Below, piece after piece: positions 1-64,000 of a stretch of 64,000 bases of DNA. A model generated the notes under the pieces. That model saw only the letters and a program-made list of their open reading frames with translations, did no database searches and was not told the DNA's origin. The DNA comes from Gammaproteobacteria bacterium (GTDB taxonomy: Bacteria; Pseudomonadota; Gammaproteobacteria; Ga0077536): NCBI GenBank assembly GCA_021773835.1, contig JAJFJQ010000025.1, forward strand, positions 62,001 to 126,000, in the 5' to 3' direction. The translations under genes were made by a program, and so were the position numbers. How positions within the stretch are numbered: position 1 is the first letter of the stretch; the number at the start of each line of letters is the position of its first letter.

Positions 1-8
1 GACCGGCA

Positions 9-1646
9 ATGCCTTTGTCGAAGGCACAAAAGTTGCGCCAGCTCATCGAATCCAAAGGGCTCGAGTTCATCCTCGAGGCGCACAATGGCATCAGTGCACG
101 GATCGCCGAGGAAGCGGGATTCAAGGGCATCTGGGCCAGCGGATTGGCACTATCGGCTCAATTTGGTGTGCGCGACAACAACGAGGCTAGTTGGACGCAG
201 GTCGTTGATATGCTGGAGTTCATGTCGGATACCACCTCGATTCCGATCCTGCTTGACGGGGATACTGGCTACGGCAACTTCAACAACATGCGTCGCCTCG
301 TGCGCAAGCTCGAACAACGCCAGGTCGCTGGCGTGTGTATCGAGGATAAGGTCTTTCCCAAGACCAATAGTTTTATCGGCGGTGAACGACAGCCACTGGC
401 TGACGCGGACGAATTCTGCGGCAAGATCGCAGCCGGCAAAGACAGCCAAAGCGACGATGATTTTTGCATCGTCGCGCGGGTCGAGGCGCTGATCGCAGGA
501 TGGGATATTCGTGAAGCGCTGCGCCGTGCCGAGGCCTACCGTCACGCCGGCGCAGATGCGATATTGATCCACAGCAAGCTATCGCGGCCCGATCAAATCC
601 TTGAATTCGCCACAGAATGGGCGAACCGCGCACCGTTGGTCATCGTCCCGACGAAATACTACAGCACGCCTGTCGAAGTATTTCGCAAAGCCGAGATCAG
701 TCTTGTCATTTGGGCAAACCATATGATCCGCAGCGCCGTTAATACCATGCAAAAAACGGCGTCATTGATTTTCGAGTCGGAAGGGTTGATCGACATCGAG
801 GACCGTATTGCAAGTGTCGATGAAATTTTTCGCTTACAGGGTGCAGACGAGTTGGCCGACGCGGAACGACGCTATTTTTCGAGTTATCAACCGGACACGA
901 AAGCGCTGATCCTCGCTGCCGCGCGCGGAGACGATCTGGGTGGTCTCACCGAACAACGACCGAAAGCGATGGTACCCGTTGGAGGGATCCCCTTACTACG
1001 TCGTTTGGTGGACAAATGTAAGAAACGGGCAATCGACGACATCACCGTCGTCGCTGGTTACAAGGCCGCCAGCATCGACGTTAGCGGTATTAATATCATC
1101 GTAAACGAGCAGCATGCCTCGACTGGCGAGCTGGCATCGCTGGCATGCGCGCTCGACACATTCACCGACGATATGGTCGTGATGTATGGCGATTTATTAT
1201 TTCGCAGCTACATCTTGCGTGATTTGATCGAGAGCGACGCCTGCCTGAGCGTGGTTGTAGATTCCGCGATCGACGGGAATACCCACGTCGGTACGCAAGA
1301 CTTTGCCTATTGCAGCGAATCAGACGACCGATCCATGTGGGGTCAGGCGGTGACGTTGCGACGGATCGCAACCGACCTCCCGAGCCCAGAAGAAAAACAG
1401 CCGGACGGTCGATGGATCGGAATGATTCGTGTTAAGGGTGAAGGCCGGCGATGGTTGGTCGATGCGATCGAGGCTTTGCGTGGATCGGAAGACTTCAACA
1501 CGCTGGCGATCCCCGACCTGATCAACTTTATGCTCGAAAGCGACCGCGACATTCGCGTTTGGTATATCCACGGCCATTGGTTGGACGTAAATTCACTGGC
1601 TGATTTAGAGCGCGCGGGCGATTTCACCGCGGGACAAGACTCCTAG
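9..1646 (+). CDS. aepX: PEP phosphomutase fused to an AEP-type nucleotidyltransferase
   Basis: This is a two-domain enzyme of phosphonate biosynthesis. Residues about 1-290 are phosphoenolpyruvate phosphomutase, which rearranges PEP to phosphonopyruvate. The metal-site segment DGDTGYGN (83-90) and the catalytic [10 protein letters not shown] loop (112-121) are intact. Residues about 298-540 are a nucleotidyltransferase ([10 protein letters not shown], then PKAMVPVGG). Such fusions are known for 2-aminoethylphosphonate cytidylyltransferases (PntC), so CMP-AEP is the probable product (inference). The usual GxGxR nucleotide loop is altered to ARGDD, which may change substrate or activity. The start at 9 gives the typical family N-terminus, so the gene looks complete. 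It lies 20 bp ahead of the decarboxylase gene. Transferases that would use CMP-AEP are not downstream and may lie before the window. Confidence 0.9.
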
Positions 1647-1666
1647 GGCCTAGACTTCGTCGAACG

Positions 1667-2821
1667 ATGCTAGAAGCAAAAGAATTTCTAGACCCGGCTC
1701 GAGCGATGGGCTTCGATTGGTACGCTGGAGTACCGTGTTCTTTTCTTACCCCATTTATCAACTACGTGATCGATGATCCTGCGCTGACCTACGTCGGGGC
1801 GGCGAACGAGGGCGATGCCGTCGCAGCGGCGGCGGGCGCCGGAATTGGCGGCCACCGTGGCGTCGCAATGATGCAGAATTCCGGCCTTGGTAACGCTGTC
1901 AGCCCGCTTACCTCGCTAGCCTATGTGTTTCGGATCCCACTGCTGATCATTTGCACCCACCGGGGGGCACCGGGCGTTAAAGACGAACCACAACATGAAT
2001 TGATGGGACAGATAACCGGGGCCTTATTCGATACGATGTCGATCCCTTGGGAGGTGTTTCCCAGTAAAAACGTCGATGTACAGCCGAAACTCGATCGAGT
2101 CGTTGAATATTTCGAACGGGAACAACGGCCCTACGCGCTATTGATGGAAAAAGGTACGGTCGCGCCGCACACACTAAGCCCGTCGTCGTTCACCCCGCAT
2201 GATCATGGCATCGTGGTCGGCGAAGCGTTTACACGTGGAGACTCCGAGCAATGGCCGAGCCGCGCTGCGGCATTGGCCCGGGTCGTCGAGGCGACAACGG
2301 AATCCGATTCCGTTGTTATCGCCACCACCGGCTTTACCGGTCGCGAACTCTACGCGCAAGCAGACCGACCCAACCATCTATATATGGTTGGGTCCATGGG
2401 CTGCGCGTCAAGCCTTGGACTTGGGCTTGCACTGTCGCGGCCCGATCGACACATTGTTGTCATCGATGGCGACGGCGCCGCATTGATGCGTATGGGCAAT
2501 ATGGCGACGCTAGGTACCTATGCGCCGAACAACCTAACTCACATTTTGCTCGACAACGAAGTGCATGATTCGACTGGCGCCCAGGCGACCGTTGCCGCCG
2601 GCATTGATTTCGCGGCAATCGCGGCGGCCTGCGGATATGCACATGTCGTGCGCGCAATCGATGCGACGAGCATCACCGACCTCCTACAATCTGATCGAAG
2701 TCGCGGCGCACGATTTCTGCACCTTAAAATTCGCGGCGGCACAATAGACAATTTGCCGCGCCCATCAATCTCACCCGCCTCCGTATTGGCACGCCTTACC
2801 ACTTGCTTAGAACAATCGTGA
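1667..2821 (+). CDS. ppd: Phosphonopyruvate decarboxylase
   Basis: This thiamine-diphosphate enzyme decarboxylates phosphonopyruvate to phosphonoacetaldehyde, the irreversible step that pulls the unfavourable PEP mutase reaction forward. The protein has 384 residues, the usual length. The N-terminal pyrimidine-binding half contains GVPCSFLTPFINYV (21-34) and the ANEGD segment with the catalytic glutamate. The C-terminal half contains the TPP/Mg motif GDGDGAALMRMGN (about 265-278), closing with the DNEVHDSTGAQ stretch typical of this subfamily. It sits between PEP mutase and the AEP transaminase and overlaps the latter by 4 bp (GTGA), so the three genes form one translationally coupled operon. 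Sulfopyruvate decarboxylase is a related family, but the neighbours decide in favour of phosphonopyruvate. Confidence 0.93.
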   Translation: MLEAKEFLDPARAMGFDWYAGVPCSFLTPFINYVIDDPALTYVGAANEGDAVAAAAGAGIGGHRGVAMMQNSGLGNAVSPLTSLAYVFRIPLLIICTHRGAPGVKDEPQHELMGQITGALFDTMSIPWEVFPSKNVDVQPKLDRVVEYFEREQRPYALLMEKGTVAPHTLSPSSFTPHDHGIVVGEAFTRGDSEQWPSRAAALARVVEATTESDSVVIATTGFTGRELYAQADRPNHLYMVGSMGCASSLGLGLALSRPDRHIVVIDGDGAALMRMGNMATLGTYAPNNLTHILLDNEVHDSTGAQATVAAGIDFAAIAAACGYAHVVRAIDATSITDLLQSDRSRGARFLHLKIRGGTIDNLPRPSISPASVLARLTTCLEQS

Positions 2822-3894
2822 AAACAATATTACTGAACCCAGGACCAGTCACCTTGAGTACTAGAGTCCGCCAAGCGATGCTGGGTGATGATATGTGTCA
2901 TCGCGAGGTGGAATTTGCGGATTTGCAAAGCAACGTTCGAAATAAGGTATTAGCTGTCTACGCGCTCGATCCGAGCGTCTGGGCAACGGCACTGATGACG
3001 GGCTCCGGCACGGCCGCTGTCGAGGCAATGATCACAAGCTTGGTTCCGTCCGACGGTAAGCTGTTGATCGTGGAAAATGGTGTTTATGGTGAACGTATCA
3101 GCCGCATCGCCGATCGATACGCGATTGCGAACGCGAAGCTGACCAATGCCTGGCAAGACCCTATCGATTTCGACGCGCTCCGTCACGCGCTGGAATCTGA
3201 CCCGGGCATCACCCATCTCGCAGTCGTTCACCACGAAACCACCACCGGACGCCTGAACAATTTGGCACCGCTGGCGGACATTTGTCGTCAACATGGCGTC
3301 TCAATCTTGCTCGACGCCGTAAGTAGCTTCGGCGCTGAAGCGATCGACTTTCAACAATGGCCAATCGTTGGATGCGCGGCGACGGCCAACAAATGCTTGC
3401 ATGGTGTTCCGGGCACTTGTTTCGTCGTTGTCGACCGTCAGGCACTCACCGCCGGCTCGGCGCGGAATCTCTATCTCGATCTCGGTGCCTACGTAACCGC
3501 CCAAGATCAAAATGGCACGCCGTTCACTCAATCGATACAAACATTTTATGCGCTCGATGAAGCCTTAGACGAACTGGTCGATGCCGGCGGGGTCGAAGAA
3601 CGTCGGAATCTGTACGAGCGCCGAATGCGCCAAATTCGCAAGCTATTGCGCGAATTAAATATCGTACCTTTGCTCAACGACGAGGATTGTTCGTGCGTAC
3701 TCCACGCCTATGAAATTCCCGAATTCACAAACTACCAACAACTGCACGACGAATTGAAGACGGCGGGTTTTGTCATTTATGCCGGCCAGGGAAACTACGC
3801 ATCATCGATATTTCGAATTTCGATGATGGGCGAAATTTCGGACTCAGATATCAAGCGCCTCAGAAACGCGTTGACCAAGGCGTTGACGGGATAA
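2818..3894 (+). CDS. phnW: 2-aminoethylphosphonate--pyruvate transaminase
   Basis: This PLP-dependent class V aminotransferase interconverts AEP plus pyruvate with phosphonoacetaldehyde plus alanine. In this operon it probably works in the biosynthetic direction. The N-terminus reads KTILLNPGPVTLS, the family hallmark. MCHREVEF follows, and the PLP lysine lies in ANKCLHG (K192). I start at GTG 2818 because it gives a 4-bp GTGA overlap with the decarboxylase stop and the canonical N-terminus. A TTG at 2803 would add five residues. The length of 358 residues is normal. There are no catabolic phosphonatase (phnX) genes nearby, which supports synthesis rather than degradation. The 3' end faces dxs across a palindrome. 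Confidence 0.93.
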   Translation: MKTILLNPGPVTLSTRVRQAMLGDDMCHREVEFADLQSNVRNKVLAVYALDPSVWATALMTGSGTAAVEAMITSLVPSDGKLLIVENGVYGERISRIADRYAIANAKLTNAWQDPIDFDALRHALESDPGITHLAVVHHETTTGRLNNLAPLADICRQHGVSILLDAVSSFGAEAIDFQQWPIVGCAATANKCLHGVPGTCFVVVDRQALTAGSARNLYLDLGAYVTAQDQNGTPFTQSIQTFYALDEALDELVDAGGVEERRNLYERRMRQIRKLLRELNIVPLLNDEDCSCVLHAYEIPEFTNYQQLHDELKTAGFVIYAGQGNYASSIFRISMMGEISDSDIKRLRNALTKALTG

Positions 3895-3913
3895 CTCGAT
3901 TTCTCCAGTCGTC

Positions 3914-3933
3914 ATCCCGGCGAGCGCCGGGAT
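3914..3933. repeat. Short palindromic (REP-like) hairpin between phnW and dxs
   Basis: A perfect 9-bp inverted repeat, ATCCCGGCG and CGCCGGGAT separated by AG, lies 20 bp after the phnW stop and between two convergent genes. The flanking context gtc...cca resembles the dispersed intergenic palindromes found in many proteobacteria. It could also act as a bidirectional transcription stop, although no T-run follows. Only one copy was noticed in this window. Confidence 0.5.
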
Positions 3934-4037
3934 CCACGCGGCAATCAGATCATCGATGCGCCACGAATGTGCCGTCTGGAGTCTGCGTAGGAACAAGCGA
4001 ATCAGTTATCGCCAACACGACAGGCACGGACGATTAA

Positions 4038-5936
4038 TCAAGCAGTCTTAGCTGCCTCACTCGTGGCTGTTTTCTCACTGTACGATCGAATTGACGCCTC
4101 GATGTGCTCGCTTGTCAGACCGGCGTCGGCCAACATGTCGTCACGCGAACCATGTTGCAGTAGCCTGTCCGGCAAACCGATATTGACGATCAATTGCGCG
4201 ATTCCGCGCGTCGCTAAGAGCTCATTAACCGCGCTGCCCGCGCCACCTGCAATCACGTTCTCATCGACCGTGACCAACAGATCATGAGACTCGGCCATCT
4301 CGACGATTAAGTCCTCATCCAACGGCTTTATAAAACGCATATTGACTAGGGTCGCATCCAGACTTTCAGCAACGGCTTCCGACGGCGCGACCATCGTCCC
4401 AAACGCAAGGATCGCGATACCGTGTCCGCGCCTTCGCACCTCGGCCTTGCCGATTGGCAGCGCGCTCATCTGTTCCTCGATAGCGGTCCCAGGTCCACCA
4501 CCACGGGGATAGCGGACAGCCGCCGGTCCGTCGTGCTTGAACCCGGTGTATAGCATCTGTCGGCACTCATTCTCGTCTGCCGGTGCCATCAACACAATAT
4601 TCGGAAGACAACGAAGAAAACTATTGTCATAGCTGCCGTTGTGCGTCGGTCCGTCCGCACCAACGACCCCCGCGCGATCGAGCGCGAACAATACCGGCAA
4701 ATTTTGCGTTACCACATCGTGAACGAGTTGATCGTAGCCGCGTTGCAAAAAAGTCGAATAAATTGCAACAACCGGTTTAAGACCGTCGCAGGCCATCCCT
4801 GCCGCGACCGTGACGCTGTGTTGCTCTGCAATTGCGACATCGAAATAGCGATCAGGGTATTCCTGCTCAAACCTTACCAAGCCCGATCCTTCTCGCATCG
4901 CTGGCGTGATGGCAACCAGGCGCGGATCCACGCGCGCCATATCGCACAACCAATCGCCAAAAATTTTGCTATAACTAGGTTTTGCTGCGGTCGGACTTGG
5001 CTTTGGGACTATGCCGACACTCGGATCAAAGGGTGTAACGCCGTGGTACTTGACGGGATCCTCCTCGGCCGGCGCGTAGCCCTTACCTTTCTTAGTAATG
5101 ATGTGAAGAAATTGTGGACCCTCTAAAGCTTGAACATTGCGTAAGGTGTTGATCACGGTGTGGAGATCGTGTCCATCGATCGGGCCAACATAGTTAAATC
5201 CGAATTCTTCGAACAAGGTTCCAGGTACGATGAAACCCTTCACGTGCTCTTCTGCCCGGCGCGCCAATTCCCACGCATTCGGTACTTGGGACAGTACCTT
5301 CTTACTCCCTTCGCGCACCGTGGTGTAGAGCTTGCCGGAAATCAATTGTGCGAAACGATTGGACAAGGCGCCAACGTTTGGCGAAATCGACATGTTGTTG
5401 TCGTTAAGTATCACTAAGACGTTAGCACCGGTATCGCCGGCATGGTTGAGTGCCTCGAACGCCATACCAGCAGTGAGCCCGCCGTCACCAATAACCGCAA
5501 TTGCACGGCGCGGCTCGCCCGTTGTTTTTGCGGCAAGCGCCATGCCCAACGCGGCGCTAATCGAGGTGCTGGAATGTCCCACACCGAAGGTGTCATACAC
5601 ACTTTCGTCACGTTTGGGGAATGGTGCAACACCGTCCTTTTGCCGCACGGTATGCATGCGATCACGGCGTCCAGTAAGAATTTTGTGCGGATAGGCCTGA
5701 TGGCCAACGTCCCAAACGATACGATCTTCTGGCGTGTTATACAGATAGTGCAGGGCGACTGTGAGCTCGACGGTGCCTAGTCCAGCGGCAAAATGTCCAC
5801 CGCTTTGGCTGACGGAGGCGAGCAAAAACTCACGTAATTCACTCGCCACCTGCTCCAATGACGACTCCGGCAACTGCCGTAAATCCTCAGGAGAGTTAAT
5901 GTTGTCGAGTAGCGGGAAATTCAATTTTGGGTTCAT
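4038..5936 (-). CDS. dxs: 1-deoxy-D-xylulose-5-phosphate synthase
   Basis: This enzyme condenses pyruvate and glyceraldehyde-3-phosphate to DXP, the entry step of the MEP isoprenoid pathway. The TPP motif GDGG (150-153 from the chosen start) is followed by NDNN (178-181). The transketolase-like [15 protein letters not shown] segment is present in the second half. The length of 632 residues is standard. I start at ATG 5936 ([10 protein letters not shown]); an in-frame TTG at 5966 would add ten residues. The gene stands alone, without the common xseB-ispA partners, and is divergent from hpnH. This fits supply of isoprenoid precursors for squalene and hopanoids, though DXS also feeds quinones and undecaprenol. 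Confidence 0.96.
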
Positions 5937-6313
5937 TTTCAAGGCAATTTTCGGCGCCGATCGCAAGCGATTAAAGGTGCCGCATTATCCTTCATTAAGC
6001 ACGCTATCGCTAGCCAGCAGCGCTACCGACACCGGCAAGATCTATTTCTTCCTACTTCGCTAGGATGCGGATCGTCGGCGTCGCGATCGAAAGCCGGTGG
6101 GCTGTGTGGCGGGGACGACCACCCACAAGAAGCGGCGAATGACGACCATAATGCTAGACTAAAGTCGGGGAAGCCATTGCTGCTTCCGCCCACAATGCCA
6201 CATACCAGGGCTGTACTTTATATGGCCATTCCAGTATCTTAGCGGCCCAGTCGGGTAGCAGCCGCAATTACCTGAAAGTCAACAAATTTTCCAAGCAAAC
6301 ACAGAGGCAAATC
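5937..6313. other. Divergent intergenic region between dxs and hpnH
   Basis: A 377-bp region without a convincing gene. On the minus strand a GATAAT box (5984-5989) lies 17 bp from a weak TAGCGA -35 (6007-6012), a possible dxs promoter. A 6-bp stem, GGAAGC/GCTTCC with a 7-nt loop, lies at 6169-6187. The hpnH start is preceded by AGAGG, a usable ribosome binding site. No clear promoter for hpnH was recognised. Confidence 0.35.
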
Positions 6314-7447
6314 ATGGGCGTACCTTTGATTCAGCAATACCGTGTCGGACGATACATCCTCGACAAAAAAATCAAAGGCGTGAAGCGCTACCCGCTAGTG
6401 TTGATGCTTGAGCCATTGTTCCGTTGCAACCTAGCGTGTGCCGGATGCGGAAAAATTGACTACCCAGAAGAGATTCTGGACAAGCGCTTGAGCAAAGAGG
6501 ACTGCCTCGCCGCGGTCGATGAATGTGGCGCACCGATTGTGTCGATCGCCGGCGGTGAGCCCCTCATCCATAAGGAAATGCCGGAGATCGTACAGGGCTA
6601 TATCGAGCGCAAAAAGTTTGTCTACCTGTGCACCAACGCGCTACTGCTGGAACGTAAGATGGACAGCTATTCGCCATCGCCATACCTAACATTTTCGATC
6701 CATCTCGACGGTAATAAAGATCGGCATGATTCTTCAGTGTGCCGCACCGGCGTGTATGAGAAATGCACCGAGGTGATTACCAAAGCACTTGGTCGTGGCT
6801 TTCGTGTAACAGTCAATTGCACCCTGTTTCAAGGCGAGTCTCCCGAAGAAGTTGCTGACTTCATGGACACAATGATGAAGCTTGGCGTCGAGGGCGTAAC
6901 GATTTCACCCGGCTACAACTACGAACGCGCACCGCGCCAGGACGTCTTTCTCAAACGCACCGGCAGCCGTCAATTGTTCCGCGACATTTTCAAGCTCGGT
7001 CGCGGGCGCAAATGGCGATTCAACCAATCGTCGTTGTACCTTGATTTCCTTGCCGGTAACCAGACCTACCATTGCACGCCATGGGGCAACCCCACGCGTA
7101 ACGTTTTCGGATGGCAAAAACCCTGCTACTTGCTCGTGGGAGAAGGTTACACCACGAGCTTCAAGAAATTGCTTGAAGAAACTGAATGGGACAAATACGG
7201 CACTGGCGTCAACCCTAAATGCGCCGATTGCATGGTCCACAGCGGCTATGAAGCGACCGCAGTCAACGACACCCTCGCCAGACCGTGGAAAGCATTGTCC
7301 GTGTTTCTACGCGGACCACGCACAAGCGGCCCGATGGCCCCGGAAGTACCATTCCACTACGACGACGATATTCCGGTAAAACCGTTGCTGGTCTCAAGTT
7401 CAGATTCAGAAACCGCGAAGACTGACTCGGAAAAACAAGTTGCGTAG
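6314..7447 (+). CDS. hpnH: Adenosyl-hopane synthase, radical SAM protein HpnH
   Basis: HpnH adds the 5'-deoxyadenosyl group of SAM to diploptene to give adenosylhopane, the first step toward side-chain-extended (C35) hopanoids. The radical-SAM cluster motif is CNLACAGC (C38, C42, C45), preceded by LMLEPLFR. It is followed by SIAGGEPL, the usual GGEP SAM-contact motif. A C-terminal cysteine group (CTPW, CYLL, CADC) is also present. The N-terminus MGVPLIQQYRVGRYI and the length of 377 residues match the family. The start is supported by AGAGG upstream. hpnB follows after 53 bp. The squalene-hopene cyclase gene is not in the window, so the pathway must continue elsewhere. Confidence 0.95.
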   Translation: MGVPLIQQYRVGRYILDKKIKGVKRYPLVLMLEPLFRCNLACAGCGKIDYPEEILDKRLSKEDCLAAVDECGAPIVSIAGGEPLIHKEMPEIVQGYIERKKFVYLCTNALLLERKMDSYSPSPYLTFSIHLDGNKDRHDSSVCRTGVYEKCTEVITKALGRGFRVTVNCTLFQGESPEEVADFMDTMMKLGVEGVTISPGYNYERAPRQDVFLKRTGSRQLFRDIFKLGRGRKWRFNQSSLYLDFLAGNQTYHCTPWGNPTRNVFGWQKPCYLLVGEGYTTSFKKLLEETEWDKYGTGVNPKCADCMVHSGYEATAVNDTLARPWKALSVFLRGPRTSGPMAPEVPFHYDDDIPVKPLLVSSSDSETAKTDSEKQVA

Positions 7448-7500
7448 CTAAAGCTAGCCCGCATCCACAATCCTTCTCTGCAGCGCAGTCGAGGCCCGAC

Positions 7501-8634
7501 ATGTTCAACTGGTTGATCGCGATCTCGGCATTTTTTTGGATCGCATTGCTACTACTACCATGGCGGCCTTGGAGCACCCGCGAACGCCTCCGGATCAATG
7601 ATCCTCACACCGATAGAGAACTCGCTGATATCACCGTGCTTATTCCCGCACGCAACGAAGCGGCGTGTATTGCCGATACACTGCAGAAACTTGATCAGCA
7701 AGGAACGTTCGCCCGTATCGTTGTTATCGACGATCAAAGCGACGACGGTACCGGCGAGATTGTACGCGCGACGGCAATCCCGGGTCTCACCGTCATCACC
7801 GGAAGCGCGCCGCCGGAAGGCTGGAGTGGCAAACTTTGGGCGCTGCAACAAGGCCTGCAGTATTGCGAGTCGGATTATGTACTGCTGCTCGATGCCGATA
7901 TTGGCTTGCAACCTGGCGCCGTGTCCGCGCTGCTAAGTCATATGGAAACCAACAGGCTCGATATGGCCTCGGTGATGGCCAACCTACACATGCAACGGTT
8001 CTGGGAAAAATTGCTTCTCCCCCCCTTCGTTTACTTCTTTAAGCTCATTTATCCCTTCGCCTTAGCGAGTTCACCGGGATCACGCGTTGCGGCCGCAGCC
8101 GGCGGATGCGCCTTACTGCGCTTTGAGAAATTGAACGCGATTGGCGGCTTCGCTGCGTTGAAAGGCGCCATCATTGACGACTGCACCTTGGCCCGTTTAA
8201 TCAAAGAATCGTCCGGCCGTATTTGGATCGGATTGTCCAACGACGCCCGTGCTCTTCGCCCTTATCAAAATCTTTCTAACATATGGAACATGGTCGCGCG
8301 CACCGCGTATACGCAACTCCGCTACTCACGCGCCTTGCTTATTGGTTGCACCGTATTGATGGTTTTATGTTACGTCGTACCCATCGTCGCGCTTTTTTCG
8401 GATTCTAATAACGCCCAGCTGCTCGGTGCTACCGCGCTCACGGTGATGTTGGGGTCTTATCTTCCAACAGTGCGCTTTTATGGACTCCCAGCCTATTGGG
8501 TCGTGACCTTACCGGCAGCGGCGCTAATGTTTCTTGCGATGACCTGGACCTCGGCGATCCGCTACGCGCGCGGCGAACGTTCACGCTGGAAAAATCGCTC
8601 GTATCCGAGTACCCAAACGAATATGGGTAAATGA
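7501..8634 (+). CDS. hpnB: Hopanoid-associated glycosyltransferase HpnB
   Basis: This is a family-2 glycosyltransferase of the HpnB type, encoded beside hpnH as in many hopanoid clusters. Residues 3-20 form a membrane anchor. The catalytic domain begins at VLIPARNEAACI (46-57), with VIDDQSDDGT (75-84) and the DAD motif LLLDADI (128-134). The C-terminal third has several hydrophobic segments, consistent with an inner-membrane enzyme. The exact acceptor is not settled for the family; a role in hopanoid side-chain or lipid modification is inferred from context. The length of 377 residues is ordinary. It is followed after about 57 bp by hpnM. Confidence 0.9.
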   Translation: MFNWLIAISAFFWIALLLLPWRPWSTRERLRINDPHTDRELADITVLIPARNEAACIADTLQKLDQQGTFARIVVIDDQSDDGTGEIVRATAIPGLTVITGSAPPEGWSGKLWALQQGLQYCESDYVLLLDADIGLQPGAVSALLSHMETNRLDMASVMANLHMQRFWEKLLLPPFVYFFKLIYPFALASSPGSRVAAAAGGCALLRFEKLNAIGGFAALKGAIIDDCTLARLIKESSGRIWIGLSNDARALRPYQNLSNIWNMVARTAYTQLRYSRALLIGCTVLMVLCYVVPIVALFSDSNNAQLLGATALTVMLGSYLPTVRFYGLPAYWVVTLPAAALMFLAMTWTSAIRYARGERSRWKNRSYPSTQTNMGK

Positions 8635-8691
8635 ACTTTTTGCATGCCGAAAACTCGATCCATAACCGATAAGACAAGGTTGTACCCAGCA

Positions 8692-9300
8692 ATGACGAGA
8701 ACGAGTGTCTACACGGCAATCGCAGCATTAGTGATGTACTGCCAGTTTGCGAGCGGCGCAGAAAATCTCGAAGCCAGTAAAACCGTGGTGGAGAAATTCC
8801 ACGCAAACCTCCTGGAAGTCATGACTAAGGCGGATAGCTTAGGCTTCAGCGGCCGCGTCGATGCCCTGGATCCGGTGTTGGCTGAAACCTTCGATTTCCA
8901 CACGATCGCGCGCATCGTGACCGGAAAACATTGGAAAACGCTGGATGACGACCAACGTGCTGAGTTCATTGACGTATTCGAGGCGCTTAGCGCGGCGACC
9001 TATGCGTCGAATTTCGACGGCTTCTCGGGAGAGGTCTTCGAAACACTTGGCGCCGAAGAAAAACGCGGCAATATCCTGGTTAAGACGGTGATCGTGCGGG
9101 AAGACGATGATCCCGTTACGCTGGACTATGTTTTGCGGGATAACGACGGAATGTGGCGAATTGTTAACGTTATTGCCAATGGCGTGTCGGATTTATCACT
9201 TAAGCGCGCGGACTATACTGCCGTTATCAAAAGTGAGGGATTTAACTCACTTGTAACCAAATTAAGTGGTAAAATCACGGGTTATAAAATAAGCAATTAG
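8692..9300 (+). CDS. hpnM: HpnM/MlaC-like periplasmic phospholipid-binding protein
   Basis: This is a secreted protein of the MlaC/Ttg2D (toluene tolerance) family in the hopanoid-linked HpnM branch. From the chosen ATG it begins with a signal peptide (TSVYTAIAALVMYCQFASGA). The family helices and the LDYVLRDNDGMWRIVNVIANGVS region follow, the last being the most conserved part of MlaC-like folds. MlaC proteins shuttle phospholipid between the inner-membrane MCE transporter and outer-membrane MlaA. The next gene encodes MlaA, but no MCE genes are adjacent here; an MCE set without its own MlaC lies at 44.7-48.3 kb. An upstream in-frame ATG at 8644 would add 16 polar residues before the signal peptide and is less likely. 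Confidence 0.85.
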   Translation: MTRTSVYTAIAALVMYCQFASGAENLEASKTVVEKFHANLLEVMTKADSLGFSGRVDALDPVLAETFDFHTIARIVTGKHWKTLDDDQRAEFIDVFEALSAATYASNFDGFSGEVFETLGAEEKRGNILVKTVIVREDDDPVTLDYVLRDNDGMWRIVNVIANGVSDLSLKRADYTAVIKSEGFNSLVTKLSGKITGYKISN

Positions 9301-9383
9301 TTAGTGCGGAACTCCACGACGGTTTTCGTGGCAGAATAACAACAGAATTAACGCTGATTCACCTACTCACTGGGATAGTTCAA

Positions 9384-10139
9384 ATGCCACACAAAAAAAG
9401 GATAACGTGCCTCGCCGCGTTAATCGTCGTTTTGGGATTGGTTAGTGGATGCGCAAGTACACCAAATGGTGACCCGGGCGATCCCTACGAAGCAACGAAC
9501 CGTAAAATCTATAATTTCAACGACTCGATTGATCGTAACTTCATGCAACCCGTTGCGCGCGGTTATGTCAACGTGACGCCGAAACCAGTGCGTAGTGGCG
9601 TGACAAACTTTTTCGACAATGTCGGTTATCTCAACGTGATCGCCAACGACTTGTTACAGGGCAAAGCGACGCAATTCCTCAGTGATACGGGACGGTTCTT
9701 AGTCAACTCCACTATCGGGCTTGGTGGCATGTTCGACCCTGCGAAAGAAATGGGGCTACGCGCGCATGACGAAGACCTCGGCCAGACGTTTGGCGTTTGG
9801 GGTGCTGGAGAAGGCGCGTACTTAAACATTCCGCTAGCAGGTCCAAGTTCGTTTCGTGACGCTCCGGGCTTCGTCGCAGCGACCTTATTGAATCCGTTAA
9901 CCTATCTCAATCCGATCGTAACCTTACCGCTAGGTGTGGTTAACGCAGTCAATATTCGGGCAAATCTGCTGGAAGCGACCAACATCCGAGATCAAGCTGC
10001 ACTCGATCCCTACACCTTCGTGCGGGAGGCCTACCGCCAGCAACGCGAGTTCAGGATCTACGATGGCAACCCCCCGGGTGATGGCTTTGACGACTATCTT
10101 GAAGGCGAAGACGACTCCGCGATATTGCGGATCTATTAG
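9384..10139 (+). CDS. mlaA: MlaA/VacJ-family outer-membrane lipoprotein
   Basis: MlaA removes mislocalised phospholipid from the outer leaflet of the outer membrane and passes it to MlaC. The lipobox is LVSGC, with the acylated cysteine at 23. The hallmark DPYEATNRKIYNFNDSID follows, and then PVRSGVTNFFDN. The middle part includes the GLGGMFDPA and DLGQTFGVWG motifs of the VacJ domain. The length of 251 residues is typical. It is downstream of hpnM (83 bp), with a small hairpin in between (9314-9331), so the two are probably co-transcribed. The 3' end faces glcF. Confidence 0.93.
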   Translation: MPHKKRITCLAALIVVLGLVSGCASTPNGDPGDPYEATNRKIYNFNDSIDRNFMQPVARGYVNVTPKPVRSGVTNFFDNVGYLNVIANDLLQGKATQFLSDTGRFLVNSTIGLGGMFDPAKEMGLRAHDEDLGQTFGVWGAGEGAYLNIPLAGPSSFRDAPGFVAATLLNPLTYLNPIVTLPLGVVNAVNIRANLLEATNIRDQAALDPYTFVREAYRQQREFRIYDGNPPGDGFDDYLEGEDDSAILRIY

Positions 10140-10155
10140 GCGAGCGCGGCCGAAT

Positions 10156-11382
10156 TCATTCAGGCCCCACGCGATGGGGCCTGATCACTTCTAGCCAATG
10201 TAGTACCTCGGGATCCGCACGCCGTTGTACATGCATTAAGCAACCGATATTAGCCGTCGCTATCTGCATTGGCCGGTCACGCTCAAGGGCAGCGACCTTT
10301 TGATCGAGTAACCGGTTGGCCAATTCTGGTTGCAGCAACGAGTAGCTTCCGGCCGAACCGCAGCATAAGTGGCCATCAGCTACGTCGGTTAACTCGAAGC
10401 CAACGGCACGCAAGCACGCCTCGGCCTTGCCCGCTACACCCAGACCATGTTGCATCGTGCACGGTGCGTGAAACGCAATTCGATGGTTCGACTGTGCCCG
10501 ATACGCCCGACCCAGCGCCTGTGGGTCAAGCACTTCGCTGGGGTCAGATACGATCTCGGATATTCGACTTGCCCGATCCGCGTACAAGGGGTCGCCAGCT
10601 AATAGATCACTGTATTCTTTCAGCATCACCGCGCAACCGGTCGAGGCGGCGACGACAGCCTGTGCACCGGCCTCGAGTGCCGTGGACCACGCATCAATAT
10701 TGCTCCTTGCGTAGGCTTGCGCTTCAGCCAGTTCGCCCAAATGATAGGACACCGCTCCACAACACCCCGATTTCGGGAATGACAACAATTGAATGCCCTG
10801 TTGATTAAAAATCTCGCACGCGGCGGCATTGATATTTGGTGCAACGCTTTGCTGGACACAGCCGTCAAGCAATATCATTTTGCGTGAATGAATATCCGTC
10901 ACCGGCGCGACTGGCGCTACCGACGGCGGTACCAATTCCCGCACAGCGGACGGCAACAATGGCTTAACCGCCCTGGCGAGCGCCATCAGCAGATTAAATC
11001 GACGCCGATGTGGAACGATCGCCCGGATCAGCCAACGCTGAATGAGCTCCCACGATCCGCGATCGACTTTTTCTTCCACCATCGGGCGAGCAAGTTCCAG
11101 CAGCCGACTATAGCGAACACCCGATGGGCACGTCGTCTCGCAGGAGCGGCACGTCAGGCAACGATCAAGATGGGTTTGGGTCGCTTTGCCGACCGACGCT
11201 TCATCCAACATCGATTTGATCAAATAGATCCGGCCGCGCGGTCCATCGAGTTCGTCGCCTAGCAGTTGATAGGTCGGACATGTCGCGTTGCAAAATCCAC
11301 AGTGGACGCACGCGCGCATGATCGATGTCATTTCTGCGCCATCGGGCGAGGCCAAAAACTCTTGTGAAAACTTCGCGCGCAC
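10156..11382 (-). CDS. glcF: Glycolate oxidase iron-sulfur subunit GlcF
   Basis: GlcF is the iron-sulfur subunit of membrane-associated glycolate dehydrogenase (GlcDEF), which oxidises glycolate to glyoxylate and passes electrons to quinone. Two ferredoxin-type cluster motifs lie near the N-terminus: CVHCGFCNATCP and CLTCRSCETTCP. Two CCG-type motifs follow (GCCGAVSYHLG and CCGSAGSYS), a typical GlcF layout. The length of 408 residues is normal. The start is GTG at 11382, the only start that keeps the first cluster with a natural lead. It follows glcE after 159 bp. The catalytic glcD gene is not in the window. Confidence 0.93.
   Translation of the reverse strand: MRAKFSQEFLASPDGAEMTSIMRACVHCGFCNATCPTYQLLGDELDGPRGRIYLIKSMLDEASVGKATQTHLDRCLTCRSCETTCPSGVRYSRLLELARPMVEEKVDRGSWELIQRWLIRAIVPHRRRFNLLMALARAVKPLLPSAVRELVPPSVAPVAPVTDIHSRKMILLDGCVQQSVAPNINAAACEIFNQQGIQLLSFPKSGCCGAVSYHLGELAEAQAYARSNIDAWSTALEAGAQAVVAASTGCAVMLKEYSDLLAGDPLYADRASRISEIVSDPSEVLDPQALGRAYRAQSNHRIAFHAPCTMQHGLGVAGKAEACLRAVGFELTDVADGHLCCGSAGSYSLLQPELANRLLDQKVAALERDRPMQIATANIGCLMHVQRRADPEVLHWLEVIRPHRVGPE
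10161..10183. terminator. Candidate stem-loop terminator between mlaA and glcF
   Basis: An 8-bp GC-rich stem, CAGGCCCC and GGGGCCTG with a 7-nt loop, begins 22 bp after the mlaA stop. It overlaps the last codons of convergent glcF. The T-tract after it on the plus strand is poor (ATCACTTCT), so termination efficiency is uncertain. Confidence 0.4.
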
Positions 11383-11541
11383 TTTCCTATCCCACGGACA
11401 AGAAAGCTTGCGTCGATTTCACGACATGGCGGATTTTTGATCCACCACCCGACGGCTTGACGGCCATCTGGCCTCGCCATCTATTGCGTCTTATTTCGGT
11501 GGTTCGATCCATTTGCAATTAACTTAAATTAACAACATGAC

Positions 11542-12651
11542 TCAAATATCGACGTACATCCGACCCGGATTAAAAATATGTGCGGGGTCGAAAGTCTCCT
11601 TCAGCCGACGGTGGATGCGTAGGTTGACCGCATCCAACGGTGTAAATGGCGAGTCATTGTCCGCAGCCCGAAATAATGTCGCGTGGCCGCCGGCGGCGAT
11701 CGCGCGGCTTCGAACCCGCTCGGCTGATTCACTACTGATCAGCCATCGACACGCGCCTCCCCAATCCCACAACCACGCTCCGGACAGGTCGATTGGTGCA
11801 CTTGCCGGTGGTAGCGACAATCGCCACAGCGGTTCGGCAGAATCGAAGAATGGCAAGCGCTGATCACGAAGGTCTTGCCAATAGTTGTTCGGCTCGGTCG
11901 AATCCGGCACTAGGCTCCGCTCGGCTTCGGCAACCGCTAAATGATGCCCAGCGATACGGATCCGCAACAAGCTGCCGTTAAAAGCCATTGCGGTGATCGG
12001 TAACGCTTGGCGCGCCAGTTCGAGCATCCGTTTGTGCGCCTCCGCCTCGTTCATCTCCCACACTGCGGTGCACTCAGACTGCGGTCGTGGCCCGACTCTA
12101 ATCGACACCCGCAGCAGCAATCCCAGGGTACCCATCGCACCGGTCATCAACCGGGAGACATCATAGCCGGCGACGTTTTTCATCACCTGCCCGCCGAAAC
12201 TCAATCGCTCTGCATTGCCGGTCATCACGGTCACACCTAATACCGCATCACGAACGGCACCGGCATAAGGCCGTCGCGGCCCCGACAATCCCGCTGCGAC
12301 AACGCCACCGATCGTCGATCCGGAACCAAAATGCGGCGGCTCAAACAGTAACATCTGACCCTGCTCGGCAAGCGTACGCTCGATGTCGGCCAAGCGGGTA
12401 CCGGCGCGGGCTGTGATGACTAATTCGGCCGCTTCGTATTCAACAATGCCGCTGTTACCAACGGTTTCGAGTTGCTCTCCTCGGACTGGACGCCCGTAAA
12501 ATTTCTTGGTCCCACCGCCAACGATCTCAAGTGCTGTCCCCGATGCCTTTGCACGTCGGATCTGTGCGGCAAACTCCGCGTCGGAATCATCTACATCTGC
12601 GCCCATCGACGGATTCAACTCAGCGCTATTGCGACCCGTCGATAATGTCAT
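11542..12651 (-). CDS. glcE: Glycolate oxidase FAD-binding subunit GlcE
   Basis: GlcE is the second FAD-binding subunit of the glycolate dehydrogenase complex. The FAD-binding type-4 domain contains VVGGGTKKFYG-like and GSTIGGVVAAGLSGPRRPYAG segments, followed by VMKNVAGYDVSRLMTGAMGTLG, the PCMH-fold signature. The length of 369 residues is usual. It starts 5 bp after the aroC stop, so it is co-transcribed with aroC. In most genomes glcE follows glcD directly; here aroC occupies that position. GlcD may therefore be encoded elsewhere, or a different dehydrogenase subunit may be used. Confidence 0.92.
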   Translation of the reverse strand: MTLSTGRNSAELNPSMGADVDDSDAEFAAQIRRAKASGTALEIVGGGTKKFYGRPVRGEQLETVGNSGIVEYEAAELVITARAGTRLADIERTLAEQGQMLLFEPPHFGSGSTIGGVVAAGLSGPRRPYAGAVRDAVLGVTVMTGNAERLSFGGQVMKNVAGYDVSRLMTGAMGTLGLLLRVSIRVGPRPQSECTAVWEMNEAEAHKRMLELARQALPITAMAFNGSLLRIRIAGHHLAVAEAERSLVPDSTEPNNYWQDLRDQRLPFFDSAEPLWRLSLPPASAPIDLSGAWLWDWGGACRWLISSESAERVRSRAIAAGGHATLFRAADNDSPFTPLDAVNLRIHRRLKETFDPAHIFNPGRMYVDI

Positions 12652-12656
12652 GCGCC

Positions 12657-13757
12657 TTAGGTCGCGCCTGGCGGGATCTGGGGGTTAGATTCACGAGGCG
12701 CTCCATTTTGCCCGCGCTGACGTAACGCATGATCCATTAGCACTAAGGCGAGCATCGCCTCGGCAATTGGCGTTGCGCGGATACCAACACAGGGGTCATG
12801 CCGACCGAGGGTCGCTATTTCCGTCGGCTTGCCATCAACGTCCACAGTATCGCCGGAAATTCTGATACTCGAAGTCGGCTTTAGCGCGATGCTGACGACA
12901 ATGTCTTGGCCGCTACTAATACCGCCGAGGATCCCACCGGCGGAATTACTGACAAAGCCGGACGGCGTCATTTCATCGCGATGCTCCGTTCCTTTTTGCT
13001 TAACGACGGCGAACCCATCGCCGATTTCGACGCCTTTCACCGCGTTGATACTGACCATTGCTTTAGCGATGTCGGCGTCCAAACGGTCAAAAATAGGTTC
13101 GCCGAGACCCGCTGGCACTCCACTCGCGACAACATTGACACGTGCACCAATCGAATCACCTGATTTACGTAACGCATCCATATAAGTTTCGAGCTCGTCT
13201 ACCCGGCTAGGCACGGCACAAAAAAATGGGTTCTCGTCCACCGCTTCCCAAGATTCAAAACCGAGTTCCAACTCGCCCAGTTGCGTCAGATAGCCGCGCA
13301 CTTGGACACCGAATTGTTCGTGCAGATACTTTTTCGCGATCCCTGCCGCGGCGACTCGCATACAGGTTTCACGTGCCGACGCGCGGCCACCGCCGCGGTA
13401 GTCCCGTACGCCGTACTTTTCAATGTAAGTATAGTCGGCGTGGCCAGGCCTGAATTTATCCTTGATGTTCGAATAATCTTTCGACTTTTGGTCGGCGTTT
13501 TCGATGATCAAGCCGATCGGTGTTCCGGTGGTGCGACCCTCGAAGACACCAGAGACGATCGTCACGCGATCGTCTTCGCGACGTTGCGTGGTATGCCGGC
13601 TTTGACCCGGTTTGCGTCGATCGAGGTCTACCTGCAAATCCGACTCAGTGAGCGCCATTCCAGGTGGGCACCCATCCACAATCCCTAAGTAGCCGTGACC
13701 ATGGCTTTCGCCACTGGTCGTTAAAGTAAATAATCTTCCGAATGTGTTCCCAGACAT
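12657..13757 (-). CDS. aroC: Chorismate synthase
   Basis: This FMN-dependent enzyme converts EPSP to chorismate, the last step of the shikimate pathway. Family signatures are visible: the N-terminal GESHG, DGCPPGM, the RPGHADYTY region, [10 protein letters not shown] and the late [17 protein letters not shown]. The length of 366 residues is standard. The ATG at 13757 follows the small CxxC ORF by 4 bp, and that ORF follows prmB by 6 bp. The order prmB-aroC occurs in other gammaproteobacteria. The downstream glcE is only 5 bp away. Confidence 0.97.
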
Positions 13758-13761
13758 CGCG

Positions 13762-13929
13762 CTATTGTATTACACAACCCCATCGGAATTGACGCATCTC
13801 GGTGCCTCTGATTGTATTAAGCAGTGCGGGCGCCTCCGCAGCTACGATCTGCATCGCCTCCACCAGCCCGTGTGCGCGTGGATATTCTGTTAGAAAGTAC
13901 CCGCACATTGGGCAACCTCGATAATCCAT
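13762..13929 (-). CDS. Small ORF with a CPMCG motif between prmB and aroC
   Basis: A 55-codon open frame (ATG at 13929, TAG at 13762) fills the prmB-aroC gap almost exactly. It starts 6 bp after the prmB stop and ends 4 bp before the aroC ATG on the same strand. The peptide begins with a CxxC knuckle (C6 and C9 in CPMCG). It is then mostly helical in character ([17 protein letters not shown]) and ends near a third cysteine (WGC). A GAG lies just before the start as a weak ribosome binding site. I do not recognise the family. The position and codon use suggest a real gene, perhaps metal-binding, but chance cannot be excluded at this length. Confidence 0.5.
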
Positions 13930-13935
13930 TGCGAC

Positions 13936-14802
13936 TCAAAACGTGAAGTCTCGCTTGTAAGCGATCCCGATCCCCTCACCGCCAAACGCAAGATCGATCC
14001 AGGTGAAGTTGACTGATGGAAATGCCCGATCGATCGCCGACGCCATCTCACCAACATCGATCAATAGGGCACCCGGATCGGTTAACCGCGCTGGTGCTAA
14101 TTGCAATATCCGTCTTACAACCGCGAGGCCATCCGGCCCCGCTGCCAGCGCGACGCTCGGTTCGTGCAGATACTCTGGTGGCAACGCGGCGGCAACGTCA
14201 CTTGGCACATAGGGAGGATTGCTGATGATTAAATCGTAACGCTCATCCGTCGACGGGAATAAATCTGCTTCAATTAAGCGCACGCGCGGGCGAACTTCGG
14301 GAAAGCGCGCAAGATTGAGCTCGGCAACCGCCAATGCGTCGCACGCGTTATCCGTTGCGTCCACTTGGACATGCGGCAACGCAAGCGCCGCCGCAATCGC
14401 AATACAGCCACTACCGGTACCGATTTCGAGGATCCGGCCGACCTTGTTGCAATCAAGCCACGGCGCAAATGCCGATCCAATGACCTCAGCAAGCGGCGAG
14501 CGTGGCACCAACACGCGATCGTCGACCTGGAATTCATGACCCGCGAACCACATGTGTCCGGTGATATAGGCGGCCGGTCGCCGCGTTGCGATCCGTTCCG
14601 TCACGATCGATTCGGCAGCTAGGCGCTGCGCTTCGTTGAGCGGTCGATCGAGTATTTCATCGCTGACATCGAACGGCAGTCCGAGCGCGTGGAAGACGAG
14701 AAACACGGCTTCGTCATACGCGTTGTCCGTGCCGTGGCCAAACACCAATTCGGCTGCGGCGAATTGCCTCGTAGCGTCGAATACCAACTCACGAGGGGTC
14801 AT
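13936..14802 (-). CDS. prmB: Ribosomal protein L3 glutamine methyltransferase PrmB
   Basis: This SAM-dependent N5-glutamine methyltransferase belongs to the HemK/PrmC superfamily. The SAM-binding motif ILEIGTGSGCIAIA is followed by the catalytic NPPY loop (ISNPPYVPSD), which places the substrate glutamine amide. PrmB is favoured over the release-factor enzyme PrmC because of the N-terminal helix set and the aroC neighbourhood, as in E. coli-type genomes. The length of 288 residues is slightly below the 300-310 common for PrmB. It starts 3 bp after the stop of the upstream membrane protein, so it lies in the same transcription unit. Confidence 0.88.
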   Translation of the reverse strand: MTPRELVFDATRQFAAAELVFGHGTDNAYDEAVFLVFHALGLPFDVSDEILDRPLNEAQRLAAESIVTERIATRRPAAYITGHMWFAGHEFQVDDRVLVPRSPLAEVIGSAFAPWLDCNKVGRILEIGTGSGCIAIAAALALPHVQVDATDNACDALAVAELNLARFPEVRPRVRLIEADLFPSTDERYDLIISNPPYVPSDVAAALPPEYLHEPSVALAAGPDGLAVVRRILQLAPARLTDPGALLIDVGEMASAIDRAFPSVNFTWIDLAFGGEGIGIAYKRDFTF

Positions 14803-14805
14803 TGC

Positions 14806-17802
14806 CTAGTTACTTACATTGCCGTCCGCATGCCAGCCCGAATGCGCCAGCATTAGCCGGATCGGTAAAACAAACAGTAGTTCGTCGCGTTTGTCAGGTT
14901 GCAGCGTTTTCCATAAGGCCAGATTCGCCTCCGGATCGCCCTGCAGCAGATTTGCAAATATCTCCGACTCCACCAACAATTCGATGTCCCTATCGTTTTT
15001 ATCCATTGCGCGGCGTAACGAGCCCGCAAGCTTAGTCAGCATCGGACCATCGCGTGCGGCAAGCGCGCGTAAGAATTCAAACCACTTGTGATCGATATCA
15101 TCCGCACCGTCACAATCGGCACCGCTTAAGGTATCGATCAACGCCACCGACTCAGTTGTCTCAAGTCGGGCGAGAACCACGCGCGCTAACTCGGTCAAAT
15201 TGCGACGGCGGAATTTCGTATCCACTGCGGCACAGTTGTTAGCCGCATAAATGGCGGTGACCGCGACCTGACGCAGATCGTCGTCGAGTAATTGCGCCGC
15301 GGCGGCATCACCCCTTACAACTAGACGGTAAACAGCGTCGGCATCGGCCACGCTTTGTTGATTTAGCGAGCGCGGTTCATCATTGCCGGTTATGTCCTTA
15401 CGCGCCACCGGCGACGCACCAAACACCGCCTTAAACGGCGTCGCGGTGCGCGATATCCCATTGAGATGAGCGGCACTCGCGCTTAGGTATCGACGCGACG
15501 ACGCACCGAGATCAAGCACCGGCACAAAATCCGAATTCGCCGGTTGCGGGTAGCTGTTAAACAAAGGCATCAACAGATCACGATCTCCAAGCCGACGCGC
15601 GCGCACATCGGCCGCAGAATGGATCCCGATGCGACCGAGTAGTTCATCAACACCCGGCATCGACAAAACTTCTTCGGTGTGATCACCAATCACACCTTTG
15701 TTGCCGGCAAGGATCATGAGGTTTCCGTTATCTGTTTCAAAGACCACGATTTCCTCGAAAACTTGATCAAGCGCCTTGAATACCGTCGAGACCAAAGTCA
15801 TATCGATCTCATAGAGTTGCATCCACTGCGCCAGCACGCCGCCGGCGGCTAAGTGACGTTTGATCAAACGATAAAACTCAACGGAGAACAAACCAGAAAC
15901 GCCACTGACCCAAGGGTTCGACGGCTCCGATATAATGATGTCGTAGGACGACTGATGCGCCGCGAAATACGTCCGCGCGTCGTTGATGTGAATGTGACTG
16001 CGCGGATCATCGAAAGCAAGCGATACAGCGGGTAGAAAGCGTCGCGCTCCTTCGACCATCGCCGCTTCAATTTCTATGGTGTCGACCCTATCTAGGTGTG
16101 GGCTCGCCAGCAAAACATGCGTGCTCATACCGGATCCGATACCAATCATCGCCGCGGTCTTCGCTCGCGGATGCGCAATCAGCGGAATTATCCCGGTTAG
16201 GATTTGAGTGCTTTCGTCACGCGAAGCGGGTTTTTCCGGATCAAATTCCATGCTCGCGTCCGGTTTACCATTGGTCGACAACACCCGCTTGGTCTCGTTG
16301 TAGGTTGTCACCGTAACAGACGACGTCTTGCCGTCACGACGCATCACTACTGCAGCCTCATCGCTGATCTCTGCGATACCGGTGCGGTAAACGCCGGAGG
16401 CCATTTTGCGCGGATCGACCTCAACAAAGAGCGCCGTATAAATTACAAACGCAAAACTCATGCCGAGGGCGAGCGGTAAGGCCGCTCGATCCCTAGCCGG
16501 CACATAACGTACGAGCAACAACACGCCAATGGCTAAATCTATGCAGCCACCCGCCACCAATGCGATTTCCAAACTGAACATTGGAATCAGAAAATGCACC
16601 GCAGCGATGACCCCGATGATTGCACCGATGGTGTTACTCGCATACACGTTACCAACGCTACGCTCACCATAACCGCGATCGAGCAACACTCGTGTGACCA
16701 GTGGCAGGGTCATACCAGCACAGATCGTCACCGGCAGCATGATCAGCAATGCGATCGAATGACTTGCGAGCATAAATGCAACGTAGCCAAGTTGCGTCTT
16801 CGCCAGTGTGTAAAACGCCGCTGACATTAAGGCGTAACTGAAGTCGTAGAACATCAGCGTTGCCAGTGCCAGAGTCGCCATGGCCACCTGAATAAAGCCG
16901 AGTATCGCCAACGGATGGGCTATCTGCGCGATGTGCCGACGGATCCAGTAGCTGCCGATCGCGAGCCCCAAAATAAAGGCACTGAGCATCAGCTCGAACG
17001 AATGCGTGCTCGAACCCAGCACCATGTTGAGCATGCGTATCCAAACGATTTCATAAATAAACGACGCGGCGCCGGTCAGCAATGCCACCATTAACAGCAA
17101 GCGTGGTGCGCTATTTGATTCATTCTCGTTCGACGTATCGGACGTTCGATGATCCGGCGCCGGTAAAAATCTCAAGATGAATGCGAGTAGCACCGCAATC
17201 AGTAGATTCATGAATCCAGCGAAACGCACAGTGCCGGCGAGCCCGAGCCAAGACAGCAAGACGAAACCACTGACAAGTACACCAATCGCAGCGCCTAGGC
17301 TGTTGACGAAATATAAGGTCGCAATTGTCACGCCAGGCGTTGCACCAACGCGACGCATCAAGCCAACCGTCATCAAAGGGAAGGTCATGCCGAGCAGGAT
17401 CGATTGCGGCAAGATCAACAGGCCAGCCAAGATCGTCTTGCAAACCTCGACCAGTAGCGGACTGCCGAGGCCCGGAAAGATCTGCGCGTAGGCAGTCTCT
17501 GTCGCGTTTACATAGACACCGTGGAAAAACAGGCCACATAAACCGATCACAAGTTCGACTACGATGTAGGCCTTTAGTAGATCGGTGAAGCGCGGGCTAA
17601 TACGCGCGGCGAGCCAGGCACCGGCCGCCATCCCGCCCATAAACATGACAAGTACGATGGTCTGCGCATAGGCCGCATGACCTAGAAAAAGTTTTAGGTA
17701 GTGCGACCAGATCGATTCATAGATGATTCCGGCGAAACCTGACGCCGTAAATAGCGCAAAGACCGCAAAGCCAGGTCGTCCAGCTAGAGCGTTACGCTTC
17801 AC
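14806..17802 (-). CDS. Membrane-embedded spermidine-synthase-like protein (MFS-type fusion)
   Basis: A 998-residue fusion. Residues about 1-480 form many transmembrane helices in two similar halves, each starting with a SGFAGIIYESIW or GAASFIYEIVWIR segment, the mark of the fused MFS/spermidine synthase family. Residues about 540-720 form a spermidine-synthase-like Rossmann fold (MIGIGSGMSTHVLL, the acidic DTIEIE, then ISEPSNPWVSG). The last 280 residues are a less conserved, probably helical tail. Aminopropyltransfer activity is unproven for such fusions, and polyamine or other SAM-dependent chemistry at the membrane is only inferred. The start overlaps the htpG stop by 11 bp. Confidence 0.8.
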   Translation of the reverse strand: MKRNALAGRPGFAVFALFTASGFAGIIYESIWSHYLKLFLGHAAYAQTIVLVMFMGGMAAGAWLAARISPRFTDLLKAYIVVELVIGLCGLFFHGVYVNATETAYAQIFPGLGSPLLVEVCKTILAGLLILPQSILLGMTFPLMTVGLMRRVGATPGVTIATLYFVNSLGAAIGVLVSGFVLLSWLGLAGTVRFAGFMNLLIAVLLAFILRFLPAPDHRTSDTSNENESNSAPRLLLMVALLTGAASFIYEIVWIRMLNMVLGSSTHSFELMLSAFILGLAIGSYWIRRHIAQIAHPLAILGFIQVAMATLALATLMFYDFSYALMSAAFYTLAKTQLGYVAFMLASHSIALLIMLPVTICAGMTLPLVTRVLLDRGYGERSVGNVYASNTIGAIIGVIAAVHFLIPMFSLEIALVAGGCIDLAIGVLLLVRYVPARDRAALPLALGMSFAFVIYTALFVEVDPRKMASGVYRTGIAEISDEAAVVMRRDGKTSSVTVTTYNETKRVLSTNGKPDASMEFDPEKPASRDESTQILTGIIPLIAHPRAKTAAMIGIGSGMSTHVLLASPHLDRVDTIEIEAAMVEGARRFLPAVSLAFDDPRSHIHINDARTYFAAHQSSYDIIISEPSNPWVSGVSGLFSVEFYRLIKRHLAAGGVLAQWMQLYEIDMTLVSTVFKALDQVFEEIVVFETDNGNLMILAGNKGVIGDHTEEVLSMPGVDELLGRIGIHSAADVRARRLGDRDLLMPLFNSYPQPANSDFVPVLDLGASSRRYLSASAAHLNGISRTATPFKAVFGASPVARKDITGNDEPRSLNQQSVADADAVYRLVVRGDAAAAQLLDDDLRQVAVTAIYAANNCAAVDTKFRRRNLTELARVVLARLETTESVALIDTLSGADCDGADDIDHKWFEFLRALAARDGPMLTKLAGSLRRAMDKNDRDIELLVESEIFANLLQGDPEANLALWKTLQPDKRDELLFVLPIRLMLAHSGWHADGNVSN

Positions 17803-19675
17803 TCATCTCAAGCAGCATATCGTTCATCCGTTTTACAAACGCCGCCGGATCATCGAGGCGACCACCTTCGGCCAAAAGGGCTTGCTCGAACAATAGCTGC
17901 GCCCAATTCGCAAACTTACGCTCGTCCGTCTCTCCGTCCATGCGTCCAACAAGTGGGTGAGTTGGATTGACTTCCAAGATCCGCTTCGAGTCGGGCAACT
18001 CCTGTCCTGATGCCTTTAGTATGCGTGCCAAATTGGCGCTCATATCGGCGTCATCTGACACAAGGCACGCAGGCGATGTGGTCAGTCGGGCAGTGGAACG
18101 GACATCTTTTACCGTCTCACCTAAAGCAGTTTTTATTTTCTCGACAAGTGCCTCGTGTTGCTTCGGATCTGAGCTGCCGGCATCATCTGCGTCGTCAGTG
18201 GACTGCTCACCAGGAAGATCTAATTCACCATGCAAAATCGACTTCAACGGTTTCCCATCGAATTCCGTTAGATGTGTGGTAACCCACTCATCCACCGGAT
18301 CGCAAAGTAATAAAACCTCGATGTCCTTTTCCCGAAATATCTCAAGGTGCGGACTATTGCGCGCGGTAGATAAAGTTTCCGCAGTGAGATAGTAAATCGA
18401 CTCCTGACCGTCACGCATGCGGCCAATGTAATCCTCAATAGAAACATCCGCCTCATCGCCATCGCTCACGGTGGAAACAAAACGAAGCAGCTTGGCGATC
18501 TGTTCCTGATTCGCCGCGTCTTCGACCACGCCCTCCTTCAAAACCCGGCCAAAATTTGTCCAGAACGCACTGTACTCGTCGCCCTTCGCCAGAGTTTCAA
18601 TCGCACCAAGAATCTTTTTTGTCGACGCTGCACGGATAGAGTCTATCGCTTTGTTGTGTTGCAGAATTTCGCGCGAGACGTTCAAGGGCAGATCATTTGA
18701 ATCGACGATGCCACGAACGAAGCGTAGGTAATTCGGCAACAGTTGATCGGCATCATCCATAATGAATACACGTTGTACGTAGAGCTTTACCCCATGTTTC
18801 GCATCACGATCAAAAAGATCGAACGGTGCACGGGCAGGGATGAAAAACACTGTCGTGTATTCCAGTTTGCCTTCCGCTTTGGTGTGGATCCAACTCGTCG
18901 GATCTTCGAAATCATGCGCGATATGCTTATAGAACGCCTTGTACTCGTCATCGCTGATATCTTTCTTATTGCGCGTCCACAATGCCGTTGCGGAATTAAC
19001 AGATTCGTAGCCGCTCGTATCCTCACCCTCTTTCGGCATCTCGATCAGCGTTGCGATGTGATCCGAGTAACGCTTGATAATGCTGCGTAGACGGTAGCCG
19101 TCGGCGAACTCCGCCTCGTCGTCTTTAAGATGTAATACGACTTCCGTGCCACGTTTTTTGCGCTTCACTGTCTCGACCGTGAACTCACCCTTGCCATCGG
19201 ACTCCCAACGAACGCCCTCGTCTTCCTGCAAACCAGCGCGGCGCGATGTCACGGTTACTTTATCGGCGACGATATAGGCGGCATAAAAACCAACCCCGAA
19301 CTGTCCGATAAGTTGCGAATCTTGTTGCGCGTCACCGCTCAAGCTGCCGAAGAATTCCTTAGTCCCGGATTTTGCGATGGTGCCAAGATGCTCGACGGCC
19401 TCGTCCCGCGACATCCCAATGCCGTTGTCGCGAACGGTTACGGTCTTGAGCTTGTCACTGTAGTCAACCGTGATCTTAAGCTCGGTGTCGCCCTCATAAA
19501 GCGCGTCATCGGTCAATGCCGCAAAGCGGAGTTTATCGGCGGCGTCGGAGGCATTGGAGATCAATTCGCGCAGGAAAATCTCGCGATTGCTGTACAGCGA
19601 ATTGATAACGAGATGGAGCAGCTGATTGACTTCGGACTCGAACCCACGGGTCTCTTTGGCGGTTTCTACGGTCAT
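17792..19675 (-). CDS. htpG: Molecular chaperone HtpG (Hsp90)
   Basis: This is bacterial Hsp90, an ATP-dependent cytosolic chaperone. The GHKL ATPase N-domain shows FLRELISNASDAADKLR, then DNGIGMSRDE and the lid GQFGVGFYAAYIVAD. The middle domain carries the catalytic-arginine region (PLNVSREILQ). The C-terminal dimerisation domain ends with NDMLLEMSEA. The length of 627 residues is typical. It is the first gene of the minus-strand run leading to glcF and is divergent from the Tad locus across 286 bp. No sigma-32 promoter was clearly recognised upstream. Confidence 0.97.
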   Translation of the reverse strand: MTVETAKETRGFESEVNQLLHLVINSLYSNREIFLRELISNASDAADKLRFAALTDDALYEGDTELKITVDYSDKLKTVTVRDNGIGMSRDEAVEHLGTIAKSGTKEFFGSLSGDAQQDSQLIGQFGVGFYAAYIVADKVTVTSRRAGLQEDEGVRWESDGKGEFTVETVKRKKRGTEVVLHLKDDEAEFADGYRLRSIIKRYSDHIATLIEMPKEGEDTSGYESVNSATALWTRNKKDISDDEYKAFYKHIAHDFEDPTSWIHTKAEGKLEYTTVFFIPARAPFDLFDRDAKHGVKLYVQRVFIMDDADQLLPNYLRFVRGIVDSNDLPLNVSREILQHNKAIDSIRAASTKKILGAIETLAKGDEYSAFWTNFGRVLKEGVVEDAANQEQIAKLLRFVSTVSDGDEADVSIEDYIGRMRDGQESIYYLTAETLSTARNSPHLEIFREKDIEVLLLCDPVDEWVTTHLTEFDGKPLKSILHGELDLPGEQSTDDADDAGSSDPKQHEALVEKIKTALGETVKDVRSTARLTTSPACLVSDDADMSANLARILKASGQELPDSKRILEVNPTHPLVGRMDGETDERKFANWAQLLFEQALLAEGGRLDDPAAFVKRMNDMLLEMSEA

Positions 19676-19810
19676 TGGATCCTTACTTCAAATTTCAAAA
19701 GCATTTTTGGTGGCGCGAAAGGTATGTACTGAAGATCAAAATTTCAAGCCTCGCGCGAAAACTAATATGTGAGTGAAGCGCCAAGCAAAGTCCGACCAAG
19801 GCTCATGGCA

Positions 19811-19837
19811 AAGGTAAAATTACCCACGTTTTACCTT
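19811..19837. promoter_or_regulatory. 27-bp palindrome upstream of the Tad locus (candidate operator)
   Basis: A perfect 9-bp inverted repeat, AAGGTAAAA and TTTTACCTT with a 9-nt spacer, lies 124 bp before flp. Its right arm overlaps the predicted -35 element of the tad promoter (19836-19841). Its AT-rich, spaced symmetry is more like a dimeric repressor or activator site than a terminator. It also lies in the htpG divergent region. Confidence 0.45.
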
Positions 19838-19864
19838 GTGGCTCAAATAAATACGTCGCATAAT
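19836..19864 (+). promoter_or_regulatory. Candidate sigma-70 promoter for the Tad operon
   Basis: TTGTGG (19836-19841) and CATAAT (19859-19864) are separated by 17 bp. The -10 matches five of six consensus positions; the -35 is weak. The predicted start near 19871 would give a leader of about 90 nt to flp. Confidence 0.4.
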
Positions 19865-19945
19865 ACTTGTCGATTAGAACGACGGGGGTCGCAGCTCAGT
19901 GGCGGGCCCGCAGTTCGCGAATTTATTGTATTCATCAAACATCAG

Positions 19946-19956
19946 GTCCGGAGGAC
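19946..19956 (+). promoter_or_regulatory. GGA hairpin over the flp ribosome binding site
   Basis: GTCC (19946-19949) and GGAC (19953-19956) can pair and leave GGA in the loop. The GGAGGA Shine-Dalgarno sequence (19950-19955) lies inside this structure, 6 bp before the flp ATG. A GGA presented in a loop over the ribosome binding site is the pattern recognised by CsrA/RsmA repressors. The stem is short, so this is a suggestion only. Confidence 0.35.
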
Positions 19957-19961
19957 GCTCC

Positions 19962-20222
19962 ATGAAACGATTCACCAAACAACTCGGCCAGGGTATGACC
20001 GAATACATCATCATCGTCGCATTGATCGCAATCGCAGCGATCGCGGCGTATGGATTTTTTGGTGACACCTTACGCAGCCAAGTCGGCGGCATGGCATCGG
20101 AATTGTCTGGCGCCAAAGGCACCGCATCGATCACGGCGGCAAAAACCGCCGCAAAAGGCGCTGTCGGCGAAAAAACGGCTGCTGGTCTGTCGAACTACGC
20201 CAACAAGGCAACTTACAAGTAA
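19962..20222 (+). CDS. flp: Flp-type major pilin
   Basis: This is the pilin subunit of the Tad (tight adherence) pilus. A short basic leader (MKRFTKQLGQG) is followed by MTEY and a continuous hydrophobic helix (IIIVALIAIAAIAAYGFFG), the class III prepilin signature with processing after the glycine. The mature part then has an Ala/Lys/Gly-rich tail. The length of 86 residues is normal for Flp. ATG 19962 is chosen for its strong GGAGGA site; an upstream in-frame start would place 21 residues before the leader. No prepilin peptidase is encoded in the window, so processing needs an enzyme from elsewhere. Confidence 0.93.
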   Translation: MKRFTKQLGQGMTEYIIIVALIAIAAIAAYGFFGDTLRSQVGGMASELSGAKGTASITAAKTAAKGAVGEKTAAGLSNYANKATYK

Positions 20223-20250
20223 AGGCCAAACTTCGTAGCTAATCCCCGCT

Positions 20251-22536
20251 GTGTCTACGCCGGGAGACGTCGCTAGCACCGGTCGCTTAATTGCGTTCGC
20301 CAACTACGGCCGGGTGCCCTTAGGGAAACGCGAACACGGACAATCTGCCGTGTTCGTCCTCCTCTTCCTGGGTATCTTACTAATATCGTTAAACTTTCTG
20401 TATAAGCAGGGCCGCGTCACCTCGGACAAGATGGAGATGCAGAATGCGGCGGACTCGATCGCCTATAGCATCTCGATTACCGAAGCCAGAGATCTCAATT
20501 TTGCCGCCTATTTGAACCGTGCGATGGTTGCCAACGAAGTCGCCATCGGACAATTGATGGGACTCGCCTCGTGGGCAATTTTGGTTAACTCATACGCCGA
20601 TTTCCTGAACGCCTACGTTAAACCGCTCGAGTTCATCCCGATTGTTAATGCAATACCGGCAACGTTCTACGGCATAACCGCCGCCCTATTCCGCACGCCT
20701 GGGGCGGTATTAACGCGATTTCTGGGCGCGATCGCCAATATCGGCACCAGCTTTCTACATTTCTCGAATAAAGCCTACGGTTACGCCCAGTTGGGTTACC
20801 ACGTCACCACCGTGATCATTTCCGCGAGCACGATTCAGGAGATGCTGCAAGAGAATGCGCCGCCCGGAACGCGGATCTCGTCTTACGGCTGGATGTCCCT
20901 ACTGAGTCATTTCGCTACAGCCGGATCCTTGGGCTCAGCGGTGACCTTGGCGGAAGATTTATCGGGAAAATCGGTGCCCGGTATCCCGTGGCCCTCCGGC
21001 ACACCGGACTCTATAAAAGATCAATTTAAACAATATGTTGAGTCCTATAATCCAGCCCGAGAAGTGGAGGTTGATGACTACACCAGCGGTGAGAAAGGCG
21101 ACGCGGAGGCGTATGAACGCTTCGCTGCGATCGTCCGAGATTCGCGCGATCCATTCACGTTAAACCGAAGTTGGGAGCTGAAACCGTTTGAGTTTGTGAA
21201 GCCAATTGTTGATGCGTTGCCCAGAATAACCGGGCCACCGATCGACGCAGGCATGTCGGTTGTTGATGGAAATATCAACATCGATTTCGCATTCTCGTTC
21301 GCGCTTTGCCGGGACCTTGGCGTATGCATTCCTACTGTCGACGGCGGCGTTGATTTTTCGGTCAATTTCTATTTTGGCATCGCCGTTGCTCGCGACGGCG
21401 GGAGTGAATTACGCCTTCTAATACCGTCGACTGGGACGTTCGAGGCCGGCAGCGTGGCCAACTGGTCGAGCGCAGATGTGAGCTCCCTCGCGGCCGAACT
21501 AGGCGCGAGTTTTGATATCAGGGTATGGGCAACAGCGCTTGGCATTGGCGCGGAGGGCCGCGGTAGCGGTAGCTTCGCCCTAGGCGACGAAGAATTATCG
21601 TTTGGCGGGCTGACGATTGGCGTTACAATCGATCTCAGTCCACTACCAGACATAAATTTCGACGTCGACGTCATTCCCGGCTTCGACGTACCGTTCCCAA
21701 CCTCCGCCCCATTTGGCGCCGCATTTAGCGAGGCCGGCCGAAATCCCCCGGCCACGAAGAAGGATAACAACAACAAGATCGGCACGATGTTGACCATAGG
21801 TGGACCGGTACCAATCGAAGCCTATGGTGGGGCCGCTAATCGCGCTATTGCGTGGAACCTACCGGCGATACCACCGGTCGGGTTCACAAGCGTTCCGCCC
21901 GGCATCATGCCGCCGGGTGTGGCGCAACGCTCGGACACCCTCGTTGGCCCGGTCACGGGTGACCAGACCACCCGCGTCAACAAGAATTATCCTGGATTAC
22001 CCCCATATCTCGACACCTCCGGCGTTGGTCAGACCTTGTTCGGGTTTGGTGCACCCCAACTCACGGTAAGCCTCGTGCTAGACGAAGCAGACCACGATCG
22101 CAATCGAGGGGATATGTTGGTTGATCCGGCCACGGCCGGCGATCATCCAGAAATGGGGCACGCCGATACTGCACTGACCAGCGATGGCCTACGTTTGCAG
22201 GATGGAATGGCCGGCGGCGCCGGCTTGTTAGCGCCCTTTGGTTCGACGCCGAAGCTGCATACCGTTGGGAGTTCCGAGGTTTATTTCAAACGACCCAACG
22301 ATCTCGATTGGTTTAAACGCCTCGATGACAAGGAAGAACATGGCAGCGCCTTCAACCCCTATTGGCACGCCCGCTTAATTGAAACACCGTATCTCCAAAG
22401 CGTCACTGCGCTCGCCGTTGAGCAGCAAGAAGATTTCACTGGGGCGACGGAGCTCATTAGTAAGGTCATGGGCGATATAGAAAGCATGCTAGAGCCGTGG
22501 TTCGACGTTCTAGATTCATTAGGCCTCTCGATATGA
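20251..22536 (+). CDS. TadG-like pilus-assembly protein
   Basis: A 761-residue protein. Near residue 28 it has HGQSAVFVLLFLGILLISLNF, a TadG/TadE-type N-terminal anchor. A helix containing KMEMQNAADSIAYSISITEA, usual for Tad pseudopilin-like proteins, follows. The remainder is large, probably periplasmic or surface-exposed, Gly/Pro/Asp rich, with alternating hydrophobic beta-like stretches and no recognised domain. It starts with GTG 28 bp after flp, and its stop overlaps the next start in ATGA. A role as minor pilin, adhesin or assembly factor is inferred from position. The start is uncertain because no good ribosome binding site is visible. Confidence 0.75.
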   Translation: MSTPGDVASTGRLIAFANYGRVPLGKREHGQSAVFVLLFLGILLISLNFLYKQGRVTSDKMEMQNAADSIAYSISITEARDLNFAAYLNRAMVANEVAIGQLMGLASWAILVNSYADFLNAYVKPLEFIPIVNAIPATFYGITAALFRTPGAVLTRFLGAIANIGTSFLHFSNKAYGYAQLGYHVTTVIISASTIQEMLQENAPPGTRISSYGWMSLLSHFATAGSLGSAVTLAEDLSGKSVPGIPWPSGTPDSIKDQFKQYVESYNPAREVEVDDYTSGEKGDAEAYERFAAIVRDSRDPFTLNRSWELKPFEFVKPIVDALPRITGPPIDAGMSVVDGNINIDFAFSFALCRDLGVCIPTVDGGVDFSVNFYFGIAVARDGGSELRLLIPSTGTFEAGSVANWSSADVSSLAAELGASFDIRVWATALGIGAEGRGSGSFALGDEELSFGGLTIGVTIDLSPLPDINFDVDVIPGFDVPFPTSAPFGAAFSEAGRNPPATKKDNNNKIGTMLTIGGPVPIEAYGGAANRAIAWNLPAIPPVGFTSVPPGIMPPGVAQRSDTLVGPVTGDQTTRVNKNYPGLPPYLDTSGVGQTLFGFGAPQLTVSLVLDEADHDRNRGDMLVDPATAGDHPEMGHADTALTSDGLRLQDGMAGGAGLLAPFGSTPKLHTVGSSEVYFKRPNDLDWFKRLDDKEEHGSAFNPYWHARLIETPYLQSVTALAVEQQEDFTGATELISKVMGDIESMLEPWFDVLDSLGLSI

Positions 22537-23621
22537 AGGCCCGGCCACTTGTTCCGCCAAAGCGCATGCGCGGCCAGGCGATGACCGAGGTGGCGATTGT
22601 CGCGGCATGGGTCTTGGTGCCCTTGTTCTTAATCGTACCGGCGTTCGGCAAGTTCATTGACATGAAACACACAGCGATCCAGGCTGCGCGCTACCAGGCA
22701 TGGGAGTATACGGTCTGGTACGCCGAAGACTGCGAACGTACGCCTTTTGATTTTGGTACCGGCGGCCCGGAAGAATGTCCCATGAGCGGCTTTGATATTA
22801 CCGGCGAGATCCAACCGTTCAAACCGCGGGCAGATACCAAAGCCGAATCCACATTACGCTTTTTTGGTTCACCAGACGGCACCCCGATAGCGGCCGTGGC
22901 GCCCGGCGGTTTGCCCCCTGTCCCAACCAATAACCTATGGTATGACCATACCGGGGCGCAGATGTATTCTGACATCGTCGGCGGCGGCGACCCCGTAAGC
23001 TCGAAGAATCCGGCCGGAATTCCCGTTATCTCAACGATTCTTGATTTCGTGCTCGGTGCTGTCGAATTCATCTTCGGCGCGTTCGGGGCAGTACTTGGGT
23101 TTTTGGGTAGCGACGCCGGGTTCGATGCGATCAACACCGATGGTCTCGCGACCGGGCAGGTCAGTATTACGATGAATTCGATGCCAATTAGAACGCTCAT
23201 GTCGAATCGCAAGGACGACGGTCCACTGATGCCGGAGCTCACCTTTACCAGCAATGCGGCGGTCTTGACCGATGGCTGGAATGCCGGTGGCCGCGAGCAC
23301 ACCTATAATCAGGCGTCCGGCATGATCGTCACCAGCGGCCTCAAGGCGCTTCAAGATTTACCCGTTTTATCAACGGCTTGGGACATCATCACCGCCATTA
23401 TCGCGCCCGAACTGAGACGCTGTAATGTGCAGAACTACCTGGAAGATCCGTTCGATATCTACCCGGAGGACAATAAAGGCAGCCTATGGTTCGGCCATGT
23501 CGACAGCGAGGCGGTCCACCGCGACAGGCTGGATGACGGGTCGGAGACCCATGCATGCGACGCAGCCGGGCGCTGCGATTTTCCCGATACCTTTACGCGT
23601 GAGAAGAGTTGCATTCCATGA
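22533..23621 (+). CDS. TadE-like minor pseudopilin, large form
   Basis: A 362-residue protein with an N-terminal RGQAMTEVAIVAAWVLVPLFLIV segment, a TadE-like class III signal and membrane helix. DMKHTAIQAARYQAWE follows, the pattern seen in TadE where the helix continues. The rest has several cysteines (for example CERTPF and CPMSG near residue 80, RRCNVQNY, and CDAAGRC near the end), suggesting disulfides in the periplasm. The ATG at 22533 overlaps the preceding stop by 4 bp, and its own stop overlaps the next ATG in the same way. Its precise role is unknown. Confidence 0.8.
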   Translation: MKARPLVPPKRMRGQAMTEVAIVAAWVLVPLFLIVPAFGKFIDMKHTAIQAARYQAWEYTVWYAEDCERTPFDFGTGGPEECPMSGFDITGEIQPFKPRADTKAESTLRFFGSPDGTPIAAVAPGGLPPVPTNNLWYDHTGAQMYSDIVGGGDPVSSKNPAGIPVISTILDFVLGAVEFIFGAFGAVLGFLGSDAGFDAINTDGLATGQVSITMNSMPIRTLMSNRKDDGPLMPELTFTSNAAVLTDGWNAGGREHTYNQASGMIVTSGLKALQDLPVLSTAWDIITAIIAPELRRCNVQNYLEDPFDIYPEDNKGSLWFGHVDSEAVHRDRLDDGSETHACDAAGRCDFPDTFTREKSCIP

Positions 23622-24331
23622 GTAATTTCTCGAACGTTTTTAAGCAGCTATCTGTTGTTCTTCTGATCAGCTTGGTGGCTTCTGGGACCGTGCTGGCGCG
23701 AACCCCAGAATTCCCCTTGCCGGACGATATTCGCATTTCCCATCTCGGCGACAGCATGCGGGTCAACGGTAACGATGTGAATGTACGATTATTCTCCAGT
23801 GACGATTCGGCTCAAGACATCTTGGACTTTTATCGAGAACAATGGGGTGAAGGGGCGAGCCACGATCCAGGCTTCACCCAGACCAATCTACAAGAGCCGT
23901 GGACGATGATTTCGCGAATCGAAGATAATTATCTCATGACGGTTCAAGTTCAGCCCACAAGTAGCGGAGGAAGCAAGGGAATTCTAGGCTTAAGTCGGTT
24001 GCCAGAACGCAACCGACCCCCTAAACTGGGTGAGGGTTTCCCGGTGATGGGCGACAGCCAAGTTCTCAACGAAGTCGCCTCAAAAGACGTGGGTCAATCG
24101 GGCCGCACGATGCTACTTGGCAACAAACACGATATCGGGACAAACGCCGCGTTTTATCGCAATCGCTACCGGGATGGAGGATGGGCATTTGACATCGACC
24201 GCACGGTAGGCGGAATCATGCATGTGATGGCAGTGCGTAAAGGCCGACAGCGGGTAAATATGGTTATTACCGAAGTTTCAAAAGGCGGATCACATATCGT
24301 GGTGAATGAAGTGACCCACGACATCTTATGA
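23618..24331 (+). CDS. Secreted protein of the Tad locus, unknown function
   Basis: A 237-residue protein. It begins with a signal peptide (KQLSVVLLISLVASGTVLA, cleavage after an ALA-like site). The body has two similar halves, each containing a YR motif and a strand-rich stretch: DILDFYREQWGEGA near 60 and NAAFYRNRYRDGGWAF near 180. This suggests an internal duplication of a small alpha/beta domain. I do not recognise the family. The ATG overlaps the upstream stop (ATGA) and its stop overlaps the next ATG, so it is firmly inside the pilus operon. A periplasmic assembly role is likely but unproven. Confidence 0.7.
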   Translation: MSNFSNVFKQLSVVLLISLVASGTVLARTPEFPLPDDIRISHLGDSMRVNGNDVNVRLFSSDDSAQDILDFYREQWGEGASHDPGFTQTNLQEPWTMISRIEDNYLMTVQVQPTSSGGSKGILGLSRLPERNRPPKLGEGFPVMGDSQVLNEVASKDVGQSGRTMLLGNKHDIGTNAAFYRNRYRDGGWAFDIDRTVGGIMHVMAVRKGRQRVNMVITEVSKGGSHIVVNEVTHDIL

Positions 24332-24870
24332 TTTCGAGACGCCGACAATTCGGCCAAGGCATGGTGGAGTACACCATCGTAACCTCGCTCGGCATCCTCG
24401 TCCTATTAGGTCCGGGGACGGATGTGATCCGTTGGACGATGGCGACCATTAAAAGTAATTATCAAGGCTACTCCTACGCGATGTCCTTGTCGCAATGGCC
24501 GGAGTTCGACATTCGCAGTGCCACGCCAATAGACATAGCGTCCGGCTGGGATCCAACGCAGAGTTCCAGTATTGGTGAGACCGGTACCCGCGGTGGCGCA
24601 CTGCCAGTGCTATCGGAGCCAGCATCGGTACCGAATGATTTCATCGTAACCGAATACCGCAAATGGCTGGTTGAGCAGGGTGTCAGCGAAGAGCGCGCTA
24701 CCGAACTTGCTGGGCCCGATATTAGTTCTTATGTCGATACGATCACTGGTTTTTACGAGGATGCGTTCGACCTTGCCGGCAAACTCAGTCCAGACGGCAT
24801 CAAAGACGCCGTGTCGAGCTTTTTGCCACCGGATTTCGATGATTTAATGGGCGGATTCCCACCATTGTAG
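24328..24870 (+). CDS. Pilin-like protein with class III signal
   Basis: A 180-residue protein with the leader MISRRRQFGQG followed by MVEYTIVTSLGILVLLGPG, a class III prepilin signal like that of Flp. The mature part is much longer and acidic, with a Pro/Ser/Thr-rich middle and a helical C-terminus (SYVDTITGFYEDAFDLAGK). It could be a minor pilin or a tip subunit. The ATG overlaps the previous stop in ATGA. It is followed by 171 bp without a gene before cpaB. Confidence 0.75.
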   Translation: MISRRRQFGQGMVEYTIVTSLGILVLLGPGTDVIRWTMATIKSNYQGYSYAMSLSQWPEFDIRSATPIDIASGWDPTQSSSIGETGTRGGALPVLSEPASVPNDFIVTEYRKWLVEQGVSEERATELAGPDISSYVDTITGFYEDAFDLAGKLSPDGIKDAVSSFLPPDFDDLMGGFPPL

Positions 24871-25041
24871 GGGAGCCTAATTGGCCGCTCGGGTAGCGCA
24901 TTAAGCACTGCGGACGGTAAACGACGAAAAACTTGATCTGACGAGGAGAACCGGAGCGTTAGATTCCGGTCCCGGCGGGGTCACGAGCGCCGCTGGCGGT
25001 ATGCGGTCATCTAATAATTAATTGATCTTGGGGAGCGGAAT

Positions 25042-26724
25042 ATGGCATCTGAAGGGGGTTCTAAGGTTTGGTTGCTGCTCGTTGGCGCCATCGGATTCGG
25101 CATTGTCGCAGCCCTGTTTTCGGCGCTCTACCTGAAAAGTCGTGAGGAGGCGATTAGACAGCGTCTCGAAGGCGACAAACTGACCAACGTTCAGGTTGTC
25201 GTTGCCGCTGACAATATTCCCAAGGGCACACAAATAGGCCGCGGCGCATTCGCCGTGAGAGAAATGCCGTCCGAGTACGTACATGGCAGCGCCATCTATC
25301 CAGCGTATTTTGAGGCGAACAGTGAGCGTTTCCTCGCCGAGGATCTCGAAGCTGGGAAACCGCTGCTTGAGAGCTTCCTGGTGGACGAATTTCCAATCGA
25401 CTTTTCTGACTTGATCGATCTCGGACTGCGGGCCATAACGATCTCAATCAGCGAGCAAGGTTCCCAAGCCGCGATGATGCGCCCGGGCAACAAGGTAGAT
25501 CTTTTTGTAAACATTCCAACCCGAGAATCTGGGCTTGCAACACTTCCAATCGATGAGAGTTCACTACAAGACCTAATCGCTGCACCGTCATGGCTGAAGG
25601 TCGCAGAGAAGGTGCGTGAAATCGCACCGACCGACATCATTATTCCTGTCCTGCAAGACATCACGGTGCTCGCGACAGGACGCGAACCGTATGAAGACCA
25701 TCTCGACGACCTCAATCTACCGCAACGTCGCGATGAATTGCGCTACTCGACGATAACAATCGCGGTAACCCCGAAACAAGCAATTATGATCCGCGTCGCC
25801 GAAGACAAAGGTGACTTACAAGCGCTGCTGCGCAATCGCGAAGACCGTGGCCTGGCGGATTTCGTTGGCGTTACCCCATCGGACCTGTTCCAACTCGCGA
25901 CCGAAATGGCGGCAGAAGCGCAATTGCGTGCGGCGGCGGCGGCGGCCGGTGCCACGATCGATGAAAACGGCAACTGGGTTAGCGCTGACGGCACCGTTAT
26001 CAACAAAGACGAACTGGTTATCAGCGACGACGGTACGGTTACTACGAAGAGCGGAAAATTACTTGCACAAGAGGGTATGACGGTTAACGAAAACGGCGAG
26101 TTCGTCGATGCCGAGGGCAACGTAGTGACTGCTGAAAACGTCGTGGTACAAACTGCAGACGGTCGCTTCGTGGATGCTAATGGCAACGAGATCCCGGCCG
26201 ACGAGTTAATCGTGGGCGCCGATGGCACGGTAAAAACAAAAGCGCAAATGCTTGCCGAGGCGGGCTTGACCGTAAACGAAAACGGCGATTACGTGGACGC
26301 CGACGGCAATGTCATTGCGAAAGAAGACCTCGTCGTCCTTGCCAATGGCACAATAATGACGAAAGACGGCAAGGTATTAGCGGGTCCACCGGTCACGGTC
26401 AATGAGCAAGGCTTCATCATCGCCGAAGACGGCACTGTGATGACCCCGGATGGCAAGATAATTAGTGGCATGCGGGTCAACGAAAACGGCGAAGTTGTGG
26501 GACCTGACGGTAAGGTTTACAACGCCAACGAACTCGTAATCGGGCCCGATGGTAGCGTGCGGACGAAAAACGGAGAGTTACTTGCCGGGGTTAACGCGGG
26601 CACCACCGGTAGCGTGCTGGCGGACGTAGACGAGACAGACGATGGCGGCTCGGTTGACCTCATCATCGGCGGGGCTAGTGAGGACGGCGTTGCAAAGGTT
26701 ACGGACCTTCCGATCACCAACTAG
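25042..26724 (+). CDS. cpaB: Pilus assembly protein CpaB/RcpC with repeat-rich C-terminal extension
   Basis: CpaB is a periplasmic, membrane-anchored partner of the Tad secretin. An N-terminal helix (VWLLLVGAIGFGIVAALFSALYL) is followed by a SAF domain (NIPKGTQIGRGAFAVREMP) and the RAITISISEQGSQAAMMRPGNKVDLF core of CpaB. The usual protein is about 260-330 residues; this one has 560. Residues 304-520 consist of about ten units of 20-22 residues built on VNENG...DG...EL and DGTV.TK.G, probably a beta-solenoid. The last residues carry the IIGGASED tag also found in the next gene. GGGGAGCGG gives a good ribosome binding site. Confidence 0.88.
   Translation: MASEGGSKVWLLLVGAIGFGIVAALFSALYLKSREEAIRQRLEGDKLTNVQVVVAADNIPKGTQIGRGAFAVREMPSEYVHGSAIYPAYFEANSERFLAEDLEAGKPLLESFLVDEFPIDFSDLIDLGLRAITISISEQGSQAAMMRPGNKVDLFVNIPTRESGLATLPIDESSLQDLIAAPSWLKVAEKVREIAPTDIIIPVLQDITVLATGREPYEDHLDDLNLPQRRDELRYSTITIAVTPKQAIMIRVAEDKGDLQALLRNREDRGLADFVGVTPSDLFQLATEMAAEAQLRAAAAAAGATIDENGNWVSADGTVINKDELVISDDGTVTTKSGKLLAQEGMTVNENGEFVDAEGNVVTAENVVVQTADGRFVDANGNEIPADELIVGADGTVKTKAQMLAEAGLTVNENGDYVDADGNVIAKEDLVVLANGTIMTKDGKVLAGPPVTVNEQGFIIAEDGTVMTPDGKIISGMRVNENGEVVGPDGKVYNANELVIGPDGSVRTKNGELLAGVNAGTTGSVLADVDETDDGGSVDLIIGGASEDGVAKVTDLPITN
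25951..26610 (+). repeat. Coding tandem repeats in cpaB
   Basis: The repeated VNENG or DENG heads fall at residues 304, 346, 409, 451 and 478. Their spacing is 42, 63, 42 and 27 codons, so most steps are multiples of 21. Each basic unit has Asn-Gly or Asp-Gly at fixed positions. At DNA level the copies have diverged, so this is an old array and not a recent slippage product. Confidence 0.75.
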
Positions 26725-26733
26725 GAGCTATGG

Positions 26734-26994
26734 GTGCGCCGCCTAGCATTGTTGACGACCGTCGCGGGAATATCGCTGACGCTGCTCGTCCATGGCGCGG
26801 CGAACTCGGAAGAAGACGAACAGGATAATGTACAGAAAAATGTACAAGACGGACGCGTCGATCGATCGCCGACGCAGCCGTCAACCGTTGCCCGTTCGCG
26901 ATCGGTTTATAAGGTCGATGACGTTGGCATGATCATCGGCGGGGCTAGCGAGGACGCAAAGGCGAAAGTCGGCCGTTTGCCGATCCGTGAATAA
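26734..26994 (+). CDS. Small secreted protein sharing the C-terminal tag of CpaB
   Basis: An 86-residue protein. A signal peptide (MRRLALLTTVAGISLTLLVHG) is followed by an acidic, Gln/Asp-rich linker and a C-terminal IIGGASED ... KV ... LPI motif nearly identical to the end of the preceding CpaB. The DNA around the motif (for example catcggcggggctag) is also the same, so a duplication of the cpaB 3' end is likely. The start is GTG at 26734, with TAGGAG, part of the cpaB stop, as ribosome binding site. The function is unknown. It is probably periplasmic and may share a binding partner with CpaB, perhaps the secretin encoded next. Confidence 0.7.
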   Translation: MRRLALLTTVAGISLTLLVHGAANSEEDEQDNVQKNVQDGRVDRSPTQPSTVARSRSVYKVDDVGMIIGGASEDAKAKVGRLPIRE

Positions 26995-27060
26995 TGGTGA
27001 AGGACAAATATTACAATCCGTTTGCACAAGATGAACGGAGATAAGCTTAAGGGGAGCATT

Positions 27061-28497
27061 ATGCGCAAGGTGATCTTTGCGATTGTCGTCATGGTAGTGA
27101 GTATTGCCGCCAGTGCTAATCAAAGCATGACCATGTCAATTGGAGAAATTAAGCTGTTACGGCTTAATCCAATTGAGCGTGTCGCAGTGGGACAAAGTGC
27201 AGTTTTGAGTACTTCGCTACTCAAAAACGGGCAACTGTTGCTGCTCGGCGAAGGCGAAGGCACGACCACCGTGCATCTCTGGTTTGAAAACGGTAAAGAA
27301 GGCCAGTACACCGTTCGAGTTTCCGAGAAAGACCAGCAAACAACTGCGCAGACCCTGAACAATCTATTGTCCGGCATCGAGGGCGTCGAAGCGGAAGTAG
27401 TCGGGGACCAAATTGTCCTGCATGGCGATGTACCGCCAGAATACGGTCCCGTGGTTGATGCGGTGATGATCAAGTATCCGAACGTCATCAATGTGACCAG
27501 CAAGATCGCCAATGTCGTGCGTGAATTATTGTCGGACGTCGCCGGTGTCGATGTAAGCACGGTCGGAACACATGTCGTATTGCGCGGCGACGTGAGCAAA
27601 TACGACGTGCCAGTGATCGAAAAAGTTGGAAAGGAATTTGCGGAGATCATGGACCTCACGACCTCAAGTGGTCTGTCCGAGGAACGCATGATCTTCATGA
27701 ACGTTAAGATGACCGAGTTCAACAAAAACAAACTTAAAAATCTCGGCATCAACTGGACCAATCCAATAGCCGGTCCATCGGTCGCGTTCGCCGCCGACGT
27801 CGACGGGAATAAGGTCTTTCGCGCACCATCTGAGTCGGCAACATTTGCTGATTTGCCACTCCAGGTGAAGACCCCCATTGGCTATTTTGGCATCGCCACC
27901 GAGATCAGCTCGCGCATCAACTTCTTGGTCAATAGCGGTGACGCGTTGATCCTTGCCGAACCACGCTTGAGCACCCGCAGCGGTGGTGAGGCGACATTCC
28001 TCGCCGGCGGCGAGGTGCCGTTACCGACAGTTGGTTCACTCGGCCAATCGAATGTCGAATTCAAAGAATTCGGCATCTCAATGAAAATCAACCCAGTTGT
28101 CGACAGCAAGGACCGCATCAGCGCGTCGGTCGAAACAGAAATTAGCGCGGTCGACAACTCCGTTGCAGTAAACGGAATCCCCGGTTTCTTGACCCGTAAA
28201 ACGGCGACCGAGGTCAGTATGAACGCTGGCGAGACGCTGGTTATTTCAGGTTTGCTCGATCAACAATCATCGAAAGATCTAGAGAAACTCGCGGGACTCG
28301 GCGATATTCCAATCCTAGGTACCTTTTTCCGTAACAAAAATGTTCGTAACGTCGAGCGCGAGCTCGTTATATTCGTCACGCCAACCGTGTTCGATGCCCA
28401 CAGCGAACTCAATCAAGCATACATTCGTCGGCGTGAACAGAATATCAACGCGTTTAAAGAAGCCGTCGACGAACCGGATCTGCAAATTCTCGAGTAA
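27061..28497 (+). CDS. cpaC: Tad pilus secretin CpaC/RcpA
   Basis: This is the outer-membrane secretin through which the Tad pilus exits. A signal peptide (KVIFAIVVMVVSIAASA) is followed by an N0/STN-like part (MTMSIGEIKLLRLNPIERVAVGQ) and two BON-like segments, each with the pattern VV-GD-hVLHGDV. The secretin core includes EPRLSTRSGGEATFLAGGEVPLP and ends with the FVTPTVFD strand. The length of 478 residues is normal. The ATG at 27061 is chosen because AAGGGGAG lies 6 bp upstream; the frame is open earlier but without a signal. No separate RcpB/CpaD gene is present. Confidence 0.93.
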   Translation: MRKVIFAIVVMVVSIAASANQSMTMSIGEIKLLRLNPIERVAVGQSAVLSTSLLKNGQLLLLGEGEGTTTVHLWFENGKEGQYTVRVSEKDQQTTAQTLNNLLSGIEGVEAEVVGDQIVLHGDVPPEYGPVVDAVMIKYPNVINVTSKIANVVRELLSDVAGVDVSTVGTHVVLRGDVSKYDVPVIEKVGKEFAEIMDLTTSSGLSEERMIFMNVKMTEFNKNKLKNLGINWTNPIAGPSVAFAADVDGNKVFRAPSESATFADLPLQVKTPIGYFGIATEISSRINFLVNSGDALILAEPRLSTRSGGEATFLAGGEVPLPTVGSLGQSNVEFKEFGISMKINPVVDSKDRISASVETEISAVDNSVAVNGIPGFLTRKTATEVSMNAGETLVISGLLDQQSSKDLEKLAGLGDIPILGTFFRNKNVRNVERELVIFVTPTVFDAHSELNQAYIRRREQNINAFKEAVDEPDLQILE

Positions 28498-28523
28498 TCA
28501 AAAAATAGATTAGGTCAGGCCTC

Positions 28524-30188
28524 ATGTTCGATATTGTCGTAAACACAAATAAGGGTAAAAAGATAAAAGGTGTCCGCTGCCCGGTTAATGAATGCGGCGT
28601 TGGTAAAGCGCGTGACAACCTCATCCAACTACGCGGGTGGAAAATAGCGCCACACCACGCGGAATTACGCCGCCATGCGGACGGCGTTTACGTAGAAAAC
28701 AAGACCGATGGCGATGGCGTGTCGATAAACGGCGAGGCCATTACTCGATACGGGCCCTTGCGAACCTCAGACAAAATCGAGATCGGATCGTACATCATCA
28801 CCGTCGGTGTCGATGAAAGTGCCGAAGCGGATGAGTTCGTCGAGGACATCGACGGCGAAATGATGAAGACGATGATCGGTGTACATCCGCACGCCGAAAT
28901 TAAAGACGACGACAGTATTTTCAAAGAAGAGCGCTTTATGTGGCGCAACCGTGTTCACGATGCGCTGCTTGAAATGATGGATCTACGCCGTACCGACATC
29001 GGCGCGATGGACGAAAAGAGGCTCCGGCACCATGTTGAAAAGATGATCGATGAGATCGTCAAACAACTCGCCGAGAAGCTACCGTCGGACGTTAACATCG
29101 AGAAATTAAAGGAAGACGTCCTTAACGAAGCCGTAGGACTCGGCCCGCTGGAAGAACTCCTAAAGGGCGACGAAATCACCGAGATCATGGTGAACAAGTT
29201 CGATGAGATATACATCGAAAAAAGCGGCAAGCTAACCTTATCCGGGGTGACGTTTAGCAGTGACGACGCTGTGATGTCCGCAATTGAGCGCATTGTCTCG
29301 CCCCTCGGCCGTCGCATTGACGAAAGTTCACCTTACGTCGATGCGCGTCTCAAAGACGGATCTCGCGTGAACGCGATTATTCCGCCGCTGGCCTTACGCG
29401 GTCCGTGCATCACGATCCGCAAGTTCTCCAAGGAAAAATTGACCCACGACGACTTGATCAGATTTGGTGCGATCAATGAGCCGATGGTCAAATTCTTACA
29501 AGTCGCCGTCGAACAGCGCCTGAACATTCTTATCAGTGGCGGCACCGGTAGCGGTAAAACGACCCTGCTAAACGTGCTGTCGAATTTTATTCCAGCAACC
29601 GAACGCATCGTCACCGTCGAAGACGCCGCCGAATTGCAGTTATCGCAGCCGCATCTTGTTAGCCTCGAGGCGCGCCCACCAAATTTGGAAGGCAAAGGTG
29701 CAGTGGAAATTCGCGACTTGGTGAAAAACTGCTTACGTATGCGCCCGGATCGCATTGTGGTTGGCGAGTGTCGTGGGGGTGAGGCGCTCGACATGCTGCA
29801 GGCGATGAACACGGGTCACGATGGTTCGTTGACAACGGCACACGCCAACACCCCACGCGACCTCGTCTCCCGCCTCGAGGTGATGGTGATGATGACGGGA
29901 ATGGAATTGCCAGTACAGGCGATCAGGGAAATGGTTGCCTCTGCAGTTGACCTGGTCGTGCAGCAGACGCGCTTCTCTGACGGCAGCCGCAAAGTAGTCA
30001 ACATAAGCGAGATAACCGGAGTCGAATCAGGCACCGTCTCGATGCAGGACATTTTCAAATTCCAACAACAGGGCTTCGATAGCGAAGGCCGGGTAGCAGG
30101 CGAGTTTGTGACCACTGGACGTGTTCCGGAATTCTACGAAGACCTCCGCTCGCGCGGTTTGAAGGTCGACATGAGTATTTTTCAGTAG
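28524..30188 (+). CDS. tadA: FHA-domain Tad ATPase TadA/CpaF
   Basis: This is the motor ATPase of the Tad pilus. Residues about 1-95 form an FHA domain (GVGKARDNLIQL, then HHAEL and NG near 77). The pThr-binding arginine-serine pair appears changed (GK for GR, AP before HH), so phosphopeptide binding is uncertain. Residues about 140-554 are CpaF-type: an N-terminal helical part, Walker A GGTGSGKT (339-346), the VTVEDAAELQL Asp box, RMRPDRIVVGECRGGEA (Walker B) and TAHANTPRD (His box). The usual CpaF lacks FHA. CpaE/TadZ, which normally localises the ATPase, is absent here, so the FHA part may take that role (inference). Confidence 0.92.
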   Translation: MFDIVVNTNKGKKIKGVRCPVNECGVGKARDNLIQLRGWKIAPHHAELRRHADGVYVENKTDGDGVSINGEAITRYGPLRTSDKIEIGSYIITVGVDESAEADEFVEDIDGEMMKTMIGVHPHAEIKDDDSIFKEERFMWRNRVHDALLEMMDLRRTDIGAMDEKRLRHHVEKMIDEIVKQLAEKLPSDVNIEKLKEDVLNEAVGLGPLEELLKGDEITEIMVNKFDEIYIEKSGKLTLSGVTFSSDDAVMSAIERIVSPLGRRIDESSPYVDARLKDGSRVNAIIPPLALRGPCITIRKFSKEKLTHDDLIRFGAINEPMVKFLQVAVEQRLNILISGGTGSGKTTLLNVLSNFIPATERIVTVEDAAELQLSQPHLVSLEARPPNLEGKGAVEIRDLVKNCLRMRPDRIVVGECRGGEALDMLQAMNTGHDGSLTTAHANTPRDLVSRLEVMVMMTGMELPVQAIREMVASAVDLVVQQTRFSDGSRKVVNISEITGVESGTVSMQDIFKFQQQGFDSEGRVAGEFVTTGRVPEFYEDLRSRGLKVDMSIFQ

Positions 30189-30197
30189 GGAGGGGCG

Positions 30198-31076
30198 ATG
30201 GCGACCATATTGAATCTCGCGGGTGATCTCCTATGGCTAATCACCCTTATCACGGCCTTTGGTTGCGCCACCCTGCTCATGATGGCGGCGATGATGCGTG
30301 CCCAAACGTATATGACGGATTACCGCGAGGCGTTCACGGAAACAGCCAGCAGCAGTCTCGCCGACATGTTCTCGTTCGCCGACCCGGTGAAATTGTTCTA
30401 CATCAACATCGCCGCCGTCATCGCCATTCCGCTACTTGTACTGATCATGTTTGGAGATTGGAAACTTGCATTTGTGGTTTTCATCTTGATTCTGTTCATT
30501 CCAAATATCATCTATAAAACTGCACGCAATCGACGTTTCGCAAAGTTCGAAAAGCAACTCCCTGATGGGCTGGCCATGATCTCCGGTTCGATGCGAGCCG
30601 GTGCGAGTTTAAATATCGCTTTGGAAAGTTTGGTTAAAGAACAACAGCCACCCTTAGCCCAGGAATTTCAACTGTTTCTTCGCGAGCAACGGATTGGTGT
30701 CGATTTCGAAGATTCGCTGATGCACATGGAAAAACGTGTACCCCTGGCCGACCTCGGTATGGTCATATCGGCACTTCGTATCAGCCGCGAGGTCGGGGGT
30801 AATTTGGCCGAAGTGCTGGAGGCGCTCGCCGACACCTTGCGGCGTAAACACACGATGGAGGGCAAGATCGATAGCTTGACCGCACAGGGCAAGCTGCAAG
30901 GCATCGTGATGACGGGACTTCCAATCCTACTTGGGGTGCTGCTTAACTTCCTTGAACCTGAAGCGATGGCAAAATTATGGACCACGCCGGTTGGATGGGT
31001 AGTCCTCGGTGTGATCATTTTTATGCTGGGCTTGGGTTATTTCATGATCTCTAAAATAACCAGCATCGACGTTTAG
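30198..31076 (+). CDS. tadB: Tad inner-membrane platform protein TadB
   Basis: TadB is one of the two polytopic platform proteins on which the TadA ATPase acts. An N-terminal hydrophobic helix and a second pair (FYINIAAVIAIPLLVLIMF, LAFVVFILILFIPNI) precede the cytosolic T2SSF domain, with LPDGLAMISGSMRAGASL and REVGGNLAEVLEALADTLR. Two C-terminal helices close the protein. The length of 292 residues is typical. It begins 9 bp after tadA, with GGAGGGG as ribosome binding site, and is followed after 5 bp by tadC. Confidence 0.93.
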   Translation: MATILNLAGDLLWLITLITAFGCATLLMMAAMMRAQTYMTDYREAFTETASSSLADMFSFADPVKLFYINIAAVIAIPLLVLIMFGDWKLAFVVFILILFIPNIIYKTARNRRFAKFEKQLPDGLAMISGSMRAGASLNIALESLVKEQQPPLAQEFQLFLREQRIGVDFEDSLMHMEKRVPLADLGMVISALRISREVGGNLAEVLEALADTLRRKHTMEGKIDSLTAQGKLQGIVMTGLPILLGVLLNFLEPEAMAKLWTTPVGWVVLGVIIFMLGLGYFMISKITSIDV

Positions 31077-31081
31077 CCGAC

Positions 31082-31984
31082 ATGATGAACATCGTCTCGC
31101 CATTTCTATTTTTGATCGCCGTCGCCTCGACCGGTCTATGCGTGTTCCTCTTCATTGTTCTCGGCAACATAATCGCCGGGATGGTCGAGAGCGAAGACCG
31201 AACCTACATGGATCCGCTGCCGCCAATGATGAAACCGATCTGGCCCTTCATCCAGGTGATCGCCTATTTCGGGGTTAGCTGGCTACCGTACGAATTGTTG
31301 GAGTCGGTGGAGCGGCGTCTACAACGAACCGGCGTGAGTTTTCTGCTCACTGCCGAGCAATTCTTGGGCCTGCAGATTTTTAGTATCTTAGCCTGGCCCT
31401 TAATCGCAATCTTGATGATGGCAGCACTGCAATACGACGGACCGTGGGGCGCCTATTTTATCCTGTTTGCGATCTTGCTCGGCTTCGCGCACCCGAATAT
31501 GTGGCTTGCCGACAATCGTGCCCGACGCGAGAACGCGATCATTCGAGGGATGCCGACCTACCTAGACTTTATTACGATGTGCGTCGAAGCGGGCCTCAAC
31601 TTCCAAGGCGCGCTGCAACAAGCTATGGAAAAGGCGCCACCGAGTCCATTGAAGAACGAATTCGCTATCGTATTGCGCGATCTACGCTCTGGGTTGTCAC
31701 GTTCAGACGCTCTCAGACGCATGGCCGATCGGCTCGACATCCAGGAAACGACTAGTTTCGTCAGCGCGGTGATCCAAGCAGAACGTATGGGATCAAGTCT
31801 CGCGACGGTGATGCGTGTTCAGGCCGAGCAGCGGCGGAACGAGCGCTTTCAACGCGCGGAAAAAATGGCGATGGAGGCACCGATTAAATTGGTCGGGCCG
31901 CTGATTCTTTTTATCTTCCCGGTAACCTTTATTATTCTCGGGTTTCCAATCGCGATGAAATTCCTTAACGAAGGAATTCTATGA
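31082..31984 (+). CDS. tadC: Tad inner-membrane platform protein TadC
   Basis: TadC is the second platform protein, paralogous to TadB. Hydrophobic helices at the N-terminus and mid-protein flank the T2SSF domain, marked by GMPTYLDFITMCVEAGLNFQGAL and ERMGSSLATVMRVQAEQRRNER. The C-terminus ends in KLVGPLILFIFPVTFIILGFP. The length of 300 residues is usual. The stop overlaps the DUF192 start by 4 bp. Two consecutive ATG codons at 31082 and 31085 are both possible starts. Confidence 0.93.
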   Translation: MMNIVSPFLFLIAVASTGLCVFLFIVLGNIIAGMVESEDRTYMDPLPPMMKPIWPFIQVIAYFGVSWLPYELLESVERRLQRTGVSFLLTAEQFLGLQIFSILAWPLIAILMMAALQYDGPWGAYFILFAILLGFAHPNMWLADNRARRENAIIRGMPTYLDFITMCVEAGLNFQGALQQAMEKAPPSPLKNEFAIVLRDLRSGLSRSDALRRMADRLDIQETTSFVSAVIQAERMGSSLATVMRVQAEQRRNERFQRAEKMAMEAPIKLVGPLILFIFPVTFIILGFPIAMKFLNEGIL

Positions 31985-32331
31985 CCCTGGGGAAGCTGGT
32001 CGACAAATCAGGAACGGTGCTTGTCGATCCATGCGCGCGCACCACAAACATACTCGATCGAATGCGCGGACTATTGTTTCGCCCCTCCCCTAGACCGGGC
32101 ACTGGACTGCTCATCGATCCATGCGCCTCTGTTCACACGTTTGCGATGTCTTATCCAATCGACGTTGTCTATTTAGACAACGACTATCGCGTCGTGCACC
32201 TTATTGATTCGATGAAACCTTGGCGTATGTCCGGCTGTCGGTCAGCGCAGATGACCCTAGAACTCGCCGCCGGCCAGGCGCATGAACTTGGTGTTGAGCC
32301 GGCGTTGGAACTCGAATGGCAAGCCAATTAG
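31981..32331 (+). CDS. DUF192 family protein
   Basis: A 116-residue DUF192 protein. The family core is visible as RMRGLLFRPSP, then the SVHTFAMSYPIDVVYLD segment and the final ELAAGQAHELG, which form the small DUF192 beta fold. It has no signal peptide, although many relatives are secreted. Biochemical function is unknown. It is coupled to tadC by an ATGA overlap and overlaps tadD by 16 bp, so it belongs to the pilus operon. DUF192 genes are sometimes found in Tad loci, but a role has not been shown. Confidence 0.85.
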   Translation: MTLGKLVDKSGTVLVDPCARTTNILDRMRGLLFRPSPRPGTGLLIDPCASVHTFAMSYPIDVVYLDNDYRVVHLIDSMKPWRMSGCRSAQMTLELAAGQAHELGVEPALELEWQAN

Positions 32332-32768
32332 GGCGCGCGATTGGACTCGCATCGTGGCTTGTGGCCGCTTTGGGCTGTACGCAAACCCCGCCCAAACTGG
32401 AGCCGCCGCAGGTTGACCTGGCTGAAGTCTACAAATTAGCGGCAGACGCGTACGACGAAAAAGACTGGGCGACTAGCGAAAAGCACTACCTTACACTGAG
32501 CCGTAAGGCGCCTGAAGAGGCGGAGCCTTGGTTTAAGCTCGGCAACATTGCAGCACGCACGAACCGCCCTGAGCTTGCTATTCAGTTTTATCGCGAAACC
32601 CTGGTGCGCGATTCACAGCACGTCAAAGCATGGCACAACGTAGCCGTTATCCAGTTGCGTACGGCGGGAAAAAGTTTTGCGGAACTGGAAATATTGGTAA
32701 AACCAGACAATCCACTCCACGCAAAAAGCGTTAGAATTCAGAAAGCCATCAACGAGTTAGTAAATTAG
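32316..32768 (+). CDS. tadD: TadD-like TPR lipoprotein
   Basis: A 150-residue lipoprotein (lipobox LGC, acylated cysteine at 21) with tetratricopeptide repeats. One is clear at VYKLAADAYDEKDWATSEKHYLTLSRKAP and a second at AEPWFKLGNIAARTNRPELAIQFYRETL. TadD proteins are lipoproteins needed for assembly or localisation of the Tad secretin. This one is shorter than typical TadD (about 200-250 residues). The overlapping start and its place between tadC and tadE support the assignment. Confidence 0.82.
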   Translation: MASQLGRAIGLASWLVAALGCTQTPPKLEPPQVDLAEVYKLAADAYDEKDWATSEKHYLTLSRKAPEEAEPWFKLGNIAARTNRPELAIQFYRETLVRDSQHVKAWHNVAVIQLRTAGKSFAELEILVKPDNPLHAKSVRIQKAINELVN

Positions 32769-32772
32769 GCCA

Positions 32773-33555
32773 ATGTTTCTCTGCGATCGATCCTGTCACC
32801 GCCCAATTTTCGGCCGTGCGTCGCGCGGCCAGGCGATGACCGAGTACATGATTGTTTTCCCGGTAATGCTGGTATTAGTTTTCGGTACGCTGCAGTTCGC
32901 CCTGCTCTATCAAGCGAAAACTCAACTCAACTACGCGGCATTCGAATCCGCGCGTAGCGGTGCGGTAAATAACGCACAACGCTGGGCGCTCAAAGCGGGA
33001 CTGGTACGCGGGCTGGCGCCGATCCACACGCACGGCCAAGGTCGCAACTGGTTACGTTGGGCACGGTCCAAAGTGTGGGATCAAATCGACGCCGGCTTAG
33101 TCGAAATCCAAATTATCAACCCGGACGAGCGGGCTTTCGATACACATGGCATTGACGAAGGTGGAGACCGGCTCATTCCGAACGATAATCTGATGTATCG
33201 CGACGCAACCGTAAAGGGAGCGGGTACGGCAAAACTATCGATCCAGGACGCCAACTTGCTCAAAATTCGAGTGCTGTACTGTGTCGAGATGCATGTCCCG
33301 TTCGTTAACCGAATGATCAACGCCTTACTGCGCATTGGCGGGCCGACTCCGACTGGTGCCGGTCCATCTGGCGTTGTTGGCACGGGCCAATTGTCGACCT
33401 GGACAAATACCGGTACTGGATTCACTACGACCGCTGATTCGTTTGAAGAAAACTGTTTGGAGCGCGTTCCGCTGCAACATCTTCCGATCGCCTCCGAGGC
33501 CATCATTCGCATGCAATCTGCGCCTATATTCGACCCACCACCTGCCGCCCCGTAG
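32773..33555 (+). CDS. tadE: TadE-like minor pseudopilin
   Basis: A 260-residue protein with the leader ending RGQA, then MTEYMIVFPVMLVLVFGTLQFALLY, the TadE class III signal and helix. YAAFESARSGAVNN follows, the typical TadE sequel. The remaining 200 residues are a periplasmic domain with several aromatic and Gly/Pro-rich loops and a late cysteine near EENCLERVPLQ. It starts 4 bp after tadD and ends the pilus operon. Sequence before mutS (107 bp) shows no clear terminator. Confidence 0.88.
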   Translation: MFLCDRSCHRPIFGRASRGQAMTEYMIVFPVMLVLVFGTLQFALLYQAKTQLNYAAFESARSGAVNNAQRWALKAGLVRGLAPIHTHGQGRNWLRWARSKVWDQIDAGLVEIQIINPDERAFDTHGIDEGGDRLIPNDNLMYRDATVKGAGTAKLSIQDANLLKIRVLYCVEMHVPFVNRMINALLRIGGPTPTGAGPSGVVGTGQLSTWTNTGTGFTTTADSFEENCLERVPLQHLPIASEAIIRMQSAPIFDPPPAAP

Positions 33556-33662
33556 ATCTAATAGGGACCCGTCTTTGCGCCCTATTTGCGCCATTGGCTA
33601 ATCTTAGCTGAACCAAGCCGTCCAAGAGTAAATTCCAAGCCTCCTCGGTTACACTTCCCGAC

Positions 33663-36251
33663 ATGACGAGCCCACGCGCAGCCGAACAGCAAGCTGTCAA
33701 ACACACCCCCATGATGCAGCAATATCTGTCGATTAAGGCAGCACATCCGGACGTGTTGATGTTCTATCGCATGGGTGATTTTTATGAGCTGTTTTTCGAT
33801 GATGCCAGGCGCGCCGCGAAGCTACTCGACATAACCTTAACTAAACGTGGGGTCAGCAATGGTGAGCCGATACCAATGGCTGGTGTGCCCTACCATGCCG
33901 TCGACGGCTACCTTGCCCGATTGATTGGGTTCGGAGAATCCGTCGTCATCTGCGAACAAATTGGTGACCCCGCAACGTCAAAGGGTCCAGTAGAACGATG
34001 CGTTACCCGGATCATTACCCCAGGAACGGTTATCGAAGACGAGCTATTGCGTGAACGCGAAGACAATCTGATCGCCGCACTAAACAATACTAACAACGAC
34101 TATGGTCTAGCGTGGTTGGACCTTAGCTCGGGCCGATTCCATTTGATATCACTCGATTCCTTGGACGACGTGGCAAGCGAGCTTGAGCGACTTCGACCCG
34201 CCGAGCTGCTAATTCCAGAAACGTTTGATAGCGCAAACCACAAATCTTTTTTAGGCAACTTACACGCGCGGCCAGATTGGTATTTCGATCCGGCAACGGG
34301 TCGGCGAAATCTATGCGAACGCTTCGGCACACGTGATCTCAGCGGATTTGGTTGCGATCACCTTCACGGCAGCGTCGGCGCTGCTGGCGCGCTGTTGCGC
34401 TATTGCGAGGAAAATTACTGCGGCGAGCTGCCGCACCTTCGAGGCTTGAAACTTGAGCGCCGTGACGGCAGCGTCATTATGGATCCTGCGACCCGCAGAA
34501 ATCTTGAGCTAACGACCAACCTGCAGACAGATTCGACAGCGCCGACCCTAGTGGACCTGCTTGATACAACACACAGCCCGATGGGCGGGCGATTACTGCG
34601 TCGGTGGCTACAGGCGCCAACGCGCGATCATGGGGAACTGCAGTTGCGCAACCACGCGGTCGGCGAATTTCTTGCGAGTCAGTCGCTTGACCAACTGCAC
34701 GAGGACCTCGCCCAAATCTGCGATATCGAACGGATCAGCACCCGTATCGCGCTAAAGTCGGCGCGACCACGCGACTTGTCTCAATTGTATCTCTCGCTAC
34801 AAACCATTCCCGGACTACGCACACGCTTTCAATCGATCGACAGCCCGAAAATACAAACCTTGTGTGCCAACACGTCGGAGCACCAAACGCTCCGAGAAGT
34901 CCTCGCTAAGGCCGTGGTTGAATCACCGCCGCTGTTGATCCGCGATGGCGGTGTCATCGCCAGCGGCTATAACAAAGAGCTAGACGAGCTACGAACACTC
35001 AGCGACGACGCCGATCAATTTCTCATCGACCTAGAGCATCGCGAACGGGAGCGCAGCGGCCTGAGCTCTCTGAAGGTGGGTTACAACCGGGTTCACGGCT
35101 ATTACATTGAGATAAATCGTTCACAAAGCGAACAGGTACCCGACGACTACACCAGGCGGCAAACGCTCAAATCGACTGAGCGATTCCTAACCCCGGAACT
35201 AAAAACATTCGAGGCGCGGATCCTGTCGGCGAAGGAAAAAGCACTGCGTCTGGAAAAGGCGCTTTATGATGAACTTCTTGAGCAACTCGGCGCACATGTT
35301 AGTGCGCTGCAGGAAACCGCGGCCGCGCTGTCAGAGCTCGATGTCCTGATGGGTTTTGCGGAGCGTGCTGAGACGCTGGGGCTCACGGTACCGTCGTTTA
35401 CCGACGAACCAATTCTGCGTATTGACCAGGGCCGACATTTGATCGTCGAACATATGACAACCGGGTCGTTTGTCGCCAACGATCTCAACCTCGACGACGA
35501 TTGCCGCATGCTCATCATTACAGGGCCGAATATGGGCGGCAAATCAACCTATATGCGCCAAACGGCGCTGATCGTGATCATGGCCCACATTGGTAGTTTC
35601 GTTCCGGCTGCCGCTGCGACGATCGGGCCGGTTGACAGGATTTTTACCCGGATCGGTGCCGCCGACAACGTTGCCGGTGGCCACAGTACCTTCATGGTCG
35701 AGATGACCGAGACGGCGAATATCCTGCATCACGCGACAGCATCAAGTGTGGTCCTAATCGACGAGATCGGGCGTGGAACGAGTACCTTCGACGGCGTCGC
35801 CCTCGCCTGGGCCGCCGCCGACCACCTCGCCCGCGTGAACCAGTCGTTTACGCTTTTCGCGACGCATTATTTCGAGCTGACCGCGCTTGCTGACAAATTA
35901 TCCCAGATTCAAAACGTGCGTCTTGATGCGGTCGAAAACGGCGATGAGATCATTTTCATGCACGCGGTCAAACAGGGTCCGGCAAGCCGCAGCTATGGAC
36001 TCGCGGTTGCCCTTCTGGCCGGCGTTCCACACGAAGTTATTAGCCAGGCTAGAGCGCATCTTCATACAATCGGGAGCGGACCTTTGTATCCGCAGCAGCG
36101 GCCCGATGACGGTCAATTACCGCTATTCGACAGTGATCTAAACCAGATTAAGTCGATGCTTAGCGCCGCCGATCCTGATGAATTATCGCCAAAAGAGGCG
36201 CTCGACTTGGTTTATCGCCTGCATGCGATGGTCACGGCGAAAAACCACTAG
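33663..36251 (+). CDS. mutS: DNA mismatch repair protein MutS
   Basis: MutS recognises mismatches and small loops and starts methyl-directed repair. The mismatch-binding Phe-x-Glu is in [16 protein letters not shown] near the N-terminus. The C-terminal ATPase has Walker [14 protein letters not shown], then [12 protein letters not shown] and the HYFEL segment. The length of 862 residues is normal. The ATG at 33663 begins [30 protein letters not shown], the usual start. Downstream fdxA repeats the order known from Pseudomonas and relatives. Confidence 0.97.
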
Positions 36252-36340
36252 GGCGCACCAAATTCGGGTCCGTGCCATCGGATTCGAACGCACCCGTTTT
36301 CGCGTTATCAGGGCTGGTTTTGCTCCCATCCGATTTAGTA

Positions 36341-36369
36341 CTGGGACGCCCGCCAGACGCGGTTATAAT
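36341..36369 (+). promoter_or_regulatory. Candidate sigma-70 promoter for fdxA
   Basis: A perfect TATAAT (36364-36369) lies 17 bp after CTGGGA (36341-36346, three of six consensus bases). It is 34 bp upstream of the fdxA ATG, so the leader would be short. The fdxA ribosome binding site is weak (TTGAACC). Confidence 0.5.
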
Positions 36370-36403
36370 AACGCCTTCTTTTTGTGGATTGATGACTTGA
36401 ACC

Positions 36404-36727
36404 ATGACTTTTGTTGTTAACGAAAACTGCATCAAATGTAAATATACCGATTGCGTCGAAGTCTGCCCGGTCGATTGTTTTCACGAAGGACCCAATATGC
36501 TGGTCATCGATCCCGATGAGTGCATCGATTGTACTTTGTGTGAACCCGAGTGCCCGGTTGAAGCGATCAAGTCAGAAGATGACCTGACAGATGACGAGCA
36601 GCATCTTCTATCTCTCAATGCCGACCTGTCGCGGGAATGGCCGGTAATCAACGAAATGAAAGATCCTCCGTCGGACGCCGACGAGTGGAAGGACAAACCG
36701 GACAAGTTGCAGTATCTCGAACGCTAG
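36404..36727 (+). CDS. fdxA: 7Fe-8S ferredoxin FdxA
   Basis: A soluble seven-iron ferredoxin of the FdxA type that carries a [3Fe-4S] and a [4Fe-4S] cluster and transfers electrons at low potential. The first cluster region is [18 protein letters not shown]. The second is [16 protein letters not shown]. The C-terminal half (residues 65-107) is the extra helical region of the Azotobacter/Pseudomonas family. The length of 107 residues is normal. It follows mutS, as in Pseudomonas, where the small RNA rsmZ lies next to fdxA. Confidence 0.95.
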
Positions 36728-36746
36728 CCGTCGACTCCACGACGGC
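36727..36746. repeat. Perfect stem-loop just after fdxA
   Basis: GCCGTCG and CGACGGC pair over a 6-nt loop (ACTCCA on plus, TGGAGT on minus), directly after the fdxA stop. No T-run follows on plus. It could slow transcription from either side or protect the fdxA 3' end. Confidence 0.45.
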
Positions 36747-36760
36747 GGCCAGGGCCTGGT

Positions 36761-36790
36761 TAAAAAAGCGGCCGTCTAGGAGACGGCCGC
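36761..36790 (-). terminator. Strong rho-independent terminator on the minus strand
   Basis: A perfect 10-bp GC-rich stem (36768-36777 with 36781-36790, 3-nt loop) is followed, on the minus strand, by six T residues (36767-36762). This is the clearest intrinsic terminator in the window. No protein gene lies upstream on that strand, so it must end an RNA gene. Confidence 0.85.
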
Positions 36791-36961
36791 AATAGGAGGG
36801 TCTTCCGAGCAGTGCCATGCTCGGGCTTGTTTCCGCGATAGGAAACCCACCGCTACCGTCCCTGGCGGCGGTGGCTAGTCGGGCGTCCGTGCCCGACTGG
36901 GGTTAAACTAACGTGCCGTACCGGCATTAGGAAATCCCTGACTAGGTCTCGTTCTTCTTGA
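36762..36961 (-). ncRNA. rsmZ: Candidate RsmZ/CsrB-type CsrA-sequestering small RNA
   Basis: A minus-strand RNA of about 200 nt is predicted from TATAAG (36973-36968) and TTTTCA (36996-36991, 17-bp spacer) to the strong terminator. It folds into successive hairpins. The hairpin at 36898-36877 has a perfect 8-bp stem and loop ACGGAC. The one at 36874-36847 has a 7-bp outer stem and inner loop AGGGAC. Stems at 36846-36829, 36824-36805 and 36926-36914 follow the same pattern without GGA in the loop. Five GGA trinucleotides occur in total, and the two loops fit the ANGGAN CsrA/RsmA site. The place beside mutS-fdxA matches rsmZ of Pseudomonas. Such RNAs titrate RsmA. Exact ends are inferred, and no GacA box was seen. 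Confidence 0.62.
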
Positions 36962-36967
36962 CGATAA

Positions 36968-36996
36968 CTTATAAATATCAATGTGTTGAGTGAAAA
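36968..36996 (-). promoter_or_regulatory. Candidate promoter of the RsmZ-like RNA
   Basis: On the minus strand TTTTCA (36996-36991) and TATAAG (36973-36968) are 17 bp apart and would start transcription near 36961. The flanking sequence has two AAATATCA direct repeats and spaced AATGTG and CACATT arms that might bind a regulator. The GacA site of Pseudomonas rsm genes is not evident. Confidence 0.4.
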
Positions 36997-37297
36997 TATC
37001 AGCACATTTCATGGTCGCCCCGGAGTTACCGCTGAGCCTCAAAGGAAAATTTCCCACGACCCTACCCCACCCCGCACTCGAAAAAATCGGTCGCTATTCA
37101 GATCGAGTCGTTGAGCGAGGGAATACGCAACCATACGAAGTGTCGCTGCCACGGGGTGCAGCGGATTTAGTCTACTCCGGCCGTCATGAATTGCTGGCGG
37201 ATCCGACACCGGCTTCCTATAATCCGCACCAACGAGGTACCGGCGCCGGGCGAACGGGCGACGGACCCCCAAACCACTGCGGCTAGGGAAGCAACTG

Positions 37298-37783
37298 ATG
37301 CACACGGAACCTAAGAGCAAAGCGAACCTGGGTCGCACCGCGACCATCGTACTCATTGCAACAATGTTAATGCTGTGCGGCGATGCGCAGGCGAAAAAAA
37401 TCTACAAGTGGGTCGATAAAAATGGCAAAACGCACTACGGTGACAGCGCACCCAGCGACGTCGGAGCCGCACAAGAAATCCGCGTACCAAAGACCCCCGC
37501 GGTAGACGTTGGCGTCAACACCCGTAAGCAACGCACGGAGCGGCTGCTCGACGCCTACAAGCAGGAACGAGACGAGAAACGCGAGGCCCGTCAAACTGTA
37601 GCTGAGGAAAAGAAGAAACGTAAAGCAAACTGTACTATTGCCGAGGAAGAGCAGTACAAATACGAGCATGCGGCAACCTTGTATCGCAAGGACGCTGATG
37701 GGAATCGCATCAATCTCACCGATGAAGAGTACGCCGCGGCGATGGCAGACTTGCAGGCTGAGGTCGACAAATGGTGCGACTGA
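37298..37783 (+). CDS. DUF4124 domain secreted protein
   Basis: A 161-residue protein with an N-terminal signal segment (TATIVLIATMLMLCGDAQA). The DUF4124 hallmark follows: KIYKWVDKNGKTHYGDSAP (34-52), a short beta hairpin common in periplasmic proteins of gammaproteobacteria. Residues about 80-115 are Lys/Glu/Arg-rich and probably coiled coil. Two cysteines (CTIAEEEQ and the last but one residue) may form a disulfide. AGGGAAG upstream supports the start. Function is unknown. It lies 94 bp before the CHASE2 kinase on the same strand. Confidence 0.8.
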   Translation: MHTEPKSKANLGRTATIVLIATMLMLCGDAQAKKIYKWVDKNGKTHYGDSAPSDVGAAQEIRVPKTPAVDVGVNTRKQRTERLLDAYKQERDEKREARQTVAEEKKKRKANCTIAEEEQYKYEHAATLYRKDADGNRINLTDEEYAAAMADLQAEVDKWCD

Positions 37784-37877
37784 AGCCGCTCTAATAGCCC
37801 CTAATGACGCTACTCTTGTGAGGTGATTCAAGGTAGTATAGCGGACACCTCGATCTAACAATAAGTTGCTGGTGGGG

Positions 37878-40424
37878 ATGAAACAGGCATTCTGGAAATC
37901 CGATTGGTTCGTCGGTCTCGCAATCTCGCTGGTATTTGTAGTCCTCTGGCTTAGCGGCAACGCTATCCTGGGCAGTCTCGAACGTGACGCCTACGACCTT
38001 GGCGTACGGATGTCTTCCGCCGATCCCGGCGACAGAATTGCAGTTATCGCGATCGATGATAGGAGTGTCCAAAACATTGGGCGCTGGCCTTGGTCGCGGG
38101 AAATCCACGCTCAGATGACCGATAAGCTTGTCGCCGGTGGCGCCAAGACGATCGGCAACACCATCCTGTATTCCGAACCCCAGGTAGATAAGGGTTTGGT
38201 CTGGATCCAGCGATTGCGCAGTCAATTGGCCAACGTCAACATGGCCCAGGCCGACGCAAATGACATCGCCAAGAATTTGGCGCTCGCGGAAAAAGAACTT
38301 AATACCGACGGCATCTTGGCGAATAGCCTCGGCAGTGGAAATAGCACAATCCTCGGGATGCAATTCGTGCCCGGCGACCCTATCGGCAATCCCGACTCCG
38401 AACTGCCCACGCACGTTACCCGTTTCCAGATCCCGGAATCGAATATCAGCGATCCGAATGGTGAGAATATTTCGCCATTGTTAACGATAGCCGCGGTACC
38501 ACCGATCGCGTCGATTGGTGGCGAAGCACAAGGCATTGGGCACCTGATCAATCTCCTCGACGTCGATGGCGGTGTCCGTTCAGAGCCCCTGGTCATCAGC
38601 TATTACGATAGTTTCTTTCCATCCCAATCATTGATGATTGCGGCGGCGAGTCTGAACCTCGGTGCCGAAGACATCAAAGTGACCCTAGGCGACAGCGTTG
38701 AACTTGGTCGTCTGAAAATCAAGACCGATCCAATCCTCTCGATCAATACGTTCTTCTACGGCGAACGCGAGGGTGGCAGGCCGGCTTTCGATACCTACTC
38801 CTTCTACGATGTTATTCAGGACGAGGTCCCAATCGAGAATTTCAAGGATAAGATCGTATTGATTGGGGCAACGGCATTTGGCGTCGGTTCCGCGCTACAT
38901 ACGCCTATCGGCGACGTTGGTGGGCCGGTGCTCATCATGGCGCACACCGTAGCGAGCATCTTGAACGAACATTTCTTTGTGCAACCAAGTTGGGCTGGCC
39001 TCGCCGAACTATTGGCGATCCTCCTGATCGCCGCATACTTAGTCGCACTACTACCGAAACTCAAAGCTGGCCCCGGCGCATTAATCAGCGCATTTTTGCT
39101 CATCGCGCTGATTGTGACCGAACTATCGATCATGGTGTCGCAAGGCATGTGGTTGCAACTCATGACGGCGGCGTCGCTATTAGTGATCGGGCATATATTG
39201 CTGACCACCAAACGCTACCTCGTCACAGAAGCCAGCAAACAGCGCCTCGACGTCGATTCCGCCATGAACAACAAGCAGCTCGCCCTGCAACACCAACAAA
39301 AAGGCGAGCTCGATATGGCATTCGACTACTTCCGCCGTTGTCCAGCCGATGAATCGACCTTGGAAGCAATCTACAACCTAGCAATCGATTTCGAAACGAA
39401 ACGAAAATTCAACAAAGCCGCAGCGGTCTATCAGTACATCGCCGATAAGAACCCGGACTTCAAGGACATCAAGGTCAAGGTCAATCGCGCCAAGCAACTC
39501 GAGGAAACGGTACTACTGGGCGGTGGCGGCGCTTCGAGTGCGGCAGCTGGAACGCTCTTGTTGGACGGTTCAATCTCCAAACCGATGCTAGGTCGTTACG
39601 AGGTCGAAAAAGAGCTTGGCAAAGGCGCGATGGGTGTTGTCTATCTCGGCAAGGATCCCAAAATCAATCGGATCGTGGCCATTAAAACAATGGCGCTTGC
39701 CCAAGAGTTTGAAGCCGACGAACTCGAAGAGGTCAAATCACGCTTCTTTCGTGAAGCTGAAACCGCAGGAAGGCTCCAGCATCCGAATATTGTCACCGTG
39801 TACGACGCCGGCGAAGAGCACGACCTCGCCTATATCGCAATGGAGTTTCTTGAAGGCCACGACCTAGCACGCTACGTCAAGGCAGATAGCTTGCTGCCGC
39901 TACCAATCGTCATGGGAATTGTCTTTAAGTCCGCGATGGCACTAGATTCGGCACATAAGCAAAACGTCGTACACCGTGACATCAAGCCCGCAAACATTAT
40001 GTACGAGCCCAATAAGAAACAGGTGAAAATAACGGATTTCGGCATCGCGCGGATCACCGACTCGAGTAAAACCAAGACCGGCATGGTGCTCGGTACGCCT
40101 TCGTACATGTCTCCAGAGCAATTATCCGGAAAGAAAGTAGATGGACGCTCAGATCTATTTTCACTAGGGGTGATGCTGTATCAAATGACCACGGGTAACT
40201 TGCCGTTCAAGGGCGATTCGATGGCGACGTTGATGTATAAGATTGCCAATGAACCGCACCAGGATATTTTCGAGCTACGTCCTGATTTACAGCAGCAGAA
40301 GCCCTGCATCGCCGCCATAATCGACAAAGCCTTGCAGAAAGACATCAATAAACGCTACCAAACAGGCGCAGAAATGGCGAAAGATATCCAAGAATGCGCG
40401 AAACAGGTTGCAAACAAGAAGTAG
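37878..40424 (+). CDS. CHASE2-TPR Ser/Thr protein kinase
   Basis: An 848-residue membrane sensor kinase. A first helix (residues about 8-28) leads to an extracytoplasmic CHASE2 domain (about 35-355, with RIAVIAIDDRSVQNIGRWPWSRE and DKIVLIGATAFGVG). Three helices (about 370-445) follow, then a short TPR-like region (FDYFRRCPADESTLEAIYNLA and FNKAAAVYQYIADKNPDF), then a Hanks-type kinase (574 to about 838). The kinase has a glycine loop GKGAMGVVY, VAIK lysine 603, HRD 699-701, DFG aspartate 720 and GTPSYMSPEQ, so it should be active. PP2C and FHA genes follow. ATG 37878 is chosen; TTG 37866 would add four residues. Confidence 0.9.
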   Translation: MKQAFWKSDWFVGLAISLVFVVLWLSGNAILGSLERDAYDLGVRMSSADPGDRIAVIAIDDRSVQNIGRWPWSREIHAQMTDKLVAGGAKTIGNTILYSEPQVDKGLVWIQRLRSQLANVNMAQADANDIAKNLALAEKELNTDGILANSLGSGNSTILGMQFVPGDPIGNPDSELPTHVTRFQIPESNISDPNGENISPLLTIAAVPPIASIGGEAQGIGHLINLLDVDGGVRSEPLVISYYDSFFPSQSLMIAAASLNLGAEDIKVTLGDSVELGRLKIKTDPILSINTFFYGEREGGRPAFDTYSFYDVIQDEVPIENFKDKIVLIGATAFGVGSALHTPIGDVGGPVLIMAHTVASILNEHFFVQPSWAGLAELLAILLIAAYLVALLPKLKAGPGALISAFLLIALIVTELSIMVSQGMWLQLMTAASLLVIGHILLTTKRYLVTEASKQRLDVDSAMNNKQLALQHQQKGELDMAFDYFRRCPADESTLEAIYNLAIDFETKRKFNKAAAVYQYIADKNPDFKDIKVKVNRAKQLEETVLLGGGGASSAAAGTLLLDGSISKPMLGRYEVEKELGKGAMGVVYLGKDPKINRIVAIKTMALAQEFEADELEEVKSRFFREAETAGRLQHPNIVTVYDAGEEHDLAYIAMEFLEGHDLARYVKADSLLPLPIVMGIVFKSAMALDSAHKQNVVHRDIKPANIMYEPNKKQVKITDFGIARITDSSKTKTGMVLGTPSYMSPEQLSGKKVDGRSDLFSLGVMLYQMTTGNLPFKGDSMATLMYKIANEPHQDIFELRPDLQQQKPCIAAIIDKALQKDINKRYQTGAEMAKDIQECAKQVANKK

Positions 40425-40612
40425 CCTATAACGATGCTGCTCACTTCCCGTAACGACGACCGCGAATACGCAATAAATACTTTGCGAGCCGGATGGCGCG
40501 GTCGAATTCGGTCGCACGCCGCCGATCGGTTGGATAACTCCTTTTTGTTCGAAACCGACGCGTAACTGCCGGCTCCCGCGCAGACCAGACGCCAGCACAG
40601 AATCTCACGACC

Positions 40613-41446
40613 GTGGATCTCTCCTCCAAGATTGAGCTCGTAAACGTCTCCGATACGGGTATGAAGCGACCGCATAATGAAGACTCGGCCATAACAGACC
40701 CCACCATGGGTCTAGCTGTGGTGGCCGACGGTATGGGCGGCTATAAGGCAGGCGAAGTTGCCAGCGCCATCGCGGCTAAGGCGATACTTGATGCGGTGCG
40801 TGACGAGCTGTACACGGCGCACAAGGGCCCGCGTGAGGCCGATACCGACCTCTCAGCAGAGGCTGTGCTGGTGCGCGACTCAATTGTCGACGCGAATCGG
40901 CACATTTTCCGCACCGCCACGGACGTACCACAGTGCCACGGCATGGGAACCACGGTTGTTGTGGTGCTTTTTTACAACAATATGGTTACCATCGCGCATG
41001 TTGGAGATTCTCGCGTCTATAGACTGCGCAATGGCGACCTCGCGCAGATCACGAGCGACCACTCACTGGTCCAGGAACTCATCGATCGGGGGTTTTTCAC
41101 CCCAGAAGAAGCCGAAGCCAACACACCCAAAAATTTGGTCACTCGAGCCCTTGGAATTGATGAAAAAGTCGACGTCGATGTGCAACAGCATGCAGCCAAA
41201 TCGGGCGATATCTACCTCCTGTGCTCAGACGGATTGAATGATATGGTAGATGATGAAGAAATTCGCTTAACCCTAAGTAAATATAGTGGTAATCTTGTAG
41301 AAGCGGCGCACGAATTAGTGCGACTTGCCAACGAAAGTGGTGGAAAAGACAATATCTCGGTAGTCCTCGCGCGACCGCGAGCACCGTTCCCGGCCCAGGC
41401 TGGGATTTTTTCCAAGCTCGTGGGTTTATTGAAGAGAGGCAGCTGA
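40613..41446 (+). CDS. PP2C-family Ser/Thr protein phosphatase
   Basis: A 277-residue Stp-type metal-dependent phosphatase. Metal-binding motifs are all present: RPHNEDS near 20, VVADGMGGY near 40, TTVVVVLF, AHVGDSRVYRL, SDGLNDMV and GGKDNISVVLA. Residues after 255 are a short tail. Such phosphatases reverse phosphorylation by the Hanks kinase encoded just upstream and act in the cytosol. The start is GTG at 40613. The gap to the kinase is 188 bp and to the FHA gene 13 bp. Confidence 0.93.
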   Translation: MDLSSKIELVNVSDTGMKRPHNEDSAITDPTMGLAVVADGMGGYKAGEVASAIAAKAILDAVRDELYTAHKGPREADTDLSAEAVLVRDSIVDANRHIFRTATDVPQCHGMGTTVVVVLFYNNMVTIAHVGDSRVYRLRNGDLAQITSDHSLVQELIDRGFFTPEEAEANTPKNLVTRALGIDEKVDVDVQQHAAKSGDIYLLCSDGLNDMVDDEEIRLTLSKYSGNLVEAAHELVRLANESGGKDNISVVLARPRAPFPAQAGIFSKLVGLLKRGS

Positions 41447-41459
41447 ATAAGGCGAAACG

Positions 41460-42191
41460 ATGGCTAAACTGGTTCTCAGCTTAAATGGCGTAGTTCAGGG
41501 AGAGTATCCGCTGAACAAGGAGCGTATATCTCTCGGGCGCAAACCCGATAATGATATACAGGTGGACAATCTGGCGGTTAGCGGTAAGCACGCGCTGGTT
41601 ATCACGATCCTCGATGATTCCTTCTTGGAAGATCTCGGCAGTACGAACGGCACCTACGTCAACGGTAAATTAATCAAAAAGCACGCATTACGCGATGGCG
41701 ACGTAGTCGGTATCGGTAAACACGAGCTCAAGTACGTCAATGAGCACGCGACTGCGGATGATGAAGATTTCGAGAAGACGATGATCATCCGCCCAGGTTC
41801 CGCAAGTGCAGCGGTGGCTGCGGCCAAAGCAGCGGAGGAGGCAGGGGTTGAAGCAGAAGCCGCTGCCGGTAACGCGACCCAAGGCGGGACGCCGGCCCCC
41901 GTCGCGTCGGGTATGCCGCTCGGTAAACTTCAGGTACTAAATGGCCCGATCGCCGGCAAGGAGCTGGAACTGACCAAGGCGCTCATTACGCTGGGCAAGC
42001 CTGGCGTCCAAGTTGCAGTGATCTCAAGAAGGCCGCAGGGCTACTTCCTGACGCATATCGAAGGTGACGGACAGAACAATAATTTTCCAGTGGTCAATGG
42101 CACAGCCATTGGCCCACAAGCGTATACGATGGAGAATGGCGACATCGTTGAACTCGCAGGCATTAAGATGGAATTTAGTCTCAGCGAATAA
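41460..42191 (+). CDS. FHA-domain protein
   Basis: A 243-residue protein. The N-terminal FHA domain (1-95) has ISLGRKPDNDIQVDNLAVSGKHALV and DLGSTNGTYVNG, with the canonical Arg, Ser, His and Asn positions intact, so pThr binding is likely. An Ala/Glu-rich linker (110-145) follows. Residues about 155-243 (KLQVLNGPIAGKELEL ... ITLGKPG ... FPVVNGTAI) resemble a second, degenerate FHA domain lacking the key residues. It is the natural reader of phosphorylation by the CHASE2 kinase. It is 13 bp after the phosphatase gene and ends convergently with the cyclase gene. Confidence 0.9.
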   Translation: MAKLVLSLNGVVQGEYPLNKERISLGRKPDNDIQVDNLAVSGKHALVITILDDSFLEDLGSTNGTYVNGKLIKKHALRDGDVVGIGKHELKYVNEHATADDEDFEKTMIIRPGSASAAVAAAKAAEEAGVEAEAAAGNATQGGTPAPVASGMPLGKLQVLNGPIAGKELELTKALITLGKPGVQVAVISRRPQGYFLTHIEGDGQNNNFPVVNGTAIGPQAYTMENGDIVELAGIKMEFSLSE

Positions 42192-42196
42192 GCACC

Positions 42197-42215
42197 GGCG
42201 CTTTTTTGTAGCGCC
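42197..42215. terminator. Weak bidirectional stem-loop between FHA and cyclase genes
   Basis: GGCGC and GCGCC pair over a 9-nt loop that is itself T-rich. It lies 6 bp after the FHA stop, between convergent genes. T-rich sequence follows on plus (CTTTTATATC). A low-strength terminator is plausible. Confidence 0.35.
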
Positions 42216-42273
42216 CGCTTTTATATCTCTAACGATAAACCGATATCACCCAAGCTACACCCACAGACCACCC

Positions 42274-44520
42274 CTACTTCGACGTGTGGGTGAACACCCC
42301 ATCCCAATCGGGCTCAGGTGGATGCGCGCGATACTGCGCAACCCGTTCGACGTAGACCTTGTACAAGCCAGGCGAGCGCGAGGTCCGTTGCAGATTCAAC
42401 AAGTTCATCTCAGCCGTATCCCATTCCTGCGCGCGATATAGCCGAAGCGCTTCGCGGTAGAGCTTCAGTTCATCCTTCCAATGCTTGTCGATATCTTCAG
42501 CCAAACATAGTGGTTGGTATATGACAACGGGCTTATCCTTGCCCTTGACCCTGACCCGGTCGATCTCCCGGTACGCGTATTCAGGGACGGCATCTTTTGT
42601 GCTTTCGCTGACGATCAACCAAACACCGTAGCCTTTAGTGAGGCCCTCAAGCCTCGATCCGAGATTTACCGCATCACCGAGAACGGTATAGGCCATACGG
42701 AATTCGGATCCCATATTGCCGACACTCATCATGCCAGAGTTAATACCAATGCCAATTTGGATCTCCGGCCAACCGCGGGCAACAAATTGTTTATTAACTT
42801 CGTTTAAGCGCTCCAACATTTGCATGCCGGCGTCTAGTGCATGGCGCGCGTGATCATGGTCCTCAATCGGCGCACCCCAAAACGCCATGATGGCGTCGCC
42901 CATATATTTATCGATTGTGCCGCGCTGCTCATGAATGATCCGGGTCATCGGCGTCAAAAATTGATTCATCAACTCCGCTAATTCTTTTGGACTCAGACCT
43001 TCAGATAACGTCGTAAAGCCGCGGACATCGGAGAACATGACGGTCAAATCCCGGCTTTCCGCTTCAAGGGAATAATCCATCGGGTGGTCTGCCATTTCAT
43101 CGACAAGTTCCGGCGGAATGTACTGACCGAATAAGCCTGTGATTTGCCGTTTGCCGCGGGTTTCAATGAAATAGCCGTATGACATATTAAGCATGAACAT
43201 CGTCAACAGCATCATCACGCCGGACGCGACAGGCAATACGAAATTTGCCCCGCTCCAAACGAGTAAATTAAACCCGGCGTACAGCAATAGGAGGCCGGCG
43301 GTGACGATCGTGGCTGCGAGTGGGCTTAGAATCGGAACGACAATTGCCATGACCAATCCAAACACGATCAATAACAATACCTCGGCGCCCAGTGTATATG
43401 CCGGAAGTTGCTTGACGGTCCCGTCAATCATCCCGCTGATCAGGTTTGCGTGTATTTCGACCCCTGGATAGGATTCGGCGACCGGTGTCGAGCGCAAATC
43501 GAGTAAGCCAGGTGCCGTCGTACCAACCAAAACTGTTGCACCCTTTAGGATTGATTTATCTGCCGCGCCGTGTAGCACGTCGGTGGCGGAGACGTAGGGG
43601 AAGCTGCCCTTCTCGCCTCGGTACGGCACCAAGGTCCTGACATGTTTGTCGACCGGAACAAGCTTATCGCCGACTTGCAACCATTCGAGCCCCGGATACC
43701 CTTTACCGCCAAACAGCGGTTTCTCGAATCGCGGCTTGATTTCATGCGAACCGAGAAGGTGCCGTACCATTTCTAGCGAAAGCGAAGCGTGAACCGCACC
43801 CTCATATTGAATTAGCATCGGCACCCGGCGGATCACGCCGTCCGGGTCGGTGTCCGGATTAAAGTGCCCGGCACCAAGTGCGCTAGACTGCAGCTGAGCA
43901 ATATTCGCACCGTAACCGTGCGCATCCTGAAATTCGATCCTTTTCCCTTTGAACGCACCTTTAACAAATGTTGGCGCTGGCAACTGGCCGATTTTGGCAG
44001 CGACCTGACCGGGGAGAACAAAGTTGAAGTAGTAACCCAGGATCACCGGATATTTTTGGATCGTCTCGGCGAAGCGCCCGTCGTAATCTAGTTCCGGGCG
44101 CAGTACCTGAAGTTGCGCTCTGAACATTGCATTGCTCTTTAAATCCTCGGCAGCAAGTCGTTCCAAGACTTTCAACCCGGAGCTGTCGTCAGGTTCGGCA
44201 AACACAATATCAAAGCCGACAATGGCAATTTCATATTCCTCGAATAATAGCTCGACGAATTGCGACAGCTTGTCTCTGCCCCAGGGCCATTGGCCTTCCG
44301 CGGTGAGGCTCGCTTCGTCGATGTCGATGATCACGATTCGATCGTCGACGGTTTTCGGCATGGTCCAAAGCAAGCGCTTGTCATAAGCGATATTTTCCAT
44401 CTGGTCGATAAAACCGATGCGGAGCCACTCGGCCGCGTGGCCTACGAAAAAAAGCAACACGACAAAGCTCAGCCCGATACGGATGCTGTTATCTTTTATT
44501 TTGTCGATGATTGCTGACAT
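42274..44520 (-). CDS. CHASE2-domain adenylate/guanylate cyclase
   Basis: A 748-residue membrane class III cyclase. One helix (residues about 15-35) leads to a CHASE2 domain (about 38-350, RIVIIDIDEASLTAEGQWPWGRD and ATVLVGTTAPGLLDLR). Three helices (about 370-440) and the catalytic domain (about 480-660) follow. DLTVMFSDVRGFTTLSE and GTIDKYMGDAIMAFWGAP give the two metal aspartates, and the lysine in IDKYMGD fits ATP. VLGDAVNLGSRLE follows. A C-terminal part of about 80 residues is helical. Architecture matches the kinase at 37.9 kb with a different output. No cAMP receptor gene is in the window. Confidence 0.9.
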   Translation of the reverse strand: MSAIIDKIKDNSIRIGLSFVVLLFFVGHAAEWLRIGFIDQMENIAYDKRLLWTMPKTVDDRIVIIDIDEASLTAEGQWPWGRDKLSQFVELLFEEYEIAIVGFDIVFAEPDDSSGLKVLERLAAEDLKSNAMFRAQLQVLRPELDYDGRFAETIQKYPVILGYYFNFVLPGQVAAKIGQLPAPTFVKGAFKGKRIEFQDAHGYGANIAQLQSSALGAGHFNPDTDPDGVIRRVPMLIQYEGAVHASLSLEMVRHLLGSHEIKPRFEKPLFGGKGYPGLEWLQVGDKLVPVDKHVRTLVPYRGEKGSFPYVSATDVLHGAADKSILKGATVLVGTTAPGLLDLRSTPVAESYPGVEIHANLISGMIDGTVKQLPAYTLGAEVLLLIVFGLVMAIVVPILSPLAATIVTAGLLLLYAGFNLLVWSGANFVLPVASGVMMLLTMFMLNMSYGYFIETRGKRQITGLFGQYIPPELVDEMADHPMDYSLEAESRDLTVMFSDVRGFTTLSEGLSPKELAELMNQFLTPMTRIIHEQRGTIDKYMGDAIMAFWGAPIEDHDHARHALDAGMQMLERLNEVNKQFVARGWPEIQIGIGINSGMMSVGNMGSEFRMAYTVLGDAVNLGSRLEGLTKGYGVWLIVSESTKDAVPEYAYREIDRVRVKGKDKPVVIYQPLCLAEDIDKHWKDELKLYREALRLYRAQEWDTAEMNLLNLQRTSRSPGLYKVYVERVAQYRAHPPEPDWDGVFTHTSK

Positions 44521-44676
44521 TATTCTCTTCGCCGCATGTGGGTGTGTTAATGCGGATCCAAACTTTCGCTACGTATTACTTTCTTGCCCCTACAGTTCGT
44601 AGCACTGTCGATATCGATAGTAATATGCGGCACCAGGACGACGGAGAGAGCTTCGCGCTCGTCCAATGCGTTAAAA

Positions 44677-45315
44677 TTATCGTTGTAGGGCCGCGCCGGC
44701 ATCTGCGGTGAAACGCTCAAAAATTACACCGACGGCATCTGACATGGCTACCGCGACGGCGCTCATGTCGTTACCAGAAACTGATCGTGACTCGCGATAC
44801 TCCTTACCAAATACGAATGACTTACCGGCATTTCGTTCTACTAATTCCAACGCGAAGGCTACGACGACGCCGGCCCCATCCGCCGCCAATACATGGTCCA
44901 TGCGGCGAATTTGGGCTTGAATTTCGAAACCCGCGCTACTCATATCGGAGCTGGATATTGCCGGGGCCACGTTAGCAGCGCGCAAATAGCTGACGAGTTC
45001 CGTTTGCAGCATACGCTCAGGGCTATCGATCCACAGATGGTACCGATGTTGTTTAACAACAACTTGGTCCGTTTCGGTATAAGCGATTGCACGCTCGCGA
45101 TGGACCCCGCTACCGCGAAATTTCGCGACGCGCACCATGTCGTCCGTCCAGGATGTCGTAATGGAGTTTGTGGGTGTTGGTGGGCCAATTTTAAGACGAT
45201 AAAACGTATCGCTTGGCAGCGGTTTCATAGACCCACAGCCACCGACGCTGACTAGAATCAACGCGACGATGATAACTGCGGCGATGCGCGCGCAAGATCT
45301 AGTCTGCTGCATCAT
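44677..45315 (-). CDS. ABC-type transport auxiliary lipoprotein (PqiC/LetA-partner type)
   Basis: A 212-residue lipoprotein of the ABC-type transport auxiliary component family (PqiC-like). The signal peptide ends in VGGC. DTFYRLKIG follows, typical of the family N-terminus, and FRGSGVHRERAIAYTETDQVVVKQHRYHLWIDSP is the conserved core. Members sit at the outer membrane and work with MCE proteins. It is the last gene of the transporter set, overlapping mlaD by 17 bp. This replaces the MlaB-MlaC pair at the end of E. coli mla. Confidence 0.85.
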   Translation of the reverse strand: MMQQTRSCARIAAVIIVALILVSVGGCGSMKPLPSDTFYRLKIGPPTPTNSITTSWTDDMVRVAKFRGSGVHRERAIAYTETDQVVVKQHRYHLWIDSPERMLQTELVSYLRAANVAPAISSSDMSSAGFEIQAQIRRMDHVLAADGAGVVVAFALELVERNAGKSFVFGKEYRESRSVSGNDMSAVAVAMSDAVGVIFERFTADAGAALQR

Positions 45316-46306
45316 GTGGCTCCGATCCGCGGATAAGACGAGCTGGGTTGTCCCTCACAGATTGACTAAATTCATGCAACTGCCGAGTGCTGCCCTCGAC
45401 GTTATACATTATCGTGGCGACGTGTTCGTTGACCGTTGTCAATGCCTCGAGCGCTTGTTGCATTGCAGAGTTCGCATTGCGAATGGTGCTGGCGACCTTT
45501 TCGTCGTTCGCCGAAGCCAAATTCTTTAGCGCCGCTAGTGTTTCGCCCATTTGCGTGCGTGTGCCTTCAATGCGAGAAATTAGCTCATTTAAATTGAGCG
45601 CAACATCATCAATATGGACGAGAAATTTCTCTATCTGTTGTTGATTCGCACTCCCAAGTATTTTCTCAAGTTGTTGAGCGCTGTTATCGAGTTTCGCAAT
45701 CAATGCTTGCGCATCACCGATGAGATCTTCGTTGACGCGTTGATTAAGTGTTTCTACCAACGGACTAAGTTGTTTTCGCTGAAAGTGGAGGATCTCTGCC
45801 GATATTTCATCGATTCGGGTATTCAAGTTCTTCAGCACGGGCATTACACCGTCCTCAGACAAAGCGCCGAATTCCCCTGCAACATCGCCGAGAACTGCGA
45901 ATAGATTCAGTTGCTCACGACCTTCGAGTTCACCACCCGGCGCGAGGCTTTTTGAGCTCTTACCTTCGCTTATTTCGATCTGAACGGCTGAAATCAGCCC
46001 AGACGACATGATGTTGGCAATGCTGTCTTCTGGGATCTTCCACTCGCGCTTGATGCTTAAGGTTAGGATATATTCCATTCCAGTGGACGCTGGGGCAGGT
46101 ACAATCTCCTCGATTTGGCCCACCCGATAGCCTTCATAGAAAACGCCCGTACCGAATTTCAATCCACTAACATTTTTGTAGCGAACGAAATAATGTTCTG
46201 CCGGACCCGTTCTTCCGGTCACGAAATACATGAGCGTAAAAAACATGGCAAACATAATCAGCACAAATGTGCCGACGACGAGGTAGTTAATATTATCTCG
46301 CTTCAC
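45299..46306 (-). CDS. mlaD: MCE/MlaD-family lipid-binding protein
   Basis: A 335-residue protein. An N-terminal membrane helix (NYLVVGTFVLIMFAMFFTLMYFV) is followed by an MCE domain (VRYKNVSGLKFGTGVFYEGYRVGQIEEI to ISAVQIEISEG, residues about 38-125). The remaining 200 residues are long coiled-coil helices (NLNELISRIEGTRTQMGETLAALKNL). MCE proteins form hexameric rings that carry lipid across the periplasm, and the helices may form a needle-like tube. E. coli MlaD has about 180 residues, so this is a PqiB-like or Pseudomonas-like long form. It follows mlaF after 98 bp. Confidence 0.9.
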   Translation of the reverse strand: MKRDNINYLVVGTFVLIMFAMFFTLMYFVTGRTGPAEHYFVRYKNVSGLKFGTGVFYEGYRVGQIEEIVPAPASTGMEYILTLSIKREWKIPEDSIANIMSSGLISAVQIEISEGKSSKSLAPGGELEGREQLNLFAVLGDVAGEFGALSEDGVMPVLKNLNTRIDEISAEILHFQRKQLSPLVETLNQRVNEDLIGDAQALIAKLDNSAQQLEKILGSANQQQIEKFLVHIDDVALNLNELISRIEGTRTQMGETLAALKNLASANDEKVASTIRNANSAMQQALEALTTVNEHVATIMYNVEGSTRQLHEFSQSVRDNPARLIRGSEPHDAAD

Positions 46307-46404
46307 TGGTAGGTAGTACCTGTCGACACAAAGGCGATCGGTACTCTCACAGCAACTGCGTGGCTATCGGCCAATTTAACGTTCCCCCTCTCCAAATACT
46401 GCAT

Positions 46405-47199
46405 TTAAGTTTCGCCGGTTAGCCGATCCATATATTCGTCGGCGTTGATTTGGTCGTGGCGCGACCGACGATTTAGTAGATCTTGTACGCGCGCGATACT
46501 GGAATTCTTCACCTCCGAGACGCTTCCAGTAAGCAGAATTTTGCCATGATCTAGCACCGTGATGCGATCTGCAATTTTAAACGCACTTTCCAGTTCATGG
46601 GTGACCACTACAATGGTCATCTTCATTGAATCACGCAGTTTTAAGATCAGATCGTCGAGCTCCGAGGCCGCCACCGGATCAAGTCCTGCTGAGGGCTCGT
46701 CAAAAAATAACATCTTCGGGTCCATCACGATTGCTCGTGCTAAGGCCGCCCGTTTGATCATCCCTCCCGAGAGCTGAGACGGCATTAAATCTTCAAAACC
46801 GCCAAGATTCACGACCTCTAACTTCATCCGCGCCATTATTCCCATGGTGGATTCATCTAGCTTGGTGTGCTCGCGAAGTGGCAATTGGATGTTTTCACCT
46901 ACCGTCATAGAACTTATCAAAGCGCCGCCCTGGAACGATACACCCATGTTTGTCCGGAGATCATGCATCTCCGTGGGGCTAACCTTCGTGATGTCCTTGC
47001 CCAGTAACTTGATGCTCCCGCTGGTCGGCGTATGTAAGCCGAGTAAATGGCGTAGTAACGTACTCTTCCCGGATCCGCTGCCGCCCATGATGATCATTAT
47101 TTCACCAGGGTTTATCGCCAAGTTAATCTGATCAAGGATCTTGACAGGCCCGTAGTGGGTAACGAGATCTTCAACTTGAATGGCAAAATCGGTATTCAA
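46405..47199 (-). CDS. mlaF: Lipid ABC transporter ATPase MlaF
   Basis: This is the ATPase of the MCE transporter. Walker A GGSGSGKST (39-47), the Q-loop, the LSGGMIKRAALARAI signature and Walker B MLFFDEPSAGLDP are all present. The LSGGM variant with a following lysine is usual for MlaF-type ATPases. The length of 264 residues is normal. The C-terminal tail (HDQINADEYMDRL) may contact STAS or the membrane protein. It starts 6 bp after mlaE. Confidence 0.95.
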   Translation of the reverse strand: MNTDFAIQVEDLVTHYGPVKILDQINLAINPGEIMIIMGGSGSGKSTLLRHLLGLHTPTSGSIKLLGKDITKVSPTEMHDLRTNMGVSFQGGALISSMTVGENIQLPLREHTKLDESTMGIMARMKLEVVNLGGFEDLMPSQLSGGMIKRAALARAIVMDPKMLFFDEPSAGLDPVAASELDDLILKLRDSMKMTIVVVTHELESAFKIADRITVLDHGKILLTGSVSEVKNSSIARVQDLLNRRSRHDQINADEYMDRLTGET

Positions 47200-47205
47200 T
47201 TCAGC

Positions 47206-48018
47206 TCACCGATTTAGGAAATACGTAAATGTCATGTCGGCCAAAACTATATAGGAGATCGCCAGCACAACCGCCCTCGTTGTGGCACGACCGACGCCTT
47301 CGGCGCCACCGGAAACGGAGAACCCATTACTGACGCCAATAAGGGTGATGATGACGGCGAACACCATACTCTTCAATAAACCTTGCATCACATCATTCGC
47401 TGTAATGAATGCAGTGCCCTGATCCCAATAGGCGACATAGCCAAGACCAAGGCCGGCGTTGCAGTACACCGCGCCGCCAAGCATGGCGGCTAAATCCGAG
47501 AACAATGTTATTGCCGGCATCATAACCAGCATGGCAAGCAGAACGGGTGAGACGAGATAACGTACCGGATTGATTCCCATCACCCTTAATGCATCGATTT
47601 CCTGGTTCACTTGCATCGTGCCGACCCTGGCCGCGAGTGCAGAACCGGTGCGCCCGGCGACTAAAATACCTGTTATCAACGGCCCGAACTCCCGTGTCAC
47701 CGAAAGTGCGATCCCAAGTACAACTTGAGTTTCTGCGCCGAATTGCTTTAGCGTGTGGACCCCTTGGATTGCGAGCATTACCCCGATTGCGAATGACAAT
47801 ACGAACACGATAGGGAGCGCCGCGATACCAACTTCAACCATCTGTGAGACGGCTGCGGCAAATCGGACAGGTTGACGCTTGAACGGACCAGCGACCACCC
47901 AATAAAAACTTTCATAGACTAACGCGAGGTAATACCCGAACTCTGAAACAAACGCTACGACAACCCGCCCTAGATTTTCGACCGAATTGCGTATCCGCTC
48001 GTCATCTACATCAGCCAT
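47206..48018 (-). CDS. mlaE: Lipid ABC transporter permease MlaE
   Basis: This is the inner-membrane permease of the MCE transporter. About five membrane helices are visible, with the MlaE hallmark FGPLITGILVAGRTGSALAARVGTMQVNQEIDALRVMGINP in the middle. The length of 270 residues is standard. The start overlaps the STAS gene by 8 bp, so the two are made together. The N-terminal 25 residues (DDERIRNSVENLGRVVVAFVSEFG) form the usual amphipathic helix. Confidence 0.95.
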   Translation of the reverse strand: MADVDDERIRNSVENLGRVVVAFVSEFGYYLALVYESFYWVVAGPFKRQPVRFAAAVSQMVEVGIAALPIVFVLSFAIGVMLAIQGVHTLKQFGAETQVVLGIALSVTREFGPLITGILVAGRTGSALAARVGTMQVNQEIDALRVMGINPVRYLVSPVLLAMLVMMPAITLFSDLAAMLGGAVYCNAGLGLGYVAYWDQGTAFITANDVMQGLLKSMVFAVIITLIGVSNGFSVSGGAEGVGRATTRAVVLAISYIVLADMTFTYFLNR

Positions 48019-48343
48019 CCCGTTTTAGGCACTCTTCGATGTCTGCATAAATCGGAAAGACTTTGTCCAACCGTGCTAATTCAAGCACGCTCATTGCAGG
48101 ACCGCTCACACCAATGAGTCCAAATTCCAAATTTTTCTTTTTTGCGGTCTGATACCCTTCGACCAGGCTGGCAACCCCAGAACTATCGATGTACGACACG
48201 TCGGACAAGTTCACCAGTGTATTTTGCGATGAATTTAAGCAGTCCAAAATCGTTTTACGCGCGTCCGGAGAACACGACAAATCCACGTCCCCGGTCAACA
48301 GCACTATCGCGAATCCCCTATCTTGTTGTACTTCGTATGCCAT
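48011..48343 (-). CDS. STAS-domain protein (anti-anti-sigma / MlaB type)
   Basis: A 110-residue STAS protein. VNLSDVSYIDSSGVASLVEG gives the conserved D53-S54-S55-G56 of anti-anti-sigma factors, with a serine that can be phosphorylated. The STAS subunit MlaB of E. coli binds MlaF and is needed for transport. This protein stands before mlaE, with an 8-bp overlap. In standard MlaB the serine is often absent; here it is present, and genes for an RsbW-like kinase and an RsbU-like phosphatase lie just upstream. It may be a switchable regulator of the transporter or a sigma-pathway protein (inference). Confidence 0.85.
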   Translation of the reverse strand: MAYEVQQDRGFAIVLLTGDVDLSCSPDARKTILDCLNSSQNTLVNLSDVSYIDSSGVASLVEGYQTAKKKNLEFGLIGVSGPAMSVLELARLDKVFPIYADIEECLKRDG

Positions 48344-48541
48344 GCTCTTCGTCCCGTATTTAATCGTTAATCTAATTCGGTGATCCGGACTTTGGCTTTA
48401 TCCCCCGCCCATGCAATCTATATGTCGGTCGACGGCCAGAATCCCTGAATCTTCGCTTATCCAAACAGTCCCATCAATCTCATAGTTTCTAAAAGATTTA
48501 TGAACTAGCGTAAGCCTATCCAACCGTCGGAAATCAGTTTT

Positions 48542-48958
48542 TTAGTTGATCTTTTTCCGCATCTTTAAATAATTCCCGGCCATATTTTCGAGATGTCCGT
48601 AAGTACAATCGTCCATTATCTCCTGAATAAAATACGTACCCAATCCGCCGGGCTTTACGTCTTCGATGTCACGTGGTCGGATCCCGTCTGGGTCGATGGG
48701 AGCGGCAAAATCGGTCAGTACGACTTGTACGTCGCCGTCCTCCTTTTGCATCTCCAGCAGGATTTCGCCCGACTTTTCGCCTTTATAGGCGTGCTGCATG
48801 ATATTCATGCACGCCTCGTTGATTGCGATAACGAGATCAGAAATCAATTTTTTAGAGCACCCAAACTCTTCGGCAATTTCCTGAACCCGCTCCCTAACCA
48901 TGCGGAGCTTCTTCGGATCTGAATTGAAGCGGAGTTCAAGCATCGTCGGCTCAGACAT
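48542..48958 (-). CDS. RsbW-type serine kinase / anti-sigma factor
   Basis: A 138-residue protein of the HATPase_c_2 family. The N-box is INEACMNIMQHAY (about 46-58), and the G-box region includes KPGGLGTYFIQEIMDD. Proteins of this family phosphorylate a STAS partner on serine. The next gene on the strand, 198 bp away, encodes a STAS protein with that serine. The ATG overlaps the phosphatase stop by 8 bp. No sigma factor gene is near, so the target may be the STAS protein alone. Confidence 0.9.
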   Translation of the reverse strand: MSEPTMLELRFNSDPKKLRMVRERVQEIAEEFGCSKKLISDLVIAINEACMNIMQHAYKGEKSGEILLEMQKEDGDVQVVLTDFAAPIDPDGIRPRDIEDVKPGGLGTYFIQEIMDDCTYGHLENMAGNYLKMRKKIN

Positions 48959-50234
48959 GTGCTTTCGTCTCGATTAGTAATAACGTTAAGTCGTCGTGTA
49001 CGGTGCGTTCCTGATCGCGGATCTGCGTCACGATCTCTTCAAGCCTTTGTTCGGAGTCGAAGGTAGATTGCTCATCAATTATCTTGCAAAGTCCCTCTAC
49101 CCCAAGCTCACTACCGTCCGGCGCGACACTCTCTGTAACACCGTCGGTAAAAATGTATAAGCTCCCATCGCCAAGTTCGATTCTGGTCGTCTCAAACTGA
49201 ATGTCCGATAAAATTCCGATCGGCGGCGCTGTTGCCGGCAGTTCCTCAAAAGTCGAATTTTCCCTCCAGAAAACCGGAGGCTGGTGACCGGCATTAGAAA
49301 GCTCTACGACGCCGGTCTTCGGATAAATAAATCCCGCCACAATGGTAACAAACATCCCCATCGATGCCGTTTCACATATTTCCAAATTCACCTGATCCAA
49401 AAGTTCGGCGGGACCCTGCGCCGTTTTCGCGAGACATCGTAAAAGGCTAGTTGTTTTAGCCATTAGCAAAGCCGCGTTCATACCCTTTCCCGATACGTCT
49501 GCAAGACTGAAATAGATCCGTCCACCGGCAACTTCGCAATAGTCAAAAAAATCGCCGGATACTTCTCGCGCAGGAATATTAAGACCATGGATCGGAAAGC
49601 TCGCCGGTGAGGCCGGGGGCAACAAGCTAAGCTGAATTTGGCGTGCCAACTCCAGTTCCTTACGAACGCGCTCTTGTTCAACCAGCGCTTGCGCCATCCG
49701 CGCGTTGTGAATGGCAAGCGCCGCGGCGGCCGCTACCGCAGTCGCGAGATGCATATCGCTTGCAGCGAACAAGCGATCTCCGCTGCGTTTATTAATGAGT
49801 TCTAGTGCACCAATGCATTGACCGCGAACAGTCAAAGGCGCACACATAATTGAACGTGTAATAAACCCAGTATCCGCGTCGACGGCCCCCGCGAAATTTT
49901 CATTCTTGGAAACATCGCGCACAATTTGCGCTGCATTTTGGCTTACGGTTTCACCCACGATCCCTTGGTCAGGCGCCAACCGCAAGCCGGTCACGTCAAC
50001 CGGTCCGGCGCACTTGCGACAGATCAATGCGGCCCCGTCTTCTTCGACTAAAAAGATCGACGCCGCTTCGGCGTTGAGGTAGACAATTATTTGGTCGATC
50101 GCGTTCTGTAACGTTTCTTCGACATTGAGAGAACTGGCGAATTCATGCGTCACATCCGCAAGCAAACCGGCAAGGCCTTCCGGTGTCGTTGGTGTTCCCT
50201 GAAATAGGGGGTCAATTGCAGCGTCGTTGCTCAT
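48951..50234 (-). CDS. GAF-PP2C (RsbU/SpoIIE-type) phosphatase
   Basis: A 427-residue cytosolic sensor phosphatase. The GAF domain (about 20-180) includes AASIFLVEEDGAALICRK and SIMCAPLTVRGQCIGALELINK. A short linker helix leads to a SpoIIE-type PP2C domain (about 205-425) with GDFFDYCEV, LADVSGKGMNAALLMA, SNAGHQPP and LYIFTDGVTE. Such proteins dephosphorylate STAS partners and so oppose RsbW kinases. The ATG at 50234 gives a 4-bp overlap with the DUF1841 stop. The GAF ligand cannot be told from sequence. Confidence 0.92.
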   Translation of the reverse strand: MSNDAAIDPLFQGTPTTPEGLAGLLADVTHEFASSLNVEETLQNAIDQIIVYLNAEAASIFLVEEDGAALICRKCAGPVDVTGLRLAPDQGIVGETVSQNAAQIVRDVSKNENFAGAVDADTGFITRSIMCAPLTVRGQCIGALELINKRSGDRLFAASDMHLATAVAAAAALAIHNARMAQALVEQERVRKELELARQIQLSLLPPASPASFPIHGLNIPAREVSGDFFDYCEVAGGRIYFSLADVSGKGMNAALLMAKTTSLLRCLAKTAQGPAELLDQVNLEICETASMGMFVTIVAGFIYPKTGVVELSNAGHQPPVFWRENSTFEELPATAPPIGILSDIQFETTRIELGDGSLYIFTDGVTESVAPDGSELGVEGLCKIIDEQSTFDSEQRLEEIVTQIRDQERTVHDDLTLLLIETKAHV

Positions 50235-50659
50235 GCTAGCTGCATCAGACAAGCCATGTAGGCGACCTCATCGGGCGGGGTTGAATCCCGTTGCGATTGC
50301 CACAAACTAGCGGCAAGACAATCCATCATTTTGTGCTCTATCACGTGGGCGTCAAAACGGCGTTTTTCGACTATCGTATTGTACGCTTTAACGACGCCGG
50401 GCGGTCGATCTGTTTGTAATTGCTCGCAAATAGCAACATGGAGACTCATATGTAGAAATGGATTGGTTTGGCCCGATTCGGGAGTAAATTCGGCCGCCAA
50501 GGCCTGCTCAGGTTGATCCAGCAGGGCATGATACTCAGTGTGGCGCGAGATTACGTCGGCAAGGATGAGTTCCATTGGCTGCAGCGGTACCTTGGCCGCC
50601 ATTTTTTGCCAAACGTCAAGGAAATGACTGCGCACCTCATCTCGTGATTGCGAAAACAT
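50231..50659 (-). CDS. DUF1841 family protein
   Basis: A 142-residue protein beginning MFSQSRDEVRSHFLDVWQK, the family N-terminus. It also has the core HPFLHMSLH-like segment (NPFLHMSLHVAICEQ) and the helical VIEHKMMDCLAASLWQSQRD. Function is unknown. In Pseudomonas and relatives DUF1841 genes follow nth, as here. Two upstream in-frame starts, at 50674 (TTG) and 50668 (ATG), are possible, but ATG 50659 gives the usual start. It is followed directly by the phosphatase gene. Confidence 0.88.
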   Translation of the reverse strand: MFSQSRDEVRSHFLDVWQKMAAKVPLQPMELILADVISRHTEYHALLDQPEQALAAEFTPESGQTNPFLHMSLHVAICEQLQTDRPPGVVKAYNTIVEKRRFDAHVIEHKMMDCLAASLWQSQRDSTPPDEVAYMACLMQLA

Positions 50660-50715
50660 AATGCTCATCAACAATCGAAGTTATAAATCCACTGACGCCG
50701 GACGCGAGGCCAGCC

Positions 50716-51363
50716 TCACGCAACGTTAGCATAGTTGCCTTTTTCGTCCCATTCGCACAGCTCGAATAAGGTGCATTCAGCGCATTTAGGGTTGCGCGCA
50801 GTGCACGTGTATCGCCCGTGCAATATCAACCAATGATGGGCGTCTTTTTTGTAAGAATCCGGCACAGCCTCTAAAAGCGCTTGTTCAACCAACAACGGCG
50901 TTTTACCGGGTGCGAGCTTAGTTCTGTTTGAGACGCGAAAGATGTGGGTGTCGACTGCTATCGTTGGTTCACCAAAAGCGGTGTTTAATACGACGTTCGC
51001 CGTTTTTCGCCCAACGCCGGGCAGCGCCTCCAAAGCAGATCGGTCGCGCGGCACCACCGAATCGTGCAGGTCAACTAAGATCCGGCAAGTTTTAATAATA
51101 TTCTTCGCCTTCGTATTAAATAACCCGATTGTTTTTATATAAGCCTTGAGTCCTCGCTCACCCAAGGCAACTATCGCGCTTGGCGTATTCGCCACTTTAT
51201 ACAATTGCTGCGTCGCCTTGTTTACGCTCACGTCGGTTGCCTGCGCTGAGAGGATCACCGCCACCAACAGTTCGAAAACCGAATCGTACTCCAGCTCCGT
51301 TGTTGGGGCGGGATTGGCGCGCTTTAGCCGGCGAAAAAATAGCCTTCTTTGCTTGAGGTCCAA
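50716..51363 (-). CDS. nth: Endonuclease III
   Basis: A DNA glycosylase/AP lyase that removes oxidised pyrimidines in base-excision repair. The HhH motif LPGVGRKTANVVL carries the catalytic lysine, and DTHIFRVSNR has the catalytic aspartate. The [4Fe-4S] loop is CTARNPKCAECTLFELC. The length of 215 residues is normal. The start is TTG at 51363 (MDLKQRRLFFRRLKRANP), matching the family. It follows rnfE by 6 bp, the common rnf-nth link. Confidence 0.96.
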   Translation of the reverse strand: MDLKQRRLFFRRLKRANPAPTTELEYDSVFELLVAVILSAQATDVSVNKATQQLYKVANTPSAIVALGERGLKAYIKTIGLFNTKAKNIIKTCRILVDLHDSVVPRDRSALEALPGVGRKTANVVLNTAFGEPTIAVDTHIFRVSNRTKLAPGKTPLLVEQALLEAVPDSYKKDAHHWLILHGRYTCTARNPKCAECTLFELCEWDEKGNYANVA

Positions 51364-51369
51364 GCGAAT

Positions 51370-52080
51370 TTACCGGGTCGAACTAACTCTGATCGGATAC
51401 GACCCGGCCGGCCGTCTATCCTGTTCGGATACCTTGTATGCGACATCAGGTTCGCCGCGCCGTCGTACAATGGCATTCATGCCGGCAAGACATAGGGCGA
51501 GCATCAATAACGCGCCCGGAGCGCCGGCCATGAACGGGATGGGTCCCGCGCTCGGTGTCGATCCAGTAACGTAGGCACCGGCCACTAACTGTAGATCTGT
51601 TAGAACTGCACCGTAGGCGACGAATTCCCGGAGCAGGCCGAATAGGCAAAAAAATACGCCGACCCATAGGACATCACGACCGACTTGCGTCATGGTAGGA
51701 ACGATGCCGTTACGGTCGGCTATTTCCTGCATGGCGCTCAACACCAAACAATTACTCGCAATTAGGCTTGGATAGACCCCAAGCGCGGCCACCAATTCGA
51801 AGCGTTCAATGCTCGCCATCGATACGACGACGGCGGTTGCAAATGCGGCAATCAATGCATGGTGCATCGGTTTTAATCGCCAGCTCACACAATATCTGAA
51901 TGTCGATGTTACCGTTGCGCTCAATAGGACGACCACGCCAAGAAGAATTGCGAGGGTCGCGGCCTTCACCGCCGTGTTCGAGACCGCGAGTAATGGGCAC
52001 AGGCCAAGTACCCTTGAGGTTGCAGGGTTATGTGTAATCCCGTCACAAACGCAGGTGCTACAGCGTGCCCACAAATTCAT
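51370..52080 (-). CDS. rnfE: Rnf/Rsx electron-transport subunit E
   Basis: A membrane subunit of the Rnf complex, homologous to NqrD. Helices around LGLCPLLAVSNTAVKAATLAILLGVVVLL and FVAYGAVLTDL are visible. The VGVYPSLIASNCLVL-like segment (ALGVYPSLIASNCLVL) has the conserved Asn-Cys pair that binds iron between subunits. The length of 236 residues is within the family range. The start overlaps rnfG (ATGA). The C-terminal tail (RRRGEPDVAYKVSEQDRR) is polar. It is somewhat more divergent than the other Rnf subunits. Confidence 0.88.
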   Translation of the reverse strand: MNLWARCSTCVCDGITHNPATSRVLGLCPLLAVSNTAVKAATLAILLGVVVLLSATVTSTFRYCVSWRLKPMHHALIAAFATAVVVSMASIERFELVAALGVYPSLIASNCLVLSAMQEIADRNGIVPTMTQVGRDVLWVGVFFCLFGLLREFVAYGAVLTDLQLVAGAYVTGSTPSAGPIPFMAGAPGALLMLALCLAGMNAIVRRRGEPDVAYKVSEQDRRPAGSYPIRVSSTR

Positions 52081-52709
52081 TTTTTTTCGCCAGTCATGGT
52101 CTGGTCCAGGTAGCTTAATGCTGAATAGATACCGGCGACGATGGCACTCGCGGTTATAGTCGCCCCACTCACGCCATCAATTTCGCCACCGTCGCTACGC
52201 AATTGCCAGCGCGTAGGCTCGGGATTTGCGAGCGAACGGCCTAGCAATGATGCCGTCCACCGTGAGCCCGCTTCAGTTATCACATCGCCAAAGCCCGGCG
52301 TCTCTCGGTGCGATAGGATCTTTAAGCCGATAATTGATCCGTTTTCGTCGATTGCTAGTGCAAGCCAGATGTCCCCATTATATCCCGCAGGTGCGACAAA
52401 CTTCATCGCCGTTGCACGGCGCAACCCGTGTTCATGTACGTGAACGATCGAGACGCTCGCCTTACTCCCAAAACGGATCGGATCCGACACAGTCACTGGC
52501 TTGGAAACCACGGCGTCGACGCTCACCCCAGTAACAACGGCGTAAACCCAACTAGCGTTGCGCGCTTGTTCGCCCTCGAGCCGCGCACGCGCAAGCGGCT
52601 CCGCCAGCATCGCTACACCGAGCAAGCCCATGATAAGAACAACTAAGATCGCGCCAACGCTACCGTAGAGTTGTGCTTGAGGGGTGCTCAGTCTCGGACG
52701 TTTTTCCAT
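52077..52709 (-). CDS. rnfG: Rnf/Rsx electron-transport subunit G
   Basis: The periplasmic FMN subunit of Rnf, homologous to NqrC. One membrane helix (SVGAILVVLIMGLLGVAML) is followed by the FMN-binding domain. The covalent flavin threonine lies in DGVSGATITA near 180. The length of 210 residues is normal. It overlaps rnfD by 50 bp at its start and rnfE by 4 bp at its stop. Confidence 0.93.
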   Translation of the reverse strand: MEKRPRLSTPQAQLYGSVGAILVVLIMGLLGVAMLAEPLARARLEGEQARNASWVYAVVTGVSVDAVVSKPVTVSDPIRFGSKASVSIVHVHEHGLRRATAMKFVAPAGYNGDIWLALAIDENGSIIGLKILSHRETPGFGDVITEAGSRWTASLLGRSLANPEPTRWQLRSDGGEIDGVSGATITASAIVAGIYSALSYLDQTMTGEKK

Positions 52710-53721
52710 ATAATCGTGGCTGCGTAAAACGATCGATCAAGGGTGCTAGTGCGTTCATTGTGACGACCGCAAACGCAACGCCGTCCGGATAGCCGCCAAA
52801 TTCGCGGATTAGGTAGGTAAGAAGACCAGCGCTGAAGCCGAACAACAACATGCCGAGCGGCGTTGTCGCCGAAGAGACCGGATCGGTAACAACAAAAAAC
52901 GCGGCCATCATCGCGCCACCGGCGAACAAATGAAACACTGCACCGCGATGCAGCTCCGGGTCAACAATGTAGCCGAGTAATGCGGCGCCGGCCAGACCCG
53001 CCAGAAAGCTTAACGGTAACCGCCAGGTCACCACGCGACGCCACAACAACCACCCGCCGCCACACAGGTAAGCCAGGTTGATCCATTCCCATCCGCGACC
53101 GGCAAACATGCCGAACGTGGCCGCAGACGCCATTTCGGAATGCATCCGCATCAGTGCCGCTTGAGTCTTAACGTAATCGAGAACCGTCGCGCCAGAGATG
53201 CCATCGAGCATTTCCGTGGGACTTGTCATGATCATCTTAGCGCTGCCCCAAAGCCCCGGGTAATCAATGATCTTGCTCATTTCCGGCCACTGACTCAAAG
53301 TCGCCGGATAGCATAGTAGGAGAAAAATATAACCAACCATCGCCGGGTTGAATATATTATGACCAAGGCCACCAAACGCGTGTTTGCCGATCAAAACAGC
53401 AACCGCGACGCCAACTACGATCGCCCACCATGGCGCATACGGTGGGATCGCCAGCGCCAACAAGCAGCCTAGAACGATGACGCTACCGTCACGAAGGTAG
53501 GCGTGAGGTGCGAGCCCACGCAAACGCAAAGCAACCGCTTCAAAAACCAGCGCGGAGACAATTGCGATCACCAATTGCAATAATATGCCGCATCCGAATA
53601 AATATACGTAGACAGCGATTGCTGGGGTCAACGCATACAGCACTTGGCGCATGATCCAACGCACCGGGCGTGCGCCATGCAGGTGTGGCGAGCTCAGCGG
53701 AAATTTTAATTCGTTAACCAA
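52660..53721 (-). CDS. rnfD: Rnf/Rsx electron-transport subunit D
   Basis: A multi-helix membrane subunit, homologous to NqrB, that moves ions. The covalent FMN threonine is in DGISGATVLD, and GGLGHNIFNPAMVGY is another conserved stretch. The length of 353 residues is normal. A 50-bp overlap with rnfG is unusually long and may couple translation. A gap of 89 bp separates it from rnfC. Confidence 0.94.
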   Translation of the reverse strand: MVNELKFPLSSPHLHGARPVRWIMRQVLYALTPAIAVYVYLFGCGILLQLVIAIVSALVFEAVALRLRGLAPHAYLRDGSVIVLGCLLALAIPPYAPWWAIVVGVAVAVLIGKHAFGGLGHNIFNPAMVGYIFLLLCYPATLSQWPEMSKIIDYPGLWGSAKMIMTSPTEMLDGISGATVLDYVKTQAALMRMHSEMASAATFGMFAGRGWEWINLAYLCGGGWLLWRRVVTWRLPLSFLAGLAGAALLGYIVDPELHRGAVFHLFAGGAMMAAFFVVTDPVSSATTPLGMLLFGFSAGLLTYLIREFGGYPDGVAFAVVTMNALAPLIDRFTQPRLYGKTSETEHPSSTTLR

Positions 53722-53810
53722 TTTTTCGATTGGATCAAATATCGTTAATCTTCGAGGCGACCTGGCGATCCGCCGCTATTGGTTGCGATTTAGCGCAAAG
53801 CATTAAGCTT

Positions 53811-55322
53811 TCAAATGCCATTGTCGTCGCGGCGTCGCTGGTTCGACCGTGCTACCGCCGCCCGGATATCCCCCTGTAGCTCGTTGGTCTCCAAGCCACT
53901 TACATCAGCCAACTCAACTCCTACAGCCGGGCCCGACTCAAGCCGCATCGAGATCCTGCGTTGATGCATTTCGTAACGGGTGCGTGCCAGGTCTGCTTGT
54001 GCGCGGTCGCGATCGAGCGCCTCAATAGATGATTTCGCATAGCGAAAATAATGTACCAATGGGATCTGACTCGGGCACACGTAGGCACAGCAGCCACAAT
54101 CAATGCAATCGAACAAATGAAAGTCTTGGGCTAAGTCGATGTCAGAAGTTCGCGTCGCCTCATATAGTTGTTGAGGCTGCAGTCCGACCGGGCACACGGG
54201 GACACAATCCCCGCAACGTATACAAGCGCTTGCTGGCTCTTCCGCCAGCTCTCGTCGCAAGATCAAAATACAGTTGACGGTCTTTGTGACGGGTGCGGCG
54301 AGATTTAGAATTTCGGTACCCATCATCGGACCGCCGCTCAATATACGATATTCAGAGACGTCATCAATTCCAAACTGTTCGAGTAAATAATTGACCGGCG
54401 TCCCCATCAACACTTTTGCATTGCCGGGTTCTGAGACGTCCCCCGAAACGGTAACCAGACGCTCGATTAGCGGTTGACCAGATGCCACCGCGCGATGTAC
54501 CGCAACGACCGTCGCGACATTGAGCACCGCAACCCCGATATCTATCGGCAATAAGCCGCTCGGCACCTCGCGACCCGTCAATACCTTGATGAGCTGCTTT
54601 TCCCCGCCTGTTGGATAGATCGCGGGGATCGACACCAACTCGATCCGTTCAGGTCGTGCGCTTTGCAGGGCATTCATCGCCGCCGGCATATCGTCTTCTA
54701 CTGCAACAATACACGTCGCGGCATCGATTGCGCGTGCTAACAGCGCCGCGCCGGCAAGCACCTCGGCCGGATACTCCTGCATCAGCCTATCATCGCAAGT
54801 AATATAGGGTTCGCACTCAACGCCGTTGATGATCAGCGTATCAACGGTCTGCCCCGTACCTTCGAGCACCTTCACATGCGCGGGGAAACCAGCACCACCG
54901 AGTCCAACGATGCCGGCCTCGGCGATACGCTGATATACCGCCTGACTGGCGAGTGTGTTGAGATCATCAGCGACGTTCAACTCCGGCGCCAGATCTTCAC
55001 CGTCCGTCGTCAGTTCAATGCAAGCCGCGGTCAAGCCACTGGGATGGATAACCGGATACTCGTCTATCGCGGTAATTAATCCAGAACTTGGAGCGTGCAA
55101 GCGCATTCCAACGTAATTGTTAGCGTGCGCAATAACGTCGTTTTTCAATACTCGTTGCCCTACTTTCACGCAGGGTTCGGCAGCGGCTCCGACGTGTTGC
55201 TGTAAGGGTAAAATTAATTTTTCCGGTATCGGCAGCGCCCGCGACGTCAAGTCTTGTGTTTCACGCTTATGTGGATCGAGACGGATCCCGCCACGAAAGG
55301 TGTGCAACTGTCGCGCACTCAC
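53811..55322 (-). CDS. rnfC: Rnf/Rsx electron-transport subunit C
   Basis: The NADH-dehydrogenase-like subunit of Rnf. The N-terminal GGIRLDPHK leads to the Rossmann-type NADH/FMN-binding part ([12 protein letters not shown] and [15 protein letters not shown]). SLBB-like sequence and two [4Fe-4S] motifs follow: [14 protein letters not shown] and [14 protein letters not shown]. The GTG at 55322 forms a GTGA overlap with the rnfB stop; an upstream frame would add 19 residues within rnfB and is rejected. Length 503 residues. The long C-terminal repeats of E. coli RsxC are missing, so it is a short form. Confidence 0.93.
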
Positions 55323-55921
55323 GGTTGCGTCCCGGCACGCCGCTCGCGGCCGGCCCACCGTGGCCTTTGCCAACGCCAATGCTCGATATCGTCGGCGACA
55401 TCAATGATGTCGATGCAATCCACCGGACACGGGTCAATACATAATTCACAGCCGGTACATTGTGTACTAATGATGGTGTGCATTTGCTTCGCGGCACCAA
55501 CGATCGCATCTACCGGGCACGCCTGGATGCATTTTGTACACCCAATGCAGACCGGCTCGTTGATTACAACTACTTGCGACGACATCGGTGAAAAATCATT
55601 CGCCCGACGCCTGGAGGTCCCGCTACGGCCCAGCAGTTCGGCCAAGGCGCGGCGCGCAACCTGCCCACCGGGTGGACACTGGTCGATCGGCGCACCGTCC
55701 GACACGATCGCCTGGGCATAGGGCAAACAACCCGGATATCCGCATTGCTGACATTGCGTTTGCGGCAATATTTCGTTGATCCTGGCGATAATGCGGCGCT
55801 TCGAATCTCGCTCCGGTTCGTGATGGTGAAGGAGCATCCAGATTCCCGCGATGATCAGTAACACCAACGCAAGCGAAGCGAACATCATTCTAGAAGCGGT
55901 CCCGAATCTATTCGCGACCAT
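55319..55921 (-). CDS. rnfB: Rnf/Rsx electron-transport subunit B
   Basis: An iron-sulfur subunit of Rnf anchored by an N-terminal helix ([20 protein letters not shown]). The first cluster site is CQQCGYPGC with a later cysteine (DQCPPGG). Two ferredoxin motifs follow: [14 protein letters not shown] and [14 protein letters not shown]. The start is uncertain: ATG 55921 or ATG 55888 bring the helix near the N-terminus as in relatives, while the frame remains open to 56023. The stop overlaps rnfC. Confidence 0.92.
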
Positions 55922-56153
55922 GTTGCCGTCTGAAATCGGCGATAGCAAGGCGCTAACTGGGAATACTCGCGGTATTGCCAAGCGTGCCAATCCGGGCGGC
56001 GCCGATATTAGTCGACAAGGCAACGCGCCGGCGCCATTTTTTTAGCATTTCTGTGTTATTTGTCGATCGTTGACGCCCGCTCAACCGTGTTCTTCAAGCC
56101 TTGGGATGCGAACCCATAACGCGGGGCAACCACCAATGGGTTACCGAGCGTTT

Positions 56154-56729
56154 CTAACCTGGGCCGCCAAACCCGGACACGGCCATGCCAATGATCGCAA
56201 CACTGAGCAATGCAATCGGCGCGTCGCGGAACGCCTGAGGTACCGGTGCTGCTGCTAAGCGCTCTCGAATTTGGGAGAATACGATTAGAAACACCCCATA
56301 GCCCAGCGCTAGCCCGAAACCAGCGAACAATACTTCTACAGCTGAGTTAGGCTGAACCAAAATCAACAAGACGACACCGAGCAACGTACAGTTCACCGTC
56401 ATTAGCGGCACAAAGGGTTCCAGCCAATCATGTCCTTGCTGCCATACCCGCTCACCGACGCTGGCGACGATATACAAACAGACAATGATGCTAACCACGA
56501 TTAGCGGCAGTTTGAGTATCAATGTCGCCGCGCTACTCGGCAATAGCTCAATGATCATGTAAGTCATGAGCCCTGCAATCGGAGCGACAACGACATTTGA
56601 GATTGCCAATCCGGCCGCCGTCTCCAATTTTCGGGACACCGCAATCGCCGGACAGATCCCTATCAAATATACGAGCAAGAGGTCCGAACCCACGGCGCCG
56701 GCAAGCATCAACGCGACGGCGTCGCCCAT
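56154..56729 (-). CDS. rnfA: Rnf/Rsx electron-transport subunit A
   Basis: A membrane subunit of Rnf, homologous to NqrE. About six helices are present. The first contains YLIGICPAIAVSRKLETAAGLA, and VPLMTVNCTLLGVVLLI carries the conserved Asn-Cys that, with RnfE, binds the intramembrane iron centre. The length of 191 residues is normal. It starts 2 bp after metG, so metG and the rnf genes are joined. Between it and rnfB lie about 230 bp that hold no other gene. Confidence 0.93.
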   Translation of the reverse strand: MGDAVALMLAGAVGSDLLLVYLIGICPAIAVSRKLETAAGLAISNVVVAPIAGLMTYMIIELLPSSAATLILKLPLIVVSIIVCLYIVASVGERVWQQGHDWLEPFVPLMTVNCTLLGVVLLILVQPNSAVEVLFAGFGLALGYGVFLIVFSQIRERLAAAPVPQAFRDAPIALLSVAIIGMAVSGFGGPG

Positions 56730-56731
56730 AT

Positions 56732-58753
56732 CTATTTAACTTCCATCCCCGACGCGGCCCCCGCATCTGGACTTAACAGAAATATATCCTCACCGCCTGG
56801 CCCTGCTGCGAGCACCATCCCTTCAGAGACCCCGAAGCGCATTTTTCGTGGTTTCAAATTAGCAACGACAACGACGTGCTTTCCTTCCAATTGCGAGGGG
56901 TCGTAGGCGGCCTTGAGACCGGCGAAGACTGTTCGCCGTTCATCGCCGACCTCGACGTTGAGCTGCAAAAGCTTATCTGCGCCTTCGACTGATTTCGCCG
57001 CGATAATTTTCGCGATACGCAAATCGATTTTTGCAAAATCTTCGATCGTAATATGGGACGCTATCGCCTCATCGTCGGGAGTCGATGGCGCAGGCTGAGA
57101 TTGCTCGGCCGATTTGCTGTCGTTGATCATTGCTTCAAGCTTCTCCGCTTCGACGCGCCGCATCAAGGGTTTAAACGGATTAATCTCTCGTCCGTTTATG
57201 TCTTGTTCGACATCGCGCCACATGAGCGGCGCGCAGTTTAAGAATCGTTCTACCGCACTAGCCATTTCCGGCAATACGGGCTTCAAATAGATCATCAGTA
57301 TCCGAAATAGTGCGATTCCGGTAGAGCATACCTGTTGGACCTCGTCGTCTGACCCGTCGGTTTTTGCCAGAACCCACGGTTTACGGCGGTCAATATATTG
57401 ATTGGCGGCATCCGCCAGCATCATGATTTCGCGCATCGCGCGGGCAAAATCTCGTGCTTCATAGTGGCCCGCAATCGCCGGCGCTGCAGCTTTCAATTTT
57501 GCGATTAACTCTGGGTCGTCGTAGACCTCGCTCAGCACGCCGTCGAAACGCCGGGTCAAAAATCCAGCGCAGCGGCTCGCAATGTTGACCAACTTACCGA
57601 CGAGATCGGAATTTACCCGTTGCTGAAAATCATCGAAGTTGAGATCGATGTCTTCGATTGCGGGTGCAATTTTCGCCGCGAAGTAATATCGCAAATATTC
57701 CGGATTTAGATGCTGGAGATAAGTCTCGGCCGTCACAAAGGTGCCGCGCGATTTCGACATTTTCTGCCCGTTGACCGTAAGAAAGCCGTGGACAAATACG
57801 TTTGTCGGCAGACGAAATTGCGCGCCGTGAAGCATCGCCGGCCAAAACAAGGTATGGAAATACATGATGTCCTTACCGATGAAGTGGTAGAGCTCGGCGC
57901 TACTGTCCGGGCTGCAATATTCATCGAAATCTAAGCCAGTCTTATTACAGAGATTCTTAAAACTGGCCAAGTACCCAATCGGCGCATCTAACCATACGTA
58001 GAAATATTTTCCCGGCTCGCCAGGTATCTCAAAGCCGAAATACGGTGCGTCCCGCGAAATATCCCAGTCGTGTAAACCAGCGTCAAACCACTCGTTGAGC
58101 TTGTTGACGACCCCAGCCTGCAGGTCGTTATCCGCAAGCCACGTTTTGAGCATGTCTTCAAAATTGGCTAATTTGAAGAACAGGTGTTCAGATTCGCGCT
58201 GCTCGGGCGTCACACCGCTGAGCGCCGATACGGGATCCACCAGGTCGTTGGGCGAGTATGTCCGAGAGCAGTTTTCGCAACTGTCGCCATATTGATCAGG
58301 TGCAGCGCAATGCGGGCAAGTTCCGCGGATAAATCGATCGGGAAGAAACAGATTTTTTACCGGGTCGTAGGCCTGTGTGATTATTTTGTGGTCGATGTGC
58401 CCCCCATCCTTTAGGCGGCCATAGATCAACTCAGATATTTCTCTGTTTTCCGCTGAATGGGTGGAGTAGTAGTTGTCAAATTCGATCCCAAACCCTGAAA
58501 AATCACGTTGATGTTCCACGCCGACACGTTCGATTAGTTCCTCTGGCGTGACACCGGCCTCCTCGGCCTTGAGCATGATTGGCGTACCGTGCGCGTCGTC
58601 GGCGCATACGTAGTAACAATCGTGGCCGCGCATTTTTTGAAAGCGCACCCAAATATCGGTCTGCAGATATTCGACCAGGTGCCCTATATGGATCGGCCCG
58701 TTAGCGTACGGCAGGGCGCTCGTTACGAGGATTTTTCGTTTGTCGTGGTTCAT
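56732..58753 (-). CDS. metG: Methionyl-tRNA synthetase
   Basis: The enzyme charges methionine onto initiator and elongator tRNA. The class I HIGH motif is in [15 protein letters not shown], and KMSKSRG is the second signature. A zinc knuckle ([17 protein letters not shown]) lies between. A C-terminal tRNA-binding EMAP-like domain ([23 protein letters not shown]) completes it. I choose ATG 58753 ([19 protein letters not shown]), which has GGATC before it; the open frame upstream adds 61 basic residues not expected. Length 673 residues. It is divergent from mrp. Confidence 0.97.
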
Positions 58754-58915
58754 TGTGATCCGTCTTGAAACGCGCCTGTGGCGGTATTTTGCGGTGAATT
58801 TTGGCCGCCGTTTCGGTGGCGCTACGGTAACATTTCGGGCACCCCGATACCATGCGCCGCGGGGCCGGCGCTTTGTGTAGAATAGCCGCCTGTTTAGTGT
58901 CCTAGAGAGTCCCCT

Positions 58916-60004
58916 ATGTCCGTTACGCAAGAACAAGTCAGCGCGGCCATCGCATCGATTATCAACCCTTATCTGGGTATCGATCTTGTCGCCGCCGGCG
59001 CAATCAATGCAATTAGCATTGAAGGCAATTTAGTGCGGGTTGAAATCGAACTAGGCTTCCCGGTAACACGCTATGCCGCTGAGTTGGAAGAAACCTTACG
59101 TTCGCACATCGTCACGCTGGGCGATGACATAACAGTTGAGTGCGATATCCGCGGCAAAGTCGCCGCCCACGCCGTCCAACATGGTGCCAAAAGACTTAAC
59201 GAAGTGCGTAACATCATCGCAATTGCCTCCGGTAAGGGTGGTGTCGGAAAGTCCACAACTGCGACAAATTTAGCATTGGCCTTGCGCGATGAAGGTGCGA
59301 GCGTCGCCATTCTCGACGCGGACATCTATGGGCCAAGTCAACCGCGCATGTTAGGCGCCCAAGGTAAGCCGGAGTCGCGCGACGGCAAGTCTATGGAGCC
59401 GATTGTCAGCTATGGGATCCAGTCGATGTCGATTGGCAACTTGATCGAAGAGGACACGCCAATGATATGGCGCGGTCCAATGGTAACCGGCGCGCTGGAG
59501 CAACTTCTAAATGATACGAATTGGTCCGACATCGATTATCTGGTGATAGATCTCCCCCCCGGCACTGGGGACATTCAATTGACCTTATGCCAAAAGATCC
59601 CGGTAAGCGGTGCTGTTATCGTCACCACGCCACAGGACATCGCCCTGCTAGATGCGCGCAAAGCATTGAAAATGTTTGAGAAAGTGGACGTTCCCGTGCT
59701 TGGGGTAATCGAGAATATGAGTGTCCATATTTGCAGCAGTTGCGGCAACGAAGATCATATCTTTGGTGCAGGCGGCGGCGAATCGATGGCCCAGCAATAT
59801 GGTGTTGACCTGCTTGGGGCACTGCCACTGGACACGGAGATCAGAAAAGGTATGGATGGCGGGAAGCCTGTCGTGGCGCTGCAACCCGATTCAAGACCGA
59901 GTCAGATGTACCGCGAAATCGCGCGGCGGGTTGGCGGTAAACTTGCGCTCCGAGCGAAAGACTATTCAGCCAAATTTCCGAATATCGTCGTGCAAAGCAC
60001 ATGA
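58916..60004 (+). CDS. mrp: Iron-sulfur cluster carrier ATPase Mrp/ApbC
   Basis: A MinD-like P-loop ATPase that holds and transfers iron-sulfur clusters. The N-terminal part (1-85) is a MIP18/DUF59-like domain. The P-loop is GKGGVGKST (about 105-113), and [13 protein letters not shown] is a conserved switch. The cluster cysteines are in the CSSCG motif. Length 362 residues. The order metG / mrp / dcd occurs in other gammaproteobacteria. The gap to metG is 162 bp; a TAGAAT box at 58878-58883 may be its -10. Confidence 0.95.
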
Positions 60005-60013
60005 GTCACCGCC

Positions 60014-60580
60014 ATGCCGGTTAAGTCCGATAAATGGATCCACAAAATGGCCGCTGAATGCGGCCTAATCGAACCGTTCGAACCGCAGCAAGTCCGGGCG
60101 GTGAACGGCGAGCGCGTCATTTCTTATGGTGTCTCCAGTTATGGCTACGACATTCGATGCGCGCCGGAATTTAAAGTATTCACCAATATCAACTCGGCTG
60201 TAGTCGATCCGAAGAATTTCGACCCTGAAAGTTTCGTCGACGTAAACCGCGACGTATGCATTATTCCACCGAACTCTTTTGCGCTAGCGCGTACGCTCGA
60301 ATATTTTCGGATCCCGCGCAATGTGCTGACAATTTGCCTGGGAAAATCGACCTACGCCCGCTGCGGTATTATCGTTAACGTCACGCCGTTGGAGCCGGAG
60401 TGGGAAGGTCATGTGACTTTGGAGTTTTCCAACACCACCCCGCTACCAGCGAAAATCTACGCCAACGAAGGCGTGGCCCAGGTGATTTTTTTACAATCCG
60501 ATGAAGTCTGTGAGGTTTCCTACCGGGATCGTGGCGGAAAGTATCAAAATCAGACCGGGGTTACGCTACCGAAGGCATGA
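60014..60580 (+). CDS. dcd: dCTP deaminase
   Basis: Dcd deaminates dCTP to dUTP, the main source of dUMP for thymidylate in gammaproteobacteria. [17 protein letters not shown] and the C-terminal [14 protein letters not shown] are conserved. [27 protein letters not shown] includes the catalytic region. The length of 188 residues is standard. It starts 9 bp after mrp. Confidence 0.96.
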
Positions 60581-60630
60581 GCCGATCATTTACTCGGCGC
60601 CGCTTTGAAATTCCGCAAATCTGGTAGGAC

Positions 60631-61230
60631 TTAGGCGACGGCGTCAGCCCCGCTGTTTCGAACTGCGCGTAACTCTTTCGCCTGGCGGCGCAAGACGTGC
60701 TGCACAAGCCTGTCCTGATCGTCTTCGCGAATATCGTCGAAGGCAATCGATATCGTGTATTGCTCCCCTTCGAGTTTTCGGCTGTGCACGACCTTGCCAA
60801 AGATCCGCATGGGATCATTGTCAGGTAGCAGTACCAAGTCGATAGCCAAATTCGCACCCTCGGCCAGTGGGTGCTCTGCGGTGATCGCCATGCCACCACC
60901 GCTGAGATTAATTTCCATCGGTTCGTGCTCGATATGCTCGTCACGATCCGAGGGCGTGTGCTCAAGCGATACGACCCGCTCCAGCAGGTTGATCTTTCGG
61001 TTAATTAGCTCCAGCGCTTCGACAATCGGCGGGTCACTACGGCGGATCTTCTCGAGCACCTCTTGCAGGTTCGTTTCAAGTCCAAACAAGGCCGCACGTG
61101 CGTTCTCTACCTTAATCTGATTCAAGTAAACATTGCGCCGCTCGAAATCCAACATGTCACTTTGGACGACGCGGTATTTCACCAATGCAAAGTCTTGGAT
61201 CCTGAAATATTTTCGGCGTTCGGTCGTCAT
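60631..61230 (-). CDS. PilZ-domain protein with helical insert
   Basis: A 199-residue protein behind pomB. The first PilZ motif RRKYFR is near the start (residues 5-10), followed by FALVKYRVV. Between this and the second motif NLSGGG (about residue 107) lie roughly 80 residues of helical sequence (heptad-like, ALFGLETNLQEVLEKIRR to INRKINLLERVVSL). PilZ proteins bind c-di-GMP. The insert resembles coil-inserted PilZ proteins known in xanthomonads. ATG 61230 has GAGG upstream; an ATG at 61272 would overlap pomB by 29 bp. A role in braking the flagellar motor is inferred from the neighbours. Confidence 0.85.
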   Translation of the reverse strand: MTTERRKYFRIQDFALVKYRVVQSDMLDFERRNVYLNQIKVENARAALFGLETNLQEVLEKIRRSDPPIVEALELINRKINLLERVVSLEHTPSDRDEHIEHEPMEINLSGGGMAITAEHPLAEGANLAIDLVLLPDNDPMRIFGKVVHSRKLEGEQYTISIAFDDIREDDQDRLVQHVLRRQAKELRAVRNSGADAVA

Positions 61231-61243
61231 CGGTACATCCTCG

Positions 61244-62239
61244 TCATGGATTGATTTGCTGGACTTGCTCATCGTTGGGTAATGCGGTTGCCGCCTTAGG
61301 ATCAGCGGTGATCTGGTCTCCCTCTAAGCCGGACTGCGTTGCCGTGTTTGACGCCACCGGTGGTAGCGCCGCGATTGGCTCATCTGTCGCAATGTCCGTA
61401 TCCGCCCCTTGCTCGATGATCATTTCGACACGGCGATTTAGCGACCGATTCTCGGATGAATCGTTTGGCACGATCGGGTGCGCGTCGCCATGGCCCTCGA
61501 TAACAAAACGCTCGGGCTCAAGCGTATTATCGTCGAGTAATTCATGTACCACGGACACCGCGCGAGAAGCCGATAACTCCCAATTCGAGCGAAATCGTGC
61601 CGTGCTGATCGGAATGTTGTCGGTGTGCCCCGCGACCACGATGGTCCCGTCAATGTTCTCTAACGATGCTCGTAGTTTTGCTATCGCCGGCAGGAAACCA
61701 GCGCGGAAATGCGCGGCACCGGAGGGGAAAGAGGCCTTTTCTCGGATCCGGATGATGATCTTCGTGCCCGCCGTTTCAACTTGGATCATCCCTTTTTCGA
61801 CCTCTTCGGCAAGTGATTCGATGAGCTTCGCGGCGTCGGCTGCCGTTTCTTTGGCGGCCTCGTCGGCTCCGGGGCTGCCGGTGCCGTCGTTATTTTGATC
61901 GCTCGGATTAGCTTCGTCAGTAAACTCAAGGGTCTGCTTATTGGAGTCCATCGTGCTCTGCCGGACTTCGTTGATTGCAGTCGGTTGCGGCCGTCCGGGG
62001 CTAAATTCTTGCGCAATAATGCTTGTACCGACGGGATTGTCTGGTGCCTTTACTTCGCGTTGAACGCCAAACGCTAGCTTCATTGATCCCGCGATCGCTT
62101 TGAACTTATTGAGGTCCATTTCCGCAAACGACAACAACAATACGAAGAAGCACATCAGCAACGACATCAAGTCGGCGAAGGTCATGATCCATCCGCCGCC
62201 CTCTTCGTCTTGTGCAATTGCCGGAGACTGGTCGTCCAT
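61244..62239 (-). CDS. pomB: Flagellar stator protein PomB/MotB
   Basis: The B subunit of the flagellar stator. The membrane helix has the ion-binding aspartate in TFADLMSLLMCFFVLLLSFAEMD, close to Vibrio PomB. AGSMKLAFGVQ follows, then a Gly/Asp/Ala-rich linker. The OmpA-like peptidoglycan-binding domain has VAGHTDNIPIS and the NRRVEMII end. The long C-terminal tail (about 50 residues, Asp/Pro-rich) is unusual. Sodium drive is inferred from similarity to PomB. Length 331 residues. It follows pomA by 11 bp. Confidence 0.93.
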   Translation of the reverse strand: MDDQSPAIAQDEEGGGWIMTFADLMSLLMCFFVLLLSFAEMDLNKFKAIAGSMKLAFGVQREVKAPDNPVGTSIIAQEFSPGRPQPTAINEVRQSTMDSNKQTLEFTDEANPSDQNNDGTGSPGADEAAKETAADAAKLIESLAEEVEKGMIQVETAGTKIIIRIREKASFPSGAAHFRAGFLPAIAKLRASLENIDGTIVVAGHTDNIPISTARFRSNWELSASRAVSVVHELLDDNTLEPERFVIEGHGDAHPIVPNDSSENRSLNRRVEMIIEQGADTDIATDEPIAALPPVASNTATQSGLEGDQITADPKAATALPNDEQVQQINP

Positions 62240-62250
62240 AACCGACGGTG

Positions 62251-63012
62251 CTATTTTTCGTCGCTCGATCCGCGCTTCGAACTAGGCAGATACGTTTTTA
62301 AGATCTCCTCAATAACGCGGGGGTTGCGGCCTTCCTGAATACCATTGAGACTATCGACGATCATCGATTTAATCATCCGCTCTTCGCCTGATCTAAGCGA
62401 AAGTTTATCGGCAATAGGTAGCGCAAAAATGTTCGCAATCATTGCTCCGTAGAGCGTCGTCAAAAGCGCAACCGCCATCGCCGGACCAATTGATTTTGGG
62501 TCGCTCATATTCGACAACATTTGTACTAGTCCGATCAGCGTACCGATCATGCCCATCGCCGGCGCGGTGTCGCCGATCGACTTGAATATCTTTTTACCGA
62601 TGTCGTGCCGCTCAAGTGCAGAATGCATGTCGGTCATTAGGGTTTGACGCACAACCTCAGGCTCATGACCGTCGACCATTAGCTGGATACCTTTGGCCAG
62701 AAACAAATTGTCGGTTTCCTTCCCTTCAAGCGCTAGTAATCCACCCTTACGCGCTTCATTCGCCATCTCGACCGTTTGCTCAATTAAATCTTCGGGGTTG
62801 TCGAGTTTGCTGATAAACGCTTTAAGCGCGACCTTGAATGCACCTAGAAATTGCCCGAGCGTGAATTTCATCATCACCGCGCCAATCGTGCCGCCACATA
62901 CCACCAGCAGTGAAGGCACATTGACGAAGGTGAGCGGGCTGCCACCGACCACGATTGATGCGAGAACGATACCGAATGCGGCAATTAGGCCTACGAGTGT
63001 TGCGAGATCCAC
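62251..63012 (-). CDS. pomA: Flagellar stator protein PomA/MotA
   Basis: The A subunit of the stator. It begins MDLATLVGLIAAFGIVLASIVVGG and contains MKFTLGQFLGAFK, GDTAPAMGMIGTLIGLVQML and SIGPAMAVALLTTLYGA, the helices that line the ion path. The GTG at 63012 is preferred because TAGGAG lies 6 bp before it and it gives the PomA N-terminus; a TTG at 63027 would add five residues. Length 253 residues. It is preceded by a sigma-28 promoter. Confidence 0.95.
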   Translation of the reverse strand: MDLATLVGLIAAFGIVLASIVVGGSPLTFVNVPSLLVVCGGTIGAVMMKFTLGQFLGAFKVALKAFISKLDNPEDLIEQTVEMANEARKGGLLALEGKETDNLFLAKGIQLMVDGHEPEVVRQTLMTDMHSALERHDIGKKIFKSIGDTAPAMGMIGTLIGLVQMLSNMSDPKSIGPAMAVALLTTLYGAMIANIFALPIADKLSLRSGEERMIKSMIVDSLNGIQEGRNPRVIEEILKTYLPSSKRGSSDEK

Positions 63013-63108
63013 GTCTGCTCCTAGCAATCGCTGGTATTGGTTGAGTCATTCGTCTGCTGAGCTGTTCCGATTTCCGAAACAACGACATAACGTCCGTCCG
63101 TTACTCAA

Positions 63109-63136
63109 ATATCGGATCGATAACGAAGAAACTTTA
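63109..63136 (-). promoter_or_regulatory. Candidate sigma-28 (FliA) promoter for pomAB-pilZ
   Basis: On the minus strand TAAAGTTT (63136-63129) is an exact match to the FliA -35. It is followed after 12 bp by TCCGATAT (63116-63109), close to the GCCGATAA -10. The usual spacer is 11. It lies about 97 bp before the pomA start, so the stator and PilZ genes are probably late flagellar genes. Confidence 0.7.
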
Positions 63137-63157
63137 GGGCCACAGACCCAAGGTAAA

Positions 63158-63174
63158 GCCGCCGGCATGGCGGC
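63158..63174 (-). terminator. Possible msrB terminator
   Basis: GCCGCC and GGCGGC pair over a 5-nt loop. On the minus strand the stem is followed by TTTACCTT, a poor T-tract. It lies after msrB and before the pomA promoter, where a stop would make sense. Weak. Confidence 0.35.
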
Positions 63175-63347
63175 GGCAGGGGGGTACTCCCGGCAGCATA
63201 GGGACAGGCCTGCGGACCCCGGTCTGGATGCGTATACCGAGGTGTCACGCCCCCAGGATAGGGGCGCTGTCGTGTAGCGTTAGCCTAGTGCGATAGTCAA
63301 TTTGAAGGGCGCTCAGAATCGACGCTCAGCCTCGCCCAGCTGGCTGA
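63175..63347. other. Structured intergenic DNA between msrB and the pomA promoter
   Basis: No gene is visible. On plus there is a GCCCC/GGGGC stem with loop CAGGATA (63249-63265) and several GGA triplets (AGGGAC, GCGGAC, CTGGAT). A CGCT/AGCG stem with a 7-nt loop follows. No promoter or T-tract was seen, so an RNA gene is not claimed. Confidence 0.3.
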
Positions 63348-63758
63348 TCAGTCCGATGAGTCCTGCGGATCCTGACGCTTCAACGCCACCGAGTTGATAC
63401 AGTACCGCAAATTCGTGGGCGCCGGTCCGTCCGGAAACACGTGGCCTAGATGGGCATCGCATGCCGCGCAAAGTACTTCCGTTCGAACCATGCCGTAACT
63501 CGCGTCTTCGCGGCTGGTGACGTTCTCCGAGTCGGTTGGCTGCCAGAAGCTCGGCCACCCGGTGCCAGAATCGAATTTTTCTTTCGAATCGAACAATGGT
63601 GTCCCGCAACACGTACAGACATAGATCCCGGGATCTTTGCTCGCATGGTATTCGCCCGTGAACGCACGCTCGGTACCGTGCTCTCGACACACGCTATATT
63701 CTTCTGGGGTCAGTATTTCGCGCCATTCGGCGTCGTCTTTTTCTACTCGTTTAACCAT
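63348..63758 (-). CDS. msrB: Methionine-R-sulfoxide reductase MsrB
   Basis: MsrB reduces the R form of methionine sulfoxide in proteins. Two CxxC pairs (CTCC and CAAC) bind zinc. GTGWPSFW and [10 protein letters not shown] are hallmarks, and RYCINSVAL has the catalytic cysteine. ATG 63758 is chosen since GGAGG is just upstream; the open frame adds four residues from TTG 63770. Length 136 residues, a stand-alone MsrB. Confidence 0.95.
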
Positions 63759-63937
63759 TTGATCCTCCAAGCTCGGCCGGTCGGCAGCGGCAGCGTCAAT
63801 TCACTGTCGTTGGACAAAACGAATTAGTCGTCAGTAGTCCATTTACGCTATTATAAATGAACAAGGTCGCCGGTTCTGCCGCTATGGGATGTCGGTGGGG
63901 GCCGGTGATGGTGGACTACTAATCGGGGAGAATCGCA

Positions 63938-64000
63938 TTGCGAATCGCATTACTCGAAGATGATCTCGACCAGGCCGCGCTGTTCATGGAATGGCTCAAG
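63938..64000 (+). CDS. Response regulator, N-terminal fragment (cut by window end)
   Basis: The last 63 bp encode MRIALLEDDLDQAALFMEWLK from a TTG start at 63938, with GGGGAG 7 bp upstream. This is the first strand and helix of a receiver domain, with the acidic pair ED-D that binds magnesium. The output domain is beyond the window, so the class is unknown. The start codon is inferred from the ribosome binding site. Confidence 0.75.
   Translation, partial: MRIALLEDDLDQAALFMEWLK

Follow-up and report, generated by a model that had tools for sequence, protein, structure and literature searches.

Kinase/phosphatase switches of the RsbU-RsbW type usually control gene expression. Non-sigma outputs are found in Pseudomonas HptB/HsbA, Bordetella Btr and Vibrio Syp, where the phosphorylation state of the STAS protein sets its binding partner. 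To our knowledge, no Gram-negative partner switch with a non-sigma output acts on an ABC transporter. The main text of the partner-switch review PMC8256260 contains none of the terms MlaB, ABC and lipid, and no published link between RsbW and Mla was found in the literature.

For the E. coli lipid transporter MlaFEDB, the available portions of the primary papers report that MlaB is needed, that its Thr52 is central to the MlaF interface and that MlaF contacts MlaB through Tyr261 and Leu265 (PMC7367683). In the same portions, T52E weakened MlaF binding in a pull-down (PMC7367683), while T52A kept MlaF binding and lost function (PMC5016091, PMC7367683), so that catalysis, and not binding alone, may depend on this site. 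Phosphorylation of SpoIIAA, RsbR and RsbS is described there as disrupting partner binding (PMC7367683). Control of MlaB by phosphorylation was proposed in 2016 and 2020, with no kinase named in the text available (PMC5016091, PMC7367683). As of 2020 the regulation of the active MlaB level was called an open question, and no evidence for MlaB phosphorylation was given in that part of the source (PMC7367683).

The window, i.e. the whole stretch of 64,000 nucleotides analysed here, carries on the minus strand at 44677-50252 a run of seven genes. These and their flanking features are as follows.

50231..50674, minus strand: DUF1841 gene, flanking; its stop codon overlaps the rsbU ATG (ATGA)
48951..50252, minus strand: RsbU-type phosphatase; TTG start, alternative ATG at 50234; Pfam GAF (42-182) and SpoIIE PP2C (243-429)
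48542..48958, minus strand: RsbW-type serine kinase; Pfam HATPase_c_2, E 1.9e-28
48344..48541, minus strand: gap of 198 nt between rsbW and the STAS gene
48011..48343, minus strand: RsbV-like STAS protein with a YIDSSG motif (Pfam E 2e-15); proposed MlaB equivalent and phospho-switch
48182..48184, minus strand: Ser54 codon, first Ser of DSSG; proposed phospho-acceptor, motif counterpart of E. coli MlaB Thr52
47206..48018, minus strand: MlaE-family permease (Pfam/NCBIfam); 8-nt overlap with the STAS gene
46405..47199, minus strand: MlaF-family ATPase with a C-terminal extension; its Tyr256 and Leu260 correspond in the alignment to E. coli MlaF Tyr261/Leu265
45299..46306, minus strand: long MlaD, 335 aa; MCE domain and extended C-terminus
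44677..45315, minus strand: ABC_trans_aux lipoprotein (PqiC/MpcA-like; PF03886, 29.4 bits against a cut-off of 26); 17-nt overlap with mlaD

The sequence-only reading had placed an RsbU-type phosphatase and an RsbW-type kinase before a DSSG STAS gene overlapping mlaE, and all were recovered at that position by Pfam matches and the 8-nt overlap. The extent it gave was shorter at both ends: the PF03886 lipoprotein and the flanking DUF1841 gene had been left out, and rsbU had been started at the ATG at 50234 instead of the TTG at 50252. The rsbU and rsbW genes overlap by 8 nt, and mlaF and mlaD are 98 nt apart. The 198-nt gap exceeds that of nearly all relatives, where the STAS domain begins a median of 18 nt after the rsbW stop (137 loci); an internal promoter within it is possible, for which there are no promoter data. 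The DUF1841 gene is probably not part of the switch, and in relatives it adjoins the switch only where the lineage also has Nth.

Like E. coli MlaFEDB (which works with MlaC and MlaA), the locus encodes MlaE, an MlaF with a docking C-terminal extension, an MCE protein and a STAS protein expected to sit on MlaF. It differs in that the STAS protein is RsbV-like, its gene standing upstream of mlaE and downstream of kinase and phosphatase genes, and in having a long MlaD together with a PqiC-like lipoprotein, while no MlaC gene was found between 44677 and 50252. According to the available part of the source, Brucella Mpc (MpcEFDA, a Mla-Pqi chimera; PMC12436622) likewise combines an MlaE/MlaF-type ABC transporter, a long MCE protein, a PqiC-like lipoprotein and a STAS domain without MlaC; however, its STAS domain is fused to the permease N-terminus, whereas that of the window is free and follows RsbU-RsbW. 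The string 'phosphorylat' was absent from the main text of the Mpc paper, as far as that text was available (PMC12436622). With the Bacillus RsbU-RsbV-RsbW and SpoIIE-SpoIIAA-SpoIIAB systems the locus shares a SpoIIE-type phosphatase, a HATPase serine kinase and the STAS DSSG serine, but there is no nearby sigma factor and the predicted output is an ABC ATPase.

All transporter components exceeded their Pfam cut-offs within one operon (PF02405 for MlaE, PF00005 for MlaF and PF02470 for the MCE domain), and MlaE also scored 233.9 bits against TIGR00056 (cut-off 212.2). None of the window proteins reached the NCBIfam equivalog cut-offs for MlaF, MlaE, MlaD or MlaB. For the kinase, matching PF13581 (HATPase_c_2), the ATP-site residues E48, N52, D83, G105 and G107 were invariant in 19/19 alignment rows and the closest solved structure was B. 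subtilis RsbW (6m36), although the NCBIfam RsbW equivalog cut-off was missed (67.5 against 145 bits). No second stand-alone RsbW-type kinase with a comparable score was found in the source genome. The RsbU PP2C domain matched PF07228 at E 3.7e-42, and the input domain varied among relatives (HDOD, GAF or receiver).

The STAS protein (110 aa, with a C-terminal helix) scored 67.2 bits against TIGR00377 ant_ant_sig (cut-off 53.45) and only 25 bits against the mlaB_1 equivalog (cut-off 90). In an AF2 model (pLDDT 87.9) Ser54 lies at the start of helix 54-69, and the top PDB match was RsbV in an RsbV/RsbW complex. In both sequence and fold the protein was thus nearer RsbV than MlaB; it is proposed as a functional analogue of MlaB, without demonstrated orthology. 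Position 54 was Ser in 130/130 distinct STAS sequences. Ser55 was rejected as the phospho-acceptor, being Ala in 8 of the 130 while Ser54 never varies. Loci without a transporter also retain Ser54, so its conservation argues for the kinase and was not accepted as establishing MlaF as the target. No STAS position clearly separated proteins with an adjacent transporter from those without, partly because many of the 'unlinked' genomes retain an o-type transporter. No natural fusion of STAS with MlaF or RsbW was seen in the relatives' loci examined.

Conservation of the neighbourhood was assessed by sequence comparison in 369 genomes of the class, of which 59 had a strong RsbW match; these clusters span 33 families of the sample and also occur in one cultured species, Methylohalomonas lacus (L115). 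In 53 of the 59, rsbW had mlaE, mlaD or mlaF within ~5.5 kb, in most cases immediately following the STAS gene. Five of the other six had elsewhere a distinct kind of Mla operon without mlaB, here called o-type, and one had mlaFEDC lacking mlaB. None of the eight places with a weak or secondary RsbW match (L204-L211) had any of these three genes nearby, which suggests that linkage to Mla is not a general property of RsbW-type genes.

The order STAS-MlaE-MlaF-longMlaD-lipoprotein was kept in some loci, and a PF03886-like gene followed the long MlaD in this order in 36/66 class loci. Elsewhere the genes were rearranged: STAS-MlaF-MlaE-shortMlaD (L174, L184, L196, L130, L216), STAS-MlaE-shortMlaD with mlaF nearby on the opposite strand (L193, L198, L201, L202; MlaF 438-454 bits), and, in another class, MlaE-x-MlaD-TPR-RsbW-STAS (L218). 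At L190, L191 and L194 only STAS-MlaF was present, with an o-type mlaE-mlaD lacking an adjacent mlaF elsewhere (L283, L280, L285). In two clusters, L161 and L134 (which shares a contig with L160), a single MlaF and a single STAS accompanied both MlaE/MlaD pairs. The 53/59 count and the several gene orders ruled out the kinase-phosphatase pair as a chance neighbour of the transporter.

Regular occurrence of the pair without the transporter had been named as an outcome that would refute the idea, and this was partly met. Nearby mlaE/mlaD were missing in 21/80 named loci (including one with mlaF, one cut by a contig end and one without STAS) and in 5/13 new loci of a phylum sample. Of the 21 genomes with such named loci, 19 were checked for MlaE: an Mla operon without mlaB lay elsewhere in 12 (o-type in 10, c-type in 2), was absent from 5 and was undecided in 2. 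RsbW-STAS was kept by five or more genomes (G006, G008, G014, G020 and that of L116) whose Mla, as found, came with a separate mlaB or with STAS fused to it; that of L117, with two partial unclassified MlaE matches, is a probable sixth. RsbU was absent beside RsbW in 11/80 named and 6/66 class loci. Loss of RsbU as a sign of transporter loss fitted only partly, since transporter-adjacent loci were also affected (L080/L155, L148/L176, L059). Named loci and G genomes overlap (e.g. L102 = G142), so the sets are not independent.

Co-occurrence with mlaB-less operons was the other comparative signal. An o-type MlaD was found in 27/369 class genomes and the switch in 25 of these 27, compared to 64/369 overall (Fisher p 2.7e-19, ignoring kinship); the two surveys were taken as the same 369 genomes, as number and handles agree. 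The exceptions without an RsbW match at 1e-15 were G257 (100% complete) and G032 (75%). Pfam STAS_2 was detected near 0/9 o-type and 8/10 c-type classified mlaE; not counted is one unclassified MlaE (G017 C259), non-fused and close to a weak STAS_2 match. None of the o-type operons examined had its own mlaB, as judged by STAS_2 for nine and by weaker profiles for the others; our own STAS/MlaB profiles miss some c-type mlaB that STAS_2 detects (L264, L270). The source genome itself has a second operon on contig C53, mlaFEDC with an MlaC-like gene and without mlaB. Together, adjacency and co-occurrence counts placed the neighbourhood beyond chance.

A branch with support 96/96 separated switch-linked and o-type MlaF proteins from E. 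coli-type and STAS-fused ones, the latter represented by seven systems. Tyr and Leu at E. coli MlaF positions 261/265 were present in 90/90 rows reaching them, and the third MlaB contact, Leu266 in E. coli, was Thr in 83/90. The Tyr/Leu pair also occurs in E. coli MlaF itself, and no control from STAS-less MlaF families is available.

The sequence-only reading had also found no sigma factor gene. This held for the window and throughout the 172 partly redundant loci that include it, whose 8,273 ORFs gave no phmmer match to E. coli RpoS or FliA at E <= 1e-3; in a control on that database, each query recovered the other at ~1e-10. Sigma factors encoded outside these loci are not excluded.

From linkage maintained through rearrangement, co-occurrence with mlaB-less Mla, invariant Ser54 and invariant MlaF docking residues, the STAS protein is likely both an MlaB-type MlaF subunit and an RsbV-type partner-switch member, shared between RsbW and MlaF and gating lipid transport. 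The proposed phosphorylation switch on the transporter thus gained support of a comparative kind only. Unphosphorylated STAS would bind the MlaF helical subdomain and C-terminal 'handshake', allowing transporter assembly and ATP hydrolysis. RsbW would compete for the same helical STAS face and phosphorylate Ser54, upon which STAS would be ejected from MlaF and lipid transport would stop. Dephosphorylation by RsbU, under the control of its input domain (GAF in the window, HDOD/receiver in some relatives), would turn transport on. Other MlaF proteins of the clade in the cell, e.g. that of the operon on C53, probably rely on this STAS as well. In the absence of biochemistry, phosphorylation and dephosphorylation of Ser54, STAS-MlaF binding, the polarity (unphosphorylated = on) and sharing in trans are inferences from genes, conserved linkage, co-occurrence, conserved residues and a single MlaF clade, all read from sequence. 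The remark that such control is not known to be described holds only in part, because phosphorylation control of the Mla STAS subunit had been proposed (PMC5016091, PMC7367683); a kinase/phosphatase pair was not found in print, within the available text of these sources.

The STAS protein could instead be a dedicated structural MlaB, with RsbU/RsbW acting on another STAS or merely sharing the operon and no phospho-control of transport. The E. coli requirement for MlaB without evidence of its phosphorylation in 2020, in the available text (PMC7367683), and the 198-nt gap between rsbW and the STAS gene in the window suit this view. We consider it very unlikely, however, as STAS follows RsbW in 79/80 named loci, even without a transporter, the only other small free STAS protein of the source genome sits among chemotaxis genes, and the protein resembles RsbV more than MlaB. 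Equally little weight was given to a classical switch acting on transcription or another cytoplasmic target, with the transporter as its output or a co-regulated neighbour and STAS never touching MlaF. Several lineages do keep the switch without a transporter, beside FHA, PP2C and CHASE2-cyclase genes, but the 172 loci lack a sigma gene, the linkage is specific to mla genes in several orders, even to mlaF without the permease, mlaB-less operons co-occur, and MlaF retains its docking residues.

That STAS acts on MlaF with a reversed or different polarity, phospho-STAS being active or phosphorylation tuning catalysis and not binding, appears improbable, if slightly less so. The bound, non-functional T52A protein suggests that a group at this position may be needed for activity (PMC5016091, PMC7367683), but the reduced MlaF binding of T52E and the loss of partner binding by phosphorylated SpoIIAA, RsbR and RsbS point the other way, in the parts of the source available (PMC7367683). 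For lineages without an mlaB-less transporter only, and compatibly with the explanation preferred for the window, the switch may have shifted to a different target, or may have had a second one all along, e.g. CHASE2-cyclase or FHA/PP2C/STPK products. This is a real, if rather unlikely, possibility: the switch precedes a CHASE2-cyclase gene without Mla genes in L092, L104, L114, L116, L118 and L122, although the L114 genome still carries an o-type operon. Of these six loci only L114 has RsbU beside RsbW, so decay fits as well as retargeting, and the window itself carries the transporter.

With STAS as the phosphorylatable MlaF subunit, it is tentatively suggested, short of an even chance, that a phosphorylation-gated STAS-MlaF motor is shared by tunnel-type (long MlaD and PqiC-like lipoprotein) and shuttle-type (short MlaD and MlaC) lipid transporters, one kinase/phosphatase pair setting total inter-membrane flux. 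Hints are the o-type operons examined without their own mlaB, the double pairs of L134/L161 and the split at L190, L191 and L194. The clusters supply a candidate kinase, phosphatase and acceptor serine for MlaB-type regulation. If STAS phosphorylation does control MlaF, the reach of partner switching would include an ABC lipid transporter gated directly at the post-translational level.

As the sequence-only reading had stated, RsbU-type and RsbW-type genes precede a DSSG STAS gene that overlaps mlaE. The genes lie in one cluster on the minus strand, and this overlap is 8 nt.

50674 to 44677, minus strand: cluster of, in order, DUF1841, RsbU-type, RsbW-type, STAS, MlaE, MlaF, long MlaD and ABC_trans_aux lipoprotein genes
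Within it: RsbU-type phosphatase, GAF and SpoIIE domains
Within it: RsbW-type kinase, HATPase_c_2 domain
Within it: STAS protein, motif YIDSSG

Further overlaps were found between DUF1841 and rsbU (4 nt), rsbU and rsbW (8 nt) and mlaD and the lipoprotein gene (17 nt), and this sequence arrangement suggests coupled expression. Longer gaps separate mlaF from mlaD (98 nt) and rsbW from the STAS gene (198 nt, window 48344-48541); the latter is of a length rare among relatives, and a promoter there is possible. Adjoining the transporter (window 37866-44520) are genes for a CHASE2-Ser/Thr kinase, a PP2C phosphatase and an FHA protein, named by eye, and a Pfam-checked CHASE2-cyclase. The CHASE2, PP2C and FHA genes keep their place by the switch in many relatives, including transporter-less ones.

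The transporter is not E. coli Mla. It misses the NCBIfam equivalog cut-offs for MlaF, MlaE, MlaD and MlaB, its MlaD is long, MlaC is absent from the operon, and the last gene encodes a PqiC-like lipoprotein; its MlaF is identical to that of E. coli at 98 of 264 alignment columns. In the portion of PMC12436622 available, the gene composition of Brucella Mpc matches, whereas its STAS domain is fused to the permease and that of the window is a separate gene.

The window's own genome (G000) has two MlaE genes, one in the window and one on contig C53, within an operon of mlaF-mlaE-mlaD-mlaC (MlaC-like) without mlaB (L062:3769-7401). A second, convergent MlaC-like gene lies behind that operon. One HATPase_c_2 match in this genome reached an RsbW-like score (99 bits); none of the other eight, whose frames are 257 to 1667 aa long, exceeded 29.6 bits. 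STAS matches comprised the window gene, three frames that are 534 to 611 aa long and, on contig C47, a 198-aa protein flanked by a methyl-accepting chemotaxis protein and CheR. SpoIIE matches numbered nine, making the phosphatase partner less unique.

A kinase match was present in 20 of 40 relatives, own genome counted. The named-genome scan retained the best 80 of 164 confirmed loci, all from MAGs except Methylohalomonas lacus; titles bearing a group mostly gave Gammaproteobacteria or one of its families. Five MAG loci resembling the window's relatives (L075, L094, L104, L118, L121) are titled Klebsiella pneumoniae, labels that look wrong. STAS followed RsbW in 79 of the 80. An evenly drawn class sample of 369 genomes (match, E <= 1e-15; strong, E <= 1e-30) gave matches in 64 genomes at 67 places, strong in 59 genomes of 33 families, and the surroundings of all 67 were read, the own place being the window. 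Synteny in other genomes, which the sequence-only reading had proposed to examine, bore out the link in part: mlaE, mlaD or mlaF lay near the switch in 53 of the 59 strong genomes, but the switch also occurs without a near transporter, mlaE or mlaD being near in 59 of the 80 named loci. The six strong exceptions were G018, G142, G364, G067 and, with a contig end shortly behind the switch, G207 and G209. The other eight places (L204-L211), five in weak genomes and three secondary, had no Mla gene near RsbW. In the phylum sample, 15 of 398 genomes matched, and among 13 new loci mlaE or mlaD was near in eight and not in five. One of these five genomes, G661, has only one MlaE; MlaF comes after it, and the stretch read (L278) showed no STAS. 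L218, from another class, has the order MlaE-x-MlaD-TPR-RsbW-STAS-UbiD and a DSAG STAS motif, with no mlaF detected in the operon. L222 resembles it; its two unnamed-place genes (215 and 327 aa) gave no Pfam match.

The gene-order tally (REARRANGEMENTS) covers 66 class loci. The window's order was seen in 36, and with a further MlaE behind in two (L160, L161). The remainder showed STAS-MlaF-MlaE-shortMlaD (3), STAS-MlaE-shortMlaD with mlaF nearby on the other strand at 438-454 bits (4), STAS-MlaF only (3), fewer genes or a contig-end cut (4), STAS alone (6) or RsbW alone (8). The MlaF-only genomes (G046, G193, G328) carry o-type mlaE-mlaD elsewhere (L280, L285, L283) without mlaF beside it, so the switch can travel with an ATPase that a MlaB would bind. 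In L134 (= L160), L161 and L146, the lipoprotein gene is followed by a second MlaE and a short MlaD, which in L146 lie about 2.5 kb further on; each of these clusters has two transporters and only a single MlaF and a single STAS.

MlaE operons sorted into E. coli-like (c-type), STAS-fused, window-type and o-type, the last including C53. Among classified mlaE genes of 17 genomes, none of the 9 o-type had a STAS (Pfam STAS_2) nearby, against 8 of the 10 c-type. The o-type MlaD profile was sharply bimodal in the class sample: 27 genomes scored at least 214 bits, and the next match 153. The switch was present in 25 of these 27 (Fisher p 2.7e-19, kinship ignored), or 14 of 15 by family; G257 and G032 (75% complete) were the exceptions. 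STAS occurred in the stretch of four of the 27 o-type loci, always the switch's own beside RsbW, and none was found in the other 23 with the profiles used. Five of the six strong genomes without a near Mla gene have the o-type operon. The sixth, G018, has c-type mlaFEDC, and mlaB's place is taken by a Crp-family gene of opposite strand; G023 is similar, with a monooxygenase-like gene there. In the MlaF tree, switch-linked and o-type sequences, together 57 of 78 rows, shared one side of a branch (support 96/96), with c-type (100/100) and STAS-fused (95/80) apart.

RsbW-STAS was also kept where the Mla found was only c-type with mlaB or fused STAS-MlaE (G006, G008, G014, G020 and the L116 genome). 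L117 looks similar, with two partial MlaE matches unclassified; L092 and L142 are not assigned, their mlaB status being unseen. RsbU is missing beside RsbW in G006, G014, G020 and L116, which could reflect decay or a new target, and also in G018, G364 and the transporter-linked L080, L148 and L059. Strict pairing thus holds neither between the switch and the transporter nor between RsbW and an adjacent RsbU.

In the proposed mechanism, inferred by analogy with E. coli data, unphosphorylated STAS on MlaF would permit transport, RsbW would stop it by phosphorylating Ser54 and RsbU would reverse this. According to the parts of PMC5016091 and PMC7367683 available, E. coli MlaB is required to keep MlaF with MlaE, and MlaB T52A retains binding and loses activity; the latter paper places Thr52 in the interface, with T52E weakening binding. 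The STAS set comprised 162 sequences, 130 distinct; Ser54 was present in all 130, and Ser55 was replaced by Ala in eight. An AF2 model from 29 sequences (pLDDT 87.9) has Ser54 opening helix 54-69 and a C-terminal helix at 102-109. Its first Foldseek match was RsbV of an RsbV/RsbW complex (E 2.9e-9); the 46th was a 94-residue chain of E. coli MlaFEB (E 2.2e-4), presumably MlaB. The available text of PMC7367683 describes E. coli MlaB as without two elements of SpoIIAA, its fifth strand and its final helix, and MlaF Tyr261, Leu265 and Leu266 as packing between MlaB and MlaF. The first two positions were Tyr and Leu in all 90 rows reaching them (one being C53 MlaF; one further row was truncated), and the third was Thr in 83 of 90.

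The sequence-only reading did not know this type of control to be described. Phospho-control of MlaB had already been put forward in PMC5016091 and PMC7367683, as far as their available parts go; no report joining RsbW or RsbU with Mla was found in titles, abstract starts and passages, most subscription journals and all preprints being outside the scope. Within the same scope, no paper had RsbW, MlaE and MlaF together; 72 had two of the three, in a ranking by number of terms of which the first 20 were listed. Casali and Riley 2007 (PMC1810536), in the part available, noted STAS genes near gammaproteobacterial mce operons and STAS-fused permeases; the word 'phosphatase' does not occur in the main text as available.

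Fusions of RsbU and RsbW were found in nine of 80 named loci and 16 of 66 class loci; L084, L086, L094, L103, L105, L113, L117, L142 and L145 encode such a protein. Beside the GAF-SpoIIE form of the window, ten other RsbU proteins were checked and comprised HDOD-SpoIIE (6), GAF-SpoIIE (2, one fused to the kinase domain), receiver-SpoIIE (1) and one with no named input domain. The input domain varies and the core is kept, which, by inference, fits the expectation for a signalling module.
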